DNA of 59,470 nt from Candidatus Kapaibacterium sp. (GTDB taxonomy: Bacteria; Bacteroidota; Ignavibacteria; Kapaibacteriales; UBA2268), in the NCBI GenBank assembly GCA_937927515.1, contig CALBDO010000020.1, forward strand, positions 1 to 59,470. Reading direction: 5' to 3'. The position numbers were made by a program, and so were the translations under genes. Under the pieces are notes generated by a model that searched no databases, was not told the origin of the DNA, and was given only the letters and a program-made list of their open reading frames with translations. Each line of letters starts with the position of its first letter. The first letter of the stretch is position 1. Of the stretch, positions 1 to 59,470 are shown one piece after another.

Positions 1-624
1 CAACAAAGATTTTGTAAATGGGTCCAGCAAAGGACTTGTACTGTTTTCACTACATGAAAAAATTAAAAATAACATTAATGGGAATAATATTATCTTTTTC
101 ATTTTTTTCTCCTTTTTCATTGTTAAACAAAGTTATTTAAAAATGAATTAAAGGGAAAGACAATTACGAGTTTTCTTTGGATAAATGCTCGAGTGATTCA
201 AAGAACAATGCTTATTGTTAGGTTACTATGACAGATAAAGAGACCAAGGGAATAAACAACTTTTTCATTAGGAGGGCCACGGCATCTGGAACAAAACAGT
301 TGCGCAAGTAGTAGAGCATCTATCCAACTGGGAAGTGGTTGTGTACCCCCCCCGTGTATAAGTTATTGTTTCACAATGATTTACACAAACAGTACAAGAA
401 GCCAAAATGTTAATTCTCGCATCAGCATTCAAGAGGTATGAGCAAATTTTAGCCCAAAAACTCGCCATTGGAATCATCACCCTACCCAATTACAAAAATA
501 ATAAAAAAAATTAAATTTGCAATAGGGAGGGTATTGTATGAAGTGCCGTTGAAAGCTTGCTGTGCCCAAGGGTTGAGAGTTATCTTTTAAACGGAATCTT
601 ACGATGTTGGAAATATTTATACAC
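1..624. other. Left-end region without a convincing gene
   Basis: No long reading frame with coding character is visible in this stretch. It holds a 28-codon signal-peptide-like stub (54-140), a run of eight C at 346-353 that stands out in AT-rich sequence, and several short stops in all frames. A string near 300-345 resembles a tRNA D-arm but does not fold into a tRNA. The stretch lies downstream of the rluD stop codon and could be decayed sequence or the far end of a neighbouring locus. Confidence 0.5.
54..140 (+). pseudogene. Signal-peptide-like stub, possible gene remnant
   Basis: An ATG at 54 opens 28 codons that begin MKKLKITLMGIILSF and then stop at TAA 138-140. The lysine-rich start followed by a hydrophobic stretch is what an exported protein's signal peptide looks like, but nothing in any frame downstream continues it as a recognisable mature protein. 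It could be the 5' end of a decayed exported-protein gene, a real small membrane peptide, or chance in AT-rich DNA. There is no strong ribosome binding site. Confidence 0.25.
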
Positions 625-1707
625 TTAATTCACCGATTTGTAATTTCTAAGCTTATTGAGCAAGCCTTTGAAATCGTCGGGGAAGTCTATTTCAAAGAGC
701 ATTTTTTGTTTTAGTATTGGATGGTAAAAGCCGAGAGTCTTTGCGTGGAGCATCTGTCTTGTGGTTTCTTGGAGGATTTTAAGGATGAAGTTTTTAAAAC
801 GTGGGTTGTGACCGCCGTAAACAATGCTATTGCCACCGTAAGATGGGTCTCCGAATACGGGATGTCGATAGTGGGAGAAATGGACACGGATTTGATGTGT
901 GCGGCCGGTTCGGAGTTTAATTTTTACGAGAGTGAGATAGTCGAAGCGCTCTACGACCCAGAAGTCTGTAACTGCTGGTTTGCCGCCGGTGCGTACGACA
1001 GCGAAGAGCTTTCTATCGCGTGGGGAGCGGCCGATATCGCCTTCGAAGGTGCCATTGTCATCATCAAAGTTTCCCCAGACCAAAGCGTAGTAATATCGTT
1101 CGACGGTTCTTTTGGAAAATTGTTCCGAGAGTTGTTGATGTATTGCTGGGTCTTTCGAGACGAGCAGTAAACCGGAGGTATTTTTGTCTAAACGATGGAC
1201 AATACCAGGTCGAATCCTACTACTTGCAAAGATTTTGCCTTCGTCTTGTTCTTCTTCCAATTCTTCTAGTTCCTCGCCGGGTATTTCTATCTCCCGACGA
1301 TAGCCAAGATGGAATAAAATTGCATTTACAAGTGTTCCAGTTCTATTCCCATAGCCGGGGTGTGTGACCATTCCAGCAGGTTTGTTTACAATCATTAAAT
1401 ATTCGTCTTCGTAGATTATGTTCAATGGGATTTCTTCGGGGATGAGCTTCAAAGGTGGCAGTCTTCGCAAGCGACAAGTGATTACATCGTTTGGTTTAAC
1501 TTTTTGATTTGCCTTGACTACTTTATTGTTGATGAGGACATCTTTATTTTCTATTGCTTTTTGAACTTTGTTCCGAGAGACATTTCGAAGATGGCGTGCG
1601 AGGAATGTATCGATTCTCTCTGGGACTTTTCCAGGTGGGACAATAATTTCATGCTCGACGATGTAAAAATCGCCCTCGGTTTCAATAATTTTCTCAGTTT
1701 GCTCCAT
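625..1707 (-). CDS. rluD: RluD-family 23S rRNA pseudouridine synthase
   Basis: Large-subunit rRNA pseudouridine synthase of the RluA/RluC/RluD family, about 360 residues. An S4 RNA-binding domain spans about residues 28-85, and the catalytic motif HRLDKNTSG lies at 171-179 with the catalytic Asp at 174. An acidic insertion (about 143-157, many Glu) precedes the motif. The ATG at 1707 (start MEQTEK) is chosen over the upstream in-frame start at 1794 because the S4 domain begins soon after it and it overlaps the lspA stop by 14 bases, which fits translational coupling. It is the last gene of the ileS-dksA/traR-lspA-rluD block, a common order in Bacteroidota. Which uridines are modified cannot be told from sequence. 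Confidence 0.9.
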   Translation of the reverse strand: MEQTEKIIETEGDFYIVEHEIIVPPGKVPERIDTFLARHLRNVSRNKVQKAIENKDVLINNKVVKANQKVKPNDVITCRLRRLPPLKLIPEEIPLNIIYEDEYLMIVNKPAGMVTHPGYGNRTGTLVNAILFHLGYRREIEIPGEELEELEEEQDEGKIFASSRIRPGIVHRLDKNTSGLLLVSKDPAIHQQLSEQFSKRTVERYYYALVWGNFDDDNGTFEGDIGRSPRDRKLFAVVRTGGKPAVTDFWVVERFDYLTLVKIKLRTGRTHQIRVHFSHYRHPVFGDPSYGGNSIVYGGHNPRFKNFILKILQETTRQMLHAKTLGFYHPILKQKMLFEIDFPDDFKGLLNKLRNYKSVN

Positions 1708-2314
1708 CGCCGGGTTCGACTTTAGGATTCCCTTGCCGAAAGAGTGAGGAAAAGCTGGGGATATGTTTATTGAAAATAAGAAGAAGAACGACACCGATAG
1801 AAACGCATGAGTCTGCGACGTTGAAAACTGGCCAGTGTGTATAATTTATGATATTGCCAATGCGTATGTCTGGTATATCTACTTGAATAAAATCAATAAC
1901 CCTACCATAGAACAAAGGTGCATAGTTAAAGATTACACCGTAGAAAACTCTATCGATAAGATTTCCAACGGCACCAGCAAAAATCAAGCCGAAAGCTAAT
2001 TGGATAACAAAAGGAGATTCAGAAATTTTGTGAAGCAAAATCCCAATTAAAATGCTTGCAATGATGGAGAAAATGCTTAGAAAAATTTTGAACTCGCCAA
2101 ACTGAATTCCAAAAGCCATTCCAGCGTTTTCGACATAGACGAATTTTACTACTTCGCCAATGATTTTTATCTCTGGCTTTTCTTGTGAAATAACGTAGTA
2201 TTCATTATTGATGTGTTGAACCTGAAAGTAATTGTAAATCATTTGTTTGGATACTTGGTCGAGAAGAATTAAAACAAAAGATATAAAGAATATGATTTTA
2301 GTGCTTCGTGCCAT
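1694..2314 (-). CDS. lspA: Lipoprotein signal peptidase (signal peptidase II)
   Basis: Membrane aspartyl protease that removes signal peptides from diacylglyceryl-modified prolipoproteins. The 206-residue chain has four hydrophobic segments and both catalytic Asp boxes, GNLIDR (Asp121) and FNVADS (Asp168). It is longer than the usual 160-170 residues, with an extended first periplasmic loop and a polar C-terminal tail of about 20 residues. It lies between the DksA/TraR gene and rluD, overlaps rluD by 14 bases, and is probably cotranscribed with them. Lipoproteins are expected in this diderm. Confidence 0.95.
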   Translation of the reverse strand: MARSTKIIFFISFVLILLDQVSKQMIYNYFQVQHINNEYYVISQEKPEIKIIGEVVKFVYVENAGMAFGIQFGEFKIFLSIFSIIASILIGILLHKISESPFVIQLAFGLIFAGAVGNLIDRVFYGVIFNYAPLFYGRVIDFIQVDIPDIRIGNIINYTHWPVFNVADSCVSIGVVLLLIFNKHIPSFSSLFRQGNPKVEPGDGAN

Positions 2315-2443
2315 AGTAGTTAGAAATAAAAGTGATAAAGAATTGCAAAAAATCGAAAGGTTAATTTAAACTCACATTTATGGCAAATTCCAAACTGGAT
2401 GTCGACTTTATACACAGTAAACAATTTTTGATAATTTGATAAA

Positions 2444-3460
2444 TCATTTAATAACAGGCTCAATTCTATCAATCCCGTCTTCTGGACATTTTTTATGTAT
2501 TTTGTATGAGGCGGAGAGTGTCGTAATTGGAACTGCAAGTAGTCTTTCCTTTGCAATTAAAATACCACATACACGGCAGATACCATAGGTTTTGTCATCA
2601 ATACGTTTCAAAGCTTCGTCGAGTTTTTTTATGTATTCATTTATTCGCTGGATTTGAGCATAAACTTTTTCTTTCTCAAATATTTCAGAGCCTTGCTCTG
2701 CCATATGCATAGAGTAAATGGAGCCCTCCTCGGCTAAATCGTATGCATTCAAGTCCTCGAGTCTTTCGCGGAGCATATTAAGTTCTTCGAGTGCTTCTTT
2801 TTTGACTTCGAGAATTCTTTTACGAAATACTTCGAGTTCTTCGTCGGAGTAGCGGACTTTGGGTTTTTGTGGGGTTGTTTTTTTGGCTTCTTCCGCAGCT
2901 TTCTCTTCCTCTAATTGTTGCTCATATTTTTTCCTCTCGGCTTCGGAGAGCTTTTTCTTTGCACTCGGTTTAGTGATTTTTACAACTTGCTCCTCGTCGA
3001 TTTTGGTTTCTTCTTTGGTTGCAATTCTTTCCTCTTTTGCTTTAGCTGTAGTCTTGCCCCTATTTTCTTTCTTCGACGTAGAGACTTCTACTGCGTCGGA
3101 TTTCCTTCGAGTACTTTTGGTTGATACAGAACTTTTATCTTTTTCTGTTGGTATTTCCTTCGAAGTCTTTTTGGCTTCGGCTGGTGATGCTTTCTTTGCT
3201 TTATCGCTTGCAGTTTTGCTGCTTTTGGCTTTTGTTTCCTCTTCATTGCCCTTTTTTGGTTTGCTTGGGCTCTTGTTTTCTTGGATAGAAATAGAAGTCA
3301 TTGCATTAGAGGAATCATATTTAAAGGTTTTTTCTTCCTGGTCCTTTGTATCGGGTTGTGTTGTTTTTTTGCGTGGCTTGCAAACTCGTTTTGGTTTTGT
3401 TGGTTCCAATTTGTTAGGTTTCGGTAAATTCTCTTGTTCAATTTTCTTTTTTGCTGGCAT
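2444..3460 (-). CDS. DksA/TraR-family protein with long basic N-terminal tail
   Basis: The C-terminal third (about residues 205-338) is a DksA/TraR-type coiled coil followed by a zinc-finger-like segment; such proteins bind in the RNA polymerase secondary channel. The first 200 residues are low-complexity, Lys/Glu/Ser/Thr/Pro-rich and probably disordered. The finger keeps the first CxxC pair (Cys295, Cys298), but the second pair, expected 17 residues later, is Ser316 and Tyr319, so canonical zinc binding is doubtful; a Cys at 325 could substitute. Loss of finger cysteines is familiar in Bacteroidota relatives (family knowledge). It lies between ileS and lspA. The opposite-strand open frames over the Lys-rich region are shadows. 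Confidence 0.85.
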   Translation of the reverse strand: MPAKKKIEQENLPKPNKLEPTKPKRVCKPRKKTTQPDTKDQEEKTFKYDSSNAMTSISIQENKSPSKPKKGNEEETKAKSSKTASDKAKKASPAEAKKTSKEIPTEKDKSSVSTKSTRRKSDAVEVSTSKKENRGKTTAKAKEERIATKEETKIDEEQVVKITKPSAKKKLSEAERKKYEQQLEEEKAAEEAKKTTPQKPKVRYSDEELEVFRKRILEVKKEALEELNMLRERLEDLNAYDLAEEGSIYSMHMAEQGSEIFEKEKVYAQIQRINEYIKKLDEALKRIDDKTYGICRVCGILIAKERLLAVPITTLSASYKIHKKCPEDGIDRIEPVIK

Positions 3461-3505
3461 AGTAACCTCTAAGAAAATACAATATAATAAATTTTATGTA
3501 TTGAA

Positions 3506-6500
3506 TCATTTTGATAATTTGTTAATCTTTACATTTAGTTCTTTCCCGTCAATTTCGATTTTCACTGAATTTTCAATATTGTCTTTAAACTCCATTTTTT
3601 CGGCTAATGTTTCGGTAATTATATATTTCTTCATAGCGATAAGAGACTGATGAAAGTCATCGGGTACGCATGCATAAATTTCAATGCGGTCTGTCACTTC
3701 GAACCCAGAATCCTTGCGTAGTTTCTGTATGCGATTGATAAACTCTCGGGCTATTCCTTCGTTGCGGAGCTCCTCGCTGATATGAGTATCGAGAGCAACT
3801 GTGATGTTATTTTCTGTTCCAACAAGCCAACCTTCGAGTGTATCGCTGAATATTTCAACATCCTCGATTTGCAATACTTGTTTTGTTCCTTGCACATCGA
3901 CTTCGAGTGAGCCAGTGGTTTCGAGCTCGACGATTTCCCGATGCGACAAATTTTTAATTAATTCTGCAACTGCTTGTGTCAATTTGCCAAACTTCTTACC
4001 AATTACTTTGAAGTTTGGTTTTGCTTTTTTCTTTACAAATTCAGTATCGGCAGAGACATACTCTATTTCTTTGACATTGATTTCTTCCTTGATTACATCC
4101 TCGAAGTATTGTATGTTTCTCCGTTGCTGTGGGTTCAGAACTGGCACCAAAATTCTTTGCAAGGGCTGGCGAGTGCGAATTTTTGCTTTTTCCCGAAGAG
4201 AGCGCGTGATTTTAACGATTGTTTGGGCAAGCCACATTTTTTCTTCCAATTCGATATCGATAAGAGATTCGTCGTACACTGGAAAGGTAAGTAAGTGCAC
4301 AGATTCTGGCTGGTCTGGTTTGCGAAGTCTTCGATAAAGTACCTCCGAGAGAAATGGGGCAGCAGGAGCCATCAGAGCCGTGATATTCAAAAGCACATGG
4401 TGAAGCGTTTGATATGCAGAGAGTTTCTCTTCGTCGTTTTCCCCTTTCCAAAATCTTCTACGATTTCGCCTGATGTACCAATTTGAAAGTTCGTCGATAA
4501 CGAAAGATTGAATTGCTCTGAACGCTCGTGTGAGCTCGTACTCGTCCATATTTTTGCGAACTTCTCGGATTAATGTATTGAGTCGGGAGATAATCCATCG
4601 GTCGATTTCTAATCTACTTTCAACTGGTATCAATGATTCCTCGCCAGAGTATTTGTCTATATTAGCATAAAGAGAAAAGAAGAGGTAAGAATTGACCAAG
4701 GAGCGAAAGAAATCGGAAAGAATTGTTTTTTCAATGTCCTCTTCGTTGAAAAGAGTTGCTTTCCAAGGCGGATTGTTTACCAACAAGTACCAACGAACGG
4801 CGTCGGCGCTATACTTTTCCATAACTTCGAATGGGTCGATTACGTTGCCTTTGGACTTGGACATTTTTTCGCCTTTTTTGTCGAGTATCAACTCATTGAC
4901 AACGATACTTTTGAATGCTGGTTTGCCGAAGATTGCAGTGGCTATATTGTGTAGTGTATAGAACCAACCGCGAGTTTGGTCGACGCCCTCGGCTATGAAG
5001 TCAGCGGGGAAACTTTTCTCGAAAAGCTCTTGGTTTTCGAAAGGATAGTGAAATTGTGCAAAAGGCATAGCCCCAGAGTCGAACCATACGTCGATAACTT
5101 CGGCGACGCGTCTGAAAATTTTCCCGTTTCGTTCGAAATAGATTTTATCTACAAAGGGCTTGTGCAAGTCTATTTCGATATCCGAATCTTTTATATAAAT
5201 TCGATTTCCTCTCTCGTCGAGAAGAAATCCTTGCTTTAGTTCTTCTATAGAACCAACGGCAAAGCTTTCTGTTCCATCTTCGGAGACCCAGATTGGCAGT
5301 GGAGTACCCCAATATCTATCGCGAGATAAGGACCAATCCTTTACTTCAGCAAGCCAATTGCCGAAGCGACCAGTTCCAATCTCTGGTGGTTGCCAGAAGA
5401 TTTGCTTATTCAGTTCAATCATTTCGTCGCGGTATACGGGCGATTTAATGAACCAAGACTCGCGGGCGTAATACATTATTGGATTGCCAGTTCGCCAGCA
5501 ATGTGGGTAACTATGGACATAATCGAAACTTGCTTTGTAGACCTTGCCCATTTGCTTCAGTGCCTTGATGATGTCGCGGTCTGCTCCCTCTTCCTTGTGG
5601 TCGGGATAAACGAAATCCTTTATTGCACGACCAGCAAATTCGCCCATATCTTCGGTAAAATGTCCGTTTGGTGTGACGGGCTGAATAAATGGAATTTTAT
5701 ACTTTTTGTGCATTTCGTAGTCGTCTTCTCCAAAAGCTGGAGCAATGTGGACAATTCCGCTACCCTCTTCTGTGGAAACAAAATCGCCCGGTAATACTGT
5801 TAATGCCTGTGGATATGCTTGTTTGTCGATTTTGGCATACGGGAAAATCTGCTCGTATTCAGTCGAGACCAATTGCTTCCCTTTGAATTTCATAATCACT
5901 TGAGTTTCGCCTTCGAGCACCGATAGCCGACTCTCTGCGAGAACCAAGCGTAGGACTTCTTCTATATCTTTTACCTTTCGTTTGTTTTCGACAAGGACAT
6001 AATCGATATCCTCGCCCACTGCCATAGCAACATTTGCTAGCAGTGTCCAAGGTGTAGTTGTCCAAACTAACAAATGGGAGCCAACAATCTCTGGAATAGG
6101 TGAGTTGAGAATTTTGGGAATTATGAAAAGATTTGGGTCTCGTACTTCCTTGTAACCAAGAGAGAGCTCGTGACTGCTCAAAGGAGTTTCAATTGTCGGG
6201 GACTGAGGTACGACTTTGAAGCCTTTGTAGATAAGTCCTTTATCGAAGAATTGCTTCAATGCCCACCACAGAGACTCGATGTATTCGTTTGTGCAAGTCA
6301 CATATGCTTTGTCCATATCGAGCCAATAGCCCATACGTCGAGTCAAATCGCGCCAGCCTTGGTTCATTTCAATGTTGTAGTAGACAAACTCTTTGCACTT
6401 CTGATTGAACTTATCTATTCCGTACTTTTCAATATCTGCTTTGGTCTTGAAACCAAGCATTTGTTCTACGGCAAGTTCGACCGGTAGGCCGTGTGTGTCC

Positions 6501-6754
6501 CAACCAGCTTGACGACGGACGTAATAGCCTTGCATAGTTTTATAACGGCAAACGGTATCCTTTATGGTTCTTGCCATAAGGTGGTGCAAGCCGGGCTTGC
6601 CGTTCACAGTTGGTGGTCCTTCGTAAAAACTAAAAAATGGAGCATCTTTTCTAAGTTCAAGAGATTTTTCAAAGATTTTATTCTTCTCCCAAAATTCAAG
6701 AATTTCGTGCTCAAGTTCAGAAAAATTGTATTTCTCTGGAAGCGTTTCAAACAT
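3506..6754 (-). CDS. ileS: Isoleucyl-tRNA synthetase
   Basis: Charges tRNA-Ile. At about 1082 residues it is longer than E. coli IleS. The class I signature appears as GLHHL after NGKP (about residues 51-59) and the KMSKS loop as EKMSKSKGN. The NGKPG-HH form and length match the eukaryote-like second clade of bacterial IleS (family knowledge), which is often insensitive to mupirocin; that last point is inference. ATG 6754 (MFETLPEKYNF) is chosen because upstream codons to 6820 encode an atypical hydrophobic stretch. It is the first gene of the ileS-dksA/traR-lspA-rluD group and is divergent from the LD-carboxypeptidase gene. Confidence 0.97.
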   Translation of the reverse strand: MFETLPEKYNFSELEHEILEFWEKNKIFEKSLELRKDAPFFSFYEGPPTVNGKPGLHHLMARTIKDTVCRYKTMQGYYVRRQAGWDTHGLPVELAVEQMLGFKTKADIEKYGIDKFNQKCKEFVYYNIEMNQGWRDLTRRMGYWLDMDKAYVTCTNEYIESLWWALKQFFDKGLIYKGFKVVPQSPTIETPLSSHELSLGYKEVRDPNLFIIPKILNSPIPEIVGSHLLVWTTTPWTLLANVAMAVGEDIDYVLVENKRKVKDIEEVLRLVLAESRLSVLEGETQVIMKFKGKQLVSTEYEQIFPYAKIDKQAYPQALTVLPGDFVSTEEGSGIVHIAPAFGEDDYEMHKKYKIPFIQPVTPNGHFTEDMGEFAGRAIKDFVYPDHKEEGADRDIIKALKQMGKVYKASFDYVHSYPHCWRTGNPIMYYARESWFIKSPVYRDEMIELNKQIFWQPPEIGTGRFGNWLAEVKDWSLSRDRYWGTPLPIWVSEDGTESFAVGSIEELKQGFLLDERGNRIYIKDSDIEIDLHKPFVDKIYFERNGKIFRRVAEVIDVWFDSGAMPFAQFHYPFENQELFEKSFPADFIAEGVDQTRGWFYTLHNIATAIFGKPAFKSIVVNELILDKKGEKMSKSKGNVIDPFEVMEKYSADAVRWYLLVNNPPWKATLFNEEDIEKTILSDFFRSLVNSYLFFSLYANIDKYSGEESLIPVESRLEIDRWIISRLNTLIREVRKNMDEYELTRAFRAIQSFVIDELSNWYIRRNRRRFWKGENDEEKLSAYQTLHHVLLNITALMAPAAPFLSEVLYRRLRKPDQPESVHLLTFPVYDESLIDIELEEKMWLAQTIVKITRSLREKAKIRTRQPLQRILVPVLNPQQRRNIQYFEDVIKEEINVKEIEYVSADTEFVKKKAKPNFKVIGKKFGKLTQAVAELIKNLSHREIVELETTGSLEVDVQGTKQVLQIEDVEIFSDTLEGWLVGTENNITVALDTHISEELRNEGIAREFINRIQKLRKDSGFEVTDRIEIYACVPDDFHQSLIAMKKYIITETLAEKMEFKDNIENSVKIEIDGKELNVKINKLSK

Positions 6755-6905
6755 TTTTGGTCCCAAAAAATAGACAACAAAATTAATAATTATTAAGGAT
6801 TTAACAAAGTAAAAATGCAAGGACTTCGTTGTTTTTTGGTGAAATATTTAAAACAATCAAAATTTCTCTTTATTTTTTATTTTGCTTTTTGTAAATGGCA
6901 TTATT

Positions 6906-7955
6906 ATGAATTCGAGGAGGACTTTTCTTGGTATTTTTGGATTAAGTTTGTTCAGTTTCTCTTTTGAAAAAAGCATAAAAAAATATGTCCAAAATGAATC
7001 TACGAAACCGATGATTAAACCAAATGCATTAAGGAAGAACGACATTGTCGGGGTAGTTGCTCCTGGCACTGCTGTCCCTAGCCCAGACGATTTATTTCGT
7101 GCAAAGGAAATACTCGAAAAGTTGGAGCTACGCCCAAAGTTTGCTCAAAGTATTGCAAAAGGAAGTGGCTATCGCACTCGCTCGGCTCAAGAGCGAGTGG
7201 ACGAACTTATGGCTATGTTCCTCGATAGCGATGTTAGGGCAATTTTTACGATTCGCGGTGGTTATGGCTCTGCTCAGCTTTTGGACAAAATCGACTATTC
7301 GATTGTGCGAAACAATCCTAAAATCTTCCTTGGCTACAGCGATATAACTTCTTTGCATATTGCTTTAAACAAATTCGCCAATTTAGTTACATTTCACGGA
7401 CCAGTCCTTCTATCCCCATTTTCGCAATACACTTATGAATGTTTGTACACAATTTTATTTGGCATAAATAAAAAGCCAATAATTGAAAATCCAACTGAAA
7501 CCAATGCACTTCGGGTAAATCATTACATACGAACAATTAACCCCGGAAAAGCTACGGGAGTAGTCATCGGAGGCAATCTTTCCATTATTTCCTCTTTACT
7601 CGGTACACCATATCAATATCAATTCGACGATGCAATTCTTTTGCTGGAGGATGTCCAAGAGGAGCCCTATCGTATAGATAGAATGTTGAACCAACTCCGA
7701 TTGGCTGGCATCCTTCAAAGGGTTAATGGTTTGGTTTTTGGTGAATGCAGAGATTGTATTGCCACCTCGGCAAATGTTTGGGATTTGTCGCTTGGGGAGG
7801 TCCTCGATTATTATTTCTCGCCATTGCGAAAGCCATCCTGCTATGGATTGTGCATCGGGCACACACCCGACCAGGCGACTTTTGCCATCGGTGCAAGAGC
7901 AGAATTTGATGCAGATGCCGGCAAAATTGTTTACTTGGAAGATGTAGTTGTGTGA
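6906..7955 (+). CDS. LD-carboxypeptidase (peptidase S66 family), Tat-type signal
   Basis: Serine peptidase of the S66/LdcA family that trims the terminal D-Ala from murein tetrapeptides during peptidoglycan recycling or remodelling. The nucleophile is in GYSDIT (Ser145 from ATG 6906); downstream GEC and GHT segments supply the Glu and His positions. The N-terminus reads SRRTFLG followed by a hydrophobic run, a plausible twin-arginine export signal, which would place the enzyme outside the cytoplasm unlike E. coli LdcA. An in-frame TTG at 6882 is the only alternative start. The 3' end overlaps the convergent CPBP gene by 25 bases. Confidence 0.88.
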   Translation: MNSRRTFLGIFGLSLFSFSFEKSIKKYVQNESTKPMIKPNALRKNDIVGVVAPGTAVPSPDDLFRAKEILEKLELRPKFAQSIAKGSGYRTRSAQERVDELMAMFLDSDVRAIFTIRGGYGSAQLLDKIDYSIVRNNPKIFLGYSDITSLHIALNKFANLVTFHGPVLLSPFSQYTYECLYTILFGINKKPIIENPTETNALRVNHYIRTINPGKATGVVIGGNLSIISSLLGTPYQYQFDDAILLLEDVQEEPYRIDRMLNQLRLAGILQRVNGLVFGECRDCIATSANVWDLSLGEVLDYYFSPLRKPSCYGLCIGHTPDQATFAIGARAEFDADAGKIVYLEDVVV

Positions 7956-8818
7956 TTTACTTCAAATTTACAAGTGTATTTCTCTCGTAACATTTTAGAG
8001 ACAATCTCGGGGCAAGGAACAAACCTTGTGGAAACGATATAGGCTGATATCAATAGCAGAATAGTTGCAACCAAGCCACCCTCGATACCAAAACTTCCAC
8101 CAAACAATATTGGCTCGAGTAGTGTTATATTTGTTTCGAAAATTGATGTGCCAGTGTTTATCCCACTCATTGGAGAACCAAGTAGCAATCCTTGCCATAA
8201 GTTCCAACCAAAGTGAAATCCTATAGAAAGCCAAAGTAGACCAGTCTTTACATACATAAGTCCGAGGATAACCCCAGCAAGGAAGATATTTATAAATGCA
8301 ACGACACCAATGTTTGGGTTGAATATATGGGCAATGGCAAAGACAATCGAGCTGGCGAATATCCCCAAAACGTTGCCTTTCTTGTCGACAAGCAATTGAA
8401 AAAGAATACCACGAAAGATTAGTTCTTCGTTTAAGCTGAGGAAGCCAATATAATAAGCAGATTTCAGGAGTTTCCCAATGGATATTTCTATTGGCTTAAT
8501 TCCATGTATAAAAACCACAAAGAAGACTGGTAAAAACAAAAGAAACGGGAGAAAAAATCCAAAAATAAAATGTGGAAGAGTATATTTATTCGGGAGCAAA
8601 CCAAAAAAATGCCAAGGTCGATAATTTTTAAAGACAATCACAACAAAATTGCTTAGAAAAGAGCTAAATGCAATGGTTATTGGAATAAGCTCCGAGGAGG
8701 AAAGGTTTAGCGCATAGACAATATACAAAAGAAAAAACAAGGTCAAGGTAAAAATAATAAAAGCGCCCCACCAGTTATGTTTAGCAGCGACTTTCGATAG
8801 AATTTTAAAACTAACCAT
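7931..8818 (-). CDS. CPBP-family intramembrane metalloprotease (CAAX/ABI type)
   Basis: Polytopic membrane protein of 295 residues with the CPBP signature: NEELIFRG (Glu131, Glu132, Arg136), His164 in AHIFNPN, and HFGWN further on, which together form the metal site. Bacterial members are mostly uncharacterised, and some give immunity or process membrane substrates. The start overlaps the end of the upstream small HicB-like gene by 8 bases, so the two are probably co-translated. The 3' end overlaps the LD-carboxypeptidase gene on the other strand. The substrate is unknown. Confidence 0.85.
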   Translation of the reverse strand: MVSFKILSKVAAKHNWWGAFIIFTLTLFFLLYIVYALNLSSSELIPITIAFSSFLSNFVVIVFKNYRPWHFFGLLPNKYTLPHFIFGFFLPFLLFLPVFFVVFIHGIKPIEISIGKLLKSAYYIGFLSLNEELIFRGILFQLLVDKKGNVLGIFASSIVFAIAHIFNPNIGVVAFINIFLAGVILGLMYVKTGLLWLSIGFHFGWNLWQGLLLGSPMSGINTGTSIFETNITLLEPILFGGSFGIEGGLVATILLLISAYIVSTRFVPCPEIVSKMLREKYTCKFEVNHTTTSSK

Positions 8819-9026
8819 CAGTATTTTTGGGGGTCTGCATCGATTTCAACTCTTGAATATGCTTTTCGATTGCTTTGCGCATTAGCATAACTACTTGTTC
8901 GTGTTCGCTACCGTTTATCATTAAGTTCAACTGAGGGCAGTAAGATGCATAGTCGTTTTCACCTCGACGACGTACATAGATTTCATAATCATAAAAATCT
9001 GTGGATTTTGATTTTTCAACACTCAT
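8811..9026 (-). CDS. Small HicB-like protein
   Basis: A 71-residue protein with a short beta-strand pattern and a segment DYASYCPQLNL followed by an amphipathic helix ending in IEKHIQELK. This resembles the partial RNase H-like fold of HicB antitoxins and the UPF0150 group. No HicA-type toxin and no DNA-binding domain is present here. It overlaps the CPBP protease start by 8 bases, suggesting a two-gene unit. The assignment rests on fold-like pattern only; function unknown. Confidence 0.6.
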   Translation of the reverse strand: MSVEKSKSTDFYDYEIYVRRRGENDYASYCPQLNLMINGSEHEQVVMLMRKAIEKHIQELKSMQTPKNTDG

Positions 9027-9099
9027 TGCAAATATTAAATAAAAAAAAGCAAATTAAAAAATACCATAGAAAAAATGCACAAAAATTCCTAAATATTGC

Positions 9100-9107
9100 T
9101 AATTTTG
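9100..9107 (+). promoter_or_regulatory. Putative Bacteroidota-type -7 box (TAATTTTG)
   Basis: TAATTTTG matches the TAnnTTTG -7 element and ends 24 bases before the trkA-like start codon. No good -33 TTTG is seen 19-21 bases upstream, so support is partial. The same CTAATTTTG string precedes hslV and ispD at nearly the same distance. Confidence 0.35.
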
Positions 9108-9131
9108 TTGCTTACAAATGTTAGAAAACAA

Positions 9132-9824
9132 ATGACAAAGAAGTTTTGTGTCATTGGGCTGGGATACTTTGGGATGAATCTCGCGCTTCGGTTGAGCGAG
9201 TTGGGAGCAGAGGTGTTGGTCATCGACAATCATCAAGATGTAATTGACAAAATCAGCGACCGTGTAGCGCACGCAGTTTGTATGAACGCAACAGACGAAC
9301 GGGCTCTGCGAAGTCTGGGCTTAAAGGATATGGATGCAGTTATTGTAGCAATTGGCGAGGGATTTGAAAGTTCAATTATGACGACTGCAATTTTGCAAGA
9401 AATCGGAGTAAAGAATATATACAATCGAGTAACTTCCCCGATACACGAGCGATTGCTTAGAATGATGAATGTCACCGAGATACTTATACCCGAAGCGATG
9501 GCTGCCGAGCAGCTTGCCAATCGTTTGATGCTTCCAGGCGTTTTGAATTATTATTTAATCACTGAAAAGTATGGAATTTTTGAAATAGAAACCCCTGAAA
9601 AATTTTATGACAAAACTTTGTCTCAAATTCAACTTCGAAACAAATACAATCTGAACTTGGTAACACTTAAAAAACTTAAAAAGAAAAAAGGTTTACTTTC
9701 GTTGGGCGAGTATGAGGAGTTCGAGATTGTGGGGGTACCAACCGCTGACCTTGTTTTATCGGAAGGAACAATTATGGTGCTCTTCGGGAAAGAGGAGGAT
9801 GTTAAAAATCTTTTGAATTTATGA
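9132..9824 (+). CDS. TrkA/KtrA-type RCK protein, potassium-uptake regulator
   Basis: Cytoplasmic gating subunit of Trk/Ktr potassium channels. An N-terminal Rossmann RCK_N domain has the nucleotide loop GLGYFG (residues 9-14) with a downstream acidic VIDNH strand end; an RCK_C domain follows at about 140-230. At 230 residues it is a single-repeat KtrA-like protein rather than the double-repeat E. coli TrkA. ATG 9132 is used because upstream codons from TTG 9096 carry no conserved sequence. The membrane partner (TrkH/KtrB) is not in the window. The PD40 gene begins four bases after its stop, so both are probably on one transcript. Confidence 0.88.
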   Translation: MTKKFCVIGLGYFGMNLALRLSELGAEVLVIDNHQDVIDKISDRVAHAVCMNATDERALRSLGLKDMDAVIVAIGEGFESSIMTTAILQEIGVKNIYNRVTSPIHERLLRMMNVTEILIPEAMAAEQLANRLMLPGVLNYYLITEKYGIFEIETPEKFYDKTLSQIQLRNKYNLNLVTLKKLKKKKGLLSLGEYEEFEIVGVPTADLVLSEGTIMVLFGKEEDVKNLLNL

Positions 9825-9827
9825 AAT

Positions 9828-11687
9828 ATGCAATCGAAATTAATTCGAATTCAACCCAATGTAGTTCTCATCCTTTGTTGCCTGCTTATACAATTCTCTT
9901 TTGCATTTGAACCCGAGTGGGGCAGTCCCTTGAATTTAAGAGATTTAAATTCTAATAAAGATGATTTTGCCCCAAGCTGGAACCCCTTCGAGAAAAGACT
10001 CTATTTTGCTTCGGATAGAGTTGGAAAATCGAAATTTTTTACCACGGATGATTTTGTAAAGGCTAGCGAGTTGCGAGACCCTTTGAACAAAGCAACAAAG
10101 AATGTCTCTTACATAAGTTTTCTTTCCGAGACCGAAGCTGTATTAAATGCTTTTCGCAAGGGGAAAGTTCAAGCGTATTTAAATATATTTTATTCTCAGA
10201 GAAGAGCTGGACAATGGCAAAAGCCAATTCCTTTGGACAGCCTCCAATGTGAATGTTTTGTCCTACATCCGACAGTTTCCCCAAGCGGGGATTTCATAAT
10301 CTTTTCTTCTGATAAAGATACCCCGGGAAAGCTCGATTTGTACATTGCTTATCGTGGCGAGAGCGGTATCTGGGGGAATATTGAGAAGATTGAGGAACTA
10401 TGTACCGAGGGGGATGAAATTACCCCATTTCTTGCTTCTCGGGATACTCTTTATTTTGCCAGTAATGGTCTTGGAGGACCGGGCGGTTTCGACATTTTCC
10501 TTTCTATCCGACGAGGAAACTATTGGGATAAACCTGTTCCATTGTCGCATTTAAATACACGCTTCGATGAATCAGACTTTGTGATTGTAAACGATACGCT
10601 TGCAGTTTATGCCTCGAATAACACAGAAGGTCTGGGAGGATTGGATTTATATTTAGCCCGAAGAACGACCCGAAAGGAGTTGACCACGACGATGCAAACA
10701 AAGTTGGAGTTGAGTATCTCGGTGCAGCTCCCGATTGTTCGCCTTTTGAAGGAATTTGAATACGATATGGCATTGTTCCCGCAAACTGTAAGCAAAGCCT
10801 TTTTATTGGGAAGTGTTAATGACTTGTATGCTAATGAGTCTCGGATTAGCTCTTTCGAAGATTTTCAAAAGTCTTACTTTTCGCTTTTAATTAAAAGAAT
10901 TGTTAATTATCATGTCCCGACCAAATTTGTTTTTGATACTACTGATTACCGAATTCGAGAATTTGTCCTCGATGGCTTGAAATTTTTCTCAAACATGCAC
11001 CCAGAAGTTATTAAACTAATTGAATTTGAGTACTCGGGCAATGATTTCATTGTTGTGAAATGCGACAACGATAGTGTGTTCAATCCGGTCAAAATTGGAA
11101 AAACAAAAGATACATACGAGCCTCCAGTCCTCGAAATCTCTATAAATGCCAGACCAGAAAGATTGCTTACGACGTATAAATACGCCATCCGTGGTACAAA
11201 TTATTATCGCACGGGGAGCAAAGTCCCTCTTTTTGCTTCTATCGAGTTGACCCAAGACAATTTAGAATCCTTGCTAAATCCAGACTCTTTGTACATAGAT
11301 TTGATTGCAGAAGATACATTGGGGAATAACTACTTTACCAGCTACCCAATAATACTAAATAAGACCTTCCTATCCTACCGAAAGATGATAGGTTTTCGAG
11401 GAAAACAATATGAAAGAATATTTTTTTATACAAATCTTTATGATATTGATAATAGAGTGGACATAAAAAAAATGCTTGAATCTCTCTCTCTTGTTGAAGA
11501 AAACATTTCGGAGATTTTAATTTTAGGTCGTTTTGAAAGCAAACCTACTGCGCTGATAGAGAAAATTTCGTCCTCCCTTCGAGTCCCATTAAGTAAAATC
11601 CTTCTTCTCACGGATTTAGTAGAATATGAGAGAATTTATGGTAGAATACCCAATGAATTTTGTGTTATTCTTGTGCATAGGAAGTGA
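9828..11687 (+). CDS. Exported PD40 (WD40-like) repeat protein with OmpA-like end
   Basis: A 619-residue protein with an N-terminal signal peptide (hydrophobic core at about 10-27). Residues about 35-290 contain repeated PD40-type blades (patterns like LYFASDR, DFIIFSSDK, TLYFASNG with GGFDIF/GGLDLY). The last 80 residues look like a degenerate OmpA/MotB-type domain but lack clear peptidoglycan-binding Asp and Arg. PD40-OmpA proteins of Bacteroidota sit at the outer membrane and include the gliding/type IX component PorE (family knowledge); membership here is unproven. It follows the RCK gene by 3 bases and converges on a glycosyltransferase gene. Confidence 0.75.
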   Translation: MQSKLIRIQPNVVLILCCLLIQFSFAFEPEWGSPLNLRDLNSNKDDFAPSWNPFEKRLYFASDRVGKSKFFTTDDFVKASELRDPLNKATKNVSYISFLSETEAVLNAFRKGKVQAYLNIFYSQRRAGQWQKPIPLDSLQCECFVLHPTVSPSGDFIIFSSDKDTPGKLDLYIAYRGESGIWGNIEKIEELCTEGDEITPFLASRDTLYFASNGLGGPGGFDIFLSIRRGNYWDKPVPLSHLNTRFDESDFVIVNDTLAVYASNNTEGLGGLDLYLARRTTRKELTTTMQTKLELSISVQLPIVRLLKEFEYDMALFPQTVSKAFLLGSVNDLYANESRISSFEDFQKSYFSLLIKRIVNYHVPTKFVFDTTDYRIREFVLDGLKFFSNMHPEVIKLIEFEYSGNDFIVVKCDNDSVFNPVKIGKTKDTYEPPVLEISINARPERLLTTYKYAIRGTNYYRTGSKVPLFASIELTQDNLESLLNPDSLYIDLIAEDTLGNNYFTSYPIILNKTFLSYRKMIGFRGKQYERIFFYTNLYDIDNRVDIKKMLESLSLVEENISEILILGRFESKPTALIEKISSSLRVPLSKILLLTDLVEYERIYGRIPNEFCVILVHRK

Positions 11688-11707
11688 ATCGACCGATGGT
11701 TAGAAAT

Positions 11708-11725
11708 CTATGCATTACTGCATAG
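11708..11725. other. Hairpin over a convergent gene end
   Basis: CTATGCA (11708-11714) and TGCATAG (11719-11725) form a perfect 7-bp stem with a 4-base loop between the PD40 and glycosyltransferase genes, including the glycosyltransferase stop codon. No T tract follows on either strand, so a role as terminator or 3'-end stabiliser is only possible. Confidence 0.4.
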
Positions 11726-13024
11726 ACAGTTTAGATAGTCTGCAAGTTTTTCTGTGTGTTTCTTGCGCGAGTATTTGGCTATCTCCGATAAATCTGGTTT
11801 GTGTTCTCTGTTTTCTTTCCATAAGTTGATGAGTTTGAGGAAATTTTTTCCAATTTTGTCTATTTCGCTTTGGTGAGCCACAAAACCAGATTTAGTTTCT
11901 GAAATCAATTTTGCGACTTCACCATCAGTTGGAGCAATTGCAAGTATTGGCCTACCAGTTCCTAAATATTCATAAACCTTTCCAGGTACGATTTCACTAC
12001 TTTCTTTTGCTTCGTCGACAATCAATAGCAAAGCATCGGACTTCATCAATTGACAAAGACTTTCGTTATGAGGGAGGTAAGGAACAACTTCGACACAGCT
12101 TTTAATAGAAGTGTTTTCTATCATTTGATGAACTTCTGCACCAAATCTTCCTATAAGTTTGATTTTGAACTCATCTAATTTAAGCACTTCATCCTCGACT
12201 AACTTTTCCAAAGCTTTAAATAGGCTTTGTGGATTCCTGCGACCATACATCGAGCCAGTATATGTAAGAGTGAACACACTATTTGGTTCGTACTTAACAT
12301 TTGGATAATCGGCAGGGTCGTATCCATTTGGAATATGAATAAATTTATCTTCTGGCAAATTGGGGAACTTACTCAAAGCATCTTTTTTAATGCCGAGCCA
12401 AGCGACCTCGACTAAGTCTGCCTCTGAAAATACTGAATACTCTAAATTTTTGTCTATCATCGCAGGCAAAAGCCAGCGTTTAGGTGTGGAAATAAAGCCA
12501 GTCCAAGGGTCGCGAAATCCCGCAATCCAGGGAATTCCAAGTTTTCGTTTTGCATATCTTGCTATTAAAGAACATGTGTATGGTGGCGAGGAGCTATAAA
12601 TTGCATCCACATCGAACTTTTTGCAGATTTCGACTGCCTTGCTCCTTGCAGTTAAAAGCCATCCAACACGTGCGTCGGGAATAAAAAAGGTTGCCCGTAT
12701 AAACTCTGCTATTTGCTCTTGTAATGATAATTTTTGTCCTTCTTTTCGGATAACGTTAACATCGATTGCTGTAGACTTTTGTTTTCCAGTGAAGATTCGA
12801 TATAAATCGTATGGCTCGTAAATCTTTGTTCGAACGACTACAACATTTTTGGGTATTTCATCAAGTAACGAATAATCTAAAGCTGGGAAAGTTCCGTTTT
12901 CAACTGTTAGAATAATTGGTTGCCAACCGAATTCTGGGAGATATTTTGTATACTTCAATACTCTTTGAACACCAGGACCACCCGATGGCGGGAAGTAGTA
13001 TGCGACTATGAGCAATTTTTTCAT
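11708..13024 (-). CDS. GT4-family glycosyltransferase
   Basis: A 438-residue GT-B fold glycosyltransferase. The N-terminus YYFPPSGGPGVQR is the acceptor-side glycine-rich loop typical of WbuB-like GT4 enzymes, and a C-terminal donor-binding region is marked by VPGKVYEYLGTGRPILA, with the Glu expected to contact the nucleotide-sugar. There is no signal peptide, so it acts on the cytoplasmic face. The start overlaps the dCMP deaminase stop by 4 bases, indicating coupling. No polysaccharide cluster surrounds it, so the sugar and acceptor cannot be assigned. Confidence 0.85.
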   Translation of the reverse strand: MKKLLIVAYYFPPSGGPGVQRVLKYTKYLPEFGWQPIILTVENGTFPALDYSLLDEIPKNVVVVRTKIYEPYDLYRIFTGKQKSTAIDVNVIRKEGQKLSLQEQIAEFIRATFFIPDARVGWLLTARSKAVEICKKFDVDAIYSSSPPYTCSLIARYAKRKLGIPWIAGFRDPWTGFISTPKRWLLPAMIDKNLEYSVFSEADLVEVAWLGIKKDALSKFPNLPEDKFIHIPNGYDPADYPNVKYEPNSVFTLTYTGSMYGRRNPQSLFKALEKLVEDEVLKLDEFKIKLIGRFGAEVHQMIENTSIKSCVEVVPYLPHNESLCQLMKSDALLLIVDEAKESSEIVPGKVYEYLGTGRPILAIAPTDGEVAKLISETKSGFVAHQSEIDKIGKNFLKLINLWKENREHKPDLSEIAKYSRKKHTEKLADYLNCLCSNA

Positions 13025-13575
13025 GTTTCGTCTTCTTCACGGTTTAAATATTCGTAAGCGTTGTGTATTATTCCATTCATATAAATCTCGGGCACGACTA
13101 TATTGCAAGTAACATAACGAAGGCGAACTCCAGCTTCGAGAAACATTTCCGTTGTTCTACGGTGCTGTTCGACCCACTTGCCGTCTGTGTACTTATCGTA
13201 GAAATCTTGACCATTGCGATGAACGATTACTTCGGAAATGCCAGTTTGAATGATTGCACGGGCGCAGTCTGTGCATGGTAGCCAGGGAACATAAATTTTG
13301 CATCCCTTCAGTTGGGTACCGCGCCGAGCAGCGTTGTATATTGCGTTTCGTTCAGCGTGTTCAATCCAATAATACTTCTCTCCATTCTCTCGACTTACTC
13401 TTTTACCATCCTTATCTACTTCTATTCCACGGGGAAGAGAATTGTACCCGGTCGATACCAACACATTATCCTCGTCGGTAATGACGGCACCTACGTGGGT
13501 CATATCGTCGCGACTGCGCATACCCACCAAATAGCATAATGTAATGTACAATTGGTCCCAGTTGGGCCTTTTCAT
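13021..13575 (-). CDS. dCMP deaminase family protein
   Basis: Zinc-dependent deaminase that converts dCMP to dUMP for thymidylate synthesis (ComEB/deoxycytidylate deaminase family). The zinc and proton-shuttle motifs are HAERNAI (His73, Glu75) and PCTDCA (Cys101, Cys104). The 184-residue length fits the family. It is followed by the glycosyltransferase with a 4-base overlap. Upstream on the minus strand, TATTTTTG (13600-13593) fits a Bacteroidota -7 box but has no clear -33 element. Confidence 0.88.
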   Translation of the reverse strand: MKRPNWDQLYITLCYLVGMRSRDDMTHVGAVITDEDNVLVSTGYNSLPRGIEVDKDGKRVSRENGEKYYWIEHAERNAIYNAARRGTQLKGCKIYVPWLPCTDCARAIIQTGISEVIVHRNGQDFYDKYTDGKWVEQHRRTTEMFLEAGVRLRYVTCNIVVPEIYMNGIIHNAYEYLNREEDET

Positions 13576-13743
13576 ATTCTCTCCAAAAATTACAAAAATA
13601 TGAAAGTTAACTATTTGTTTTACTTTAAATTCATGTGGGGATTAAATCCTTATTCTTTTGGGAATATACGTGGTTTTTTTAGCTCAGATAATTTAATGAA
13701 TTTTGAAATCTTCTAATTAAAAACACGAAAAAGCGAATTGCAT

Positions 13744-16008
13744 TCAATCGATTCTAATTTTTTCACCCTCTTTGATTTTGTTTAGTTTTAGGTTTGGGTT
13801 CAATGAGATTAATTTTTGTACAGAAATTCCATATTTTTTCGAAATTGTTGAAAGATTTTCGCCACGGCGTACGATGTGATACTTGTTTTGGCTTTTTTGG
13901 TTTGATTTTGTAGATTTTACTGTATTATTTTCAGTTATGCCATAGTTATCATTGCCAACTATTTTAATTCTCTCGCCAGCAAGAATATTGTGCTTTCTTT
14001 TTTTTAACGAAGGATTCCAATCAAGCAATTGGTCGATGTCGACTTTGTATTTGTCTGCAATCAGTTGAAGGGTCTCGCCTTTTTGCACTTTGTGATATTT
14101 TATCGTAGTTCTTTTGTGATTTGTTTGTTCTTTAGGCACTTCTCGAGTTAAATTACTCGAGGAGGAGGAAGAAGTAGGCTCTTTATAGTAGGAGTTTTCG
14201 CTTGTTGGGTTCTTGGATTGTTTTGTTGTATTGTTAGGATTTTCCATCATGTAGATTCTTAAGGTTTGCCCAGGGGTGAGAGTGTTTGTTCTCAATTCGT
14301 TCCAAGAGATAATGCTATCTACCTCGACATTGTATTTTTGAGAAATTTTAACGAGATTATCATTTTCCTTCACTACATAACGAATAACATTTATCGACGA
14401 GGTGGGATTTGGGTTAGTTCTGTGTTCAGTATTATTCGATGGTGGAATTCCCGTGCTGTTTGTTGATAGGGAATTATTGTTTTCGGTTTCCACTTCGTTT
14501 TCGGTAGAGTTTAGGTAATTAGCCAGCACTGGGATTTTTAGCACAGTACCTTTGTGTAGATATTTGGTGGTAGATGGCAATTTATTGGCAAGCAAAATAT
14601 CGTTGCGTGTTAGGTTAAATTTATTCGCAATGTTATCTATACTTTCTTTTTTCTCCACTCGGTAGGAAACGAATGGTCGCTTTTCTTCATCAGATAGGTT
14701 CAAATAGTTTGCGATAAAAGACTGTTTCGAGCCATATGGGATTCTAATTTCGTATTCGGCAACATCTGGGGGAGTAAGCGGGAAAGTCAGTTCTGGATTT
14801 AATTCTTTCAGCTGGTCGATGGAGGTATTTGCGCATTTAGCGAGCGCAGCCAAATTTACAGGCTCTTTTAATGTGTACTTATCAAATTCTACCTCAGATT
14901 GATATTGTATTTCAGAATGATTGAAGCCATAGGCATCGAGATTATTTACAACTTTTACAACAGCAATGAAAAGAGGCACATAATTTCGAGTTTCACGCGG
15001 CAGAAATTGCATAATGTTCCAAAAGTTTACGCTGTCTGGATTGTTGAATTTTGCGATAGCTCTGTGTACAGCATTGATACCACAGTTGTATGCGGCGATA
15101 GCAAGGTGCCAGTCACCGAGTTCGTTGTAGAGGTCTCTCAAATGACGCATAGCAGCGCGAGTGGATTTTATTGGGTCGCGTCGCTCGTCTACCCATGGAG
15201 AGCCTTTTGCATTCAAGCCATACAACTGCCCAGTTTGGTTCATAAATTGCCAAATCCCCACCGCTTTTGCTCTCGAAATTGCAAAAGGATTGAAGCCACT
15301 TTCTACCATCGCAAGGTAAAAAAGTTCCGGGGGCATCCCTTCTTCGTCGATTATCTTTTTGATTATACCACCCCAGAGGGTACTTCTTGCTAAACTACTA
15401 CGGACAAATTTTCTTCCGATGGGTTTCTGAGTTAAAAATTCGATACTTTTTTTGACATACTCGTTGTCATCCATAGGGATTTGAAACGTAGCAAATTTGG
15501 CTTCGCCGGTTTTGTTTGTATCCACTGTCTCTGGTTTTAAATACCCAATTTGGGGTTTTGGTTTGCTCCTTTTTGCTTTATCCAACTCTTTCGATAAGCT
15601 TTCCCGCATCAGGAACAAAGATGAGCTCTCGTCTAAATGGTCAATATTACGAATATATTTCTCATAGTCTTCTAATATAGATTGCACAAGGTCGGTGTAG
15701 TCTCGGTATCTATTAATATTTGGGTAATAGTTGATAGAGTTCAATATATCTATCGCCTGTTCGAAGTTCTGCTCTGCTCGTGTTGTATCTTTCTTTTCGA
15801 TATAAGATAAGGCTTGTAAATACTTTATTCTTGCTCTTTCGAGCGCTTTCATAACAAAAGGGTCATCTATTATTTTAGACACGGGGACGTCATCTAACTC
15901 TGAATATTCGTCTGGAAATATATTTATTTGCTTTGTGCTAAGTTTCGTTTGTGCATTCGAAAAATAGACAAAAAGGAAGACTAATAATAACCACTGAATT
16001 TTTTTCAT
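13744..16008 (-). CDS. mltD: MltD-like membrane-bound lytic transglycosylase with four LysM domains
   Basis: Exported murein lytic transglycosylase. The signal peptide spans about residues 1-19. The SLT domain (about 205-330) has the catalytic Glu236 in AMVESGFNP, then GIWQFM and AIAAYNCG. Four LysM peptidoglycan-binding repeats follow at about 430-475, 535-580, 635-680 and 708-754, separated by Ser/Thr/Asn-rich linkers. E. coli MltD has two to three LysM repeats, so this is an extended form. There is no lipobox, so it may be periplasmic rather than lipid-anchored. It is flanked by 168 bases of non-coding DNA downstream and an SDR gene upstream. Confidence 0.92.
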   Translation of the reverse strand: MKKIQWLLLVFLFVYFSNAQTKLSTKQINIFPDEYSELDDVPVSKIIDDPFVMKALERARIKYLQALSYIEKKDTTRAEQNFEQAIDILNSINYYPNINRYRDYTDLVQSILEDYEKYIRNIDHLDESSSLFLMRESLSKELDKAKRSKPKPQIGYLKPETVDTNKTGEAKFATFQIPMDDNEYVKKSIEFLTQKPIGRKFVRSSLARSTLWGGIIKKIIDEEGMPPELFYLAMVESGFNPFAISRAKAVGIWQFMNQTGQLYGLNAKGSPWVDERRDPIKSTRAAMRHLRDLYNELGDWHLAIAAYNCGINAVHRAIAKFNNPDSVNFWNIMQFLPRETRNYVPLFIAVVKVVNNLDAYGFNHSEIQYQSEVEFDKYTLKEPVNLAALAKCANTSIDQLKELNPELTFPLTPPDVAEYEIRIPYGSKQSFIANYLNLSDEEKRPFVSYRVEKKESIDNIANKFNLTRNDILLANKLPSTTKYLHKGTVLKIPVLANYLNSTENEVETENNNSLSTNSTGIPPSNNTEHRTNPNPTSSINVIRYVVKENDNLVKISQKYNVEVDSIISWNELRTNTLTPGQTLRIYMMENPNNTTKQSKNPTSENSYYKEPTSSSSSSNLTREVPKEQTNHKRTTIKYHKVQKGETLQLIADKYKVDIDQLLDWNPSLKKRKHNILAGERIKIVGNDNYGITENNTVKSTKSNQKSQNKYHIVRRGENLSTISKKYGISVQKLISLNPNLKLNKIKEGEKIRID

Positions 16009-16056
16009 AGTTTCCCCCCGTGAAGTAGTTGCAATTTAAACATTTTTACCACCAAA

Positions 16057-16794
16057 TCAAAATTCTGTGCGATAAAAGATGTTCCTTGGCAAAGCCTTTA
16101 TGAACGCCATTATGTACTTCCAATACCATGGTGTATATACGACTTCTTTGCTATTATTGATTGCATTAACTATATCTCGGGCGACTTTTTCGGGCTTGGC
16201 TACTAGTATTTTCTTGTCTATGTTCTGGGTCATTGCAGTATCGACAACTCCAGGTTTGATTGTAATTACTTTTACGTTCGTTTTGAATAATCTGTGCCTA
16301 AGTCCTTCTAAAAAGGTATCGAGGCAGGATTTTGCAGAACCATAGTAGTAGTTTGTTTTTCTACCTCTGTCTCCGGCGACAGAGGTGACAACCGCTATTG
16401 TTCCATTTTTTTTCTCCTCGAAATAGTTCGAGGCAAGCGAGACGAAATGAATCGTACTGATTGCATTTGTAAAATAATTTTCAACGACTTTCGAGGGGTC
16501 TTGCTCCAATTCCTTTTGGTTCGGCAGAATCCCGTAGCAAACAAAAAGGGTATCGAGGCCTTTCATTTGGTGGATGGCTTCTTCGAGTAGGCTTTTGTGT
16601 GTTTCCAAGCTGTTTAAATCTACACTTTTGGTGAATACCAATGGATTGCCAATTGATTGCAAATGGTCTTTGACAATGTTTAGTTTTTCCTCGCTACGAC
16701 CTACAAGATATAGAGTTGTATCTTCTTGGGCAAGTATGTCCAAAACTGCTTGTGCAATTCCAGAGTATCCTCCGAGAACGAGTACCTTTTTCAT
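16057..16794 (-). CDS. Short-chain dehydrogenase/reductase
   Basis: A 245-residue classical-type SDR. The cofactor loop reads GGYSGIAQA instead of the usual GxxxGxG, with a following GRS segment suggesting NADP(H) preference. The catalytic dyad is in YYGSAKS (Tyr-x3-Lys), preceded by VTSVAGDRG with the Ser. The pattern resembles the DprE2-like/ketoreductase subgroup, but the substrate cannot be assigned. A membrane glycosyltransferase gene lies 57 bases upstream on the same strand, so a role in lipid-linked sugar chemistry is possible but unproven. Confidence 0.8.
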   Translation of the reverse strand: MKKVLVLGGYSGIAQAVLDILAQEDTTLYLVGRSEEKLNIVKDHLQSIGNPLVFTKSVDLNSLETHKSLLEEAIHQMKGLDTLFVCYGILPNQKELEQDPSKVVENYFTNAISTIHFVSLASNYFEEKKNGTIAVVTSVAGDRGRKTNYYYGSAKSCLDTFLEGLRHRLFKTNVKVITIKPGVVDTAMTQNIDKKILVAKPEKVARDIVNAINNSKEVVYTPWYWKYIMAFIKALPRNIFYRTEF

Positions 16795-16851
16795 AATTTA
16801 CAGAAAAAAACTAAATTAAATTATATTTCTAAAAATTTCAATTAAAAACTA

Positions 16852-18321
16852 TTAATTATTCTGTGGAGGGGCGTAGCCTATGCAATGGTAAATATAAAAC
16901 TTACGAAATACCTTGTCATTTTTTATAATTCTGAACTCTTCGATAAGTTTTATTTGCTGGAAATATTTTCTCACTTCATCCAGGTCAATCGAAGGATTGT
17001 AGTCCGAATAAACCAGAATCCCATCCCAGCCAGCAAAATTTTGAACATCAAACCAGAAGTCGAATTGCAAAGCGGGCCGTCCATAAACATTCTCGGCGAG
17101 AATAACATCCCTGTATGGAGTGTAGAAAGCCAACTCTGCTGGAATTTTGTATTCGTTCGAAAAGATAAAGTTTTTGTTTTGTCTGTCTAAGTTCTGCTTT
17201 AGTTCTTGGATTCTGCCAGCAAGTTCTTTCCAGCCGGTCCAACTATCGCCTCGCTCTATCGGGGCAATGGGTAAAATTATTAATACAAAATTTAAAGCTA
17301 TAAGCCCAAAGCTTATTGGTAAACCAACAAACTTTATAATCTTTTTCGTTTTTTCTTTGCTTTGCACGTAAAAATTCAATGCAAGAATGATGAATGATAA
17401 ATATCCTGGAAGTATCCAATTCATCTTTACGAGAGTAGAAAGGCTAACTAAGAAGAAGAAAATAGTTATTGGATATGCAAAGCACAATAGATATTTATCG
17501 CTTCTTCCGACGGTTTTTAAATTGGTTAAGTATTTAAATAAAACGGCAAAAAGGAGGAAAAAGAATAGTGGTGTAAGTTCGTAGATTTGGCTTGCAATTA
17601 ACTGAAATAAGTAATTGAAACCAATTTTTTTCAACCCTTTGGCTCTTCCAGAGGTTTGGAAAAGGAAGGATGCGAAATGATTTTGTATGTTCCAAATAAT
17701 TACTGGAGAGAATACAAGTAAAGCAATGACAACCGATGCAAAAAACTTGTAACTAAGAATTTTTTTCCATTGCTTGCTCCAGATTAGGAATAATGCAAGA
17801 TTGAAGAAAATGAATACGGCGGTGTACTTGCTAAGCAAAGCAAACCCGGAAAATATTCCGCCTAAAATCCAATCCCTCCATCTGTCCCCAAAAAACAATG
17901 CCCTATGGAAGAAGTACATTGCACCAGACCAAAAGAATAGCAAAGGTGCATCGGGGGTGGCAACGATGGAATGAAGATTGAAAAATATTGTGAGATTCAG
18001 CAAAAGAATGGTTTTAAAGGCTTTTTCCTCACTGGAGAAATAATCTTTGGATAGGAAGAATAGAAACAGGCATGTACCTACTGAGTAGAGAATCATGCCA
18101 ATTCTTACGGCAAATTCACTGTCGCCGAGGATGCGAGAAAAAATCCAAATAGTATAGCTACAAGCTGGGGGGTGGTCGAAATAACTTAAAGCGGGATGCT
18201 TTGTGTACAACCAGTAGTAAGCTTCCTGAGGAACTAAATTAAAGTTGACAGAGATTAATAGCCTTGCAAGAGTTATAACAAAAAGGAAAAATAGGAAATG
18301 TTTAAAATATTTATTATTCAA
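16852..18321 (-). CDS. ArnT/PMT-like membrane glycosyltransferase
   Basis: A 489-residue polytopic protein (about 10-12 TM segments) of the GT39/GT83-like family that transfers sugars from polyprenyl phosphate in the outer leaflet or periplasm. The first loop carries EAYYWLY and YFDHPP, the acidic and DHPP motifs typical of these enzymes. A soluble C-terminal portion follows the last TM segment. The only in-frame start near the first TM helix is TTG 18321. It diverges from the agmatinase gene, and CAAAAATA at 18346-18353 read on the minus strand gives a possible -7 box (TATTTTTG). Confidence 0.82.
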   Translation of the reverse strand: MNNKYFKHFLFFLFVITLARLLISVNFNLVPQEAYYWLYTKHPALSYFDHPPACSYTIWIFSRILGDSEFAVRIGMILYSVGTCLFLFFLSKDYFSSEEKAFKTILLLNLTIFFNLHSIVATPDAPLLFFWSGAMYFFHRALFFGDRWRDWILGGIFSGFALLSKYTAVFIFFNLALFLIWSKQWKKILSYKFFASVVIALLVFSPVIIWNIQNHFASFLFQTSGRAKGLKKIGFNYLFQLIASQIYELTPLFFFLLFAVLFKYLTNLKTVGRSDKYLLCFAYPITIFFFLVSLSTLVKMNWILPGYLSFIILALNFYVQSKEKTKKIIKFVGLPISFGLIALNFVLIILPIAPIERGDSWTGWKELAGRIQELKQNLDRQNKNFIFSNEYKIPAELAFYTPYRDVILAENVYGRPALQFDFWFDVQNFAGWDGILVYSDYNPSIDLDEVRKYFQQIKLIEEFRIIKNDKVFRKFYIYHCIGYAPPQNN

Positions 18322-18374
18322 AATCGAAACTACATTTTAAAAATGCAAAAATATCAATAATTTGGTATGTTTAG

Positions 18375-19280
18375 ATGGAGGTTTTAGGTATAAAAAAGAA
18401 TTTTTTAGCAATCGAAGAGAGATTCTCTTCGTACGAAAATTCGAGCATTGTGATTTTACCAATACCATACGAACAGACAACAAGTTACGGAAAAGGGACA
18501 AGATTTGCGCCGAAGGAGATTTTGCGCGCAAGTGCTTTCGTTGAATTTTATGATGATGAGACAGGAAAAGAACTCTGTTTTGAAAAAGGTATAGCCACAT
18601 TGAAACAGCTTTCATTCAAGAAATTAACAACCCAACAGTCATTCGAATTAATCGATGTTTATGTTGCTCAAATTCTGGAGGACAACAAATTCTTGGTCTG
18701 TCTCGGGGGTGAACACACTATAACATTGCCAATCGTACGGCGATTTTACCGAAAATTCCCTCGTTTGAGTGTATTACAATTCGATGCACACGCAGATTTG
18801 AGGTTGAGTTACGAAAACAATCCATATTCGCATGCTTGCGTGATGGCTCGTATAGTTGAATTTTTGCCACCAGAGAGAGTTGTTCAAGTTGGAATTAGGG
18901 CTTTGAGCGTCGAAGAAGCAAATTGGATTCAAGAAAGTCCAATTCATACATACTATGCTTCAAAAATTAAAGCCGGAAAATACGGGAAAAATTGGTGCAA
19001 AGAGCTTGTCGGAAATCTTACAGAAGAGGTCTACATTACTTTCGATGTAGATTTCTTCGACCCTTCGGTAATTCCATCTACTGGTACCCCAGAACCAGAC
19101 GGCTTTTCTTATAATGACGCACTCAACATCATTCGGGAATTAGTTTCCTCGGGGAGAAAAATCGTTGGCTTCGATGTTGTCGAATTAGCGCCGATGACCG
19201 ATTTTCACCATCCAAATTTGACAACCGCCCGCTTGGTTTACAAGATTTTGAACTTAGCATTTTATCATACAAAAAAATAG
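18375..19280 (+). CDS. speB: Agmatinase (ureohydrolase family)
   Basis: Mn-dependent ureohydrolase that most likely converts agmatine to putrescine and urea. Metal ligands are visible in GGEHT (His114), DAHADLR (Asp137, His139, Asp141) and FDVDFFDP (Asp224, Asp226). The GTPEPDG segment favours agmatinase over arginase. The 301-residue length fits. The usual GGDHS is GGEHT here, a conservative change. No speA or spermidine synthase gene lies beside it. The gene ends 173 bases before flgB and has no obvious terminator. Confidence 0.85.
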   Translation: MEVLGIKKNFLAIEERFSSYENSSIVILPIPYEQTTSYGKGTRFAPKEILRASAFVEFYDDETGKELCFEKGIATLKQLSFKKLTTQQSFELIDVYVAQILEDNKFLVCLGGEHTITLPIVRRFYRKFPRLSVLQFDAHADLRLSYENNPYSHACVMARIVEFLPPERVVQVGIRALSVEEANWIQESPIHTYYASKIKAGKYGKNWCKELVGNLTEEVYITFDVDFFDPSVIPSTGTPEPDGFSYNDALNIIRELVSSGRKIVGFDVVELAPMTDFHHPNLTTARLVYKILNLAFYHTKK

Positions 19281-19401
19281 GGTTATCTTCTTGTATAAAC
19301 TCTTACAAAGTTTTCAGTAGATAACTAAGTAATTTTGCAATTAATTAGATACAAACCTTCAACTTCTGTTTTTTAGTTCCACCCAGCAAAAACTCTTTGC
19401 T

Positions 19402-19417
19402 TGGCACTAAAATTGTA
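19402..19417 (+). promoter_or_regulatory. Sigma-54-like -24/-12 site upstream of flgB
   Basis: TGGCAC-TAAAA-TTGTA matches the sigma-54 consensus TGGCAC-N5-TTGCW with one mismatch (T for C in the -12 GC) and the exact 12-base GG-to-G spacing. Transcription would begin near 19428, leaving a leader of about 25 bases with a strong GGAGGAG ribosome binding site at 19442 before the flgB ATG. Flagellar genes are under sigma-54 in many bacteria. No activator gene is in the window. Confidence 0.55.
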
Positions 19418-19453
19418 GCATAATAGATTGACTTTGATAGTTGGAGGAGAAAT

Positions 19454-19879
19454 ATGCCCATAAATGTTATGTTGTTTAAAGAGCGAGTCCCTTTGATGCA
19501 TAAAGCATTAGATGCTTATTCATTGCGTATGACAACCATTGCCGAGAACATTTCAAATGCAAACACTGTTGGATATTCGCCAAAAAGGGTGGCTTTTGAA
19601 GAATTATTTGAGCAGAATATTAGCCAAGTGCAGAATTTCTTTGATATAAAAAGAAACGGTCGAGATAAAGTTCAAAGCGATAAGATTATTGAGCCTGTAG
19701 TTGTAGAAGAAGAGATACCCGAAAGTGAGAAATATATCTCTGGGCAATCGCACGTTAATTTAGACAAAGAGATGGCTCAACTTGCAGAAACTCAAATTAG
19801 ATTCCGTTTCGTTTCGCGTCTTTTAAGAAGGTATTTTGCAAGCTTAAATTCGGCAATAACTGGAATCAGAGAACAATAA
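19454..19879 (+). CDS. flgB: Flagellar basal-body rod protein FlgB
   Basis: Proximal rod subunit, 141 residues. The N-terminal rod-protein motif appears as AENISNANTVGYSPKRV, followed by the variable loop and a C-terminal helix that packs in the rod. It begins the flagellar operon behind a sigma-54-like site and has one of the two clear Shine-Dalgarno sequences in the region (GGAGGAG). FlgB is exported without a cleaved signal by the flagellar type III apparatus. flgC follows after 51 bases. Confidence 0.95.
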   Translation: MPINVMLFKERVPLMHKALDAYSLRMTTIAENISNANTVGYSPKRVAFEELFEQNISQVQNFFDIKRNGRDKVQSDKIIEPVVVEEEIPESEKYISGQSHVNLDKEMAQLAETQIRFRFVSRLLRRYFASLNSAITGIREQ

Positions 19880-19930
19880 ATTGAGTATTTTTACTTATTT
19901 GCTTTAAATTTTTTTCATTTATTTTTTAAT

Positions 19931-20407
19931 ATGGGAGTAGGAATATTTGAAATTTTTAGAATTGCAAGCCAGGGGTTAAACTTCCAAAGGAAGAAGTTGT
20001 CTGCTATTGCAAAGAACATAGCAAATGCAAATACAACACGAACGCCCGCTGGTACTCCTTACAATAGAGAAATTGTTGTAGCACGTTTGGTAGCAAATTC
20101 TGGATTTCAGGAGATTTTTGAAAATGTATTAAACTTAGCCAAAAGCGATGAAAGACACTTTCAAGGATTTAAAACCACTGCCGAGGAGGAGTCGTATCTA
20201 CAAGCTGAGGTTTTCAAGGATAATAGTTATAGGCTTGTTTACGACCCTTCGCATCCAGATGCAGACGAGAAAGGGTACGTACGGTACCCAAACATTAACG
20301 TAGTGACAGAAATGGTAGAAATGATTTCTGCCCAAAGAGCTTTCGAGGCAAATGTTTCTGTGATAGAAGCAAGCAAAAACGTTGCTCGAGACTCTTTGGA
20401 AATTTAA
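19931..20407 (+). CDS. flgC: Flagellar basal-body rod protein FlgC
   Basis: Rod subunit of 158 residues. It has the N-terminal motif AKNIANANTTRTPAGTPYNRE and the C-terminal sequence NVVTEMVEMISAQRAFEANV characteristic of FlgC and related axial proteins. It follows flgB and precedes an unassigned small gene and fliE, the usual flgB-flgC-fliE order interrupted by one gene. The leader between flgB and flgC is AT-rich and shows no promoter. Confidence 0.96.
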   Translation: MGVGIFEIFRIASQGLNFQRKKLSAIAKNIANANTTRTPAGTPYNREIVVARLVANSGFQEIFENVLNLAKSDERHFQGFKTTAEEESYLQAEVFKDNSYRLVYDPSHPDADEKGYVRYPNINVVTEMVEMISAQRAFEANVSVIEASKNVARDSLEI

Positions 20408-20432
20408 CTAAGAATAATAAATTGGGGCATAT

Positions 20433-20747
20433 ATGAGAGTTAATCCTTTGAATGTTTATTCGAGATACGAGGTTAGAAATCAAACCCAAGCGGATAACAT
20501 TCAAACGCTGATTAACGAAAGTGTATCCAAGGTAGTTCCCAAGCAAAATCAGCAGGAGAAGAAAGACAACATATCGTTGCAGTTGAAAGACCAAAATAAT
20601 ATAATTACTCAGCAAGAGCGTGAATACTTTATTAAGAGATTCCCCGAGAGCGCTCAAAAGATTGAAAACCACATTCTGTTTAATAGAAATGGCAAGATAC
20701 AGTCCTACTCCTATGCCAAAGGTTTGATTATCGACGCAAGAGTATAA
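20433..20747 (+). CDS. Unknown small protein inserted between flgC and fliE
   Basis: A 104-residue soluble protein with no signal peptide or TM segment. The N-terminus is polar and probably disordered (Asn/Gln-rich, residues 1-50). The C-terminal half holds a more ordered segment, including QEREYFIKRFPESAQKI and ending in KGLIIDARV. It lies 25 bases after flgC and 26 before the fliE start, so it is certainly in the operon. Size and position would suit a chaperone, assembly factor or fliE-associated component, but I recognise no family. Confidence 0.75.
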   Translation: MRVNPLNVYSRYEVRNQTQADNIQTLINESVSKVVPKQNQQEKKDNISLQLKDQNNIITQQEREYFIKRFPESAQKIENHILFNRNGKIQSYSYAKGLIIDARV

Positions 20748-20773
20748 TTTGTTGAATTTTATGGGTTGTGGTT

Positions 20774-21124
20774 ATGAGAGTTGACGAACTTTATTTACAA
20801 AGGCAGCTTCAGCAAGAATTAATACGCACCCAAAGGCTGGGCTTCGCAAACAATTCTAACTTTCTTGGAGAACTTAAGCAAATTGAGGATGGGTATTCGA
20901 AGGAGCCTTCGTTTATAGATACATTGAAACAAATGATAGAGGAGGTGAATCAACTGCATAATGAATCGAAAGAGAAGCAAGAAGCTTTTATCAAGGGAGA
21001 ACCTATTGAAATCCACGATGTTATGATAGCTGCGGAAAAAGCAAAAACGAGTTTCCAGCTTCTTATGGAAATAAGGAATAAATTCATAGATTTCTACCGA
21101 GAAATTATCCGTTTACAAGTGTAA
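20774..21124 (+). CDS. fliE: Flagellar hook-basal body protein FliE
   Basis: Small protein (116 residues) linking the MS ring to the rod. The conserved C-terminal part is visible: EPIEIHDVMIAAEKAKTSFQ followed by RNKFIDFYREIIRLQV. ATG 20774 is chosen over GTG 20768, two codons upstream. The stop lies 12 bases before fliF. Order flgBC-x-fliE-fliF is standard apart from the inserted gene. Confidence 0.94.
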   Translation: MRVDELYLQRQLQQELIRTQRLGFANNSNFLGELKQIEDGYSKEPSFIDTLKQMIEEVNQLHNESKEKQEAFIKGEPIEIHDVMIAAEKAKTSFQLLMEIRNKFIDFYREIIRLQV

Positions 21125-21136
21125 CATTGGAATTTT

Positions 21137-22870
21137 ATGGCAAAGACTGGTGTATCTGCTCAAATATCAAATTTTTTATCACGACTTTCGCTTCCCCAGA
21201 AGGTAATTCTATTTGGTCTCACCTTTGCAGTGCTGTTTGGTCTGGTTTATGTTATAATTCAAACGAGTAGCAAAGTTGAATATGCAACATTGTTTACGCA
21301 ACTCGACCCAAGCGAAGCTGGGAAAATTGTTGAGAAATTAAAAGAAAAGAAGATTGCATATAAATTAGAAGACAATGGTACTACAATTCTGGTAGACAAG
21401 ACGAAAGTATACGATACAAGGGTATCAATTGCGGCTGAAGGGTTGCCCGAGAGTGGAATTGTTGGCTATGAAATATTTGATAAAACCAATCTTGGAATGA
21501 CAGAGTTTGTGCAAAAGGTCAATTATCGAAGAGCACTCGAAGGGGAACTTTCCAAAACAATAAGTTCTTTGAATGGGATTAAGAAAGCACGTGTACATAT
21601 TGTAATTCCAGAGAGGGCGCTGTTCGAAGCAGAGCAAAAACAACCGACTGCTTCTGTGACTTTGCAACTTGCAAGTGATAATTCATTGAGCAAATTAAAT
21701 ATTCGAGGGATTCAAAACCTGGTTGCATCCAGCGTCGAAGGTCTTTCTGCAAACAATGTTACCATCGTCGACCATCGAGGGCGGATTCTCTCCGAGACTG
21801 AATTAGACCCAAACTCTGTTTTGGGCAAGACACAGAGCCAACACGAGCAGCAAATCCGTGTTGAACAATATCTTACTAATAAGGTCCAATCGCTACTCGA
21901 CGGGGTGCTTGGACCTGGAAACTCCGAGGTTCGAGTCTCTGCCGAATTAGACTTTACACAAATTGAAAGGACGATAACAGATTTTAATCCCGACAAGCAA
22001 GTGGTCCGCTCCGAGCAAGCAATAACACAAAATTCCAAAACAGTAGATTCACTACAATATCCTGCTCCGAATAAGACTGTCGAGCAGTCGAATACAATAA
22101 CAAATTATGAGATACCTCAAACTGTGGAAAGAATTGTCAATAGCGTAGGAACAATAAAACGAATTACAGTCGGAGCTCTCGTTAATGGCACTTACAGGGT
22201 GGTGGAAAAGGATGGGAAAAAGCAATTTGAATATCTACCACGAAGCGAGGAGGAGCTGAAGAAACTCGAAGAGATAGTCAAAAATGCTGTTGGATTCGAC
22301 CCAAATCGAAACGACCAAATAAGCCTGGTGAATGTACCCTTTGATACACAAGTACCAGAGCCAGAAGTGCTTGCATCGCCGACGCCCTGGTATCTACAAC
22401 CAGATTTTCTCCGACTTTGGGGCTTGCTTGCCGCGATTTTAATTACAGTAATCCTAATTTCTTTGCTTTTCTACTCAAGACAGGTGAAAGAGACAGCAAG
22501 AATTGCAATGGCTCTGCCCGAGCCCCGGAAAATGCTGGAGGAAGAGAAAGAAGATATCGAACGAGAGTTGGAAGGCTTGCGAACAACCGAAGACCAATTG
22601 CTGTTTCTTCCTACTGAAATGCCAGAGCAGTTGTTATTGACCGAGGAAACAAAAGGGGTTTCAATCCCCGAAGAGGCTTTAGATTTGTCAATCATTAAAA
22701 AGCCATCGGTTAAACTTGCAGAGTCTCCTGCACTAACAGAGGAAGCATTAATGAAGCGAGAAATACGCGACAGAATAAAAGAGTATATCGAGACGAATCC
22801 AACCGACGCTGCAAAACTTATTCGTATGTATTTATCCCAAGAAGAGCCAGTGAGAAGGGAATTGTATTAG
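21137..22870 (+). CDS. fliF: Flagellar MS-ring protein FliF
   Basis: MS-ring and rotor scaffold in the inner membrane, 577 residues. N-terminal TM helix at about 25-45; YscJ/FliF ring-building domains through about residue 240; a low-complexity loop; a FliF C-terminal domain; a second TM helix near 430-450 (AAILITVILISLLFY); and a cytoplasmic tail that binds FliG. The tail ends in TDAAKLIRMYLSQEE, similar to the FliG-binding end of other FliF proteins. fliG follows after 50 bases. Confidence 0.96.
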   Translation: MAKTGVSAQISNFLSRLSLPQKVILFGLTFAVLFGLVYVIIQTSSKVEYATLFTQLDPSEAGKIVEKLKEKKIAYKLEDNGTTILVDKTKVYDTRVSIAAEGLPESGIVGYEIFDKTNLGMTEFVQKVNYRRALEGELSKTISSLNGIKKARVHIVIPERALFEAEQKQPTASVTLQLASDNSLSKLNIRGIQNLVASSVEGLSANNVTIVDHRGRILSETELDPNSVLGKTQSQHEQQIRVEQYLTNKVQSLLDGVLGPGNSEVRVSAELDFTQIERTITDFNPDKQVVRSEQAITQNSKTVDSLQYPAPNKTVEQSNTITNYEIPQTVERIVNSVGTIKRITVGALVNGTYRVVEKDGKKQFEYLPRSEEELKKLEEIVKNAVGFDPNRNDQISLVNVPFDTQVPEPEVLASPTPWYLQPDFLRLWGLLAAILITVILISLLFYSRQVKETARIAMALPEPRKMLEEEKEDIERELEGLRTTEDQLLFLPTEMPEQLLLTEETKGVSIPEEALDLSIIKKPSVKLAESPALTEEALMKREIRDRIKEYIETNPTDAAKLIRMYLSQEEPVRRELY

Positions 22871-22920
22871 TTAAAATATAATTTTCACAATTCGTTTTAT
22901 AAACAAAAAGAATAAACAAG

Positions 22921-23943
22921 GTGAAAAAAAAAGAGTATAAATACGAGGAACTAACACCGAAACAAAAGGCTGCAATATTGCTAATGTCCTTGGATGTCGA
23001 TACAAGTGCCAAGGTATTCAAGCAATTGAGTTTAGAGGATGTTGAACAAATAGCACTCGAAATTACAAATCTTCAAGATTTACCACAGAGCATAGTCGAC
23101 CAAGTACTTGAAGAATTTTACCACTTGATGACAGCACAGAGTTTTATGCTCGAGGGAGGCTTGGATTACGCTCAGCAAATACTCGAGAAGAGCTACGGGT
23201 ACGAAAAAGCAAAGGAGATAGTAGAGAAGATACGTGTATTGACAAGTGTTCGAGGCTTCAGCATATTGAAGAAAGCCGACCCACAGCAATTAGCCAATTT
23301 TCTTGCGAAAGAACATCCACAGACCATTGCATTGATACTTTCACATCTTCCACCAGATTTGGTTGCCGAGGTATTGGCAGAATTCAATGAGCAATTACGA
23401 ATCGAAACTGTTTTAAGAATTGCAAAGTTGGGAAAAGTCTCTCCACAATTGCTTCAAGAAGTCGAACACGTTGTAGACCAAATTGCAGAGCAAACATTGT
23501 CTCAGAATTTAGCTACTGCAGGCGGCGCACAGTTGGTTGCAAATATTCTAAACAAGAGCAACGCCACAATTGCAAAATCGTTGCTCGAGCATATAGAGGA
23601 GAAAGATTACGGCTTGTCATTGGAAATCAAACGACTTATGTTCCTCTTTGAGGATATTGTTACTCTCGACGATAGAAGCATACAGAGAATTTTGCGAGAT
23701 GTAGACAAACGAGACCTTGCCCTTGCCTTGAAAGTTGCCGACGAAAAAGTTAAACAAAAAATATTCAAGAATATGAGCGAGCGAGCTGCCGCAGTAGTCA
23801 AAGAAGAGTTAGAATTTATGGGACCAGTGAAGTTGAAAGAAGTCGAGGCTGCACAGATGCGAATTGTGGACATTATTAAGCGTCTCGAGGAGCAAGAGGA
23901 AATTGTTATAGGCGGTCGAGGCAGAGAGGATATATTTGTCTAA
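22921..23943 (+). CDS. fliG: Flagellar motor switch protein FliG
   Basis: Rotor protein of 340 residues in three domains: FliG_N (about 1-115, contacts FliF), FliG_M with the EHPQT motif at KEHPQTIALILSHL, and FliG_C with the torque helix carrying LDDRSIQRILRDVD charged residues that face the stator. The start is GTG 22921; no ATG precedes the conserved TPKQKAAILLMSL segment. fliH follows after 18 bases. Confidence 0.97.
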   Translation: MKKKEYKYEELTPKQKAAILLMSLDVDTSAKVFKQLSLEDVEQIALEITNLQDLPQSIVDQVLEEFYHLMTAQSFMLEGGLDYAQQILEKSYGYEKAKEIVEKIRVLTSVRGFSILKKADPQQLANFLAKEHPQTIALILSHLPPDLVAEVLAEFNEQLRIETVLRIAKLGKVSPQLLQEVEHVVDQIAEQTLSQNLATAGGAQLVANILNKSNATIAKSLLEHIEEKDYGLSLEIKRLMFLFEDIVTLDDRSIQRILRDVDKRDLALALKVADEKVKQKIFKNMSERAAAVVKEELEFMGPVKLKEVEAAQMRIVDIIKRLEEQEEIVIGGRGREDIFV

Positions 23944-23961
23944 TAAATTTGCTTTGTTGTT

Positions 23962-24828
23962 ATGCACTCTGTGAGAATAAAGATACCCAAGTTTCAAGTC
24001 CCAGACGAAAAAACAAAGGAAAGCTCTATTATAAAGGATATACTCCCTGAAATCGAGTATTATCAGTTTGAAGAATTTAGTTCCGAAGAGATAGAACCCG
24101 CTGAATTAGATACCCAATCTTATTTTGGTAATTTCTACGAAGAACCACAGTCTAAAAAAAAGCAAGGAACAAAAATCCCTAAAAAAAAAGTTGAGCGTCC
24201 AGCATTTGCTACCTATTATACTATTAGAAATTTCAATAAACTAATCGAATTAGATTTATCCAAAATCAGCAAGGTCGAAACTACTGTCGACGACTTGCAA
24301 CAACAAATTCAATCTGCCTACAACAAAGGCTACGAAGACGGACAGCAAGTTACGCAAATGGCTCTTGCGGAAGAGTTTCATAAATATGAAGAATGGATGA
24401 AAAGAATAGATAGCGTGATTGAGAACTTGGAAATTGAGTTTGCGCGAAAATTAAAGGATTTAAAGGAGATTCTGGTTCCATTGGCTATTAAAACTGCCGA
24501 GCACATCTTGCGAGCAGAGATACATATCGACCCAAAAGTTGTAGAGAGGCAAATTGAAAAAGCGCTTGAAATTATTGATAATGAAAAAGTTTTTAAAATT
24601 AGATTAAACCCCGCTGATATCGAGATACTTAAAATGTTGAATAGCAAATTTATTTTAGACCCTAAATTGAAAGAAGTGAAAATTATCCAGGACCCAAATG
24701 TAGAGAAGGGTGGTTGTATTTTAGAAACCGAAGTTGGTAGGATAGATGCCAGGATACAATCTCAATTAGCCAAGATTGAAGCATCTTTAAAAAATTATCC
24801 TTTTAGTTTTGGTTCCCAAGATGTTTGA
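23962..24828 (+). CDS. fliH: Flagellar assembly protein FliH
   Basis: Peripheral stalk and regulator of the export ATPase FliI, 288 residues. The first 90 residues are polar and poorly conserved. A central coiled coil runs from about 110 to 160, and the C-terminal FliH/HrpE domain contains the region from VPLAIKTAEHIL to GGCILETEVGRIDARI, which matches the NolV/FliH type. It overlaps fliI by 8 bases, a common arrangement for the interacting pair. Confidence 0.9.
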   Translation: MHSVRIKIPKFQVPDEKTKESSIIKDILPEIEYYQFEEFSSEEIEPAELDTQSYFGNFYEEPQSKKKQGTKIPKKKVERPAFATYYTIRNFNKLIELDLSKISKVETTVDDLQQQIQSAYNKGYEDGQQVTQMALAEEFHKYEEWMKRIDSVIENLEIEFARKLKDLKEILVPLAIKTAEHILRAEIHIDPKVVERQIEKALEIIDNEKVFKIRLNPADIEILKMLNSKFILDPKLKEVKIIQDPNVEKGGCILETEVGRIDARIQSQLAKIEASLKNYPFSFGSQDV

Positions 24829-26146
24829 AATTACACCATCGGCAAAGAAGTTGATTGAGTTTATTAGTAATGTTAATCCGTTGACAATAATCGGAAATAT
24901 TACAAAGGTTATTGGATTGGTTCTCGAAAGCGAGGGACCAAAAGCCAAAATAGGAGAGATTTGCAATTTAGTCAATAAAGAAGGTAAAATTATAAGTAAA
25001 TCTGAAATAGTTGGATTTCGAGGGAATCAAATTTTATCGATGGTGCTTGGTAGTTTAAACGAAATCGAGCCCGGTACGCAAATTATTGCTACTGGCGAGA
25101 TGTTGAAAGTTAACGTTGGTGATGCTTTGCTTGGTCGAGTGCTCGACGGCTTGGGCAATCCAATTGATGGGAAGGGTGAAATATATACAGAGGAGAGTCG
25201 TTCGATTTATGCATCACCACCGAATCCACTTCAAAGACAAAGAATTAACAAACCAGTTGCAACTGGAATTAAAGCAATAGATGCTTTTTTAACTCTTGGG
25301 AAAGGACAAAGGGTAGGAATTTTCTCTGGCTCTGGTGTTGGAAAATCGACCCTACTTGGAATGATTGCTCGCAAAACAAGTGCCGACATCAATGTCATAG
25401 CTCTTATTGGTGAGCGTGGCCGCGAGGTTCGAGAATTTCTTGAGAAAGATTTAGGCGTGGAGGGGTTAAATCGTTCTGTTGTTGTTGTAGCAACAAGCGA
25501 TGCGCCATCATTAGTTCGAGTGAAAGCCGCACTTGTAGCTACAACCATAGCAGAGTATTTTCGCGACAAAGGCTTAGATGTGATGCTTATGATGGATTCC
25601 TCGACAAGGTTGGCGATGGCACAGCGGGAAATTGGATTGACAATTGGAGAACCACCTACCACCAAGGGCTATACACCAAGTGTCTTTGCTTTGTTGCAAA
25701 AAGTAATGGAGCGTGCTGGGACCAGTGTTGTTGGCTCCATTACTGGGCTTTATACAGTATTGGTCGAAGGCGATGATTTAAACGAGCCTGTTGCCGACAC
25801 TGCACGAGGAATACTCGATGGGCACATTGTACTATCACGGAAATTAGCTGCGATGGGGCATTATCCGGCAATTGATGTCTTAGAAAGTATTAGTCGTGTG
25901 ATGAACGATATCATCACAAAAGAGCATAAAAATGCAGTTGCTAAAGCAATTGAACTTTTGGCAACTTACAGGAACGCCGAGGATTTGATAAGCGTTGGAG
26001 CTTATCAAAGAGGCACAAATCCAAAGATAGACCGTGCGATTGCAAATTACGATGTTTTGATGTCTTTTTTAAAACAAGATATCGACGAAACCCATTCATA
26101 CGAGGAGACAATCAGACGATTAATTGAAATAACCTCGAAGGCTTAG
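24821..26146 (+). CDS. fliI: Flagellum-specific export ATPase FliI
   Basis: F1-beta-like hexameric ATPase of flagellar type III export, 441 residues. The Walker A loop is GSGVGKST (170-177), the catalytic region GERGREVREFLE follows, and the Walker B strand is VMLMMDSSTRLAMAQREIG. A beta-barrel N-terminal domain precedes the core. ATG 24821 lies inside the end of fliH and is favoured over the TTG at 24809. It is followed by fliJ two bases after its stop. Confidence 0.97.
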   Translation: MFEITPSAKKLIEFISNVNPLTIIGNITKVIGLVLESEGPKAKIGEICNLVNKEGKIISKSEIVGFRGNQILSMVLGSLNEIEPGTQIIATGEMLKVNVGDALLGRVLDGLGNPIDGKGEIYTEESRSIYASPPNPLQRQRINKPVATGIKAIDAFLTLGKGQRVGIFSGSGVGKSTLLGMIARKTSADINVIALIGERGREVREFLEKDLGVEGLNRSVVVVATSDAPSLVRVKAALVATTIAEYFRDKGLDVMLMMDSSTRLAMAQREIGLTIGEPPTTKGYTPSVFALLQKVMERAGTSVVGSITGLYTVLVEGDDLNEPVADTARGILDGHIVLSRKLAAMGHYPAIDVLESISRVMNDIITKEHKNAVAKAIELLATYRNAEDLISVGAYQRGTNPKIDRAIANYDVLMSFLKQDIDETHSYEETIRRLIEITSKA

Positions 26147-26148
26147 CA

Positions 26149-26592
26149 ATGGCAAAAAAGTTTATTTATCGACTTGAAAGCCTTTTGAATCTTAAATCCT
26201 TTAAAGTAAAGGAGATAGAAGAAAGCATACAAAAGGTTTTGTATTATAAGGTTCAAACCGAGGATGAGATTCGCCGAAATGAAGAGTATCTTCGAGAGCT
26301 GAATTCTACCCCAAATGGTTATCATAAAGCATTGGAAATACAAGCGCTAAATTATCACAAAGATTATATCAAAGAAGAAATTAAAGAACTTCGCAACGAG
26401 CTTGCTCGAATTGTTGAAATTGAAAATCTTCTGAGAACAAGGCTTGTCGAGGCAATGAAAGAAGAGAAAGTTCTGCAGAAACTTAAAGAGCGACAATACG
26501 AAGAACATGTCTTTTTAATTAATCAAGAAGAAACAAAACTTTTAGACGAGATTTCCATACAAAAAGAAATCAGGGATAGAAATAAAGAATAG
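26149..26592 (+). CDS. fliJ: Flagellar export protein FliJ
   Basis: A 147-residue, almost wholly alpha-helical coiled-coil protein beginning FIYRLESLLNLKSFKVKEIEE, the usual FliJ opening. In the export ATPase it acts as a gamma-like central stalk between FliI and FlhA. Position after fliI with a 2-base gap supports this; sequence conservation in FliJ is always low. The stop lies one base before the next start. Confidence 0.88.
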   Translation: MAKKFIYRLESLLNLKSFKVKEIEESIQKVLYYKVQTEDEIRRNEEYLRELNSTPNGYHKALEIQALNYHKDYIKEEIKELRNELARIVEIENLLRTRLVEAMKEEKVLQKLKERQYEEHVFLINQEETKLLDEISIQKEIRDRNKE

Positions 26593-26593
26593 G

Positions 26594-27295
26594 ATGAATG
26601 TAAAACAAGCACTTATAATTTTGGCAGTAGTTCTTGTTTCATTAGTGTTGTTAGTTGGTATATTGTTTGCAATATACAAGTTTGCGCCAGGAATTTTTGG
26701 TATAAAAGAAAAAGAAAAGCCAATCGAAGAGAAAATTGAAAAGTTTGAAGAATTTAAAAGCGAACCAAAGGTGGTACTCTCCAAAGTGGAATATGACCAG
26801 TGGTTGCAAAAATATTACAATGCATTTACTATACAAAAAGAGAATCAGTTCCTTGTAAATTATAGTAATTATTTAAAAGATTCACTGGCGAAATTGAATT
26901 CTAAACTTTTGGAATTGCAAAGGGAATTGAGTCGGGGTCAAGATAGCCTTGGCAGGATGAATTTACTACTGAGCGAAAAGGATAAACAAATTTCTCGAAT
27001 GTTCAAAGAATTATCTGAGAAGGAGAATGAAATTCTCTCCTTGCGTAATCTTATAGAAGAACAACAAGCAAGCGGGAAGGCATTGACCGACTCTGCAAAA
27101 ATGGTTGTCTATACTACCTTTGCTAAAATTTATGAAAATGCTGATGCCCAGGAAGTTGCAAAAATCATAGAATTACTTGACGACAAAGATGCAATTGCGA
27201 TATTAAAAGTTATGAATAAAAAGAAAGCTGGCAAGGTAATTGATAAGTTAAAACCAGAACGAAGCGCAAAACTGCTCGAGGCTTCGTTCAAATAA
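26594..27295 (+). CDS. MotE-like protein (TM, coiled coil, MgtE_N domain)
   Basis: A 233-residue protein with one N-terminal TM helix (about 6-28), a long charged coiled coil (about 40-165), and a C-terminal MgtE_N-like helical domain marked by DAQEVAKIIELLDDKDAIAILKVMNKKKAG. This is the layout of MotE, a periplasmic chaperone for the stator protein MotC in other bacteria, and such genes commonly sit between fliJ and fliK. Its role here is inferred from architecture and position. No motA/motB-type genes lie in the window. Confidence 0.8.
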   Translation: MNVKQALIILAVVLVSLVLLVGILFAIYKFAPGIFGIKEKEKPIEEKIEKFEEFKSEPKVVLSKVEYDQWLQKYYNAFTIQKENQFLVNYSNYLKDSLAKLNSKLLELQRELSRGQDSLGRMNLLLSEKDKQISRMFKELSEKENEILSLRNLIEEQQASGKALTDSAKMVVYTTFAKIYENADAQEVAKIIELLDDKDAIAILKVMNKKKAGKVIDKLKPERSAKLLEASFK

Positions 27296-27338
27296 ATTTT
27301 AAGTTCTTTATTCACTTGGAGATAGGCAGGATGCCACA

Positions 27339-28874
27339 ATGGTAGCAGGGATGCAAAAATTATTATGTTTGAATATTCGACAACTCGGGTGTAGAAAATT
27401 TCAACCAGAGTCGAAATTCCTACAACAAGTAGATAAGACCACAAGTTTTCTTGCTTCACTCGAAGAAATTCTAACAATAATATCATTCAATAAATTTTTA
27501 CCTAACCAGGTAATAGAATCTGGCGTAAATGTCCAATCAAATGCACTTGAGTTTGAGGGAGCAAAATTCATTTCCACTGCAAAGAGCAATTACCCGAACT
27601 CAAAATTGCCAGCACAAGCGAACTCAATTGCTTTCGACAATCGAAAAGACGAGAAGACCTTCAACGAACTGAAAACGCTAAAGGAATTGAATTTCTTTGT
27701 TAAAATTTCCAAAGAGACAAATGGCGAATTCAAGCAGAATACTTCCTTTGAAATGGCTGAACACTTTCCAAATCTTATTTCCGGTAAAATATCGATTCAA
27801 AGGAAGCAAGAGAAACTACTTCTTTCAGCAGAAGCAAAACCCCACGCGAGTTTGGATTTTCTTGAACAAGGAGAATTAGAAAAAAATACTGCAAAAACTC
27901 TGCCTCTTGACAATTCAAAAGAAATACAGCCAAAATTAGGTTTTCTAAAACATAAAGATAATATTGAACACATTAACAAAGAAAGCCAAAAGAGTGGACT
28001 AAAACCAACAAAAGAAGAGATTAATAACAAATCTGTAGTAATCAAAAGAGAAGAGAAACCAGAGGTGATACATAATAGTAACACATTGAGGGATAATGTA
28101 GTAGTCGAGGGAATAGAGGAGCCAGGGTTCGAGGGAGTTGTAAAGGAGAGGCGAGGAAATGAAGTATCGAGTAATGTAGCAACAGTAGAGGAAGAATACA
28201 CGAAGCAGGATTGGAGAGTTGAAGTGAAGAATAAGGCAGAGGAAGTAGTATTAGAAAAGAATAATAATGAGCAGAGAAATAATAAGCAAGAGATAGGATT
28301 AAAGAATACAAAGGAGGAATTTACGAACAAATCTGTAGTAATCAAAAGAGAAGAGAAACCAGAGGTGATACATAATAGTAACACATTGAGGGATAATGTA
28401 GTAGTCGAGGGAATAGAGGAGCGAGGGTCGGAGGAGGTTCCTAAACTAACACGTGTGTATGAAATCTCTACAAAGATAGCAACAATAGTGGAGAGTGCCC
28501 GGGAATATCCGGTTAAAGCCGAAATTGTTTTGCAACCCAAGTGGCTTGGTACAGTAATTGTTGAAATAAATGTTGTTAAGGACAACATAGAGATTATGTT
28601 TAAGTGCGAGAATAAGGAAGCCTTGCAATTGATAGAGAACAATTTGGTACAACTACGCGAAAAACTTCAAAATTTGGGTTTCGAGAAGCAGTATTTTACT
28701 TTTCAACAGCATTACGAAGGGGGAGAAAGCTTCCTTAATTCAAAAAGCGACAGACAACATAAGCAAGAAGAAGAAGCTCTTCGAAGGCAATTTTTACATT
28801 CCTTCTTTCGAAATAAAGAGTTTGATAGTAATTCATTTATAAATGAATGGGGGGAAAATGTTTACAGGCATTGA
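27339..28874 (+). CDS. fliK: Flagellar hook-length control protein FliK
   Basis: Secreted molecular ruler and substrate-specificity switch, 511 residues. The C-terminal switch domain is at about 375-470, with VVLQPKWLGTVIVEINVVKDNIEI-like strands broken by IEIMFKCENKEALQLI. The N-terminal 370 residues are polar, variable and probably unfolded, as in other FliK rulers. They contain a perfect 97-base direct repeat (codons 230-261 and 330-361) lying exactly 100 codons apart. The 3' end overlaps flgD. The start ATG 27339 follows a GGAGATAGGCAGG purine run. Confidence 0.85.
   Translation: MVAGMQKLLCLNIRQLGCRKFQPESKFLQQVDKTTSFLASLEEILTIISFNKFLPNQVIESGVNVQSNALEFEGAKFISTAKSNYPNSKLPAQANSIAFDNRKDEKTFNELKTLKELNFFVKISKETNGEFKQNTSFEMAEHFPNLISGKISIQRKQEKLLLSAEAKPHASLDFLEQGELEKNTAKTLPLDNSKEIQPKLGFLKHKDNIEHINKESQKSGLKPTKEEINNKSVVIKREEKPEVIHNSNTLRDNVVVEGIEEPGFEGVVKERRGNEVSSNVATVEEEYTKQDWRVEVKNKAEEVVLEKNNNEQRNNKQEIGLKNTKEEFTNKSVVIKREEKPEVIHNSNTLRDNVVVEGIEERGSEEVPKLTRVYEISTKIATIVESAREYPVKAEIVLQPKWLGTVIVEINVVKDNIEIMFKCENKEALQLIENNLVQLREKLQNLGFEKQYFTFQQHYEGGESFLNSKSDRQHKQEEEALRRQFLHSFFRNKEFDSNSFINEWGENVYRH
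28026..28122 (+). repeat. FliK direct repeat, copy 1
   Basis: 97 bases identical to 28326-28422, in frame within fliK. The flanking protein sequence of the two copies is similar but diverged (GLKPTKEE against GLKNTKEE upstream; EVSSNVATV against EISTKIATI downstream), so the perfect block sits inside a longer 100-codon duplicated unit. Confidence 0.95.
28326..28422 (+). repeat. FliK direct repeat, copy 2
   Basis: Second copy of the 97-base perfect repeat, 300 bases after the first. It ends 30-40 codons before the FliK C-terminal switch domain. Confidence 0.95.
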
Positions 28875-29544
28875 TTCAATATCCAATATTGGGAATACTA
28901 CTTCAGTTAATTCAAGTAGGGAAGTGAATCTTGGAAAAGATGACTTTTTGAAATTGCTTTTGATACAATTGAAATCACAAAATCCTATGAAACCAATTGA
29001 TAACATGGAATTTGCGTCGCAGTTGGCTCAATTTTCCCAACTTGAGCAGTTAACAAATATTAGAAAGTTGCTGGAAAATCAAACAAACTCGCTCGATTCT
29101 TTGACTCAGATACTACAAGGGGTTTCGATGTCCAATGTATTGGGCGAGTATGCCTCTGCGTATACAAACAAGATTCATTTTACTGGGGAAAACGAGCCAA
29201 AAATTGGCTACACTTTGGATAGTAATGTACAAAGTGGAGAAGCAATTATTAAGGACTCTTCTGGTCGAGAAGTTCGACGAATTCAATTGAGCAGAGATAT
29301 GCTAACTGCAGGCGAGCATATGTTTCTTTGGGATGGTAAAGACAACAACGGCAACATTCTCCCCGCAGGATATTATTACGTACAAGTTGTTGTGTCGAAT
29401 TTCAATGGTAGCACCTTCAACCTTTCTACATTTTGCTCTGGCAAAATTGAAGCAATAAGGTTCACCTCCGCCGGCACTTTCTTGGTTATTGATAATATTG
29501 AAATTCCGTTGAAAAATTTAATTGCTGTTAGGACTAAAGTTTAG
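28858..29544 (+). CDS. flgD: Flagellar hook assembly scaffold FlgD
   Basis: Hook-capping protein, 228 residues. The N-terminal motif is KDDFLKLLLIQLKSQNPMKP followed by MEFASQLAQFSQLEQL; the C-terminal half is a FlgD Ig/Tudor-like region with WDGKDNNGNILPAGYYYVQV. ATG 28858 is preferred over ATG 28843 because a GGGGGGAAA purine run lies just before it. It overlaps the end of fliK by 17 bases. Confidence 0.96.
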   Translation: MFTGIDSISNIGNTTSVNSSREVNLGKDDFLKLLLIQLKSQNPMKPIDNMEFASQLAQFSQLEQLTNIRKLLENQTNSLDSLTQILQGVSMSNVLGEYASAYTNKIHFTGENEPKIGYTLDSNVQSGEAIIKDSSGREVRRIQLSRDMLTAGEHMFLWDGKDNNGNILPAGYYYVQVVVSNFNGSTFNLSTFCSGKIEAIRFTSAGTFLVIDNIEIPLKNLIAVRTKV

Positions 29545-29551
29545 GTGAAGT

Positions 29552-29926
29552 ATGGAAATCGATGGTATTCGAGTTCCCTTTGTTCCGATTGGCGGGATAA
29601 ATAAAGTTGGTTACGAGCGAATATCTAATCCCCGAAATAATTTTATCGAGCTTTTTGAAGAAGCTGTTTGCAATTTAAAGTTCTCCTCGCATGCAAAAGC
29701 AAGGCTTTCAAGCCGGGAAATTAATTTGTCTGTGGCAGAGCTCGAAAAATTGGAAAAAGCTGTCAATAGTGTCCACGCGAAAGGTTGCCGAGAGAGCTTA
29801 GTTATCTTTCCAGATAAATCATTCTTGGTTTCTGTGGCAAATCGGACTGTTATAACAGCTTTTGCAAATGATAAACTTCAGGAAAAAGTTATTACTAATA
29901 TTGATAGTGTAGTTTTCGGGTTTTGA
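29552..29926 (+). CDS. Flagellar operon protein, TIGR02530 type
   Basis: A 124-residue protein found between flgD and flgE in many flagellar operons. The family core is evident: FSSHAKARLSSREINLSVAE, then GCRESLVIFPDKSFLVSV, NRTVITAF and NIDSVVF. The function is not settled; position suggests a hook-assembly role. Its stop codon TGA overlaps the ATG of a 22-codon frame (TGATG). Confidence 0.88.
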   Translation: MEIDGIRVPFVPIGGINKVGYERISNPRNNFIELFEEAVCNLKFSSHAKARLSSREINLSVAELEKLEKAVNSVHAKGCRESLVIFPDKSFLVSVANRTVITAFANDKLQEKVITNIDSVVFGF

Positions 29927-29994
29927 TGGAGCCGGACCTCGCCCGAAGTTGGCAGGAAGCTCCGCCCGATGAAAATTTAAATGATATTTTGTAA
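29926..29994 (+). CDS. Possible 22-residue micro-ORF or structured leader before flgE
   Basis: An ATG sharing one base with the preceding stop (TGATG) opens MEPDLARSWQEAPPDENLNDIL and stops at TAA 29992-29994. The stretch is much richer in G and C than its neighbours. GGAGC (29928-29932) can pair with GCTCC (29959-29963), and CGCCCGA occurs twice. It may be a translationally coupled micro-protein, a leader RNA structure for flgE, or chance. It lies 27 bases before the flgE ATG. Confidence 0.3.
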   Translation: MEPDLARSWQEAPPDENLNDIL

Positions 29995-30021
29995 AATTAA
30001 TTAATTAATATAGGAGGTTTT

Positions 30022-31344
30022 ATGGCAATTTCAAGGTCTTTATCGATAGGAATTAGCTCTCTTCGCAGTCATCAGCGTCGGTTCGAGGTCATTTCCAACA
30101 ATATAGCCAACATCAACACAACTGGCTACAAGAGTTCTCGCATCAATTTCGTTGAGCAGTTCAATCAAATTTATAATCGAGGTAGAGCATCAAATGTCTC
30201 CTCTTCAAGTGGCTCTGGTGGTTTGAACCCAATACAATATGGATTGGGTGTTCGAGTTGGTTCGATTACCCCAGACCTTAGCCAAGGTGTTATCGAAGCA
30301 ACTGGTAGGCCCTTGGATATGGCTATCCAGGGTGATGGCTTTTTTGTTTACCAATTAAATGGCAGACAATTCTTCTCCCGCTCTGCTCCAATAGTTCGCG
30401 ACAGTGAAGGCTTCTTGATAGACCCAACAACTGGAGCAGTACTTCAAGGGTATAACGTCGTTCGCAACTCGAGTGGTTTCATAATACTCGATAATAATGG
30501 TATTAGTACTTTGAGCAAAACTCTTACTAATTTGCAAATTCCTAACAACTTAGTAAATCCGCCGCGCCAAACACAGAGCGTAATCATGGGTGGTAACCTA
30601 AATGCTGATGCTGCCGTAAATACTACAACACGAACAAGTGTGACACTTTACGACAACTTGGGAGCTGCACATACTTTGACTTTTACATTTACTAAAACTG
30701 CTAATCCAAACGAATGGTCCCTCGCAGCTGAAATTGACGGAAATGCTTTCACATTAGCCACGACAACAATTACTTTTAATCAAGATGGAACAATTAATAC
30801 TCCCACGGAAATAACTATAAATGCAAGCGATTTAAACACAGCAATAGGTAGCAACGTATTTGATGCAACCACTCCCAAAAACATTACCATTCAGATGGCA
30901 CCCTCTTCCAATCGTTTACAAGGAATTACACAGTTCTCTGGGACGAACACTGTTTCGTTTCAATATCAAGATGGGTACACTTTGGGAGAATTAGCAGACT
31001 TGAGTGTTGATTATAATGGAAAGATTTGGGGTTCGTTTACAAATGGTAGAACTGAATTGCTGGGGCAAATTGCATTGGCAAGGTTTGCAAATCCGTCTGC
31101 TTTAGTTAGAGAAGGGAATAATATGTTTTCCGTTGCCCCAGATAGCGGATTGCCAATTCTTGGAACTGCTGGAGAGAGTTTTGCGTCGAGTAGAATCTAC
31201 TCTGGAGCGTTGGAACAGTCGAATGTGGATTTAGCAGAGCAATTTACAGAAATGATTACTACTCAGCGTGCATACGAAGCAGCTGCTCGAACAATTACTG
31301 TAACTGATGTTATGCTGGCAGAGACTAACAACTTGAAGCGATAA
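30022..31344 (+). CDS. flgE: Flagellar hook protein FlgE
   Basis: Hook subunit, 440 residues. The N-terminal axial motif is ISNNIANINTTGYKSSRINF, the conserved GDGFFVY sequence follows at about residue 110, and the C-terminus ends in the FlgE/FlgG motif VDLAEQFTEMITTQRAYEAAARTI. The middle (about 190-330) is the hook-specific surface domain. A strong GGAGG lies 9 bases upstream of ATG, unlike most genes here. It is the last gene of the cluster and converges on a PAP2-type gene after 28 bases. Confidence 0.97.
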   Translation: MAISRSLSIGISSLRSHQRRFEVISNNIANINTTGYKSSRINFVEQFNQIYNRGRASNVSSSSGSGGLNPIQYGLGVRVGSITPDLSQGVIEATGRPLDMAIQGDGFFVYQLNGRQFFSRSAPIVRDSEGFLIDPTTGAVLQGYNVVRNSSGFIILDNNGISTLSKTLTNLQIPNNLVNPPRQTQSVIMGGNLNADAAVNTTTRTSVTLYDNLGAAHTLTFTFTKTANPNEWSLAAEIDGNAFTLATTTITFNQDGTINTPTEITINASDLNTAIGSNVFDATTPKNITIQMAPSSNRLQGITQFSGTNTVSFQYQDGYTLGELADLSVDYNGKIWGSFTNGRTELLGQIALARFANPSALVREGNNMFSVAPDSGLPILGTAGESFASSRIYSGALEQSNVDLAEQFTEMITTQRAYEAAARTITVTDVMLAETNNLKR

Positions 31345-31372
31345 ACGAAAGTGATTTAAAAGATGGTGGTCA

Positions 31373-32029
31373 TTAGTAATCTGCGTTATCGATGATTTTA
31401 AATTTTTGGAGTACAAATTTTGTCCAAGAATACGAACAATATGCAGCAAAAAAAGCAACAAGAACATCAATAGTGTAATGAGCTTTTTGAAGTAAAACAC
31501 CCAAAGCAACAACAAATACGGATAAAGATAAGAATAGTCGAGCTGGTTTCGATTTTACGAGTAAGAACAAAAGAACCACTAGGGATGTATGACCAGAGAA
31601 GAATAAATCTCTGGTCAAGGTCCTTTCTGTTCCGAAATATTCGATTATTGGGTCTTTTAAAAGAATAATATCTTTTGGAGGGTCCAAAGGAAGCAAATAC
31701 ATACAAGTCGTTCGCAATAGCAATAAGAAAGCGTAGGAGAAGAATGCAAGTATAAGCTTTTCGGGGTATTGAAGTAAGATAATGAAGGAAAATAACACAG
31801 AAACGTAAAGGAAGAAAAAAATTACCCAGCTTAAGTTTATAGGTTGAAAAAGCGACAGAACTGGGTCATCAAAGGCGAACCCAGGTCGGTATTCTATTTT
31901 CGTGATAAACTTTGCTATTAGATGCAACATAACAACAGTAGAGAGGAAAGAAATTGCCAGAATAAATATATTTCTTTTAGATTTAATAAACAACATCCAA
32001 TTTGTTACAATGATTTGCTTATAATTCAT
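31373..32029 (-). CDS. PAP2_C-type membrane phosphatase/phosphotransferase, sphingomyelin synthase-like
   Basis: A 218-residue protein with about six TM helices and the PAP2_C catalytic residues in FFSGHTS (His147) and AHYTIDV (His184, Asp188). Upstream, RTTCMYLLPLDPP (from Arg106) resembles the second motif of animal sphingomyelin synthases. PAP2_C enzymes transfer phospho-head groups, but many bacterial members are uncharacterised. The gene is single, convergent with flgE and divergent from hslV. The substrate is inferred only; a simple PAP2 phosphatase is the alternative. Confidence 0.75.
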   Translation of the reverse strand: MNYKQIIVTNWMLFIKSKRNIFILAISFLSTVVMLHLIAKFITKIEYRPGFAFDDPVLSLFQPINLSWVIFFFLYVSVLFSFIILLQYPEKLILAFFSYAFLLLLRTTCMYLLPLDPPKDIILLKDPIIEYFGTERTLTRDLFFSGHTSLVVLLFLLVKSKPARLFLSLSVFVVALGVLLQKAHYTIDVLVAFFAAYCSYSWTKFVLQKFKIIDNADY

Positions 32030-32044
32030 TGTGTTTTATTTTAC

Positions 32045-32052
32045 TAATTTTG
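32045..32052 (+). promoter_or_regulatory. Putative Bacteroidota-type -7 box (TAATTTTG) before hslV
   Basis: TAATTTTG ends 24 bases before the hslV ATG, the same distance as at the RCK gene. A -33 TTTG is not found at the expected spacing, so support is partial. Confidence 0.35.
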
Positions 32053-32076
32053 ACTTTTTAAATCTACAAAAATACA

Positions 32077-32625
32077 ATGGAAAGAAGCGCTATCAAAATT
32101 TTACATTCAACAACAGTAGTTGGATTAATCAAAGATGGGAAAGCTGTTATTGGAAGCGACGGACAGGTAACATTTGGAAATGCCGTATTGAAGCATACAG
32201 CAAAGAAAATCCGAAAGTTGTACAATGGAACCGTATTGGCTGGATTTGCTGGAGGCACTGCAGACGCCTTTGCTCTTTTACAGCGATTCGAGGAGAAATT
32301 GGAATCGTCGAGGGGCCAATTGAACCGCTCTGTTATTGAATTTGCTAAGGATTGGAGAACTGATAGGTATCTCCGTCGGCTCGAAGCTATGATGATTGTA
32401 ATGAACAAAGAGAAAATGTTTGTTTTGACTGGTAATGGGGACGTGGTCGAACCAGACGACAATCTTGCGGCAATAGGCTCGGGTGGCCCATATGCTTTGG
32501 CAGCAGCTCGAGCACTCGTACAGCACTCGAAGCTCGACCCCCGCAACATTGTCGAAGTCTCTTTGAAAATCGCATCTCAAATTTGTATTTACACAAACAC
32601 AGAGTTTACCATCGAGGAACTTTAA
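32077..32625 (+). CDS. hslV: ATP-dependent protease proteolytic subunit HslV
   Basis: Threonine protease of the HslUV proteasome-like complex, 182 residues. The active-site Thr is expected in LHSTTVVGL at residue 12 or 13, so a short propeptide must be removed. [10 protein letters not shown] and the strand [13 protein letters not shown] are typical. No hslU gene lies next to it, though the two usually form an operon, so the ATPase must be encoded elsewhere if it exists. maf follows after one base. Confidence 0.95.
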
Positions 32626-32626
32626 A

Positions 32627-33262
32627 ATGGTAAAAATATTCGACCTTATCAAGTTGAAATGTCCGTTGATATTGGCTAGTAGTTCGCCCCGAAGGAAAAA
32701 ATTGTTGGAAATGCTCGGATTCGAGTTCCAAGTGGTATTTCCAGAGGTAAATGAAGACACTCTGTGCAAAGATGTCTACGATTACTCCATGAAGGTTGTT
32801 TGTATTTCGAAAGAGAAAGCAATGAGTGTAGCGCAGAAAATAAATTACGAATCGATAATATTGGCTGCCGATACTATCGTTGTCCTCGACGGAAATATCC
32901 TTACAAAGCCAATCGATGACTACGAAGCAACTGTAATGTTGAAAAAGCTTAGCAATCGCACACACATTGTCTTTACCGGCATTGTTATTATGCACTATCC
33001 ATCATTTAAATACAAGACATGTTTTCGAAGAACTGAAGTGACTTTTCGAAAACTACACGAAGATGAAATCGAAGCCTATGTAAAGTCTGCTTCACCTTTG
33101 GACAAAGCTGGCGCTTACGGCATCCAGGATGATTTCGGTGCAGTCTTTGTAAAGTCCATAAATGGTTGTTACTACAACATAGTTGGTTTGCCTTTGGAAT
33201 CCTTTTACACCTCACTTAGGAATTTCTTAGATGAACTGGAAAAAGAAAGAATACTTCAATAA
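32627..33262 (+). CDS. maf: Maf-family nucleotide pyrophosphatase
   Basis: House-cleaning enzyme that hydrolyses non-canonical or modified nucleoside triphosphates, 211 residues. The N-terminal loop is ASSSPRRKKLLEM, followed by LAADTIVVLDG and KAGAYGIQD with the catalytic/binding residues. It overlaps the ABC permease start by 32 bases and follows hslV by one base, so the three are probably on one transcript. Confidence 0.93.
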   Translation: MVKIFDLIKLKCPLILASSSPRRKKLLEMLGFEFQVVFPEVNEDTLCKDVYDYSMKVVCISKEKAMSVAQKINYESIILAADTIVVLDGNILTKPIDDYEATVMLKKLSNRTHIVFTGIVIMHYPSFKYKTCFRRTEVTFRKLHEDEIEAYVKSASPLDKAGAYGIQDDFGAVFVKSINGCYYNIVGLPLESFYTSLRNFLDELEKERILQ

Positions 33263-34106
33263 TCTACTTCTTTTGTCTCCTTGGATTATAGTTTTTACCA
33301 TTTTTTGGCTCTATCCATTGATTTACGCTTTCTACCTTTCACTGTGCGATTATCAGACTTTGACTTCGAAAACAAGATTCATTGGCTTTGAAAATTACCG
33401 GCGTATTTTCTCCGACCCAATTTTCTTTATTGCTTTGAAAAATACAACGGTATTTACTTTTGTAACAGTACCAATAACCACCGCAGTTTCTCTATTTTTG
33501 GCTAATATACTGAACTTTAAGAGTACAAAGCTCCGCAACTTGTTTCAATCTATTTATTTTGTTCCCTCAATAACTTCAATTGTTGTTATTTCTATCATAT
33601 TCATCAATTTATATTCAAGCGATGGTTACATAAATAACTTACTTAAACTTTTAAAATTGCCTTATCCAAATTTAGGTTGGTTGCAGAACGAGGCTACTGC
33701 CCTACCAGCGATTATGCTTATGGATATTTGGATGAGTGTTGGCTACTATATGATTCTGTTTCTTGCTGCAATGCAATCGGTACCAAATGAGTATTACGAA
33801 GTAGCAGAGTTGTACTCTGCAAATTCTTGGCAGAAATTCTGGAAAATCACCTTTCCCTCTATTCGTCCCATGTTTCTTTTTGTGATTGTTTTAAATTCAA
33901 TCAAGTCTTTTCAAATTTTTGTTGAAATTTATGTTATGACCAAGGGGGGACCACTGAACTCCACAACTACTTTAGTTTATGCAATTTATGAGAATGCATT
34001 TGTGAAAATCGATACTATGGGATACGCTTCTGCAATTGCTTTCGTGGTGTTCTTTATTTTGCTTGTTCTTTCGCTTTTGCAGATTAGGTTATTAAACGTT
34101 AAGTAA
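33231..34106 (+). CDS. Sugar-type ABC transporter permease (MalF/UgpA-like), orphan
   Basis: A 291-residue permease with six TM helices. The EAA loop reads EVAELYSANSWQKFWKITFP and contacts the ATPase. N-terminal LLLLSPWIIVFTIFWLYPLIY and TKGGPLNST near the end are typical of MalF/UgpA (binding-protein-dependent transport inner membrane family). The partner permease, solute-binding protein and ATPase are not in the window. The start lies inside maf. Confidence 0.88.
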   Translation: MNWKKKEYFNNLLLLSPWIIVFTIFWLYPLIYAFYLSLCDYQTLTSKTRFIGFENYRRIFSDPIFFIALKNTTVFTFVTVPITTAVSLFLANILNFKSTKLRNLFQSIYFVPSITSIVVISIIFINLYSSDGYINNLLKLLKLPYPNLGWLQNEATALPAIMLMDIWMSVGYYMILFLAAMQSVPNEYYEVAELYSANSWQKFWKITFPSIRPMFLFVIVLNSIKSFQIFVEIYVMTKGGPLNSTTTLVYAIYENAFVKIDTMGYASAIAFVVFFILLVLSLLQIRLLNVK

Positions 34107-34133
34107 ACATTAATAATATTTTGTGTGAATAAA

Positions 34134-35222
34134 ATGAAAGTTTTGGTTTCAGCTGGCGGTACCGGTGGTCATTTGTTTCCAGCGTTGGCTGTGATAGAGG
34201 AACTTCGAAATTTGCTCGGTTCAAAAGATGAGTTGAAGGTATGGGTTGTTGGGAATCCCGAAAAAATTGAAGCAAAGGTATCCAAGGAGCAAGGCTGGGC
34301 ATTTGTGCCAATCCCAATGGTGGGCTTTCCTGGTTTTGGATTTAAGTTTTTTGAATTTTTTTTCAAAACAATCAAATCTATTAATATCTTAAGAAAATTA
34401 ATTCGACAAGAAGGAATAGATTTCGGAATTGGAACAGGGGCTTACGTTACATATCCAGCCGGTGTTGCATTGCATTCCGAGGCAAAACCTTTTTTTCTCT
34501 TAGAAAGCAATCTTGTTCCCGGTAGAGCAAACCTGCTTTTGTCGAGAAGAGCTTCGATTTTCTTCGGAACTTTCGAAGAGAGTATTAAATATCTACCGCC
34601 GGGTGTTGAAAAAAAATTTAAGCTTGCAGGTACTCCCGTACGAAAAAGTCTTCTCTCTGCTTCCTCGGCGGAAGATGCTCGAAGGAAATTGGATTTGCAT
34701 CCCAACAAGCCAACAGTTCTTGTCTTTGGCGGTAGTCTGGGTGCATCGACTCTGAATCAAGTTATTTGGGAAAACTATTCAACTTTACTCGAGAGGGGAT
34801 ATCAGATAGTTTGGCAAATAGGAAAAAACTTTCGCAATGAGCTTCCAAAGCATGGCAATATTAAAATTTTCGAGTTTATAGATGATATGCCGACTGCTTA
34901 TGCATCTGCCGATTTAGTAGTCAGTCGTGCAGGAGCATCCACATTGGCAGAGATTACAGCTTTGGGGAAGCCAGCTGTACTTGTACCATATCCATATGCA
35001 ACGGCAAATCATCAGCTTATTAATGCAAGGGAGTTAGAACGCACGGGTTCTGCTGTAGTTGTCTTAGATAGCGAGACAAGAGAGAGATTAGTTCCGACTA
35101 TATGCGAGCTATTGGACAAGCCCGAGAAGTTGCATCAGTTGTCAGTGAATGTGAAAAAGCATTCCAAACCAGAGGCTGGGTTAATTGTAGCCAAGGAAAT
35201 TTTGAATTTTTTGAATAAATGA
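34134..35222 (+). CDS. murG: UDP-GlcNAc:lipid I N-acetylglucosaminyltransferase MurG
   Basis: GT28 enzyme that converts lipid I to lipid II on the inner face of the membrane, 362 residues. The N-terminal loop is AGGTGGHLFPALA (residues 7-19), followed by the second glycine loop GGSLGASTLNQ and the C-terminal donor-binding segment SRAGASTLAEITALGKPAVLVP. ATG 34134 is used; the upstream GTG 34125 adds three residues. Other mur/ftsW genes are absent, so the gene sits outside the usual division cluster. Confidence 0.96.
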   Translation: MKVLVSAGGTGGHLFPALAVIEELRNLLGSKDELKVWVVGNPEKIEAKVSKEQGWAFVPIPMVGFPGFGFKFFEFFFKTIKSINILRKLIRQEGIDFGIGTGAYVTYPAGVALHSEAKPFFLLESNLVPGRANLLLSRRASIFFGTFEESIKYLPPGVEKKFKLAGTPVRKSLLSASSAEDARRKLDLHPNKPTVLVFGGSLGASTLNQVIWENYSTLLERGYQIVWQIGKNFRNELPKHGNIKIFEFIDDMPTAYASADLVVSRAGASTLAEITALGKPAVLVPYPYATANHQLINARELERTGSAVVVLDSETRERLVPTICELLDKPEKLHQLSVNVKKHSKPEAGLIVAKEILNFLNK

Positions 35223-35259
35223 TTAATTTTGATTTAAATTTCTAAATGTTTTAGAGTAA

Positions 35260-35724
35260 ATGGGAAAGCAAACGCAGACTTTCGAAAAAAGGTTCGATTT
35301 CTATTGGAAATCTGTTGCTATTTATAGCGTTGTTCTAATACTTTATTCCTTAATCAGAGGTAGCATCGAGGAAGGCACATTAACTCTCAAGGTATACGAC
35401 CCGTTGGTAATTTTTCTTTCATTGATTATATTATTTTCGTTTGTTCGATATCTTTTTAGCATCTGGAAATCTCCAAGGATAATTATAGGGAAAGATTATA
35501 TTTCTTTCAAGACTCGTTTCAAGGAAATTACCATACCAGCCAATCAAATAACAAAGATTCTTATTGGAAAAGAAATTATTGCAAATTTGAAAAGACCTAT
35601 GCGTATAATTAAAATTTTTGTTACATTTAGAAAGAAACCATTTAGAGTTCGTCCGAGTTCTTTTTGGAACGACAAGGAGCTTACCGAATCATTAATTCAA
35701 TTCAAAAAAATATACAATAAATGA
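35260..35724 (+). CDS. Unknown two-TM protein with PH-like segment
   Basis: A 154-residue protein with two hydrophobic helices (about 17-35 and 48-67) and a basic C-terminal part whose strand pattern (RIIIGKDYISFKTRFKEITIP, then a Arg/Lys-rich helix) suggests a bacterial PH-like domain. It overlaps the next gene by 4 bases (ATGA), so the pair is probably translated together. No named family is recognised. Confidence 0.65.
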   Translation: MGKQTQTFEKRFDFYWKSVAIYSVVLILYSLIRGSIEEGTLTLKVYDPLVIFLSLIILFSFVRYLFSIWKSPRIIIGKDYISFKTRFKEITIPANQITKILIGKEIIANLKRPMRIIKIFVTFRKKPFRVRPSSFWNDKELTESLIQFKKIYNK

Positions 35725-36317
35725 AGTATACATCTCTCGTACTTTTCCTCTGTATAGTGTTGGTCACAAATCTAATCAGTGAAATATATTTACCATCTAA
35801 TAAGGAAATTACCCAGCGACTCGTAGATGAATTCACCGATTCATTAGGTAAATCTCTTGTCAAGGGCAAATACTGGCTCGTCGTAAGTTCAAACCCATTG
35901 TCCGCTATACTCGAAGCTAATGTCATCTCGAATTTAAGCGTAAAGGAGCTACAATTTTACACTTACTCTTGCGATAGTTGCATTAATCTTTCAATTTCAG
36001 TGGACAATTTTGAAATTAACTACGAAAGAATAAAAAGAGAGAGGCCAACGAATCTAATCATTAGAAAGGTTGATTTGAATATTACTGCTTTAATAAAGCC
36101 ACCAAATTCCTTTGTAGAAACATTTGTGTTTCGTAGAAGCTTTCAAGATACATTAACTTCGGACCAACTTGATGCTATCGAGAAGGATGGTATGCCTTTT
36201 ACAGCACCAAAGCCCAAAGAACCGGCGAATTTTATAAAAAAATATTTCGAGCCGTTAATAATAATAGCATCCACAACGCTGGCACTTTTGCTTTTCTTTA
36301 CTGTAAGAGCAAAGTAA
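35721..36317 (+). CDS. Unknown exported protein with C-terminal TM anchor
   Basis: A 198-residue protein with an N-terminal signal peptide (about 1-20), a soluble middle with a two-Cys segment YSCDSCIN, and one TM helix at about 173-192 ending in a short basic tail. This is the layout of a periplasmic protein anchored by its C-terminus. It overlaps the preceding gene by 4 bases and abuts the convergent VWA-OmpA gene with no gap. No family recognised. Confidence 0.65.
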   Translation: MKYTSLVLFLCIVLVTNLISEIYLPSNKEITQRLVDEFTDSLGKSLVKGKYWLVVSSNPLSAILEANVISNLSVKELQFYTYSCDSCINLSISVDNFEINYERIKRERPTNLIIRKVDLNITALIKPPNSFVETFVFRRSFQDTLTSDQLDAIEKDGMPFTAPKPKEPANFIKKYFEPLIIIASTTLALLLFFTVRAK

Positions 36318-37649
36318 TCATTTTGAAAGTATTACAATCTCGGTTCGTCTATTTAATCGCCTACCAAATTCAGTCTCGTTTGGTGCGACTGGTTTTCGCT
36401 TTCCAAAGCCTACAGTTTTTATTCTGTTCGGGTCGATGCCACGAGAGACGAGATAGTTTTTAACTGCTTCTGCTCTCAACAAAGACAACCTGTCGTTGTA
36501 GGGATGAGTTCCTCTGTCGTCTGTATGCCCTTCGACAAGTATTGTAACATTTGGTTTATTCTTCATAAATTGATAGAGGACTTCAAGTTCTTTTACAGAT
36601 TCTGGCAATTCTGCACTATTTGTTTCGAATAATAAGTTCTCTATGATTAATTTCCTTCCCAGCTCTACAATTGGTATAGTTTTACGAACAATTTCTTTTC
36701 TTTCGGAGCTATAAATGGCAATATTGATAGAGTCGGGAATGGCTGGCAAGTCGGTCCGATATTTTATTGTATATAAATTAGTTAGTTGGGTTGAGAAGTT
36801 GTTTAAAATAGTCGAGAATGGATATTCTAAATCAAAATTGTAGCCGCGGGTCTTAGTAGAAATGGTTTTGTATTCATTTAATTTCGGTGGGGTGATTGTA
36901 AAGCATCGAATATCATTTTTATTTAAATAATCGATTATAGAATTTGTAGTCTCAAAAGTTACTCCGTCTCCCTTTTCGCCTAACTGATGATATGGGGCAT
37001 CGGTAATTAATACAACAACACGATTCGCCGACGGTCGGAATGAAATTCGTTCAGTTGCTCTCAACGCTTCCAGGGCATTTTCTTTTTCATCGCCACCTCC
37101 GAAAGCTTTCACAGAAGAAATCCAAGAGATAAAGTTGTTTACATTATCGGTAGGTTGGTATACCTTTTCAACAATATCGGAAAATAGAATTAACCCAATC
37201 CTATAGTCTATTCCTCTGCTTAAAAGGGAGGATAGGAATCGGGAAATATTGTTTTTTATTGCATCTATATATTTTTGCATTGAACCAGTAACATCGACAA
37301 TGAAGATAAAATCTACTGGTATCCTTTCGCGCACTGAAATTTTATTCACTGATATAACCTGTTTCTCGACACCATTTTCAGTTACAATGACATCCGAGGT
37401 AGTTAAAGTATCGAGTGGAAAGCCGCTGGAGCTAAAAGCCTCGACAACAAGGTTGATTTCGGGGAAGTGTGAAATATCTACATTTCTAATTATTAAAACT
37501 ACAGGTTTCTTCTCGGCTTTTATTTCTGTCGACCTAAGTAATTCTTGCACTTTTTTAATCGAATCGACCGAGGGCTCTTGGGATTGTAGACAATTGGCAG
37601 CTATTCCAAAAACTAATATAACCAGAATTAATCTTATCACGTTCAGCAT
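36318..37649 (-). CDS. Exported VWA-domain and OmpA-domain protein
   Basis: A 443-residue exported protein with a signal peptide (about 1-24), a beta-rich spacer, a VWA domain (about 112-290) whose MIDAS motif is DVTGSM, and a C-terminal OmpA/MotB peptidoglycan-binding domain with LLFETNSAELP, VEGHTDDRGTHPYN and NRRTEIVI. It would bind peptidoglycan in the periplasm and present a metal-dependent adhesion site to a partner. It lies directly downstream of a three-gene envelope operon but beyond a strong terminator, so it is probably transcribed separately. Confidence 0.88.
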   Translation of the reverse strand: MLNVIRLILVILVFGIAANCLQSQEPSVDSIKKVQELLRSTEIKAEKKPVVLIIRNVDISHFPEINLVVEAFSSSGFPLDTLTTSDVIVTENGVEKQVISVNKISVRERIPVDFIFIVDVTGSMQKYIDAIKNNISRFLSSLLSRGIDYRIGLILFSDIVEKVYQPTDNVNNFISWISSVKAFGGGDEKENALEALRATERISFRPSANRVVVLITDAPYHQLGEKGDGVTFETTNSIIDYLNKNDIRCFTITPPKLNEYKTISTKTRGYNFDLEYPFSTILNNFSTQLTNLYTIKYRTDLPAIPDSINIAIYSSERKEIVRKTIPIVELGRKLIIENLLFETNSAELPESVKELEVLYQFMKNKPNVTILVEGHTDDRGTHPYNDRLSLLRAEAVKNYLVSRGIDPNRIKTVGFGKRKPVAPNETEFGRRLNRRTEIVILSK

Positions 37650-37671
37650 AAACTGTGTCCCAAAATTTCAC

Positions 37672-37699
37672 AAAAAACCCTCTAACGAAAGTCAGAGGG
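37672..37699 (-). terminator. Rho-independent terminator of the 37724-43252 envelope operon
   Basis: On the minus strand, CCCTCTGAC and GTTAGAGGG form a 9-bp stem (one G-U pair) around a TTTC loop, followed by six T. It lies 25 bases after the stop of the last operon gene and about 23 bases before the VWA-OmpA start. Confidence 0.9.
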
Positions 37700-37723
37700 C
37701 CAAGTTGTTAGAGATTTTCTGCA

Positions 37724-39133
37724 TTACAAAGTCAATCTTAAAACAGGCGATATTAAAAAGAATGTTTTATTTTCAAATGGTTTAGCAGTCCTCAGGACTT
37801 GTGCAATTCGCCCCTCGACATAAAGCCAATTAAACAATGGCAAATAGACTTTGCCCAAAAAGATTTGATTAGAATATTGTAAACTAAAACCAAAGGGCCA
37901 TACCGATTGGTTCCGATACTCAAATTTAGCATAAATCCAGTCGGCAAACTCGCTGGGTTTATGTGTATTTAATACAATGCTCTCGTCTTCGGGCGTAGGA
38001 ATCAAGAAGTAATGTGTAAATTGAGAAGGTTTGAAATAAACCTCACGAACTTCGAAGTAATTTATTCCCAAATCAAATCGGAAATAGTTTTCTGGATTAG
38101 CTTTCGTCAGCCAGAGATTGTAAAAGAAAGTAAATTGCCCAGAGGAACGCAATAATGGAGCAACTTTGTATTCTTCCAAGTTTAGTTCGTTTATTTTCTT
38201 ATACGAAAAATACTTAGTTGGGTCGACACTTTCTTCTTTGAGAGAGGTCAATGGGAATTCCATATTTAGATGAACACCAAACTGAGGATGAAATGGCATA
38301 TGAAAATCCAATCCAGCTATTAACTTTCCGCCGGGACCTTGATTTAGTTTTTGACTTGGGACCCAACTAAAAATGGTACCTTTGTTGTTTAAACCACCTG
38401 AAATTCTGTATGCTCCACCGAGGTATGCATTGATTAGGTAAGGGATTTTGTCGCTTGTTTTCGAATCACGATTTACATACAAAGGTCTTTTTAAGGTGAT
38501 TTTGGAAGAGCCGGACGACCAGAAGACATATCCAATATCATCAGTACCGAGCGAATTTTTGAGCCAGAAGCCAGAATCTCCAAATTTTAAGGTTTGTTCA
38601 AAGAAAGACATTGTAAATGAATGAGTGACGTTTGTCGGTTCGAGATAATTTATAATTGCTTGTGCTTGAGAAGCAGTAACCGGGACCTCTGGGGGAATTT
38701 CGGAGTAGCAATAATCTCGTTTACCATCGACCCAAGTGTTTGGATTTGCAAATGGGTCGCCACCGGCGAGGATACTTAGCAATCTTTCGCTTAGATTGAC
38801 TTGCATCTCGGAAGCAGACATACTTACTTCGCCGCAAGTTAAGTGCAATAAATCGAATGGCTCGTATTCGTTTCGCCTCGGAGCGGCAAGGATTTCAATG
38901 TTTGTTTTGTTTAGTTTTGCTTCGTCGTACCCCAAAATACGGAAGGCTTGGTAGATTTGGATTTGCAAATCTGTTTCGCATACTTTCCATCGAGGGAAAT
39001 ACTTTCGGATTTCTGGGTCTATTGTTGTCATCGACTCTATGATTTCTCGGGGGTTTATGTTTGTTTGTTGCGTATAGCAAGAATAGTAAATAATCAAACC
39101 CAAAATTCCTATTAAAACAAATAACTTTTTCAT
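37724..39133 (-). CDS. Predicted outer-membrane protein, third gene of the envelope operon
   Basis: A 469-residue exported protein. The signal-like N-terminus ends at IIYYSC, which could be an atypical lipobox with the Cys at about residue 19 from ATG 39133. The second half has regularly spaced aromatic residues and alternating polar/hydrophobic strands (for example LINAYLGGAYRISGGL, FRFDLGINYFEVREVYF) and ends ISPVLRLTL, suggesting an outer-membrane barrel. The N-terminal domain has several Cys. An upstream GTG at 39145 is an alternative start. No family recognised. Confidence 0.7.
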   Translation of the reverse strand: MKKLFVLIGILGLIIYYSCYTQQTNINPREIIESMTTIDPEIRKYFPRWKVCETDLQIQIYQAFRILGYDEAKLNKTNIEILAAPRRNEYEPFDLLHLTCGEVSMSASEMQVNLSERLLSILAGGDPFANPNTWVDGKRDYCYSEIPPEVPVTASQAQAIINYLEPTNVTHSFTMSFFEQTLKFGDSGFWLKNSLGTDDIGYVFWSSGSSKITLKRPLYVNRDSKTSDKIPYLINAYLGGAYRISGGLNNKGTIFSWVPSQKLNQGPGGKLIAGLDFHMPFHPQFGVHLNMEFPLTSLKEESVDPTKYFSYKKINELNLEEYKVAPLLRSSGQFTFFYNLWLTKANPENYFRFDLGINYFEVREVYFKPSQFTHYFLIPTPEDESIVLNTHKPSEFADWIYAKFEYRNQSVWPFGFSLQYSNQIFLGKVYLPLFNWLYVEGRIAQVLRTAKPFENKTFFLISPVLRLTL

Positions 39134-39158
39134 ATCTCTTTTCACTATTGTTTACAAT

Positions 39159-40877
39159 TTAAAAATTAACAATAAAACGAACCATTGGTAGGAAGTAGCC
39201 TTTGTTCTCCCATTCTTCGGGTTTATCTTTAAATGGGACGAAGTATCCTCGACCATCAATTCTTAAAAAGAAAGTATTTTTAACTATTGGGACTTGCAAC
39301 CAAACGCCACCACCAATACCGCCATTGAAGTATTGTAGATTTGCTCCGAATGGGGTCGCAATATTTTGTGCCATAAAATCAATTCGGATTGAGATATCGC
39401 CTACTGCAACTTCGTCATACTTTTTAAAAAGAAGACTACGGCGAAAATCAGCAGTATCTAAATCGTAGAACCATTTCTCAACGAGGTAGAATGTTGCCCC
39501 TAAACCGAAGCGAAAGAGATAATCATTGTCTATTTGTGCTCCGAATGTATAATATGCCTGTGCGTTGCCACGTACGAGATAATCAAAATCGGAGTTTGCG
39601 ATTGCAATGCTAGGTTGGTACGTTAAAGTGTCGATGTTTCTTGATTTATATTTGCTTTCTTTAGCATCACCGACGACGTAACCAAAGTCGAAATGAAATA
39701 CACCGCTTTTTGGTATTACCTTAATTGGAAAATCGAAAGAGCCAGCCAGCCCAAAACTAGCAAAAGTAAGTCGGCGGTCGATATCGAACACATTTTTGCC
39801 CATGGAAGCCCAGCCATCTGTGGGTAAAATTATTCCAAGTTTAACATTCTGCCAAAGAGCGCTAACGGTTAATCTTTCGCTAAAGAAAGAAATGTAATTG
39901 ATACAATCTATTCCGTATTTGAGTTCTAATCCAAAATTAGGTAAGTCTGAATTTGAGTGCATATCTGGGTCGACAACAAAATTACCTGTTTCGTCGTAAT
40001 AACCGGGTTTTGGAAATTGTCGCCACAGTATCCAATCGGGGCTAATGATAACCTCGTTTTGTTTTAGTCCAAAATTAAATGGTTCGCCTTCGGAGACTCT
40101 GAGAATTTTCTGGACATCATAAGAAGTCAAATCTGCTTCGTTGAAAAAAGGACTTTCAGTATTACCAAATACTTTGCGGGCGAACCATTGTGGATTGCCG
40201 ATGCCTTGTGCTTCGATTGTTTTATTCTCGACATTTCTTTGGATAATTGAATTCATCATCAAATCGTATAAGTTATCTGCAGAGAAAGTATTATCTAAAC
40301 GGAAATTTTTCATTTCATCGTATGTATAAATGTCGTTTGGACCGATTGTTCTTAAACTTTTTTCAATATCCTGGGATTGTGAATAACTTATCAACAGTGC
40401 AATGATTAGAGAGGGTATTTCGCCGGGTTTTGTTCTTGTTGTTATCAAGTAGGCGTTTTCGGGCCTTTGCTCTGCAGCGCCCTGATATTTCAAGCGGTAA
40501 AACTGGTAGGCTTGCTCGAGGATGCTCGATTCCGGAGGGGTATAGCCGCGGTTTTCAATTGCAGTTGTAATTTCTCTTAAACTTTCGTCGGCTCGAACTC
40601 CATCCTCAATAATTGTAAGTATTTCATTTGGTATGGACTTTAAAATTTCCTCACTAATTTGGACACCTGCGGATTTCTGCTGTCGCAATTGAATTGCGCG
40701 CCGAATTTCTCCTATGTTTTTTAATCGATAAATTGATATGTTCCCGAATCGATAATTTGAGAACCTACTTAATATCTGCTCCATTTCGGTTCTTGTAGCT
40801 TCGTCTTGTGCTTTCAATGTACTAATGAATACAATTCCAAGGAACAATACAAAAAACCTCAATCTTCCTTTTCTCAT
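39159..40877 (-). CDS. Predicted outer-membrane protein, second gene of the envelope operon
   Basis: A 572-residue protein with a signal peptide (about 1-23), an alpha-helical, charged N-terminal region (about 25-230) and a C-terminal beta-strand-rich region with aromatic girdles (such as FRFGLGATFYLVEKWFYDL) that ends in ...RFIVNF, the terminal Phe expected of barrel proteins assembled by BamA. It lies between the single-TM periplasmic protein and another barrel-like gene, with short gaps of 56 and 25 bases. No family recognised. Confidence 0.72.
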   Translation of the reverse strand: MRKGRLRFFVLFLGIVFISTLKAQDEATRTEMEQILSRFSNYRFGNISIYRLKNIGEIRRAIQLRQQKSAGVQISEEILKSIPNEILTIIEDGVRADESLREITTAIENRGYTPPESSILEQAYQFYRLKYQGAAEQRPENAYLITTRTKPGEIPSLIIALLISYSQSQDIEKSLRTIGPNDIYTYDEMKNFRLDNTFSADNLYDLMMNSIIQRNVENKTIEAQGIGNPQWFARKVFGNTESPFFNEADLTSYDVQKILRVSEGEPFNFGLKQNEVIISPDWILWRQFPKPGYYDETGNFVVDPDMHSNSDLPNFGLELKYGIDCINYISFFSERLTVSALWQNVKLGIILPTDGWASMGKNVFDIDRRLTFASFGLAGSFDFPIKVIPKSGVFHFDFGYVVGDAKESKYKSRNIDTLTYQPSIAIANSDFDYLVRGNAQAYYTFGAQIDNDYLFRFGLGATFYLVEKWFYDLDTADFRRSLLFKKYDEVAVGDISIRIDFMAQNIATPFGANLQYFNGGIGGGVWLQVPIVKNTFFLRIDGRGYFVPFKDKPEEWENKGYFLPMVRFIVNF

Positions 40878-40933
40878 ATTTTATCACCATTTGATAAACA
40901 AATAATTGCTTTCATATAAAATTATTTATTTTA

Positions 40934-43252
40934 TTATCGCCTCTTTGTGGGGGTTGTTCTTTTGGCTCCTCTTTCTCGCTCGTAAAGGAATGATACACTA
41001 AGATTTGCTGTTCTTTGCGAGGTCTTTCCATTGCAAAGATTTCTTGCGTTTGCAGTAACTGGAAATCTAACTACACCACTCAATTCGTCTTGAGTTCTTG
41101 GTATTAGTGCTGTATTAACAACGAAATCAAAAGTAATGGAGTAGCCATTTTCTTCTTTGTCGATTATTGGGTCCGATGCCAGGTCCACGATACCTTCGAT
41201 ACCGCCTTCAAACTTGGGTTTTCCAATGCTTAATGAAACTTCTGGCTTGGTTTTCCCGCCAGAACCATCATCTGGTTCAATAACTGTCACATTTATGACC
41301 TGAATTCTGATTTTGTTGCCAGTTTGGGAACGTTTTTCAGATTTTGTGGCAAGGTTTATCTTTGGTTCATCTTGTTTGATTTCATTTTCTGTTAGTGGCA
41401 GCAATTCGACTTCTTTGCCAGTGATTGGCTGAATCCACCAGATTTTTGCATAAAGTTTATTAGCGCGGCAATCGAGGAAGACTTTTTGTTCTGGTGGGAT
41501 TGACAAACCAACATATGGAGGCTTTTGCTGGTCTAAATCCGTGGCAAGGTAGATTCTGAATTGGTCGGACTTGATTTTTGCCCCGGAGTTCGGAATTACA
41601 CTAAAGTAAATGTTGTATCCATAGTAAGCGCTTGCCAATTTTGATTTAATCAGCTGGGCACTTTCCTCTGTCAGGCCAGTTTTAAATATTTCCAATTCCG
41701 AGTATTCCGTTTTTGTTCGTCCAGCAAGTCTATGGGTAATTTCAATTTTGTATTTTCCGGGGTTTAGTGGTCTCTCTACAATGCCACGATAGTATCGGTT
41801 ACCGCCGACGACGGGTTTCGAAACGATTGTACCAGCAAATTCATCTTCGCCACGACAAATAACTTTCGCTACCAAGGAGCCGGACTCATCTAAAACTCGT
41901 CCTTCGACTAAATTTGCATTAGTCCCTTGGTACGGGCTAATAGTAAAGCTAAAAACTGGTTCTACCTCGTCGAATTGTGCAAAATATGGTTCGATTGTAA
42001 TTGTGGGCTCGGAGACAGAGGGTTTAGGTGTTATCACACGAACATCAAAGGCGATACTGTTTGCATTTTGTGGGAACAAAACAGAAAGACCAGGAGTTAA
42101 AAGCTTTGTGATGTAACCATAAAGTTTAATTTTACTAATAGTTTCGACAGCATTTTCTTCTCCAGCAGCAATTTTGACAGAATTTTCTAACATCTGGTCA
42201 AATTTTTCTATGTCGTCTGTCGATTGTGCATTCAATAGCAATTCGGATGGCGGTAGATTATATTTGATTAGTCGGGTTTCCAATTCTTTCTTAACTTTGT
42301 TGAGGTCCTTTACAGTCAAGGTTACAGTTCCAATATTTATTCTTGTTTCTTCTGGAATTTCTCGTCCTGGAGTATCTTTGACGACGCCAAGAATTCTGTT
42401 GGTACGGGAGTAAATTCGTAACTTATACCATCCTGCTCTGTTAGGTGGTTGAAAATTAACAATAAAGACCCTTTTCTTCAAATCTGCAAGGACGTTGGTT
42501 CCCCTTTGGGCAGAAATCTCTGGTGAATAAAAGAATACACTATCTTCGTTGTTGTTGGGTGAATATGGTGGACCAATAGCGACGTGCAAATTTTTTGGAT
42601 AATACGGTTCAAGATGTTGTAGAGATAGGTTGTTTAAATTATCCGTCAATGTTTTTTCAATTTGTGGATAATCAAGGTTAAGTTTCCTAAGAGATAGAAA
42701 TTCCCAGGTAGTTCCATCGGAGGCTGTGATTGTTTGTCCAGGCTGTAGTTTTGTAAAATCAATCCCTTTTTTACGAATTTCATCTTCGGTTAAGAATGGA
42801 GGCGCATTCAATGGGTCTTGGCTTGGATTGTAAAAAATTTGGTATTCAATTTCTTGAACGTTGGCAAGTTTTGCTGCAACTTTCATTCGTTCAAAGTATT
42901 CTTTTTCGCTTTCCCCTTCCTTGCGTTTCAATTCTGCGGACACATCGGTAACTCCAACCTCAACAATATATTTTCGAGACGACTTTATGTCGGCACCCAT
43001 AATTTCTCGCATATTGATACCCGGAGGTGGTATGGTAATTTCGTCCTGCGGTCGAGTATTTATTCCCTCTGTGCCCGAACCCGATTGAAGTTGCGAAAGA
43101 ATACTCTCTACTATTCGCATAGTTTCTCGCTGTTTCTTCAATAATCCTTCTTCTGCTTCGTCTCGCTCTACAATAATAATAAGCAATTCAAGTACGACAG
43201 CAAGGTACAAGATAAAATAAACTTTTCCGGCACCGCCACCTTTAGCAGACAT
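40934..43252 (-). CDS. Large periplasmic protein with one TM helix carrying a Glu; GldM/PorM-like architecture
   Basis: A 772-residue protein with a short Gly/Lys-rich cytoplasmic start, one TM helix (about 11-28) containing Glu22 in its middle, a short coiled coil (about 30-55), and about 700 periplasmic residues of mostly beta-rich, Ig-like segments. An acidic residue inside a single TM helix recalls MotB, ExbD and TolR, while the long multidomain periplasmic part recalls GldM/PorM of the type IX secretion motor. I see no sequence motif that proves either. No GldL-like partner is adjacent. It is the first gene of the operon, behind a good Bacteroidota-type promoter. Confidence 0.72.
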   Translation of the reverse strand: MSAKGGGAGKVYFILYLAVVLELLIIIVERDEAEEGLLKKQRETMRIVESILSQLQSGSGTEGINTRPQDEITIPPPGINMREIMGADIKSSRKYIVEVGVTDVSAELKRKEGESEKEYFERMKVAAKLANVQEIEYQIFYNPSQDPLNAPPFLTEDEIRKKGIDFTKLQPGQTITASDGTTWEFLSLRKLNLDYPQIEKTLTDNLNNLSLQHLEPYYPKNLHVAIGPPYSPNNNEDSVFFYSPEISAQRGTNVLADLKKRVFIVNFQPPNRAGWYKLRIYSRTNRILGVVKDTPGREIPEETRINIGTVTLTVKDLNKVKKELETRLIKYNLPPSELLLNAQSTDDIEKFDQMLENSVKIAAGEENAVETISKIKLYGYITKLLTPGLSVLFPQNANSIAFDVRVITPKPSVSEPTITIEPYFAQFDEVEPVFSFTISPYQGTNANLVEGRVLDESGSLVAKVICRGEDEFAGTIVSKPVVGGNRYYRGIVERPLNPGKYKIEITHRLAGRTKTEYSELEIFKTGLTEESAQLIKSKLASAYYGYNIYFSVIPNSGAKIKSDQFRIYLATDLDQQKPPYVGLSIPPEQKVFLDCRANKLYAKIWWIQPITGKEVELLPLTENEIKQDEPKINLATKSEKRSQTGNKIRIQVINVTVIEPDDGSGGKTKPEVSLSIGKPKFEGGIEGIVDLASDPIIDKEENGYSITFDFVVNTALIPRTQDELSGVVRFPVTANARNLCNGKTSQRTANLSVSFLYERERGAKRTTPTKRR

Positions 43253-43288
43253 TTTTACACCTTTTTATAAATTCTTGATTAACTTTTG

Positions 43289-43319
43289 CAAAATTAACTA
43301 ACAACTATTATAAATCAAA
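43289..43319 (-). promoter_or_regulatory. Bacteroidota-type promoter (TTTG-N19-TAATTTTG)
   Basis: On the minus strand, TTTG (43319-43316), a 19-base spacer and TAATTTTG (43296-43289) match the primary Bacteroidota consensus exactly. The -7 box ends 36 bases before the ATG of the 772-residue envelope protein. Confidence 0.7.
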
Positions 43320-43362
43320 ATAAGTAAATTAAACAAAATGCAAATTAAATCGTTTAAAAAAT

Positions 43363-43444
43363 CTACAAAATAATAAATAAATTGATTTTTTTGTAGAATA
43401 ATGAGCTTGATTTTTGTAGTATAAAGCACTACAAAAAAATCAAG
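43363..43444. repeat. Cluster of inverted repeats of TTGATTTTTGTAG type
   Basis: CTTGATTTTTGTAGT (43406-43420) faces ACTACAAAAAAATCAAG (43428-43444), giving a long stem around a 7-base loop with two unpaired T/A. A direct copy TTGATTTTTTTGTAG lies at 43382-43396 and CTACAAAA at 43363-43370. The set sits between two divergent genes, where an operator or a hairpin could control either. The DNA is very AT-rich, so part of this may be chance. Confidence 0.6.
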
Positions 43445-43505
43445 GTAAAGGCTATATTCAATTACAAAACACTTATTTAATTTTGCTGAATTATCAATAA
43501 ATTTT

Positions 43506-45668
43506 ATGTTACAAGTTTTACAACATCAGAGAACTGGGGAAGTTATTGTTGCAGAAGCTCCCGCACCTTTGTGTCCCGATGAAGGAATCTTGGTCGAAAA
43601 TCGTTGCTCAGTTATAAGTTCTGGAACGGAGAAAGCATCTGTTGAAACCGCAAAATTATCTCTAATAGAACGTGTACGACGCCAGCCGGAGGCAATTAAG
43701 ACAGTTATCGATAATTTAAAGAAAGAAGGCTTGAAATCCACAATCAATAAAGTTACGTCGAAACTTGATTCCTACAAGACTTTTGGGTATAGTTGTGCTG
43801 GCGTTGTTATCGAATCGCGCAGTGAATTTTTCGCTCCCGGTGATTATGTAGCTTGCGCTGGTGCTGGTTATGCAACGCATAGTGAAATTGTTGCAATTCC
43901 ACAAAATCTTGCTTGTAAAATTCCCGATGGTGTTTCATTCGAGAGTGCTGCATTTACAACTATCGGCGCAATAGCTTTGCAAGGTGTCCGCCAGGCGAAC
44001 CCTCGGATTGGAGAAAACGTTGCAGTGATTGGGTTGGGTCTTATAGGAATTATAACTGTGCAATTGCTCAAAGCAAATGGGTGCTTTGTTGTTGGTTTAG
44101 ATATTAGAGAGGATAATTTTGAATTGGTGCGTTCATTAGGTTGCAATTCAGCTTATTTGGCAAACGAAGAAAATATCCCAAATCTAATGGCATTTACAGA
44201 CGGTATGGGTTTTGATTCTGTTATTATAACTGCCAGTTCACTTAGCAATAGTCCCACCGAGCTTGCATTGAAAATTGTTAGAAAAAAAGGGCGGGTCGTG
44301 GTAGTGGGAAATGTTTCGATGAACATACCGCGTACTCCGTTTTACGAAAAAGAAGTTGAGTATACTATTGCTTGTAGCTACGGACCAGGTAGATATGATA
44401 AAAACTACGAGGAATATGGTATTGATTATCCTTTTCCCTATGTTCGATGGACAGAAAATAGAAATATGCAAGCTTTCTTGAAATTGGTAAAGGACGGGAA
44501 AGTTAACGTCGAAAAACTAATTACTCATAGATATTCAATTGAGAATGCTCCAAAAGCATACGACCTACTGTCGAATCCAAATGAAAAACTCATAGCTATA
44601 TTAATAGAATACAACAAAAGAGAGAAAAGTTTAGAAAGAACCGTTCAGGTAACGAATCGCGTCCCAAAAGATGGGAAGATAAAAGTTGGCTTTATTGGTG
44701 CTGGGAGTTTTGCTCAGTTTTATTTGTTACCAGCATTAAAGAATCTTGATGTCGATTTACATACTGTCTCCACTGCGACTTCGGCAAATGCTCTCTCGGT
44801 AGCAAAGCATTTTGGTTTTAAATACTCAACAACTGATTCACTATCCATTATCAAAAACCCGGAGATAGATGTTGTCTTTGTTGCTACAAGGCACGATACA
44901 CATTCACATTATGTATTGGAATGTATTAAATCTGGAAAACCGGTCTTTGTCGAAAAGCCACTTTGCATTAAAATAGAGGAACTCGAGGAGATTTCTTCGG
45001 CATACCAGCGAAGCCCAGTTCCCATTATGGTTGGCTTTAATCGTAGGTTCGCCGAGCCAATTCAATACATTAAAAAGATTATCGCTGATAGGACACAGCC
45101 GCTTGCGATGCATTATCGCATAAATGCTGGTGCAATACCACCTGACCATTGGATACAAAATCCCAATATCGGTGGTGGTAGAATTGTTGGGGAGGTATGT
45201 CATTTCATAGATACTATGGTGTTCCTTGCCGATAGCGAGCCAGTATCCATATTTGCCGATGCTATCTCTCACAATATGTCAAATTCACCGATAGAAGACA
45301 CTGTTGCAATAACAATGAAATTTCGAGATGGCTCTGTTGGTGTCGTTGAATATTTTGCCAATGGTAGTAAGAAATTAGAAAAGGAATATTTGGAAATTTT
45401 TTGGGAAAATAACACTGCTATATTGAATAATTTCGAAAAGATGTCGATATATAAATATAACAAAATTGAACAAAAAAAGTTTGATGGACGCAAAGGTCAT
45501 AAAGAGGAAATTAGCTTGGCAATAAATTACTTTCAAATGGGGAAAAGCCCTATTGATTTTTTTGGCATATATATTGTAACACTATCGACCTTCGCAGTTA
45601 AAGAATCATTGCGAAGAGGTGAAAAGGTTTTAATTTCAGAGATGTCGAAACTAAATATAGAGGAATGA
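43506..45668 (+). CDS. Bi-domain oxidoreductase: MDR dehydrogenase fused to Gfo/Idh/MocA
   Basis: A 720-residue fusion. Residues about 1-365 form a zinc-type alcohol dehydrogenase/threonine dehydrogenase-like MDR domain with GVVIESRS and the Rossmann loop GLGLIG; the catalytic Cys-Gly-His zinc set of classical ADH is not evident. Residues about 390-720 form a Gfo/Idh/MocA dehydrogenase with GFIGAGSFAQF and EKPLCIK, where Lys is the catalytic residue. Such fusions occur in polysaccharide loci with heparinase-like genes (family knowledge), which are absent here. The response regulator gene starts one base after its stop. Confidence 0.9.
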   Translation: MLQVLQHQRTGEVIVAEAPAPLCPDEGILVENRCSVISSGTEKASVETAKLSLIERVRRQPEAIKTVIDNLKKEGLKSTINKVTSKLDSYKTFGYSCAGVVIESRSEFFAPGDYVACAGAGYATHSEIVAIPQNLACKIPDGVSFESAAFTTIGAIALQGVRQANPRIGENVAVIGLGLIGIITVQLLKANGCFVVGLDIREDNFELVRSLGCNSAYLANEENIPNLMAFTDGMGFDSVIITASSLSNSPTELALKIVRKKGRVVVVGNVSMNIPRTPFYEKEVEYTIACSYGPGRYDKNYEEYGIDYPFPYVRWTENRNMQAFLKLVKDGKVNVEKLITHRYSIENAPKAYDLLSNPNEKLIAILIEYNKREKSLERTVQVTNRVPKDGKIKVGFIGAGSFAQFYLLPALKNLDVDLHTVSTATSANALSVAKHFGFKYSTTDSLSIIKNPEIDVVFVATRHDTHSHYVLECIKSGKPVFVEKPLCIKIEELEEISSAYQRSPVPIMVGFNRRFAEPIQYIKKIIADRTQPLAMHYRINAGAIPPDHWIQNPNIGGGRIVGEVCHFIDTMVFLADSEPVSIFADAISHNMSNSPIEDTVAITMKFRDGSVGVVEYFANGSKKLEKEYLEIFWENNTAILNNFEKMSIYKYNKIEQKKFDGRKGHKEEISLAINYFQMGKSPIDFFGIYIVTLSTFAVKESLRRGEKVLISEMSKLNIEE

Positions 45669-45669
45669 T

Positions 45670-46158
45670 ATGAGGAAACCTTTAATTTATGTTGTCGACG
45701 ACAATAAAATAACTGTAAAGCTGATGAAAAGATACCTTGAAGTAAATGGCTTCGAGGTAGGCGAAGCATACGACGGTGTGGAGTGCTTAGAGCTTGTACA
45801 AAAGCAAAAGCCCGACGCCATTGTACTCGATGTGATGATGCCCCGAATGGATGGTTACGAAACAGCGAAAAGGCTTAAAGAAAATCCCGACACGAAATTT
45901 ATTCCTATCGTGATTGTAACTGCACTTAATGATGTCCCAAATCAAGTGAAAGCAATAGAGAGCGGAGCAGATGATTTTCTGAGCAAACCAATAGAAGAAA
46001 AATTGCTAATTGCAAAGGTGCGCTTACTTTCGAATTTATCGCTTTACATGAATCGCGAAAAAAAACTAAGAGAGGTTGTCCTATCTTTGCAAAATAACGA
46101 AGTTACTTATAAAACAAAAACCGTTGATGAAATACTTGCAGAGGAAGGATTGTATTAG
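45670..46158 (+). CDS. Single-domain response regulator with short tail
   Basis: A 162-residue CheY/PleD-like receiver. VVDDNK supplies the acidic pocket, the phosphoacceptor Asp is in IVLDVMMPRMDG, and the conserved Lys is in FLSKPI. The tail of about 35 residues after the receiver (ending TVDEILAEEGLY) has no known output domain. It follows the fused oxidoreductase by one base. No histidine kinase is in the window. A role in chemotaxis or an adaptor role is possible but unproven. Confidence 0.88.
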   Translation: MRKPLIYVVDDNKITVKLMKRYLEVNGFEVGEAYDGVECLELVQKQKPDAIVLDVMMPRMDGYETAKRLKENPDTKFIPIVIVTALNDVPNQVKAIESGADDFLSKPIEEKLLIAKVRLLSNLSLYMNREKKLREVVLSLQNNEVTYKTKTVDEILAEEGLY

Positions 46159-46231
46159 TAGCTAAAATTTTAAATCTTAACATTACGTTCTGCAACAACT
46201 TCCACAATCAACTTGAATTTAAGAGGTTGTA

Positions 46232-46540
46232 TTACCATTTCAAGCTATTGGCTTCGTCGACGTATACAGTCTGTTTCTGACGGAAGAGAGCTAAAACAAT
46301 GGCTAATCCTATAGTAGCCTCGCCAGCAGCAATCGCCATAATGAAAAATACGAATATCTGACCAGCAACATCCCCTAAGAAAGCAGAGAAGGAAACGAAT
46401 GTTAAATTCACAGAATTAAGCATTAATTCTATCGACATAAAAACAACGATTGCATTTCTCCTAGTAAGTACACCAACTGTTCCAATCGAGAATAAAATCG
46501 CAGATAAAATTAAATAAAATTCTAAAGGAATAGTGTTCAT
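46232..46540 (-). CDS. nuoK: NADH-quinone oxidoreductase subunit K
   Basis: Membrane-arm subunit of complex I, 102 residues, three TM helices. [29 protein letters not shown] includes the conserved Glu in the second helix (IELMLN), and [17 protein letters not shown] in the third carries the second functional Glu. It follows nuoJ with a 9-base gap. The rest of the nuo genes are not on either side. Confidence 0.95.
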
Positions 46541-46549
46541 AATCCACTC

Positions 46550-47083
46550 CTATTCAACTTTCCTTTTAGCAAGGACAATTGCCCCTATTATTGCTGATAT
46601 TAGAAGTATGCCAACAATTTCAAACGGCACTAAATAGTTCGAAAATAGGCTTTTGCCAATGAACTGGGCTGTACCAATTACAGCTGAATCTTGGTGAAGG
46701 TTAGAATTAAAACTATTTGGAATGAGAATAGCCACAATGATTTGAATAATAAAAGCAATGCCCAATGTTATAGCAATAGCCTTGCGGACATCGAATTTTT
46801 CGCTCAGTCTTTCTTCGTTGGATAAGTTTAATAGCATAATCACAAAAACAACAAGAACCATTATAGCACCAGCGTAAACAAGGACCTGAATTACTGCAAC
46901 AAATTGAGCATTCAATGTTAAATACAAGCCAGCAAGCATAAAGAAATGAAATATTAAAGCGAATGCGCTTCGTACGGGATTACGACTTGAAATTGTAACA
47001 ATTGCGCTTGCAACTGCTAAAACGGATAAAATCCCAAAGAAAAAATATAACCAGCCCACTTCTTTTAGTGCAAAGTAAAACAA
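46550..47083 (-). CDS. nuoJ: NADH-quinone oxidoreductase subunit J
   Basis: Membrane-arm subunit of complex I, 177 residues, five TM helices. SSRNPVRSAFALI and VQVLVYAGAIMVLVVFVIML (QVLVYAGAIMVL) are the family's conserved second and third helices. The start is uncertain: TTG 47083 or GTG 47059, with no ATG nearby. nuoJ and nuoK stand alone between an upstream ispD on the other strand and a downstream response regulator, which is unusual for complex I genes. Confidence 0.93.
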   Translation of the reverse strand: MFYFALKEVGWLYFFFGILSVLAVASAIVTISSRNPVRSAFALIFHFFMLAGLYLTLNAQFVAVIQVLVYAGAIMVLVVFVIMLLNLSNEERLSEKFDVRKAIAITLGIAFIIQIIVAILIPNSFNSNLHQDSAVIGTAQFIGKSLFSNYLVPFEIVGILLISAIIGAIVLAKRKVE

Positions 47084-47116
47084 AAAACGAAATTAAGAAA
47101 AAAATTATTTTTTGAC

Positions 47117-47124
47117 TAATTTTG
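47117..47124 (+). promoter_or_regulatory. Putative Bacteroidota-type -7 box (TAATTTTG) before ispD
   Basis: TAATTTTG ends 21 bases before the ispD ATG. A -33 element is not clear. It is the third occurrence of CTAATTTTG 21-24 bases before a start codon in this window. Confidence 0.35.
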
Positions 47125-47145
47125 AAGTTCAAATTTTACTTTGAG

Positions 47146-47832
47146 ATGAAATTTGCATTAATATTAACAGCGGCAGGAATTGGGAAAAGAATACAAACAC
47201 CAATTCCTAAGCAATTTCACAGCATTAAAGGGAAAGAAATCTTTTTATTCACACTCGAAAGATTGACCAATTTTTTTGCATTCGATGTAATTGCAATAAC
47301 TTATCCAACGCAACATTTTAAATTAATGCTTCATTTGTTGCAAAAATACCAATTCAACAATATTGAACTAATCGAAGGTGGCATCGAAAGATTCCACTCA
47401 GTTTTAAATGCTTTAAAGAACGATAAAATTAAATCGACTGATTTTGTTTTTGTGCACGATGCTGTTAGACCGTTCGTAACTAAAGACTTGTTAGTAAGAT
47501 TATACGACAATGTATTGAAATTTAATGCAGTAGCCCCGGGGATACCAATAAAAGATACCTTGAAGGAAGTTGATAGCGAAGGGATGATTGAAAAAACAAT
47601 CGATAGAAGCAAACTTGTAGCTATACAAACGCCACAAGCATTCAAGACATCGTTGCTTTTGTTGGCTTACGAAAAAGCAATTAATGATGGCAAGATATTT
47701 ACCGACGACGCTGGGGTTGTCGAAAATTATGGCCATAAAGTGAAATTTATCGAAGGCGAAGAAGTGAATATCAAGATTACGACTCCAAGCGATTTGCTTT
47801 ATGCTGAGTTTCTTGCCTTGCATAATTATTAA
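47146..47832 (+). CDS. ispD: 2-C-methyl-D-erythritol 4-phosphate cytidylyltransferase
   Basis: Second committed step of the MEP isoprenoid pathway, CTP plus MEP to CDP-ME, 228 residues from ATG 47146. The CTP-binding loop is LTAAGIGKRI and the downstream VHDAVRPF, PGIPIKDTLK and TDDAGVVENYG segments are typical. Upstream TTG 47122 is a weaker start. The response-regulator gene follows after 16 bases. Confidence 0.92.
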   Translation: MKFALILTAAGIGKRIQTPIPKQFHSIKGKEIFLFTLERLTNFFAFDVIAITYPTQHFKLMLHLLQKYQFNNIELIEGGIERFHSVLNALKNDKIKSTDFVFVHDAVRPFVTKDLLVRLYDNVLKFNAVAPGIPIKDTLKEVDSEGMIEKTIDRSKLVAIQTPQAFKTSLLLLAYEKAINDGKIFTDDAGVVENYGHKVKFIEGEEVNIKITTPSDLLYAEFLALHNY

Positions 47833-47848
47833 CTTAAATGTAATTAAT

Positions 47849-49312
47849 ATGGAAAAAAAACAAGAAAACGCAAAGAAAGGAAACCTTTTGATAGTCGACG
47901 ATGATATCAATTTCTTAAAACTTCTCGAGGTACAACTCAAGAAGCATTTCAATATAGTTTGTGCACGAAGTGGACCCGAAGCTTTGGAAATTATTCAAAA
48001 AGGGTTTGTCCCTGGAGTAATACTCAGCGATTTAAATATGCCAATTATGAACGGAATTGAATTTTTGAAAGAAACGATGAAGTATGTTCCTCACGCAATT
48101 CGAATCATACTCTCTGCTTATGCTAATCCACAGGAAATCATATCTGCTATTAACCAAAGTCGCGCTTATATGTATTTGATGAAGCCTGTAGACCAATTAC
48201 AATTAATTCAAATAATAAAAAATGCTTTCGAGACTCATAGTTTAATTGTTAGGAACAACCAACTACTTGAAACATTAAAAAAGATTGGCATTACAGAGGC
48301 AAAAGAAGTAGAAGTAATAACAAAGAGCCCACAGCAGCAAATTGCCCAAAAAGTAGCAACAGAATTCGTTTCTGCTCTACAAAAAATTCTCTCCTTTTCT
48401 GAAAAATACTACTTTACGAACCATACATCCTATGTTGTTGCTATATCCAAAGCTTTGGCAGAGGCGTTGAAGTTCAGCGACAGAACAATCGAGGAGATTG
48501 TTATTGCTGCTTCGCTCATTAATATTACAACTTTAGCTATGCCAAAACGATTTCATCTGTACGACCCATACGATTTGGAACAGGCAGACAGGAAATTCTA
48601 TTACAAACTTTTTACCGAAACAATCGGGTGCTTGGAGACTGTTTCTACTATTAAAGGTTCGGTAACTATCCTTTCGCAAATTTGGGAGAATCGTGCTGGT
48701 AGCGGGGGACCCAAGCAGATTGAGGGAATCAATTTTTTGCCCGAAGCTCAGGTTATTTCAATTGCAAATCTCTACCATAATAAAGTCTATAGAATACAAC
48801 CTTTCCACGCCCCAAAGCTCGAAGAAGATGGCTTGGTGGTGCAAACAAAAGAAGAAACATTCGAGAGACACAACGAAGCAATTAAATTTTTCTATCGCAG
48901 GGCAAATTGGTATGAAAACGACATAATCAACACTTTCCAAGACATGGTAAAAAAACGTGCCATCCCAGAATTGATATTCCCCAAAACTAACTTAGTGTTG
49001 AGAAATTTTGATTTGCGAACATATAAATCTTTGGAAGCTGAGGATGTTTTGTTCGAAGATAAAATTGAAGAAAAAAGCGAGCCAGCTGCCGAAGAACCTC
49101 AGACGCTCGAAAGGGAAATACGCGTTGAAAAATTGAAGCCTGGGATGATTGTAGCTCAGAACGTTGTGACAAAAACCGGGGTTCTAATTGTCCGACAAGA
49201 CAATAAACTTGATGAAGTGTTGGTGGATAATATTAAATATTTAGCCGAGGCAGGTCTTATACCTAATGTAATTTCTGTTTACGTGATTCCACCGCCAAAG
49301 GCTTCCGGATAG
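47849..49312 (+). CDS. Response regulator with degenerate HD-GYP-like output domain
   Basis: A 487-residue protein from ATG 47849. Receiver domain (about 10-125): VDDD acidic pocket, phosphoacceptor Asp61 in SDLNMP, Lys112. Residues about 165-320 follow the HD-GYP outline: the His in NHTSYV (192) is kept, but the HD dyad is ASLINITT (Ile224, Asn225) and GYP is GGP (286-288), so phosphodiesterase activity on cyclic di-GMP is unlikely. A C-terminal segment (LKPGMIVAQNVVTKTGVLIV, about 440-460) resembles the tail domain found next to HD-GYP proteins. It might bind a nucleotide or a protein instead. Confidence 0.85.
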   Translation: MEKKQENAKKGNLLIVDDDINFLKLLEVQLKKHFNIVCARSGPEALEIIQKGFVPGVILSDLNMPIMNGIEFLKETMKYVPHAIRIILSAYANPQEIISAINQSRAYMYLMKPVDQLQLIQIIKNAFETHSLIVRNNQLLETLKKIGITEAKEVEVITKSPQQQIAQKVATEFVSALQKILSFSEKYYFTNHTSYVVAISKALAEALKFSDRTIEEIVIAASLINITTLAMPKRFHLYDPYDLEQADRKFYYKLFTETIGCLETVSTIKGSVTILSQIWENRAGSGGPKQIEGINFLPEAQVISIANLYHNKVYRIQPFHAPKLEEDGLVVQTKEETFERHNEAIKFFYRRANWYENDIINTFQDMVKKRAIPELIFPKTNLVLRNFDLRTYKSLEAEDVLFEDKIEEKSEPAAEEPQTLEREIRVEKLKPGMIVAQNVVTKTGVLIVRQDNKLDEVLVDNIKYLAEAGLIPNVISVYVIPPPKASG

Positions 49313-49341
49313 AGGAATTAAAACAGTCTTTGTGTGAGATT

Positions 49342-50115
49342 ATGTTAAGTTTGCAAGAAGCTTATGAATTGTTTGATTATTTAGTCGTTGCCCACAGAGG
49401 TGCAAGTGGAACTGCCCCAGAGAATACGCTTGCATCATTCCAAAAAGCCATTGAAGATGGTGCACACCTCATCGAGATGGATGTGCAGGCAACAGCCGAT
49501 GGTATCCCAATCGTTTTTCACGACAAGGGAATTAGCAGAACTACAAATGGTCGTGGGTTGGCAAGTAGATTGAAATATGATGATTTAAGACAATTCGACA
49601 GTGGTTTTTGGTTTGGTAATGAATTCAAAGGCGAGCACATCCCCACCCTCGAAGAAGTTCTGAGCTTTCTATCTGGAAAAATATTGTTAAACATCGAACT
49701 TAAGAATTTGGGCACACAGTCCCAGTTTATTTTGGAAGAAATATTCCACCTGCTCGAAAAGTATGACTTTTCAGACAAAGTCGTGATTTCTTCTTTTTAC
49801 TACAATGAATTAGAATTAGCAAAAAAAATTAATCCGCGCATCCCTATTGCTCCGATTAGGCTCCCAAAGGACACTACTTTACCGTCGAAATTAAAAGAAA
49901 GACTCGATTGCGAAGGCTTTGTATGCAGTATAGAAGAAATTTCAAAGGAGATTATTGATGATGCTCAAAGATGCAATCTTTTTGTTGGGGTTTATTCAGT
50001 CGACTTTGAAAACCAACTTGATTACGTGATTTCCCACGGAGTAAAGGCTATTGTAACAAATTATCCAAAAGAAATACGTCAGTTATTAGCAAGCAAGTAC
50101 AAAGCAAGAGTCTAA
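49342..50115 (+). CDS. Glycerophosphodiester phosphodiesterase family protein
   Basis: A 257-residue GDPD/PI-PLC-like TIM barrel that hydrolyses glycerophosphodiesters to glycerol-3-phosphate and an alcohol. Catalytic residues are in AHRGASGTAPENTLAS (His and Arg, then Glu) and IEMDVQATADG (Glu, Asp), with FHD later. There is no signal peptide, so it is probably cytoplasmic (UgpQ-like). ATG 49342 is preferred over TTG 49330. It follows the degenerate HD-GYP regulator after 29 bases. Confidence 0.92.
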   Translation: MLSLQEAYELFDYLVVAHRGASGTAPENTLASFQKAIEDGAHLIEMDVQATADGIPIVFHDKGISRTTNGRGLASRLKYDDLRQFDSGFWFGNEFKGEHIPTLEEVLSFLSGKILLNIELKNLGTQSQFILEEIFHLLEKYDFSDKVVISSFYYNELELAKKINPRIPIAPIRLPKDTTLPSKLKERLDCEGFVCSIEEISKEIIDDAQRCNLFVGVYSVDFENQLDYVISHGVKAIVTNYPKEIRQLLASKYKARV

Positions 50116-50199
50116 ATATTACCTTAAAGAAAATCACCGGAGAAATGTTTCAATTTTACATTGTATCTATCGTCAATAAAACTTTAAATTCAGTCGATT

Positions 50200-51189
50200 A
50201 TGGACGTAAAAGAAAAAGATTTAGAAACATTAGAGTTGTTTTCCAAAGCAATAAAGGAAATCCACAAAGAAGTTGAAAAGGTTATCGTTGGGCAGAAAGA
50301 GATAATCAATCAATTACTTGTTGCTCTTTTTTCCCGAGGCAATTGTCTTCTGATTGGTGTTCCTGGTTTGGCAAAGACTTTAATGATACGAACTCTTGCC
50401 TCTGCAATGGATTTGAAATTTAGTCGAATTCAATTCACTCCAGATTTGATGCCATCGGATATTACTGGAACTGAAATCATCGAAGAGAATATTACCACTG
50501 GAACGAAAAGTTTTAAATTTGTTAAAGGACCTGTATTTGCAAACATCGTCCTCGCTGATGAAATTAACAGAACTCCACCGAAGACCCAATCGGCACTACT
50601 CGAGGCGATGCAAGAACACGAAGTGACGGCGGCAGGGGTTACTTACAAGCTTTCTGAACCATTTTTTGTGCTTGCTACACAAAATCCTATTGAACAGGAA
50701 GGGACCTATCCACTGCCAGAGGCACAATTGGATAGATTTATGTTCAATCTTTGGTTGGATTACCCAAATTTCGAAGAGGAAGTGCAAATTGTAAATTCAA
50801 CAACTACGCTTTATAGCCCAAATGTAGAAAAAATACTCTCGGCAGCACAAATCATTGAATTTCAGGACTTAGTCCGAAAAATTCCCGTAGCTCCGAATGT
50901 TGTTAACTATGCTGTACGGCTTGCTCGAGCAACTAGACCAAATGGCGAAGCACCAAAGATAATAAATGATTATGTTCGTTACGGCGCCGGACCACGAGCC
51001 TCGCAGTATTTAATTCTTGGTGCAAAAGCAATGGCTGCGATGCAAGGGCGGACAACCCCCGATATCGATGACGTGCGCTCGGTTGCTCTTCCCGTACTTC
51101 GCCATAGGCTTGTGACCAACTTTAATGCCGAAGCAGAAAATGTCTCCACTGCCGAAATTGTCGAGCAATTACTCAACCAAATTAAATAA
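50200..51189 (+). CDS. MoxR-family AAA+ ATPase
   Basis: A 329-residue AAA_3 ATPase. The Walker A loop is GVPGLAKT (53-60), Walker B LADEINRTPPKTQSAL, followed by sensor-1 ATQNP and the MoxR motif EGTYPLPEAQLDRF. MoxR proteins act as chaperones for metal or VWA-domain clients, usually beside DUF58 and VWA genes, which are not here. A VWA-OmpA protein is encoded 13 kb away, but no link can be inferred from position. Confidence 0.93.
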   Translation: MDVKEKDLETLELFSKAIKEIHKEVEKVIVGQKEIINQLLVALFSRGNCLLIGVPGLAKTLMIRTLASAMDLKFSRIQFTPDLMPSDITGTEIIEENITTGTKSFKFVKGPVFANIVLADEINRTPPKTQSALLEAMQEHEVTAAGVTYKLSEPFFVLATQNPIEQEGTYPLPEAQLDRFMFNLWLDYPNFEEEVQIVNSTTTLYSPNVEKILSAAQIIEFQDLVRKIPVAPNVVNYAVRLARATRPNGEAPKIINDYVRYGAGPRASQYLILGAKAMAAMQGRTTPDIDDVRSVALPVLRHRLVTNFNAEAENVSTAEIVEQLLNQIK

Positions 51190-51251
51190 TTCTTCGGGTA
51201 ATTAAGTAAATCTCTTGAAATATTACTCGGACAAAATTTCTACTTTGTGAG

Positions 51252-51270
51252 AGAGCCAATGGTCGGCTCT
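51252..51270. other. Hairpin over a convergent gene end
   Basis: AGAGCC (51252-51257) and GGCTCT (51265-51270) make a 6-bp stem with a 7-base loop that includes part of the spoVR stop codon. No T tract follows on either strand. It resembles the hairpin at 11708-11725 in position and could be a bidirectional 3' end. Confidence 0.35.
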
Positions 51271-52870
51271 ACAAATTCCTTCGTGATACTTTCCTATCTT
51301 TGCATATCCAAAGGACTTTTTGGCGGCGGTACGTTGGGCTACCAGGCTTATCGACTACTAACTCGGTAGTTTCTAAATTTACCTCTCCACCCCAGAGGAA
51401 TTCTATTCCAATCAGAACGTCTGGTACAAATTCTTTTATGAGTTGTTTCCCTTCGAAATTGTGTACGAGGTAGAGAAGTTTTTCGCTTGTCTTGTTTAAA
51501 TCCACAGTGATATATGGTGGATGGTACAAAGAGTCGATAATCATTTTTTTGTAATCTTCGGCTTTACGGCTTTTAACATAATACTGGACGGTCTGCTTTT
51601 CCAAATTTGGGCGCAATCCAACAACATATAAATCGTGTTTATCGACAAATTCCTGTGTAATGAAAATGTTCAACAAAGTAAAATCGGAAAAATATTTACG
51701 TAAGTTGAAAATTGCCTTCTTGCCTTCGCCAGTCTTTCTATTGTAATTTTCTCTTTCTTCGATGCTTTCAATTTTTTGGAACTCATAGTTTAGTTTACCT
51801 TTATCAGCGAGTTCTTCGACATATTGAATTAGCCTTAGACCAATAGCATAGGGGTTCAAACCAAGGCGAGATATAGAAGTAACATTAGCATTGACACGAG
51901 CGTAGTCGACTTCGTGGGAAATTATACGTTCGTCGCTGCGGAAAAGTTCGTCGTGCCAGTAGCTTGCCCAACCTTCATTAAGAATTTTAGTGCGCACCTG
52001 AGGGGCAAAATACAAAGCAGTATTCCTGATGATAGTGAGAATTGTTTGCATCCATTGATTATTTTCTTTTTTAAGAAAAGGAGAATTGTCGCGAATGAAT
52101 TCGAGTAAATCAGAGGCAGGTTGTTTCCTTTTCTCCAAAAACTTTTGGTATTTGATAGCAAACTCGGGGTAACGAATCGAAATATCCGAAAGAAATATTT
52201 TTGTGGCAACATCTTCACTATTTTTTTCGAGCAACTTATTGTATCTTCCAAGTTCGGCAAAAATTTGATGTTGGGGAACTGCAACTTCTTCTTGGAGAAA
52301 ATTATTGAAATAGTACTCGATTTGCGACGGTGCTTGGCTTTCGAAAGTATAATCTATGTGGTATAGTGTTTCGTAAAAGCCTACGATATTGTCCAGCGAA
52401 CGAGCAAATTCAATGACGTAATCTACCCAACGACCATATTGATTGCGCAGAGATTCAATCAACCTCTTGTCTGCAAGAGCAAGTCCTACGAAATCTTCGC
52501 CCCAAGTATGCTTAAAATTGGTGTTGTTCTGAAAAAAATCGATATGAGCCAGCACGTGATAGAAAATCATTATGTTAAGCCAGTCGGGATTGTCGCTATT
52601 GTAGAATGAAATGGCAGGACGAGAGTTTATAACAGTTTCGTAAGGATTTGTGGGATAGAGTTTGTATTTGCCATACTCTTTCAGCACTTCTACGTCGTGG
52701 ACCCAGTAGTCGTAAAGAGTGGGTATCATAAATTTTGGGGATAGTTCGAGTAAATCACGATTTGAGACAATGTATTCCAGGGTCTCGTTTTCAAATTCAA
52801 GGCCTACGGAGCGAGCGCGTTCCTTGCACTCTTCCATTATTTTCTTAACTCTTTGGTCTATTAATTCCAT
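51269..52870 (-). CDS. SpoVR-family protein
   Basis: A 533-residue cytoplasmic SpoVR/YcgB-like protein. Conserved family segments are present: YEVIVNSRP-like region near YETVINSRPAISFY, LAHIDFFQNN, HTWGEDF and NEGWASYWHDEL. SpoVR proteins are needed for spore cortex in Bacillus but their biochemical role is unknown; in other bacteria they go with PrkA kinase and YeaH, neither of which is in the window. It is convergent with the MoxR gene. Confidence 0.93.
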   Translation of the reverse strand: MELIDQRVKKIMEECKERARSVGLEFENETLEYIVSNRDLLELSPKFMIPTLYDYWVHDVEVLKEYGKYKLYPTNPYETVINSRPAISFYNSDNPDWLNIMIFYHVLAHIDFFQNNTNFKHTWGEDFVGLALADKRLIESLRNQYGRWVDYVIEFARSLDNIVGFYETLYHIDYTFESQAPSQIEYYFNNFLQEEVAVPQHQIFAELGRYNKLLEKNSEDVATKIFLSDISIRYPEFAIKYQKFLEKRKQPASDLLEFIRDNSPFLKKENNQWMQTILTIIRNTALYFAPQVRTKILNEGWASYWHDELFRSDERIISHEVDYARVNANVTSISRLGLNPYAIGLRLIQYVEELADKGKLNYEFQKIESIEERENYNRKTGEGKKAIFNLRKYFSDFTLLNIFITQEFVDKHDLYVVGLRPNLEKQTVQYYVKSRKAEDYKKMIIDSLYHPPYITVDLNKTSEKLLYLVHNFEGKQLIKEFVPDVLIGIEFLWGGEVNLETTELVVDKPGSPTYRRQKVLWICKDRKVSRRNL

Positions 52871-52993
52871 TCTTTAAGTTCCAAAATTCAGAGCAAATTT
52901 AACAAATAATTGTAATCTTAGCGCTTACTATGGTGTGATAATTCATTTTTGTATCGCCGAGAAATCGGAGAGTACTTTTTAATTTGATGACTA

Positions 52994-55741
52994 TTAGTAG
53001 AGGGGAGAGCTACGCTTTTCAATTTTCAAATCGCGAAGAATAGACGATTTAATTCCAAATCGGAAGTAAAAACCGGTGAAAGAGCCGTAGGGGTACCAAG
53101 TGAAGGACAAATCCCAGCAATGCAAATCCTTGGCGATGCGAATTACTGGAGAGATAATTTCCCGATTTATTACATCGTATTGAGTGGAAAGGAAGAGATT
53201 CCAAGTGGGTGAGAATTTTAAAGATGCATCGAGGCTTAAGTTTAAATTTTGTGTCTTTTGGTTGATTAAATCACGACGGTAGTTATAGTTTAGGTCGATT
53301 GAAATGCTCCATAATGCTCGGAAAGTTTGATAGCCGGGCGAATTTTCACCCCAAAAGTCAAACTCACGTTCTTCGAAATTGCGCCGTAGAGAGAATCGTT
53401 CGCCGAGTGTGAGAGAGTCCGAGGGTTTTTGGGATTGCGAAGCCAGAGCAGGCATTTCTCCGCCAGCTACTTTTGTACTCAACGAGATGGTAAAGTATGT
53501 AAGACGGGCAAAGCCTTTGCCGGAGGCGATTAGAAATCGATTGACCTTATGGTATGTATTTGTTGGGTTTCCGTTGGCATCGAGTAGGGGTTCTTGGTCG
53601 TAAAGAGTGAGCCCGAGAGAGGAATTTAAATTTACAGAGGGTATGCTGGTGGTGTAAATAGATATGGCGATGTCCGAGAAACGCAACGAATCTGCAGCAA
53701 AGTTGTAATTGCCGGAGAGGGTAAGGTTTAAAAAATCTATAGTTTTGTCCTCGCCAGTGTCTGTGGGATTGTATTTCATAGAGAAATTGTTCTGAATATT
53801 ATATGAGAGCAATTGATAGAGCGAGCGCGACGCCAAGCCACCACCATCTTTTTCGAAACGGGAATAAATAACTTCTCGGTTGGTTCTTGGGTCGAAATAC
53901 CTATCGTAGAAACCAAATTTTGGTTTAGACAAGTCTGGTGTGAAGGAGTATTGAATCGAGGGCGAAAGAGTGTGGCGAATTACTTTTACACCAAAAGCAT
54001 TTGGTTTTATTATTCCGTAGAGTTTCGTCGATGCATTAACACCCAAAGAGTAATTGTATTCAGTAAATAAACCTTTTTCGATTGTTTCCAGAATAGTTGT
54101 ATCAACAATATTTACAGATTTGGAGACCTTTCTGAAATAATTATTAAATGAGAAACTGAAAAAGGGAGTGAGGGAGAAATAAGAAATTTTTGGCAATTGG
54201 AAAGAAAGGGAAGGAGAATGGGTAATTTTTGTGGAATAATCAAAAGCAAATGTTGAATCTGTTTCCTTTTTGACTTTATTGTGGAAAGCACGCATTGAAT
54301 ACTGGAATGAGATGTTTCGGAAGAATTCTATGCTTGGGAAAAGCGAGCGCAATGGATTTATTTGAGGTAGACTATAGGCAATTGATGGTGTCTCGGTGTA
54401 TGCAGTGGTTAGAATATTTTGCGAGCGCGAGTATGAAATCGACAGGTTCGAGCCGTTTTCGAAAGTTCTTGTATAGGATGCATTGGAGGTTAGGTCTTGT
54501 TGTTGGCGAGTGAAAATGTCGAACGAAGTGTTTCGAAAATAATCTTGTGAATAGAATCGGATATTTGCAGTGAAACTTTCGAAAGGATTTAACTTGTGGT
54601 TATGTTGTAGGCTCAGCGACCAAGTTTTTTGATAAGGCTGGTCGACTGCGAAGCGTACCCTACCGAAGGAGATATCTAAACTACCAGAGAGTGTATTTCT
54701 ATATTTCCATTGAGTAAAGTTTTTTGCAAGGAACCCACCCTTCGAGTAGAAATCTAAAGAAAAGCGAGTATCGTAGTAATCGCTTAATGCAAGATATAGA
54801 CCAATATTTTCAATAGCCACACCGCGGATTTGCGAAAAGAAGAAAGAGGGAACTACCAAGCCAGATTGCCGACCACTTCGATTTGGGAAATACAAACCAA
54901 CAGGAAGAATAAATATTGGTAAATCCTCGACGTAAAAAATCAATGGGTCGAGAAAGACACTCTCGCCTGCAATGACCTTCATTTTTGGTGAACCGAAATA
55001 GTAATGTGGATGTGGTGCATTGCAAGTGGTGTAGCAACCATCCTGGACAAAAAACTCATTATCATTAATTCTTTTAATTTTGTTTCCAAAGTAGTATCCT
55101 TCGCCAAGTTGAGTCTCCCCGAGCGTTATTGTTCCTTGCTTGGTCTTAAAGTTGTAAGTGATTCGCTCGCCGTAATAAACATCATTTTTGTCTGTGAAGG
55201 CTGGATAGCCGTAAGTTTTACCTTCGGAGTTTACATTTCCTTGTGCTTTGAGCAAAGACTTCTCAAAGAAGAACTCTATTATCTCGGCTTCTAATTTTTG
55301 CGTTTTGTATTCGACTTGCGATTTGCCTCGCATGTAGAGATGTTTGGATTTCACATTTAAACGGATGGTGTCCAATGCTTTGAATTTAATTATATCATCG
55401 ATTGTTTCTTGTTTGTCCATGGATTGGCTTTCTTTCTTTGCAAGTGTGTCCTTTGCGGGCGATATAATTTCGGGCAAAACGGGGTGAGACAATGTATCTT
55501 TTGGTATGATTTTGGAGGTATCTTTTGTTGTGGCGACTCGACGTTTAGGTGCTTCGGGCTGATTCTGGGCTAAGTTTAGAAAATTATAATCGGACGCATT
55601 AGCGAGGAGAACAAAGCTAACAAATAGAAAAGCAATTGTAGAAATTAAATTAAAAGGTAATGTATTTAGCAAAAGCTTCGACATCCCGAGTTTATATGAA
55701 ATTATTAAATATATTATGCAAAAGGAGAGAATTTGTTTCAT
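52994..55741 (-). CDS. lptD: LptD-like outer-membrane LPS assembly protein
   Basis: A 915-residue outer-membrane protein with a signal peptide, a Pro/Lys/Asp-rich linker, an OstA-type N-terminal beta-jellyroll (about 120-300, Cys in DGCYTTCNAPHPHYYFG), and a large C-terminal barrel rich in aromatic strands. LptD with LptE inserts LPS into the outer leaflet. The start ATG 55741 overlaps the DUF4292 stop by 4 bases (ATGA); an internal ATG at 55684 gives a cleaner signal peptide. The PNRSGRQSGLVVPSFF segment is characteristic of LptD homologues. Confidence 0.85.
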   Translation of the reverse strand: MKQILSFCIIYLIISYKLGMSKLLLNTLPFNLISTIAFLFVSFVLLANASDYNFLNLAQNQPEAPKRRVATTKDTSKIIPKDTLSHPVLPEIISPAKDTLAKKESQSMDKQETIDDIIKFKALDTIRLNVKSKHLYMRGKSQVEYKTQKLEAEIIEFFFEKSLLKAQGNVNSEGKTYGYPAFTDKNDVYYGERITYNFKTKQGTITLGETQLGEGYYFGNKIKRINDNEFFVQDGCYTTCNAPHPHYYFGSPKMKVIAGESVFLDPLIFYVEDLPIFILPVGLYFPNRSGRQSGLVVPSFFFSQIRGVAIENIGLYLALSDYYDTRFSLDFYSKGGFLAKNFTQWKYRNTLSGSLDISFGRVRFAVDQPYQKTWSLSLQHNHKLNPFESFTANIRFYSQDYFRNTSFDIFTRQQQDLTSNASYTRTFENGSNLSISYSRSQNILTTAYTETPSIAYSLPQINPLRSLFPSIEFFRNISFQYSMRAFHNKVKKETDSTFAFDYSTKITHSPSLSFQLPKISYFSLTPFFSFSFNNYFRKVSKSVNIVDTTILETIEKGLFTEYNYSLGVNASTKLYGIIKPNAFGVKVIRHTLSPSIQYSFTPDLSKPKFGFYDRYFDPRTNREVIYSRFEKDGGGLASRSLYQLLSYNIQNNFSMKYNPTDTGEDKTIDFLNLTLSGNYNFAADSLRFSDIAISIYTTSIPSVNLNSSLGLTLYDQEPLLDANGNPTNTYHKVNRFLIASGKGFARLTYFTISLSTKVAGGEMPALASQSQKPSDSLTLGERFSLRRNFEEREFDFWGENSPGYQTFRALWSISIDLNYNYRRDLINQKTQNLNLSLDASLKFSPTWNLFLSTQYDVINREIISPVIRIAKDLHCWDLSFTWYPYGSFTGFYFRFGIKSSILRDLKIEKRSSPLY

Positions 55742-56466
55742 TCATAGCGGAAAATTTCCACAGACTTTGGCACTTGAAAACTAAAAGGTTTAGACATATC
55801 AAAATCGAGAATTACCTTCTCTGTTTCAATGGATATATATCCTTTTCTGGCTTCGACTAAGAGTACATATTTTTTAGGGAAAGTAAAATTTTCAATTGAA
55901 AGGAACTCTGGGTACGTTATGTTTATGACAATCTTGCCTTCAAGATTCTTCTTTTGATATTGCACCAGTTTATTGTCTTGGTCGAAAAGAAAGAAATCGA
56001 CGAAACTTTGGGATTTGTACGTAAGAAGGGTTTTTCCATTCTCCAGTAAAGTGTATTTAAGAGAATCATTGGAGTAGAGCAATTCTGCTTTAAAGAGCCG
56101 GACAAGGTCGACAAAGCCCAGTGGTATTTGAGCTGCTTCGAAAACTTTCTCAGCTGTAGGGATTCCTATCGCAGCCCAGTTGCCAAGAATGTCGTAGTAA
56201 ATAAAACGCTCTCGATTAGAATATGCTTTGCCAACAAGCACATTCATCGGACCGTAGAGGGAAAGTACAGCTGAGTCTTCTTCAACTATTTTGGCTTCAA
56301 ATTGAGCAGTGAAATTAAAGTTCTCAAGTGCAAAATTGATTTTCCCCTTTGCATAAATTACCCTAGGTGTTTTGGAATTTAATTTCGATTGAAACACTTG
56401 CTCTGGAATTTCTTGCGCTTTAAGGTCGAGTAAAAGGAATACAATGGAAATCGCAATCAACAACAT
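55738..56466 (-). CDS. DUF4292 (LolB-like) periplasmic protein
   Basis: A 242-residue exported protein (signal at about 1-18) with alternating strands such as INFALENFNFTAQFEAKIVEEDSAVLSLYGP split around LSLYGPMNVLVGK, and YGPMNVLVGKAY, which match the DUF4292/LolB-like half-barrel fold of Bacteroidota. LolB inserts lipoproteins into the outer membrane; family members here are probably lipoprotein- or lipid-binding. It overlaps the LptD-like gene by 4 bases, so the two are translationally coupled. No lipobox is visible. Confidence 0.78.
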   Translation of the reverse strand: MLLIAISIVFLLLDLKAQEIPEQVFQSKLNSKTPRVIYAKGKINFALENFNFTAQFEAKIVEEDSAVLSLYGPMNVLVGKAYSNRERFIYYDILGNWAAIGIPTAEKVFEAAQIPLGFVDLVRLFKAELLYSNDSLKYTLLENGKTLLTYKSQSFVDFFLFDQDNKLVQYQKKNLEGKIVINITYPEFLSIENFTFPKKYVLLVEARKGYISIETEKVILDFDMSKPFSFQVPKSVEIFRYE

Positions 56467-56556
56467 AGAAAACCTTATTTTGTTTTTGCTTCAAATTATT
56501 AACCTTGTTTTTCGTATTTTGTTTTTTAGACTTGCAAATTAACATATAATTTTAGT

Positions 56557-56997
56557 ATGATTTACATAACAAGACGCGAAGTATTTTCTGCTGCCCATAG
56601 GTTGTACAATCCCACCTTCTCTGATGAGGAAAACGACAAGATTTACGACAAATGCAATAATCCAAATTGGCATGGACACAACTATGTTCTTGAAGTAACT
56701 GTCTGCGGCATACCAGACCCAAACACAGGCTATCTCATCGATTTGAAGCAATTGAAGAAAATTATACGTGAAAACATTATCTCGAAGGTCGACCATAAAA
56801 ATTTGAATTTGGATGTAGATTTCCTTCGGGGGATTATCCCTACTGTTGAAAACCTTGCTGTTGCTTTTTGGAGGCAACTCGAGGATAAATTAATTAATTG
56901 CAAACTTTATAAAATAAAAATTTACGAAACAGAGAATAATGTGGTGGAATATTTTGGAGCTCCGATAGAACTGAATGTGTGGAAATCCACGGAGTAG
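56557..56997 (+). CDS. queD: 6-pyruvoyl-tetrahydropterin synthase / 6-carboxytetrahydropterin synthase family
   Basis: Small zinc enzyme, 146 residues, acting on 7,8-dihydroneopterin triphosphate for queuosine or biopterin. The zinc His residues are His14 (FSAAHRL) and His39/His41 (NWHGHNY), and Cys33 lies six residues before HGH, as in QueD/PTPS. The family Glu is in TVENL. It overlaps folE's GTG option and precedes folE by 2 bases, so the two form a pterin unit. queC/queE are not here, so biopterin synthesis is an alternative. Confidence 0.88.
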   Translation: MIYITRREVFSAAHRLYNPTFSDEENDKIYDKCNNPNWHGHNYVLEVTVCGIPDPNTGYLIDLKQLKKIIRENIISKVDHKNLNLDVDFLRGIIPTVENLAVAFWRQLEDKLINCKLYKIKIYETENNVVEYFGAPIELNVWKSTE

Positions 56998-56999
56998 AA

Positions 57000-57722
57000 A
57001 TGGGAAATATTTTTGAAAATAATCATCTCGACGATTTCGAAAGCGAAGAGGACGAAATATTAAGCACCTTGCCGACTCACAACCGTTGGGGTGAGTTGCT
57101 TTTCGACGCAAATGGCAACGTACCATTGTCCAACGAAGAGCAGGAGTTGATGATAAGACGCTTGGAAGAGAAATTCATCGAAGTGATGGAGATATTGAGA
57201 ATATCAAGACGCGACCCAAATTCAACCAAAACACCGTTGCGAATAGCACGTATGCTGGTGAAAGAGCTCTTTGCAGGTCGTTTTCAAGAACCACCAAAAA
57301 GCACAGTCTTCCCTAATCGCAAGAAAGTCAACGAACTTATCATTAGTAAGGGGATTACTGTAATGAGCGTTTGCTCGCACCATTGGCAACCAATTTCTGG
57401 CGATTGTGCGATTGGATATATTCCTAATAAATATGTACTTGGTGTGAGCAAGTTAAGTAGGGTAGTAGATTGGTTTTGTCGGCGCGGGCAAATTCAAGAG
57501 GAGCTTGGCGAGCAAATTGCAGACTACATCGAGAACTTGATAAAGCCAAAGGCTCTGGGTGTTGTAATTCGTGCACGACATTATTGTATGATTGCCCGAG
57601 GTGTCAAAGGTAACGAGGACAACTCGCTTATGATTACCTCCGTCATGCGTGGATATTTGCTCACAGACCTAAACTTACGTAATGAATTTTTAAATTTAAT
57701 TGGTATGGGTTACGTTCGGTAG
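57000..57722 (+). CDS. folE: GTP cyclohydrolase I
   Basis: Homodecameric zinc enzyme that opens GTP to 7,8-dihydroneopterin triphosphate, the substrate of the gene before it. 240 residues from ATG 57000. Zinc ligands are Cys125 and His128 (CSHHW) and Cys196 (RHYCMI). The first 25 residues are acidic and variable. GTG 56979 in the queD gene is a possible but weaker start. Its stop lies at or inside the start of rnhB. Confidence 0.93.
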   Translation: MGNIFENNHLDDFESEEDEILSTLPTHNRWGELLFDANGNVPLSNEEQELMIRRLEEKFIEVMEILRISRRDPNSTKTPLRIARMLVKELFAGRFQEPPKSTVFPNRKKVNELIISKGITVMSVCSHHWQPISGDCAIGYIPNKYVLGVSKLSRVVDWFCRRGQIQEELGEQIADYIENLIKPKALGVVIRARHYCMIARGVKGNEDNSLMITSVMRGYLLTDLNLRNEFLNLIGMGYVR

Positions 57723-57723
57723 G

Positions 57724-58353
57724 TTGTTCTATCCAGATTTAAGCCTTGAAAAAAATTTTTGGGGGCTTGGACGTCTTGTCGCTGGTGTCGACGAGGCAGG
57801 GCGCGGGGCACTTGCTGGTCCAGTTTTTGCATCGGCTGTTGTTTTTCCCATTGGTTTCGAACCAAATTTTAAGGTTTCCGACTCTAAAATCATATCTAGC
57901 AAAAGAAGAGAAGAACTCTATGAACTAATTATTTCAAATTGCTTAGCCTATGCTGTGGAAATGACAGATGTGCAAATCATAAATGAGACAAACATTTTAA
58001 AAGCAACTTACATGGCAATGAATAAGGCATTGGAAAAGTTGAAAGAACTAAATCCGCTTGCTTTGATTGATGGGAACCGTTTTGAAGGCTCATTCGATTT
58101 TAGAACTATTGTCGATGGTGATGCAAGGTGTTTCTCCATCGCTTCTGCCTCAATTATTGCAAAGGTTGAACGAGACCGATGGATGAAAAACATTGCACAT
58201 GAATTGTATCCACAATATGGTTTCGACAAACACAAAGGCTATGGAACCAAACAACATATAGAACAGATTTTGCATCATAAACCTTCGCCTTTGCATCGTA
58301 AGACATTTTTGCGTAAAATATTAGATGGGCAAGAAACACTGTGGGAAATTTGA
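57724..58353 (+). CDS. rnhB: Ribonuclease HII
   Basis: Cleaves RNA in RNA-DNA hybrids, including single ribonucleotides in DNA. The active-site DEAGRG motif holds Asp23 and Glu24, with a later Asp in IDGNRF and one in DGDARCFSIASASIIAKVERD. There is no ATG in frame; TTG 57724 gives MFYPDLSLEK, matching the usual family start, while TTG 57700 would overlap folE by 23 bases. 209 residues, typical size. Confidence 0.93.
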   Translation: MFYPDLSLEKNFWGLGRLVAGVDEAGRGALAGPVFASAVVFPIGFEPNFKVSDSKIISSKRREELYELIISNCLAYAVEMTDVQIINETNILKATYMAMNKALEKLKELNPLALIDGNRFEGSFDFRTIVDGDARCFSIASASIIAKVERDRWMKNIAHELYPQYGFDKHKGYGTKQHIEQILHHKPSPLHRKTFLRKILDGQETLWEI

Positions 58354-58360
58354 AAAATCC

Positions 58361-59044
58361 CTACTCTTTTCCCTTCTCATCAATGGCTTTTAATTTTCTG
58401 CCATCGACAATCACAGAGAGGATGAACAAGAACAACATAAGAACAGCAAAGAAAAGAGCAAATAAATCTAAAATTGTGTAAACCTCTCCAAACAAGGGAA
58501 TTTCACCAGCACCGAAAAAGTACACTAAAGTATTTCCAATTGCAATGAATACTCTAGCCTCGGTAGGACCGAAACCAAAATAAGTTATACTGAAAACGCC
58601 AATTATCATAGTTTTTATGTAAACAAAAATGCTCATCAGCAAATATCCAACTAAGGCAAAGAGGACGAAGTCCAATCTTGCATATGGCGATAAACCAACA
58701 CCAACTCCAACGAGTATCATACTTATTGAATCGAGAGTATGGTCGATGAAGAAGCCATAGCGAGGGCGTTCGATTTGGCGATAACGGGCTACTGAACCAT
58801 CCAAACTGTCACCGAACCAATTGACGAATAATCCAAAAGTTGCAAGCCATATATAATCCTTGTGGAAATATGTCATCGAATAGCCGAGCCCAGTGATTAT
58901 TGCACCGATGATTCCAATTATTGTCAATACATCTGGAGTTATATATTTGGGCAATCTTGCAACGAACCAATTTATCAATGGCTTCTCTATTATGCTAAGT
59001 ACCGAAACAGTCTCTCTTCTATGGTTAACAAGACCTTTATACAT
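58361..59044 (-). CDS. CDP-alcohol phosphatidyltransferase family protein
   Basis: Integral membrane enzyme of 227 residues with about six TM helices and the CDP-AP motif D-x2-DG-x2-AR-x9-G-x3-D-x3-D (Asp79, Asp82, Gly83, Ala86, Arg87, Gly97, Asp101, Asp105). It makes a phospholipid such as phosphatidylglycerol phosphate, phosphatidylinositol phosphate or a related lipid from CDP-diacylglycerol; the alcohol substrate cannot be told from sequence. It is convergent with rnhB, with 7 bases between. Confidence 0.88.
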   Translation of the reverse strand: MYKGLVNHRRETVSVLSIIEKPLINWFVARLPKYITPDVLTIIGIIGAIITGLGYSMTYFHKDYIWLATFGLFVNWFGDSLDGSVARYRQIERPRYGFFIDHTLDSISMILVGVGVGLSPYARLDFVLFALVGYLLMSIFVYIKTMIIGVFSITYFGFGPTEARVFIAIGNTLVYFFGAGEIPLFGEVYTILDLFALFFAVLMLFLFILSVIVDGRKLKAIDEKGKE

Positions 59045-59088
59045 AAAATTTAAAATTTACAAACACGAAATTAACAATTTAGGAATAA

Positions 59089-59470
59089 TTAATATTCAAT
59101 CATAATTTCAACAGTCCGAGAGAGGAATCTTCCTTCGGGTAGGCTATTGTCGAAGGGAGTATTACTTTCGCCAAGAGCTTCTTTGCTTATTGTGAATTTC
59201 GAGTTTTTCTCATCTTGCTGGTCGCTTGTGTGTTCGATTTTGGAAAGGTACTCATTTATCAAGGTTTACCTCGATTTTTTCCAAAACGTAGAATTTCGTT
59301 AAGTCTTTTGTTGGGAAGTTGGAAAAATGGCTTAAATCTATTGTTTCAATCTTGGTCTTGGGGTCGAATTCGACACGGAGTTCATTCTTTAAGGTATCAA
59401 AATCGAGGTAGGACACCGAGAATGGCGACCATTTTGCCTGCTTCAAACCTTTAAAAATCTTGGTACCTTG
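59089..59470 (-). pseudogene. Frameshifted, 5'-truncated gene with OmpA-like end
   Basis: Read on the minus strand from the window edge, one frame runs without a start (QGTKIFKGLKQAKW...) and stops at 59254-59252. A second frame, open from about 59262, continues with LINEYLSKIEHTSD, then GESNTPFDNSLPEGRFLSRTV, and ends at TAA 59091-59089. Removing one A near 59262-59264 joins them without a stop. The joined end resembles an OmpA/MotB-type C-terminus (GES..PEGR..RTVEI). It is a real frameshift, a pseudogene or an assembly error, and the 5' part is outside the window. Confidence 0.6.

Follow-up and report, generated by a model that had tools for sequence, protein, structure and literature searches.

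Results and Discussion

The Gene Block M-O1-O2-V

The DNA analyzed here (the window) comprises 59,470 nt of Candidatus Kapaibacterium sp. (GCA_937927515.1, contig CALBDO010000020.1, positions 1-59,470 of the forward strand). In the list of open reading frames four genes, designated M, O1, O2 and V, occupy positions 36318-43252 on the minus strand (Table 1). A previous sequence-only reading had described a contiguous minus-strand block, and all four reading frames are present as stated there; the block may not be a single operon, as a terminator-like hairpin splits O2 from V. The 11 pairs of this hairpin gave a z-score of -4.07, and 1 of 200 shuffled sequences folded at least as well.

Table 1: Features of the gene block within the window.
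Feature	Position	Strand	Basis
M: 772 aa, inner-membrane/periplasmic, proposed motor axle	40934..43252	-	open reading frame
TM helix of M, residues 8-29, within model helix 8-57	43166..43231	-	hydropathy and model
Glu22 codon of M	43187..43189	-	sequence; invariant in 36 rows
C-terminal part of M, residues 397-760, ~3 Ig-like beta domains	40973..42064	-	secondary structure of model; Ig-like matches 413-758
O1: 572 aa, secreted, probable outer-membrane protein	39159..40877	-	open reading frame; homologues downstream of M; barrel inferred
O2: 473 aa from GTG start, secreted, probable outer-membrane protein	37724..39145	-	open reading frame; distant O1 similarity
Terminator-like hairpin between O2 and V	37676..37701	-	11 pairs; folding compared with shuffles
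V: 443 aa, VWA-OmpA, probable peptidoglycan-binding anchor	36318..37649	-	PF00092/PF13519 and PF00691
VWA domain of V, residues 113-273	36831..37313	-	PF00092
OmpA-like domain of V, residues 340-434	36348..36632	-	PF00691, E 1e-23

The earlier description of V as a VWA-OmpA protein was correct, as Pfam assigns both domains. V shares the OmpA-like domain with anchors of the PorE, Pal and OmpA type; it differs from them in its VWA domain and in scores far under the respective cut-offs (80.6 against 600 bits for PorE and 80.7 against 125.35 for Pal). Judged from a signal-like N-terminal stretch and their sequence character, O1 and O2 are probably outer-membrane proteins. Two predicted outer-membrane proteins had also been named in the sequence-only reading; neither gave a convincing family match. 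O1 matched nothing in Pfam or NCBIfam up to E 1, O2 gave a weak match to DUF6850 (E 0.008) under the cut-off, and neither matched PorP/SprF in these collections up to E 1. The two proteins cross-match in BLAST, which indicates a distant similarity. Lipidation of O2 is not a feature of the family, since of 64 orthologues only 4 have a lipobox-like Cys. In Pfam and NCBIfam searches confined to these block genes, O1, O2 and V did not match the GldK or GldN (PorK, PorN) families.

Of 100 genomes of the order, the own genome counted, 97 encode M. The gene order is strongly conserved in relatives, a check that the sequence-only reading had proposed: of the 80 named loci, 60 keep M-O1-O2-V, and in 9 of the remaining 20 M lies less than 2 kb from a contig end. 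O1 and O2 follow M closely, with median gaps of 36 and 33 bases (59 loci). A gene of ~1,170 aa located upstream of M in eight loci was considered as PorU and dropped; its N-terminus reads like ribonucleotide reductase.

Membrane Helix and Periplasmic Arm of M

In M a 19-residue Kyte-Doolittle mean above 1.6 is reached in residues 6-32 only, and the AlphaFold2 model of M (pLDDT 84) contains a single helix at residues 8-57. Both enclose Glu22, so this residue is placed inside the membrane span; the proposal that the 772-residue M carries Glu22 in its only TM helix was thereby borne out. The Glu22 column is invariant in all 36 rows of an alignment obtained from whole-protein searches, and 30 of the 45 invariant columns of M fall in residues 1-72. 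Glu also occupies this position in 80 of 80 named loci. These loci were found by peptide patterns from the Glu22 stretch of M, one of which holds the Glu, and their reading frames were picked with the same motif; consequently, this count is no independent test and was not used as evidence. Among distant M-type proteins the acidic residue is lost. One of nine aligned short M proteins carries Gln at the Glu22 position and a tenth carries Asn, and none of the 19 M2 proteins among those listed has an acidic residue at this place. The suggestion of the acidic TM residue as a motor hallmark is not supported in these distant members.

Behind the N-terminal TM helix follows a multi-domain region, presumably on the periplasmic side. 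In the model it consists of an alpha/beta part, a helical part and approximately three Ig-like domains. The latter lie in the C-terminal half, in agreement with Ig-like structure matches at 413-758, and the long Ig-like domains expected from the sequence were thus recovered in the predicted structure.

A relation of M to GldM, MotB, ExbD or TolR was not detectable in family scans, hhalign comparisons and shuffles of the TM region, contrary to what had been suggested. M matched no family in Pfam or NCBIfam up to E 1, and the GldM family was absent among the hmmscan matches of 62 M members. Comparison of M with GldM by hhalign gave a probability of 1%. For the TM region, the score of M1 against GldM was reached by 188 of 200 shuffles and that of pooled M by 4 of 200. 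A GldM model made from 29 fetched rows likewise produced nothing significant in hmmsearch, so an identification of M as GldM by sequence was rejected. As to the fold, the rows listed by Foldseek and VIA comprise various kinds of Ig-like chains, which demonstrates only Ig-like domains, and GldM/PorM domains D1-D4 were not among the structure-search matches listed for M, all of which were filled by Ig-like chains. The best matches of the M and L profiles in a PDB sequence search had E 0.2 or worse. Within the M group, a short-M model recovered the own-genome M at E 2.2e-8. The similarity of M1 and M2 rests on a 14-column motif, the same motif that was used to choose the M2 genes.

L, a Candidate Ring Partner

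A candidate for the GldL-like partner sought elsewhere in the genome is L, a membrane protein encoded away from the M block and present in the same genomes as M. L contains a two-TM hairpin with a Glu in the second helix, which is conserved in 57 of 57 sequences from four subfamilies. It is this Glu of L, unlike Glu22 of M, that is kept in every sequence examined. L1 comprises ~450 aa with four hydrophobic segments, of which the second and third are set far apart, a MotA-like plan. The model of L was poor (pLDDT 55) and served solely to place the helices.

The same 33 of 247 genomes of the phylum were matched by each of four sequence models, for L1, M, short L and short M. In the own genome L1 is encoded on contig C6, separate from that of M, and L2 and M2 are adjacent with L2 first. 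Among the 80 named loci, six have L next upstream of M, one of them with a small called reading frame in between. Outside the order, 13 genomes of the class carry both proteins, and in 10 of these short L is followed by short M; five of these loci carry weakly O1- or O2-like genes downstream (E 7e-6 to 9e-3). L2 touches or overlaps the M2 gene in 19 of 20 loci, including that of the own genome. In 10 of 18 loci L1 adjoins a gene for a protein of 1,776-1,951 aa; the single one scanned encodes a C25 peptidase with PorU matches below the cut-off. The own-genome L1 has no C25 gene alongside.

The L hairpin was compared with that of GldL in a test devised after the likeness had been seen by eye, with all stretches cut to the hairpin and the shuffles cut alike. 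L2 gave P 6.9e-6 and pooled L gave P 6.3e-5. Under either of two shuffling schemes 0 of 250 shuffles reached the real score, and shuffles preserving the hydrophobic pattern fell short of the pooled L score. The rows for this test had been chosen by a motif demanding GA and Glu, which dropped 5 of 57; a repeat on all 57 rows had the same outcome, with 0 of 200 shuffles reaching the score for L2 or for pooled L. Taken alone, L3 and short L were weak, at P 0.005 and P 0.03, respectively, and the L1 score was reached by 38 of 250, 26 of 250 and 37 of 200 shuffles. The whole L1 profile against whole GldL gave P 0.09 and a probability of 0.6%. A plain GldL HMM was not significant against the L proteins, and the GldL model was absent among the matches of 21 L members. 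The link to GldL runs via L2, whose partner is M2 rather than M.

A Proposed GldLM-Like Motor

We favor the interpretation that M and L1 constitute a GldLM-like ion-driven motor which acts on outer-membrane proteins and possibly powers type IX secretion, with a probability of roughly 55%. M would be the single-helix axle of this inner-membrane motor, and the polytopic L1 from a separate locus would be its ring partner. In the resulting complex, ions passing the invariant Glu in the L hairpin would set M in motion, perhaps by rotation, and the long periplasmic arm of M would transmit the force toward the outer membrane. There O1 and O2 would receive it, and V may fasten the assembly to peptidoglycan. 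The motor would most likely serve the traffic of outer-membrane proteins, with the type IX translocon as a possible load.

M shares with the M subunit of GldLM/PorLM a single N-terminal TM helix and a long arm with Ig-like domains, and L shares with GldL/PorL the two-TM hairpin with an invariant Glu in the second helix. As in GldLM/PorLM, L stands upstream of M in several lineages, and the own genome encodes SprA and many sorting-tail proteins. In contrast to GldLM/PorLM, M has no detectable relation to GldM, L1 possesses two extra hydrophobic segments in its ~450 aa, L1 and M of the own genome are encoded on separate contigs, and M is followed by O1, O2 and V, none of which matches GldK or GldN.

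Relation to Type IX Secretion and Alternative Readings

SprA was detected in all 60 genomes of the order that were searched, including the own genome (contig C2), which also gave 78 matches to the type IX sorting tail (TIGR04183, E 0.001). The GldL family model TIGR03513 matched 0 of these 60 genomes in a search run without a positive control genome; elsewhere it matched 61 of 247 genomes of the phylum. Outside the order, 28 of 41 SprA-positive genomes of the class are without L and M. By these models 98 of the 190 SprA-positive genomes lack GldL as well as L/M, and L/M occurs in another 33. L and M are therefore not tied to SprA, and the link of the M block to type IX secretion is possible by association only. 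A GldL match within the 33 L/M genomes occurs in G108 alone, where it is under the cut-off and on a contig other than that of its L. This near-exclusion of GldL and L/M was not used as an argument, since so many SprA-positive genomes have neither. In F. johnsoniae, the GldM residue E31 was dispensable and the GldL residue E49 essential for gliding (PMC8986121), and a 2022 review describes GldLM as exclusive to Bacteroidetes (PMC9389320).

The missing tie to SprA also fits an ion-driven motor of L and M that serves a separate outer-membrane task, such as surface movement or transport through O1 and O2, instead of type IX secretion. The motor seems to bring its own outer-membrane load, because O1 and O2 closely follow M and because short M, too, has O1- or O2-like genes behind it in five loci, and the L2-M2 pair could serve as the type IX motor instead. 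Yet the type IX system of the order would then want a recognized motor, as no GldL was matched in the 60 genomes, all of which have SprA. We regard this separate task as possible, at about half the probability of the GldLM-like motor.

Alternatively, M might play a passive part in the periplasm, as a scaffold or an assembly factor for O1 and O2; L would then have another function, and its hairpin would resemble that of GldL by convergence. Ig-like domains are common in scaffolds, M lacks a detectable relation to motor subunits, and L1 by itself fails the GldL test. A scaffold is nevertheless unlikely in view of the shared occurrence of L and M, the repeated adjacency of their family members, the crowding of invariant M columns at the N-terminus and a pooled L score beyond that of shuffles keeping the hydrophobic pattern.

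With the 5:2 motors MotAB, ExbBD and TolQR the pair shares the combination of a polytopic partner and a single-helix partner with an acidic membrane residue, and L1 has a MotA-like count of hydrophobic segments; the long M arm with Ig-like domains sets it apart. That M and L form a distant ExbB/ExbD, TolQ/TolR or MotA/MotB system is highly improbable, for beyond the four-segment plan of L1 it draws on a weak ZorA match in 1 of 21 L members (E 0.0042) and on ExbB and TolQ chains found by Foldseek with the poor L model at E 2 to 2.8 only, where nothing reached E 0.001, whereas MotA_ExbB, ExbD and MotB were absent among the Pfam matches listed at E 0.1 for 62 members of M and 21 of L.

Returning to the GldLM-like motor, a wider and clearly more speculative proposal, which we consider rather less probable than a separate task, is that the Kapabacteria and part of their class possess a second, undescribed family of trans-envelope ion motors. 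It would include at least two sets, L1-M and L2-M2, besides a third L that many genomes of the order carry, and one of the sets would replace GldLM as the driver of type IX secretion. L1, in which a GldL-like hairpin ends a MotA-like four-segment chain, would then bridge GldL and MotA/ExbB, and the set of 5:2-type motors would be widened.

The M block may, as far as its sequences tell, energize protein secretion in a way not recognized so far. By these models most SprA-positive genomes contain either L/M or neither system, which raises the question of how type IX secretion is driven in lineages without GldL; to this question the present analysis adds named genes and a named residue, the Glu of L, from a motor-like pair without family names that occurs in nearly every genome of the order.

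Conservation of M and of the M-O1-O2-V Block

The window represents an entire contig of a 2.39-Mb draft genome (41 contigs, 98% complete). An ORF check confirmed the contiguous minus-strand block claimed by the sequence-only reading. The proposed motor axle M, the probable outer-membrane proteins O1 and O2, and V are encoded by four consecutive genes with spacings, calculated from the coordinates, of 56 (M/O1), 13 (O1/O2) and 74 bases (O2/V). The last gap contains a terminator-like hairpin, and thus V may be transcribed at least partly apart from M-O1-O2. The Pfam scan also bore out the VWA and OmpA domains of V. Scans of Pfam and NCBIfam up to E 1 matched M and O1 to no family, and O2 solely and weakly to DUF6850 (E 0.008).

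Of 100 genomes from the order Kapaibacteriales, 97 have M, its own genome counted; of the 86 good-quality ones, 85 do. A peptide-pattern scan yielded 140 stretches encoding M-like sequence, from which 80 named loci were kept, some being near-duplicates or derived from a single assembly. The best match among them was CP058732.1 from Candidatus Kapaibacterium sp. Ch6. The records are labeled Kapabacteria or Kapaibacterium (27), Ignavibacteria or a variant (25), and otherwise (28: Bacteroidetes, Chlorobiota, "bacterium" and a few apparently misassigned names such as Desulfobulbaceae, Bradyrhizobiaceae and Chloroherpeton). Using models of all four proteins, the gene order was found to be kept in relatives, namely in 60 of the 80 loci, with M divided into two ORFs in one. 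The remaining 20 comprise six loci with M and the membrane protein L (see below) without O1/O2, nine with M less than 2 kb from a contig end, four without a recognised V and one without a recognised O2. Genes flanking the block are common only within subgroups of loci.

In an alignment of 36 rows from whole-protein searches (mean column identity 36%), 30 of the 45 invariant columns of M fall in residues 1–72, including Glu22. Position 22 is also E in all 80 named loci, but these were retrieved with patterns from that very stretch. The structure of M was predicted with a pLDDT of 84 and a pTM of 0.52.

Features of the L-M system and neighboring elements
Feature	Location	Coordinates	Strand	Remark
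Terminator-like hairpin	window, between O2 and V	37676-37701	minus	11 pairs, strong
M, predicted structure	residues of M	8-57; to about 310; to 392; to 760		one helix; alpha/beta part; helices; about three Ig-like domains
L1 ORF	own genome, contig C6 (L070)	7093-8451
L2	own genome, contig C14 (L275)	6264-7058	minus	second L-M pair
M2	own genome, contig C14 (L275)	4772-6274	minus	second L-M pair
Long gene beside L1	locus L072	1439-7180	minus	one such protein scanned, a C25 peptidase

A Candidate Membrane Partner of M

A GldL-family model matched none of 60 genomes of the order, in a scan where no control genome gave a match either, and 61 of 247 genomes of the phylum sample. In loci L041, L049 and L053 an M copy is preceded by a gene for a membrane protein with a hairpin that, by eye, is reminiscent of GldL. 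Matches to its family, L, occur in 98 of 100 Kapaibacteriales genomes, including the own genome, where the proposed search for a GldL-like partner led to the candidate L1. L1 contains four hydrophobic segments, the last of which carries Glu348, invariant in 21 rows. In 13 of 18 loci L1 has a neighbor on the opposite strand, separated from it by small ORFs in two. In the own genome this neighbor (L070, 8839-10194, plus strand) is an L-lysine 6-transaminase according to NCBIfam, and a functional link to L1 is not evident.

Of the 247 phylum-sample genomes, the L1 model matched 33, and the models of M, short L and short M matched the identical set by handle: 20 from the order and 13 of the 41 others of the class Ignavibacteria. 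Short L (about 160–440 aa) and short M (about 190–430 aa) are neighbors, L first, in 10 of these 13; L and M lie apart in the other three. The short-M model matched the own M at E 2.2e-8, relating the two. The Glu22 position of short M is E in eight of nine aligned sequences and Q in one; a tenth has N. Downstream of the short pair, several loci encode proteins that look secreted (about 360, 505, 460 and 500 aa), some of them with a weak likeness to O1; upstream, several encode one of about 520 aa, and the single example scanned is DUF2254-like.

L2 and M2 genes touch or overlap in 19 of 20 loci fetched, including that of the own genome. M2 shares the YFILYL helix motif and has a helix core without an acidic residue; none of the 19 M2 listed has one at the Glu22 position. 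A third L subfamily, L3, of about 320–420 aa (e.g., locus L279, 6670-7647, plus strand; also loci L270, L274 and L296–L298) gave no M-like neighbor with the motif used. Literature listings, with most subscription journals outside their coverage, showed no description of the L/M family; for Ignavibacteri with GldM they gave one paper, on oral microbiota, and for Kapabacteria with type IX secretion one on hot-spring enzymes.

Relation to GldL and GldM

A GldL hairpin profile was built from 30 fetched sequences. The L2 hairpin matched it with P 6.9e-6 and the pooled L hairpin, its Glu falling on that of GldL, with P 6.3e-5. The real score was attained by 0/250 shuffles of columns keeping the hydrophobic pattern and by 0/250 local shuffles. 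Repeating the comparison on all 57 L rows without motif choice gave P 1.3e-5 for L2 and 1e-4 for the pooled hairpin (0/200 shuffles for each). L3 (P 0.005) and short L (P 0.03) were weak alone. For the L1 hairpin alone, 38/250, 26/250 and 37/200 shuffles attained the real score, and the whole L1 profile was not significant (P 0.09). The likeness of M to GldM considered in the sequence-only reading failed, since the real score was attained by 188/200 shuffles for the M family proper (M1), 46/200 for M2 and 4/200 for pooled M. L2 and pooled L pass against GldL; L1 by itself does not, nor does M against GldM. Consequently, L is probably, judged from sequence, a remote relative of GldL through L2, the L subfamily closest to it. 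The M1-M2 likeness, a 14-column motif that also served to pick M2, proves little.

Of L and M, it is L that carries the residue conserved throughout: the Glu column of its hairpin is E in 57/57 rows. This agrees with F. johnsoniae (PMC8986121), where GldL E49 is essential for gliding and GldM E31 dispensable.

Motor or Secretion

The type IX translocon protein SprA was found in 60/60 genomes of the order, and the own genome has 78 matches to the type IX sorting tail. A gene for 1,776–1,951 aa adjoins L1 in 10 of 18 loci (small ORF between in one) and is absent beside the own L1; in the one such protein scanned, a C25 peptidase, the matches to PorU stay below the cut-off and that to the sorting tail falls just short of it. 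Genome G035 has SprA and M on one strand, with M following at a distance of about 1 kb. SprA occurs in 33/33 L/M genomes, yet also in most of the sample. L/M is lacking in 28 of 41 SprA-positive class genomes outside the order, and 98 of 190 SprA-positive genomes have, by these models, neither L/M nor GldL. Therefore, a motor is better supported than a role in secretion.

PMC12635249 describes outer-membrane proteins tethered to a GldJ-GldK-GldN track that moves; its main text contains none of the words Kapabacteria, Ignavibacteri and Chlorobi. Beyond the statement that L and M belong together, we infer each step of the following mechanism. L would form a ring in the inner membrane with an M dimer as the axle within it. 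The arm of M would extend to O1/O2 at the outer membrane, and V would provide the tie to peptidoglycan.
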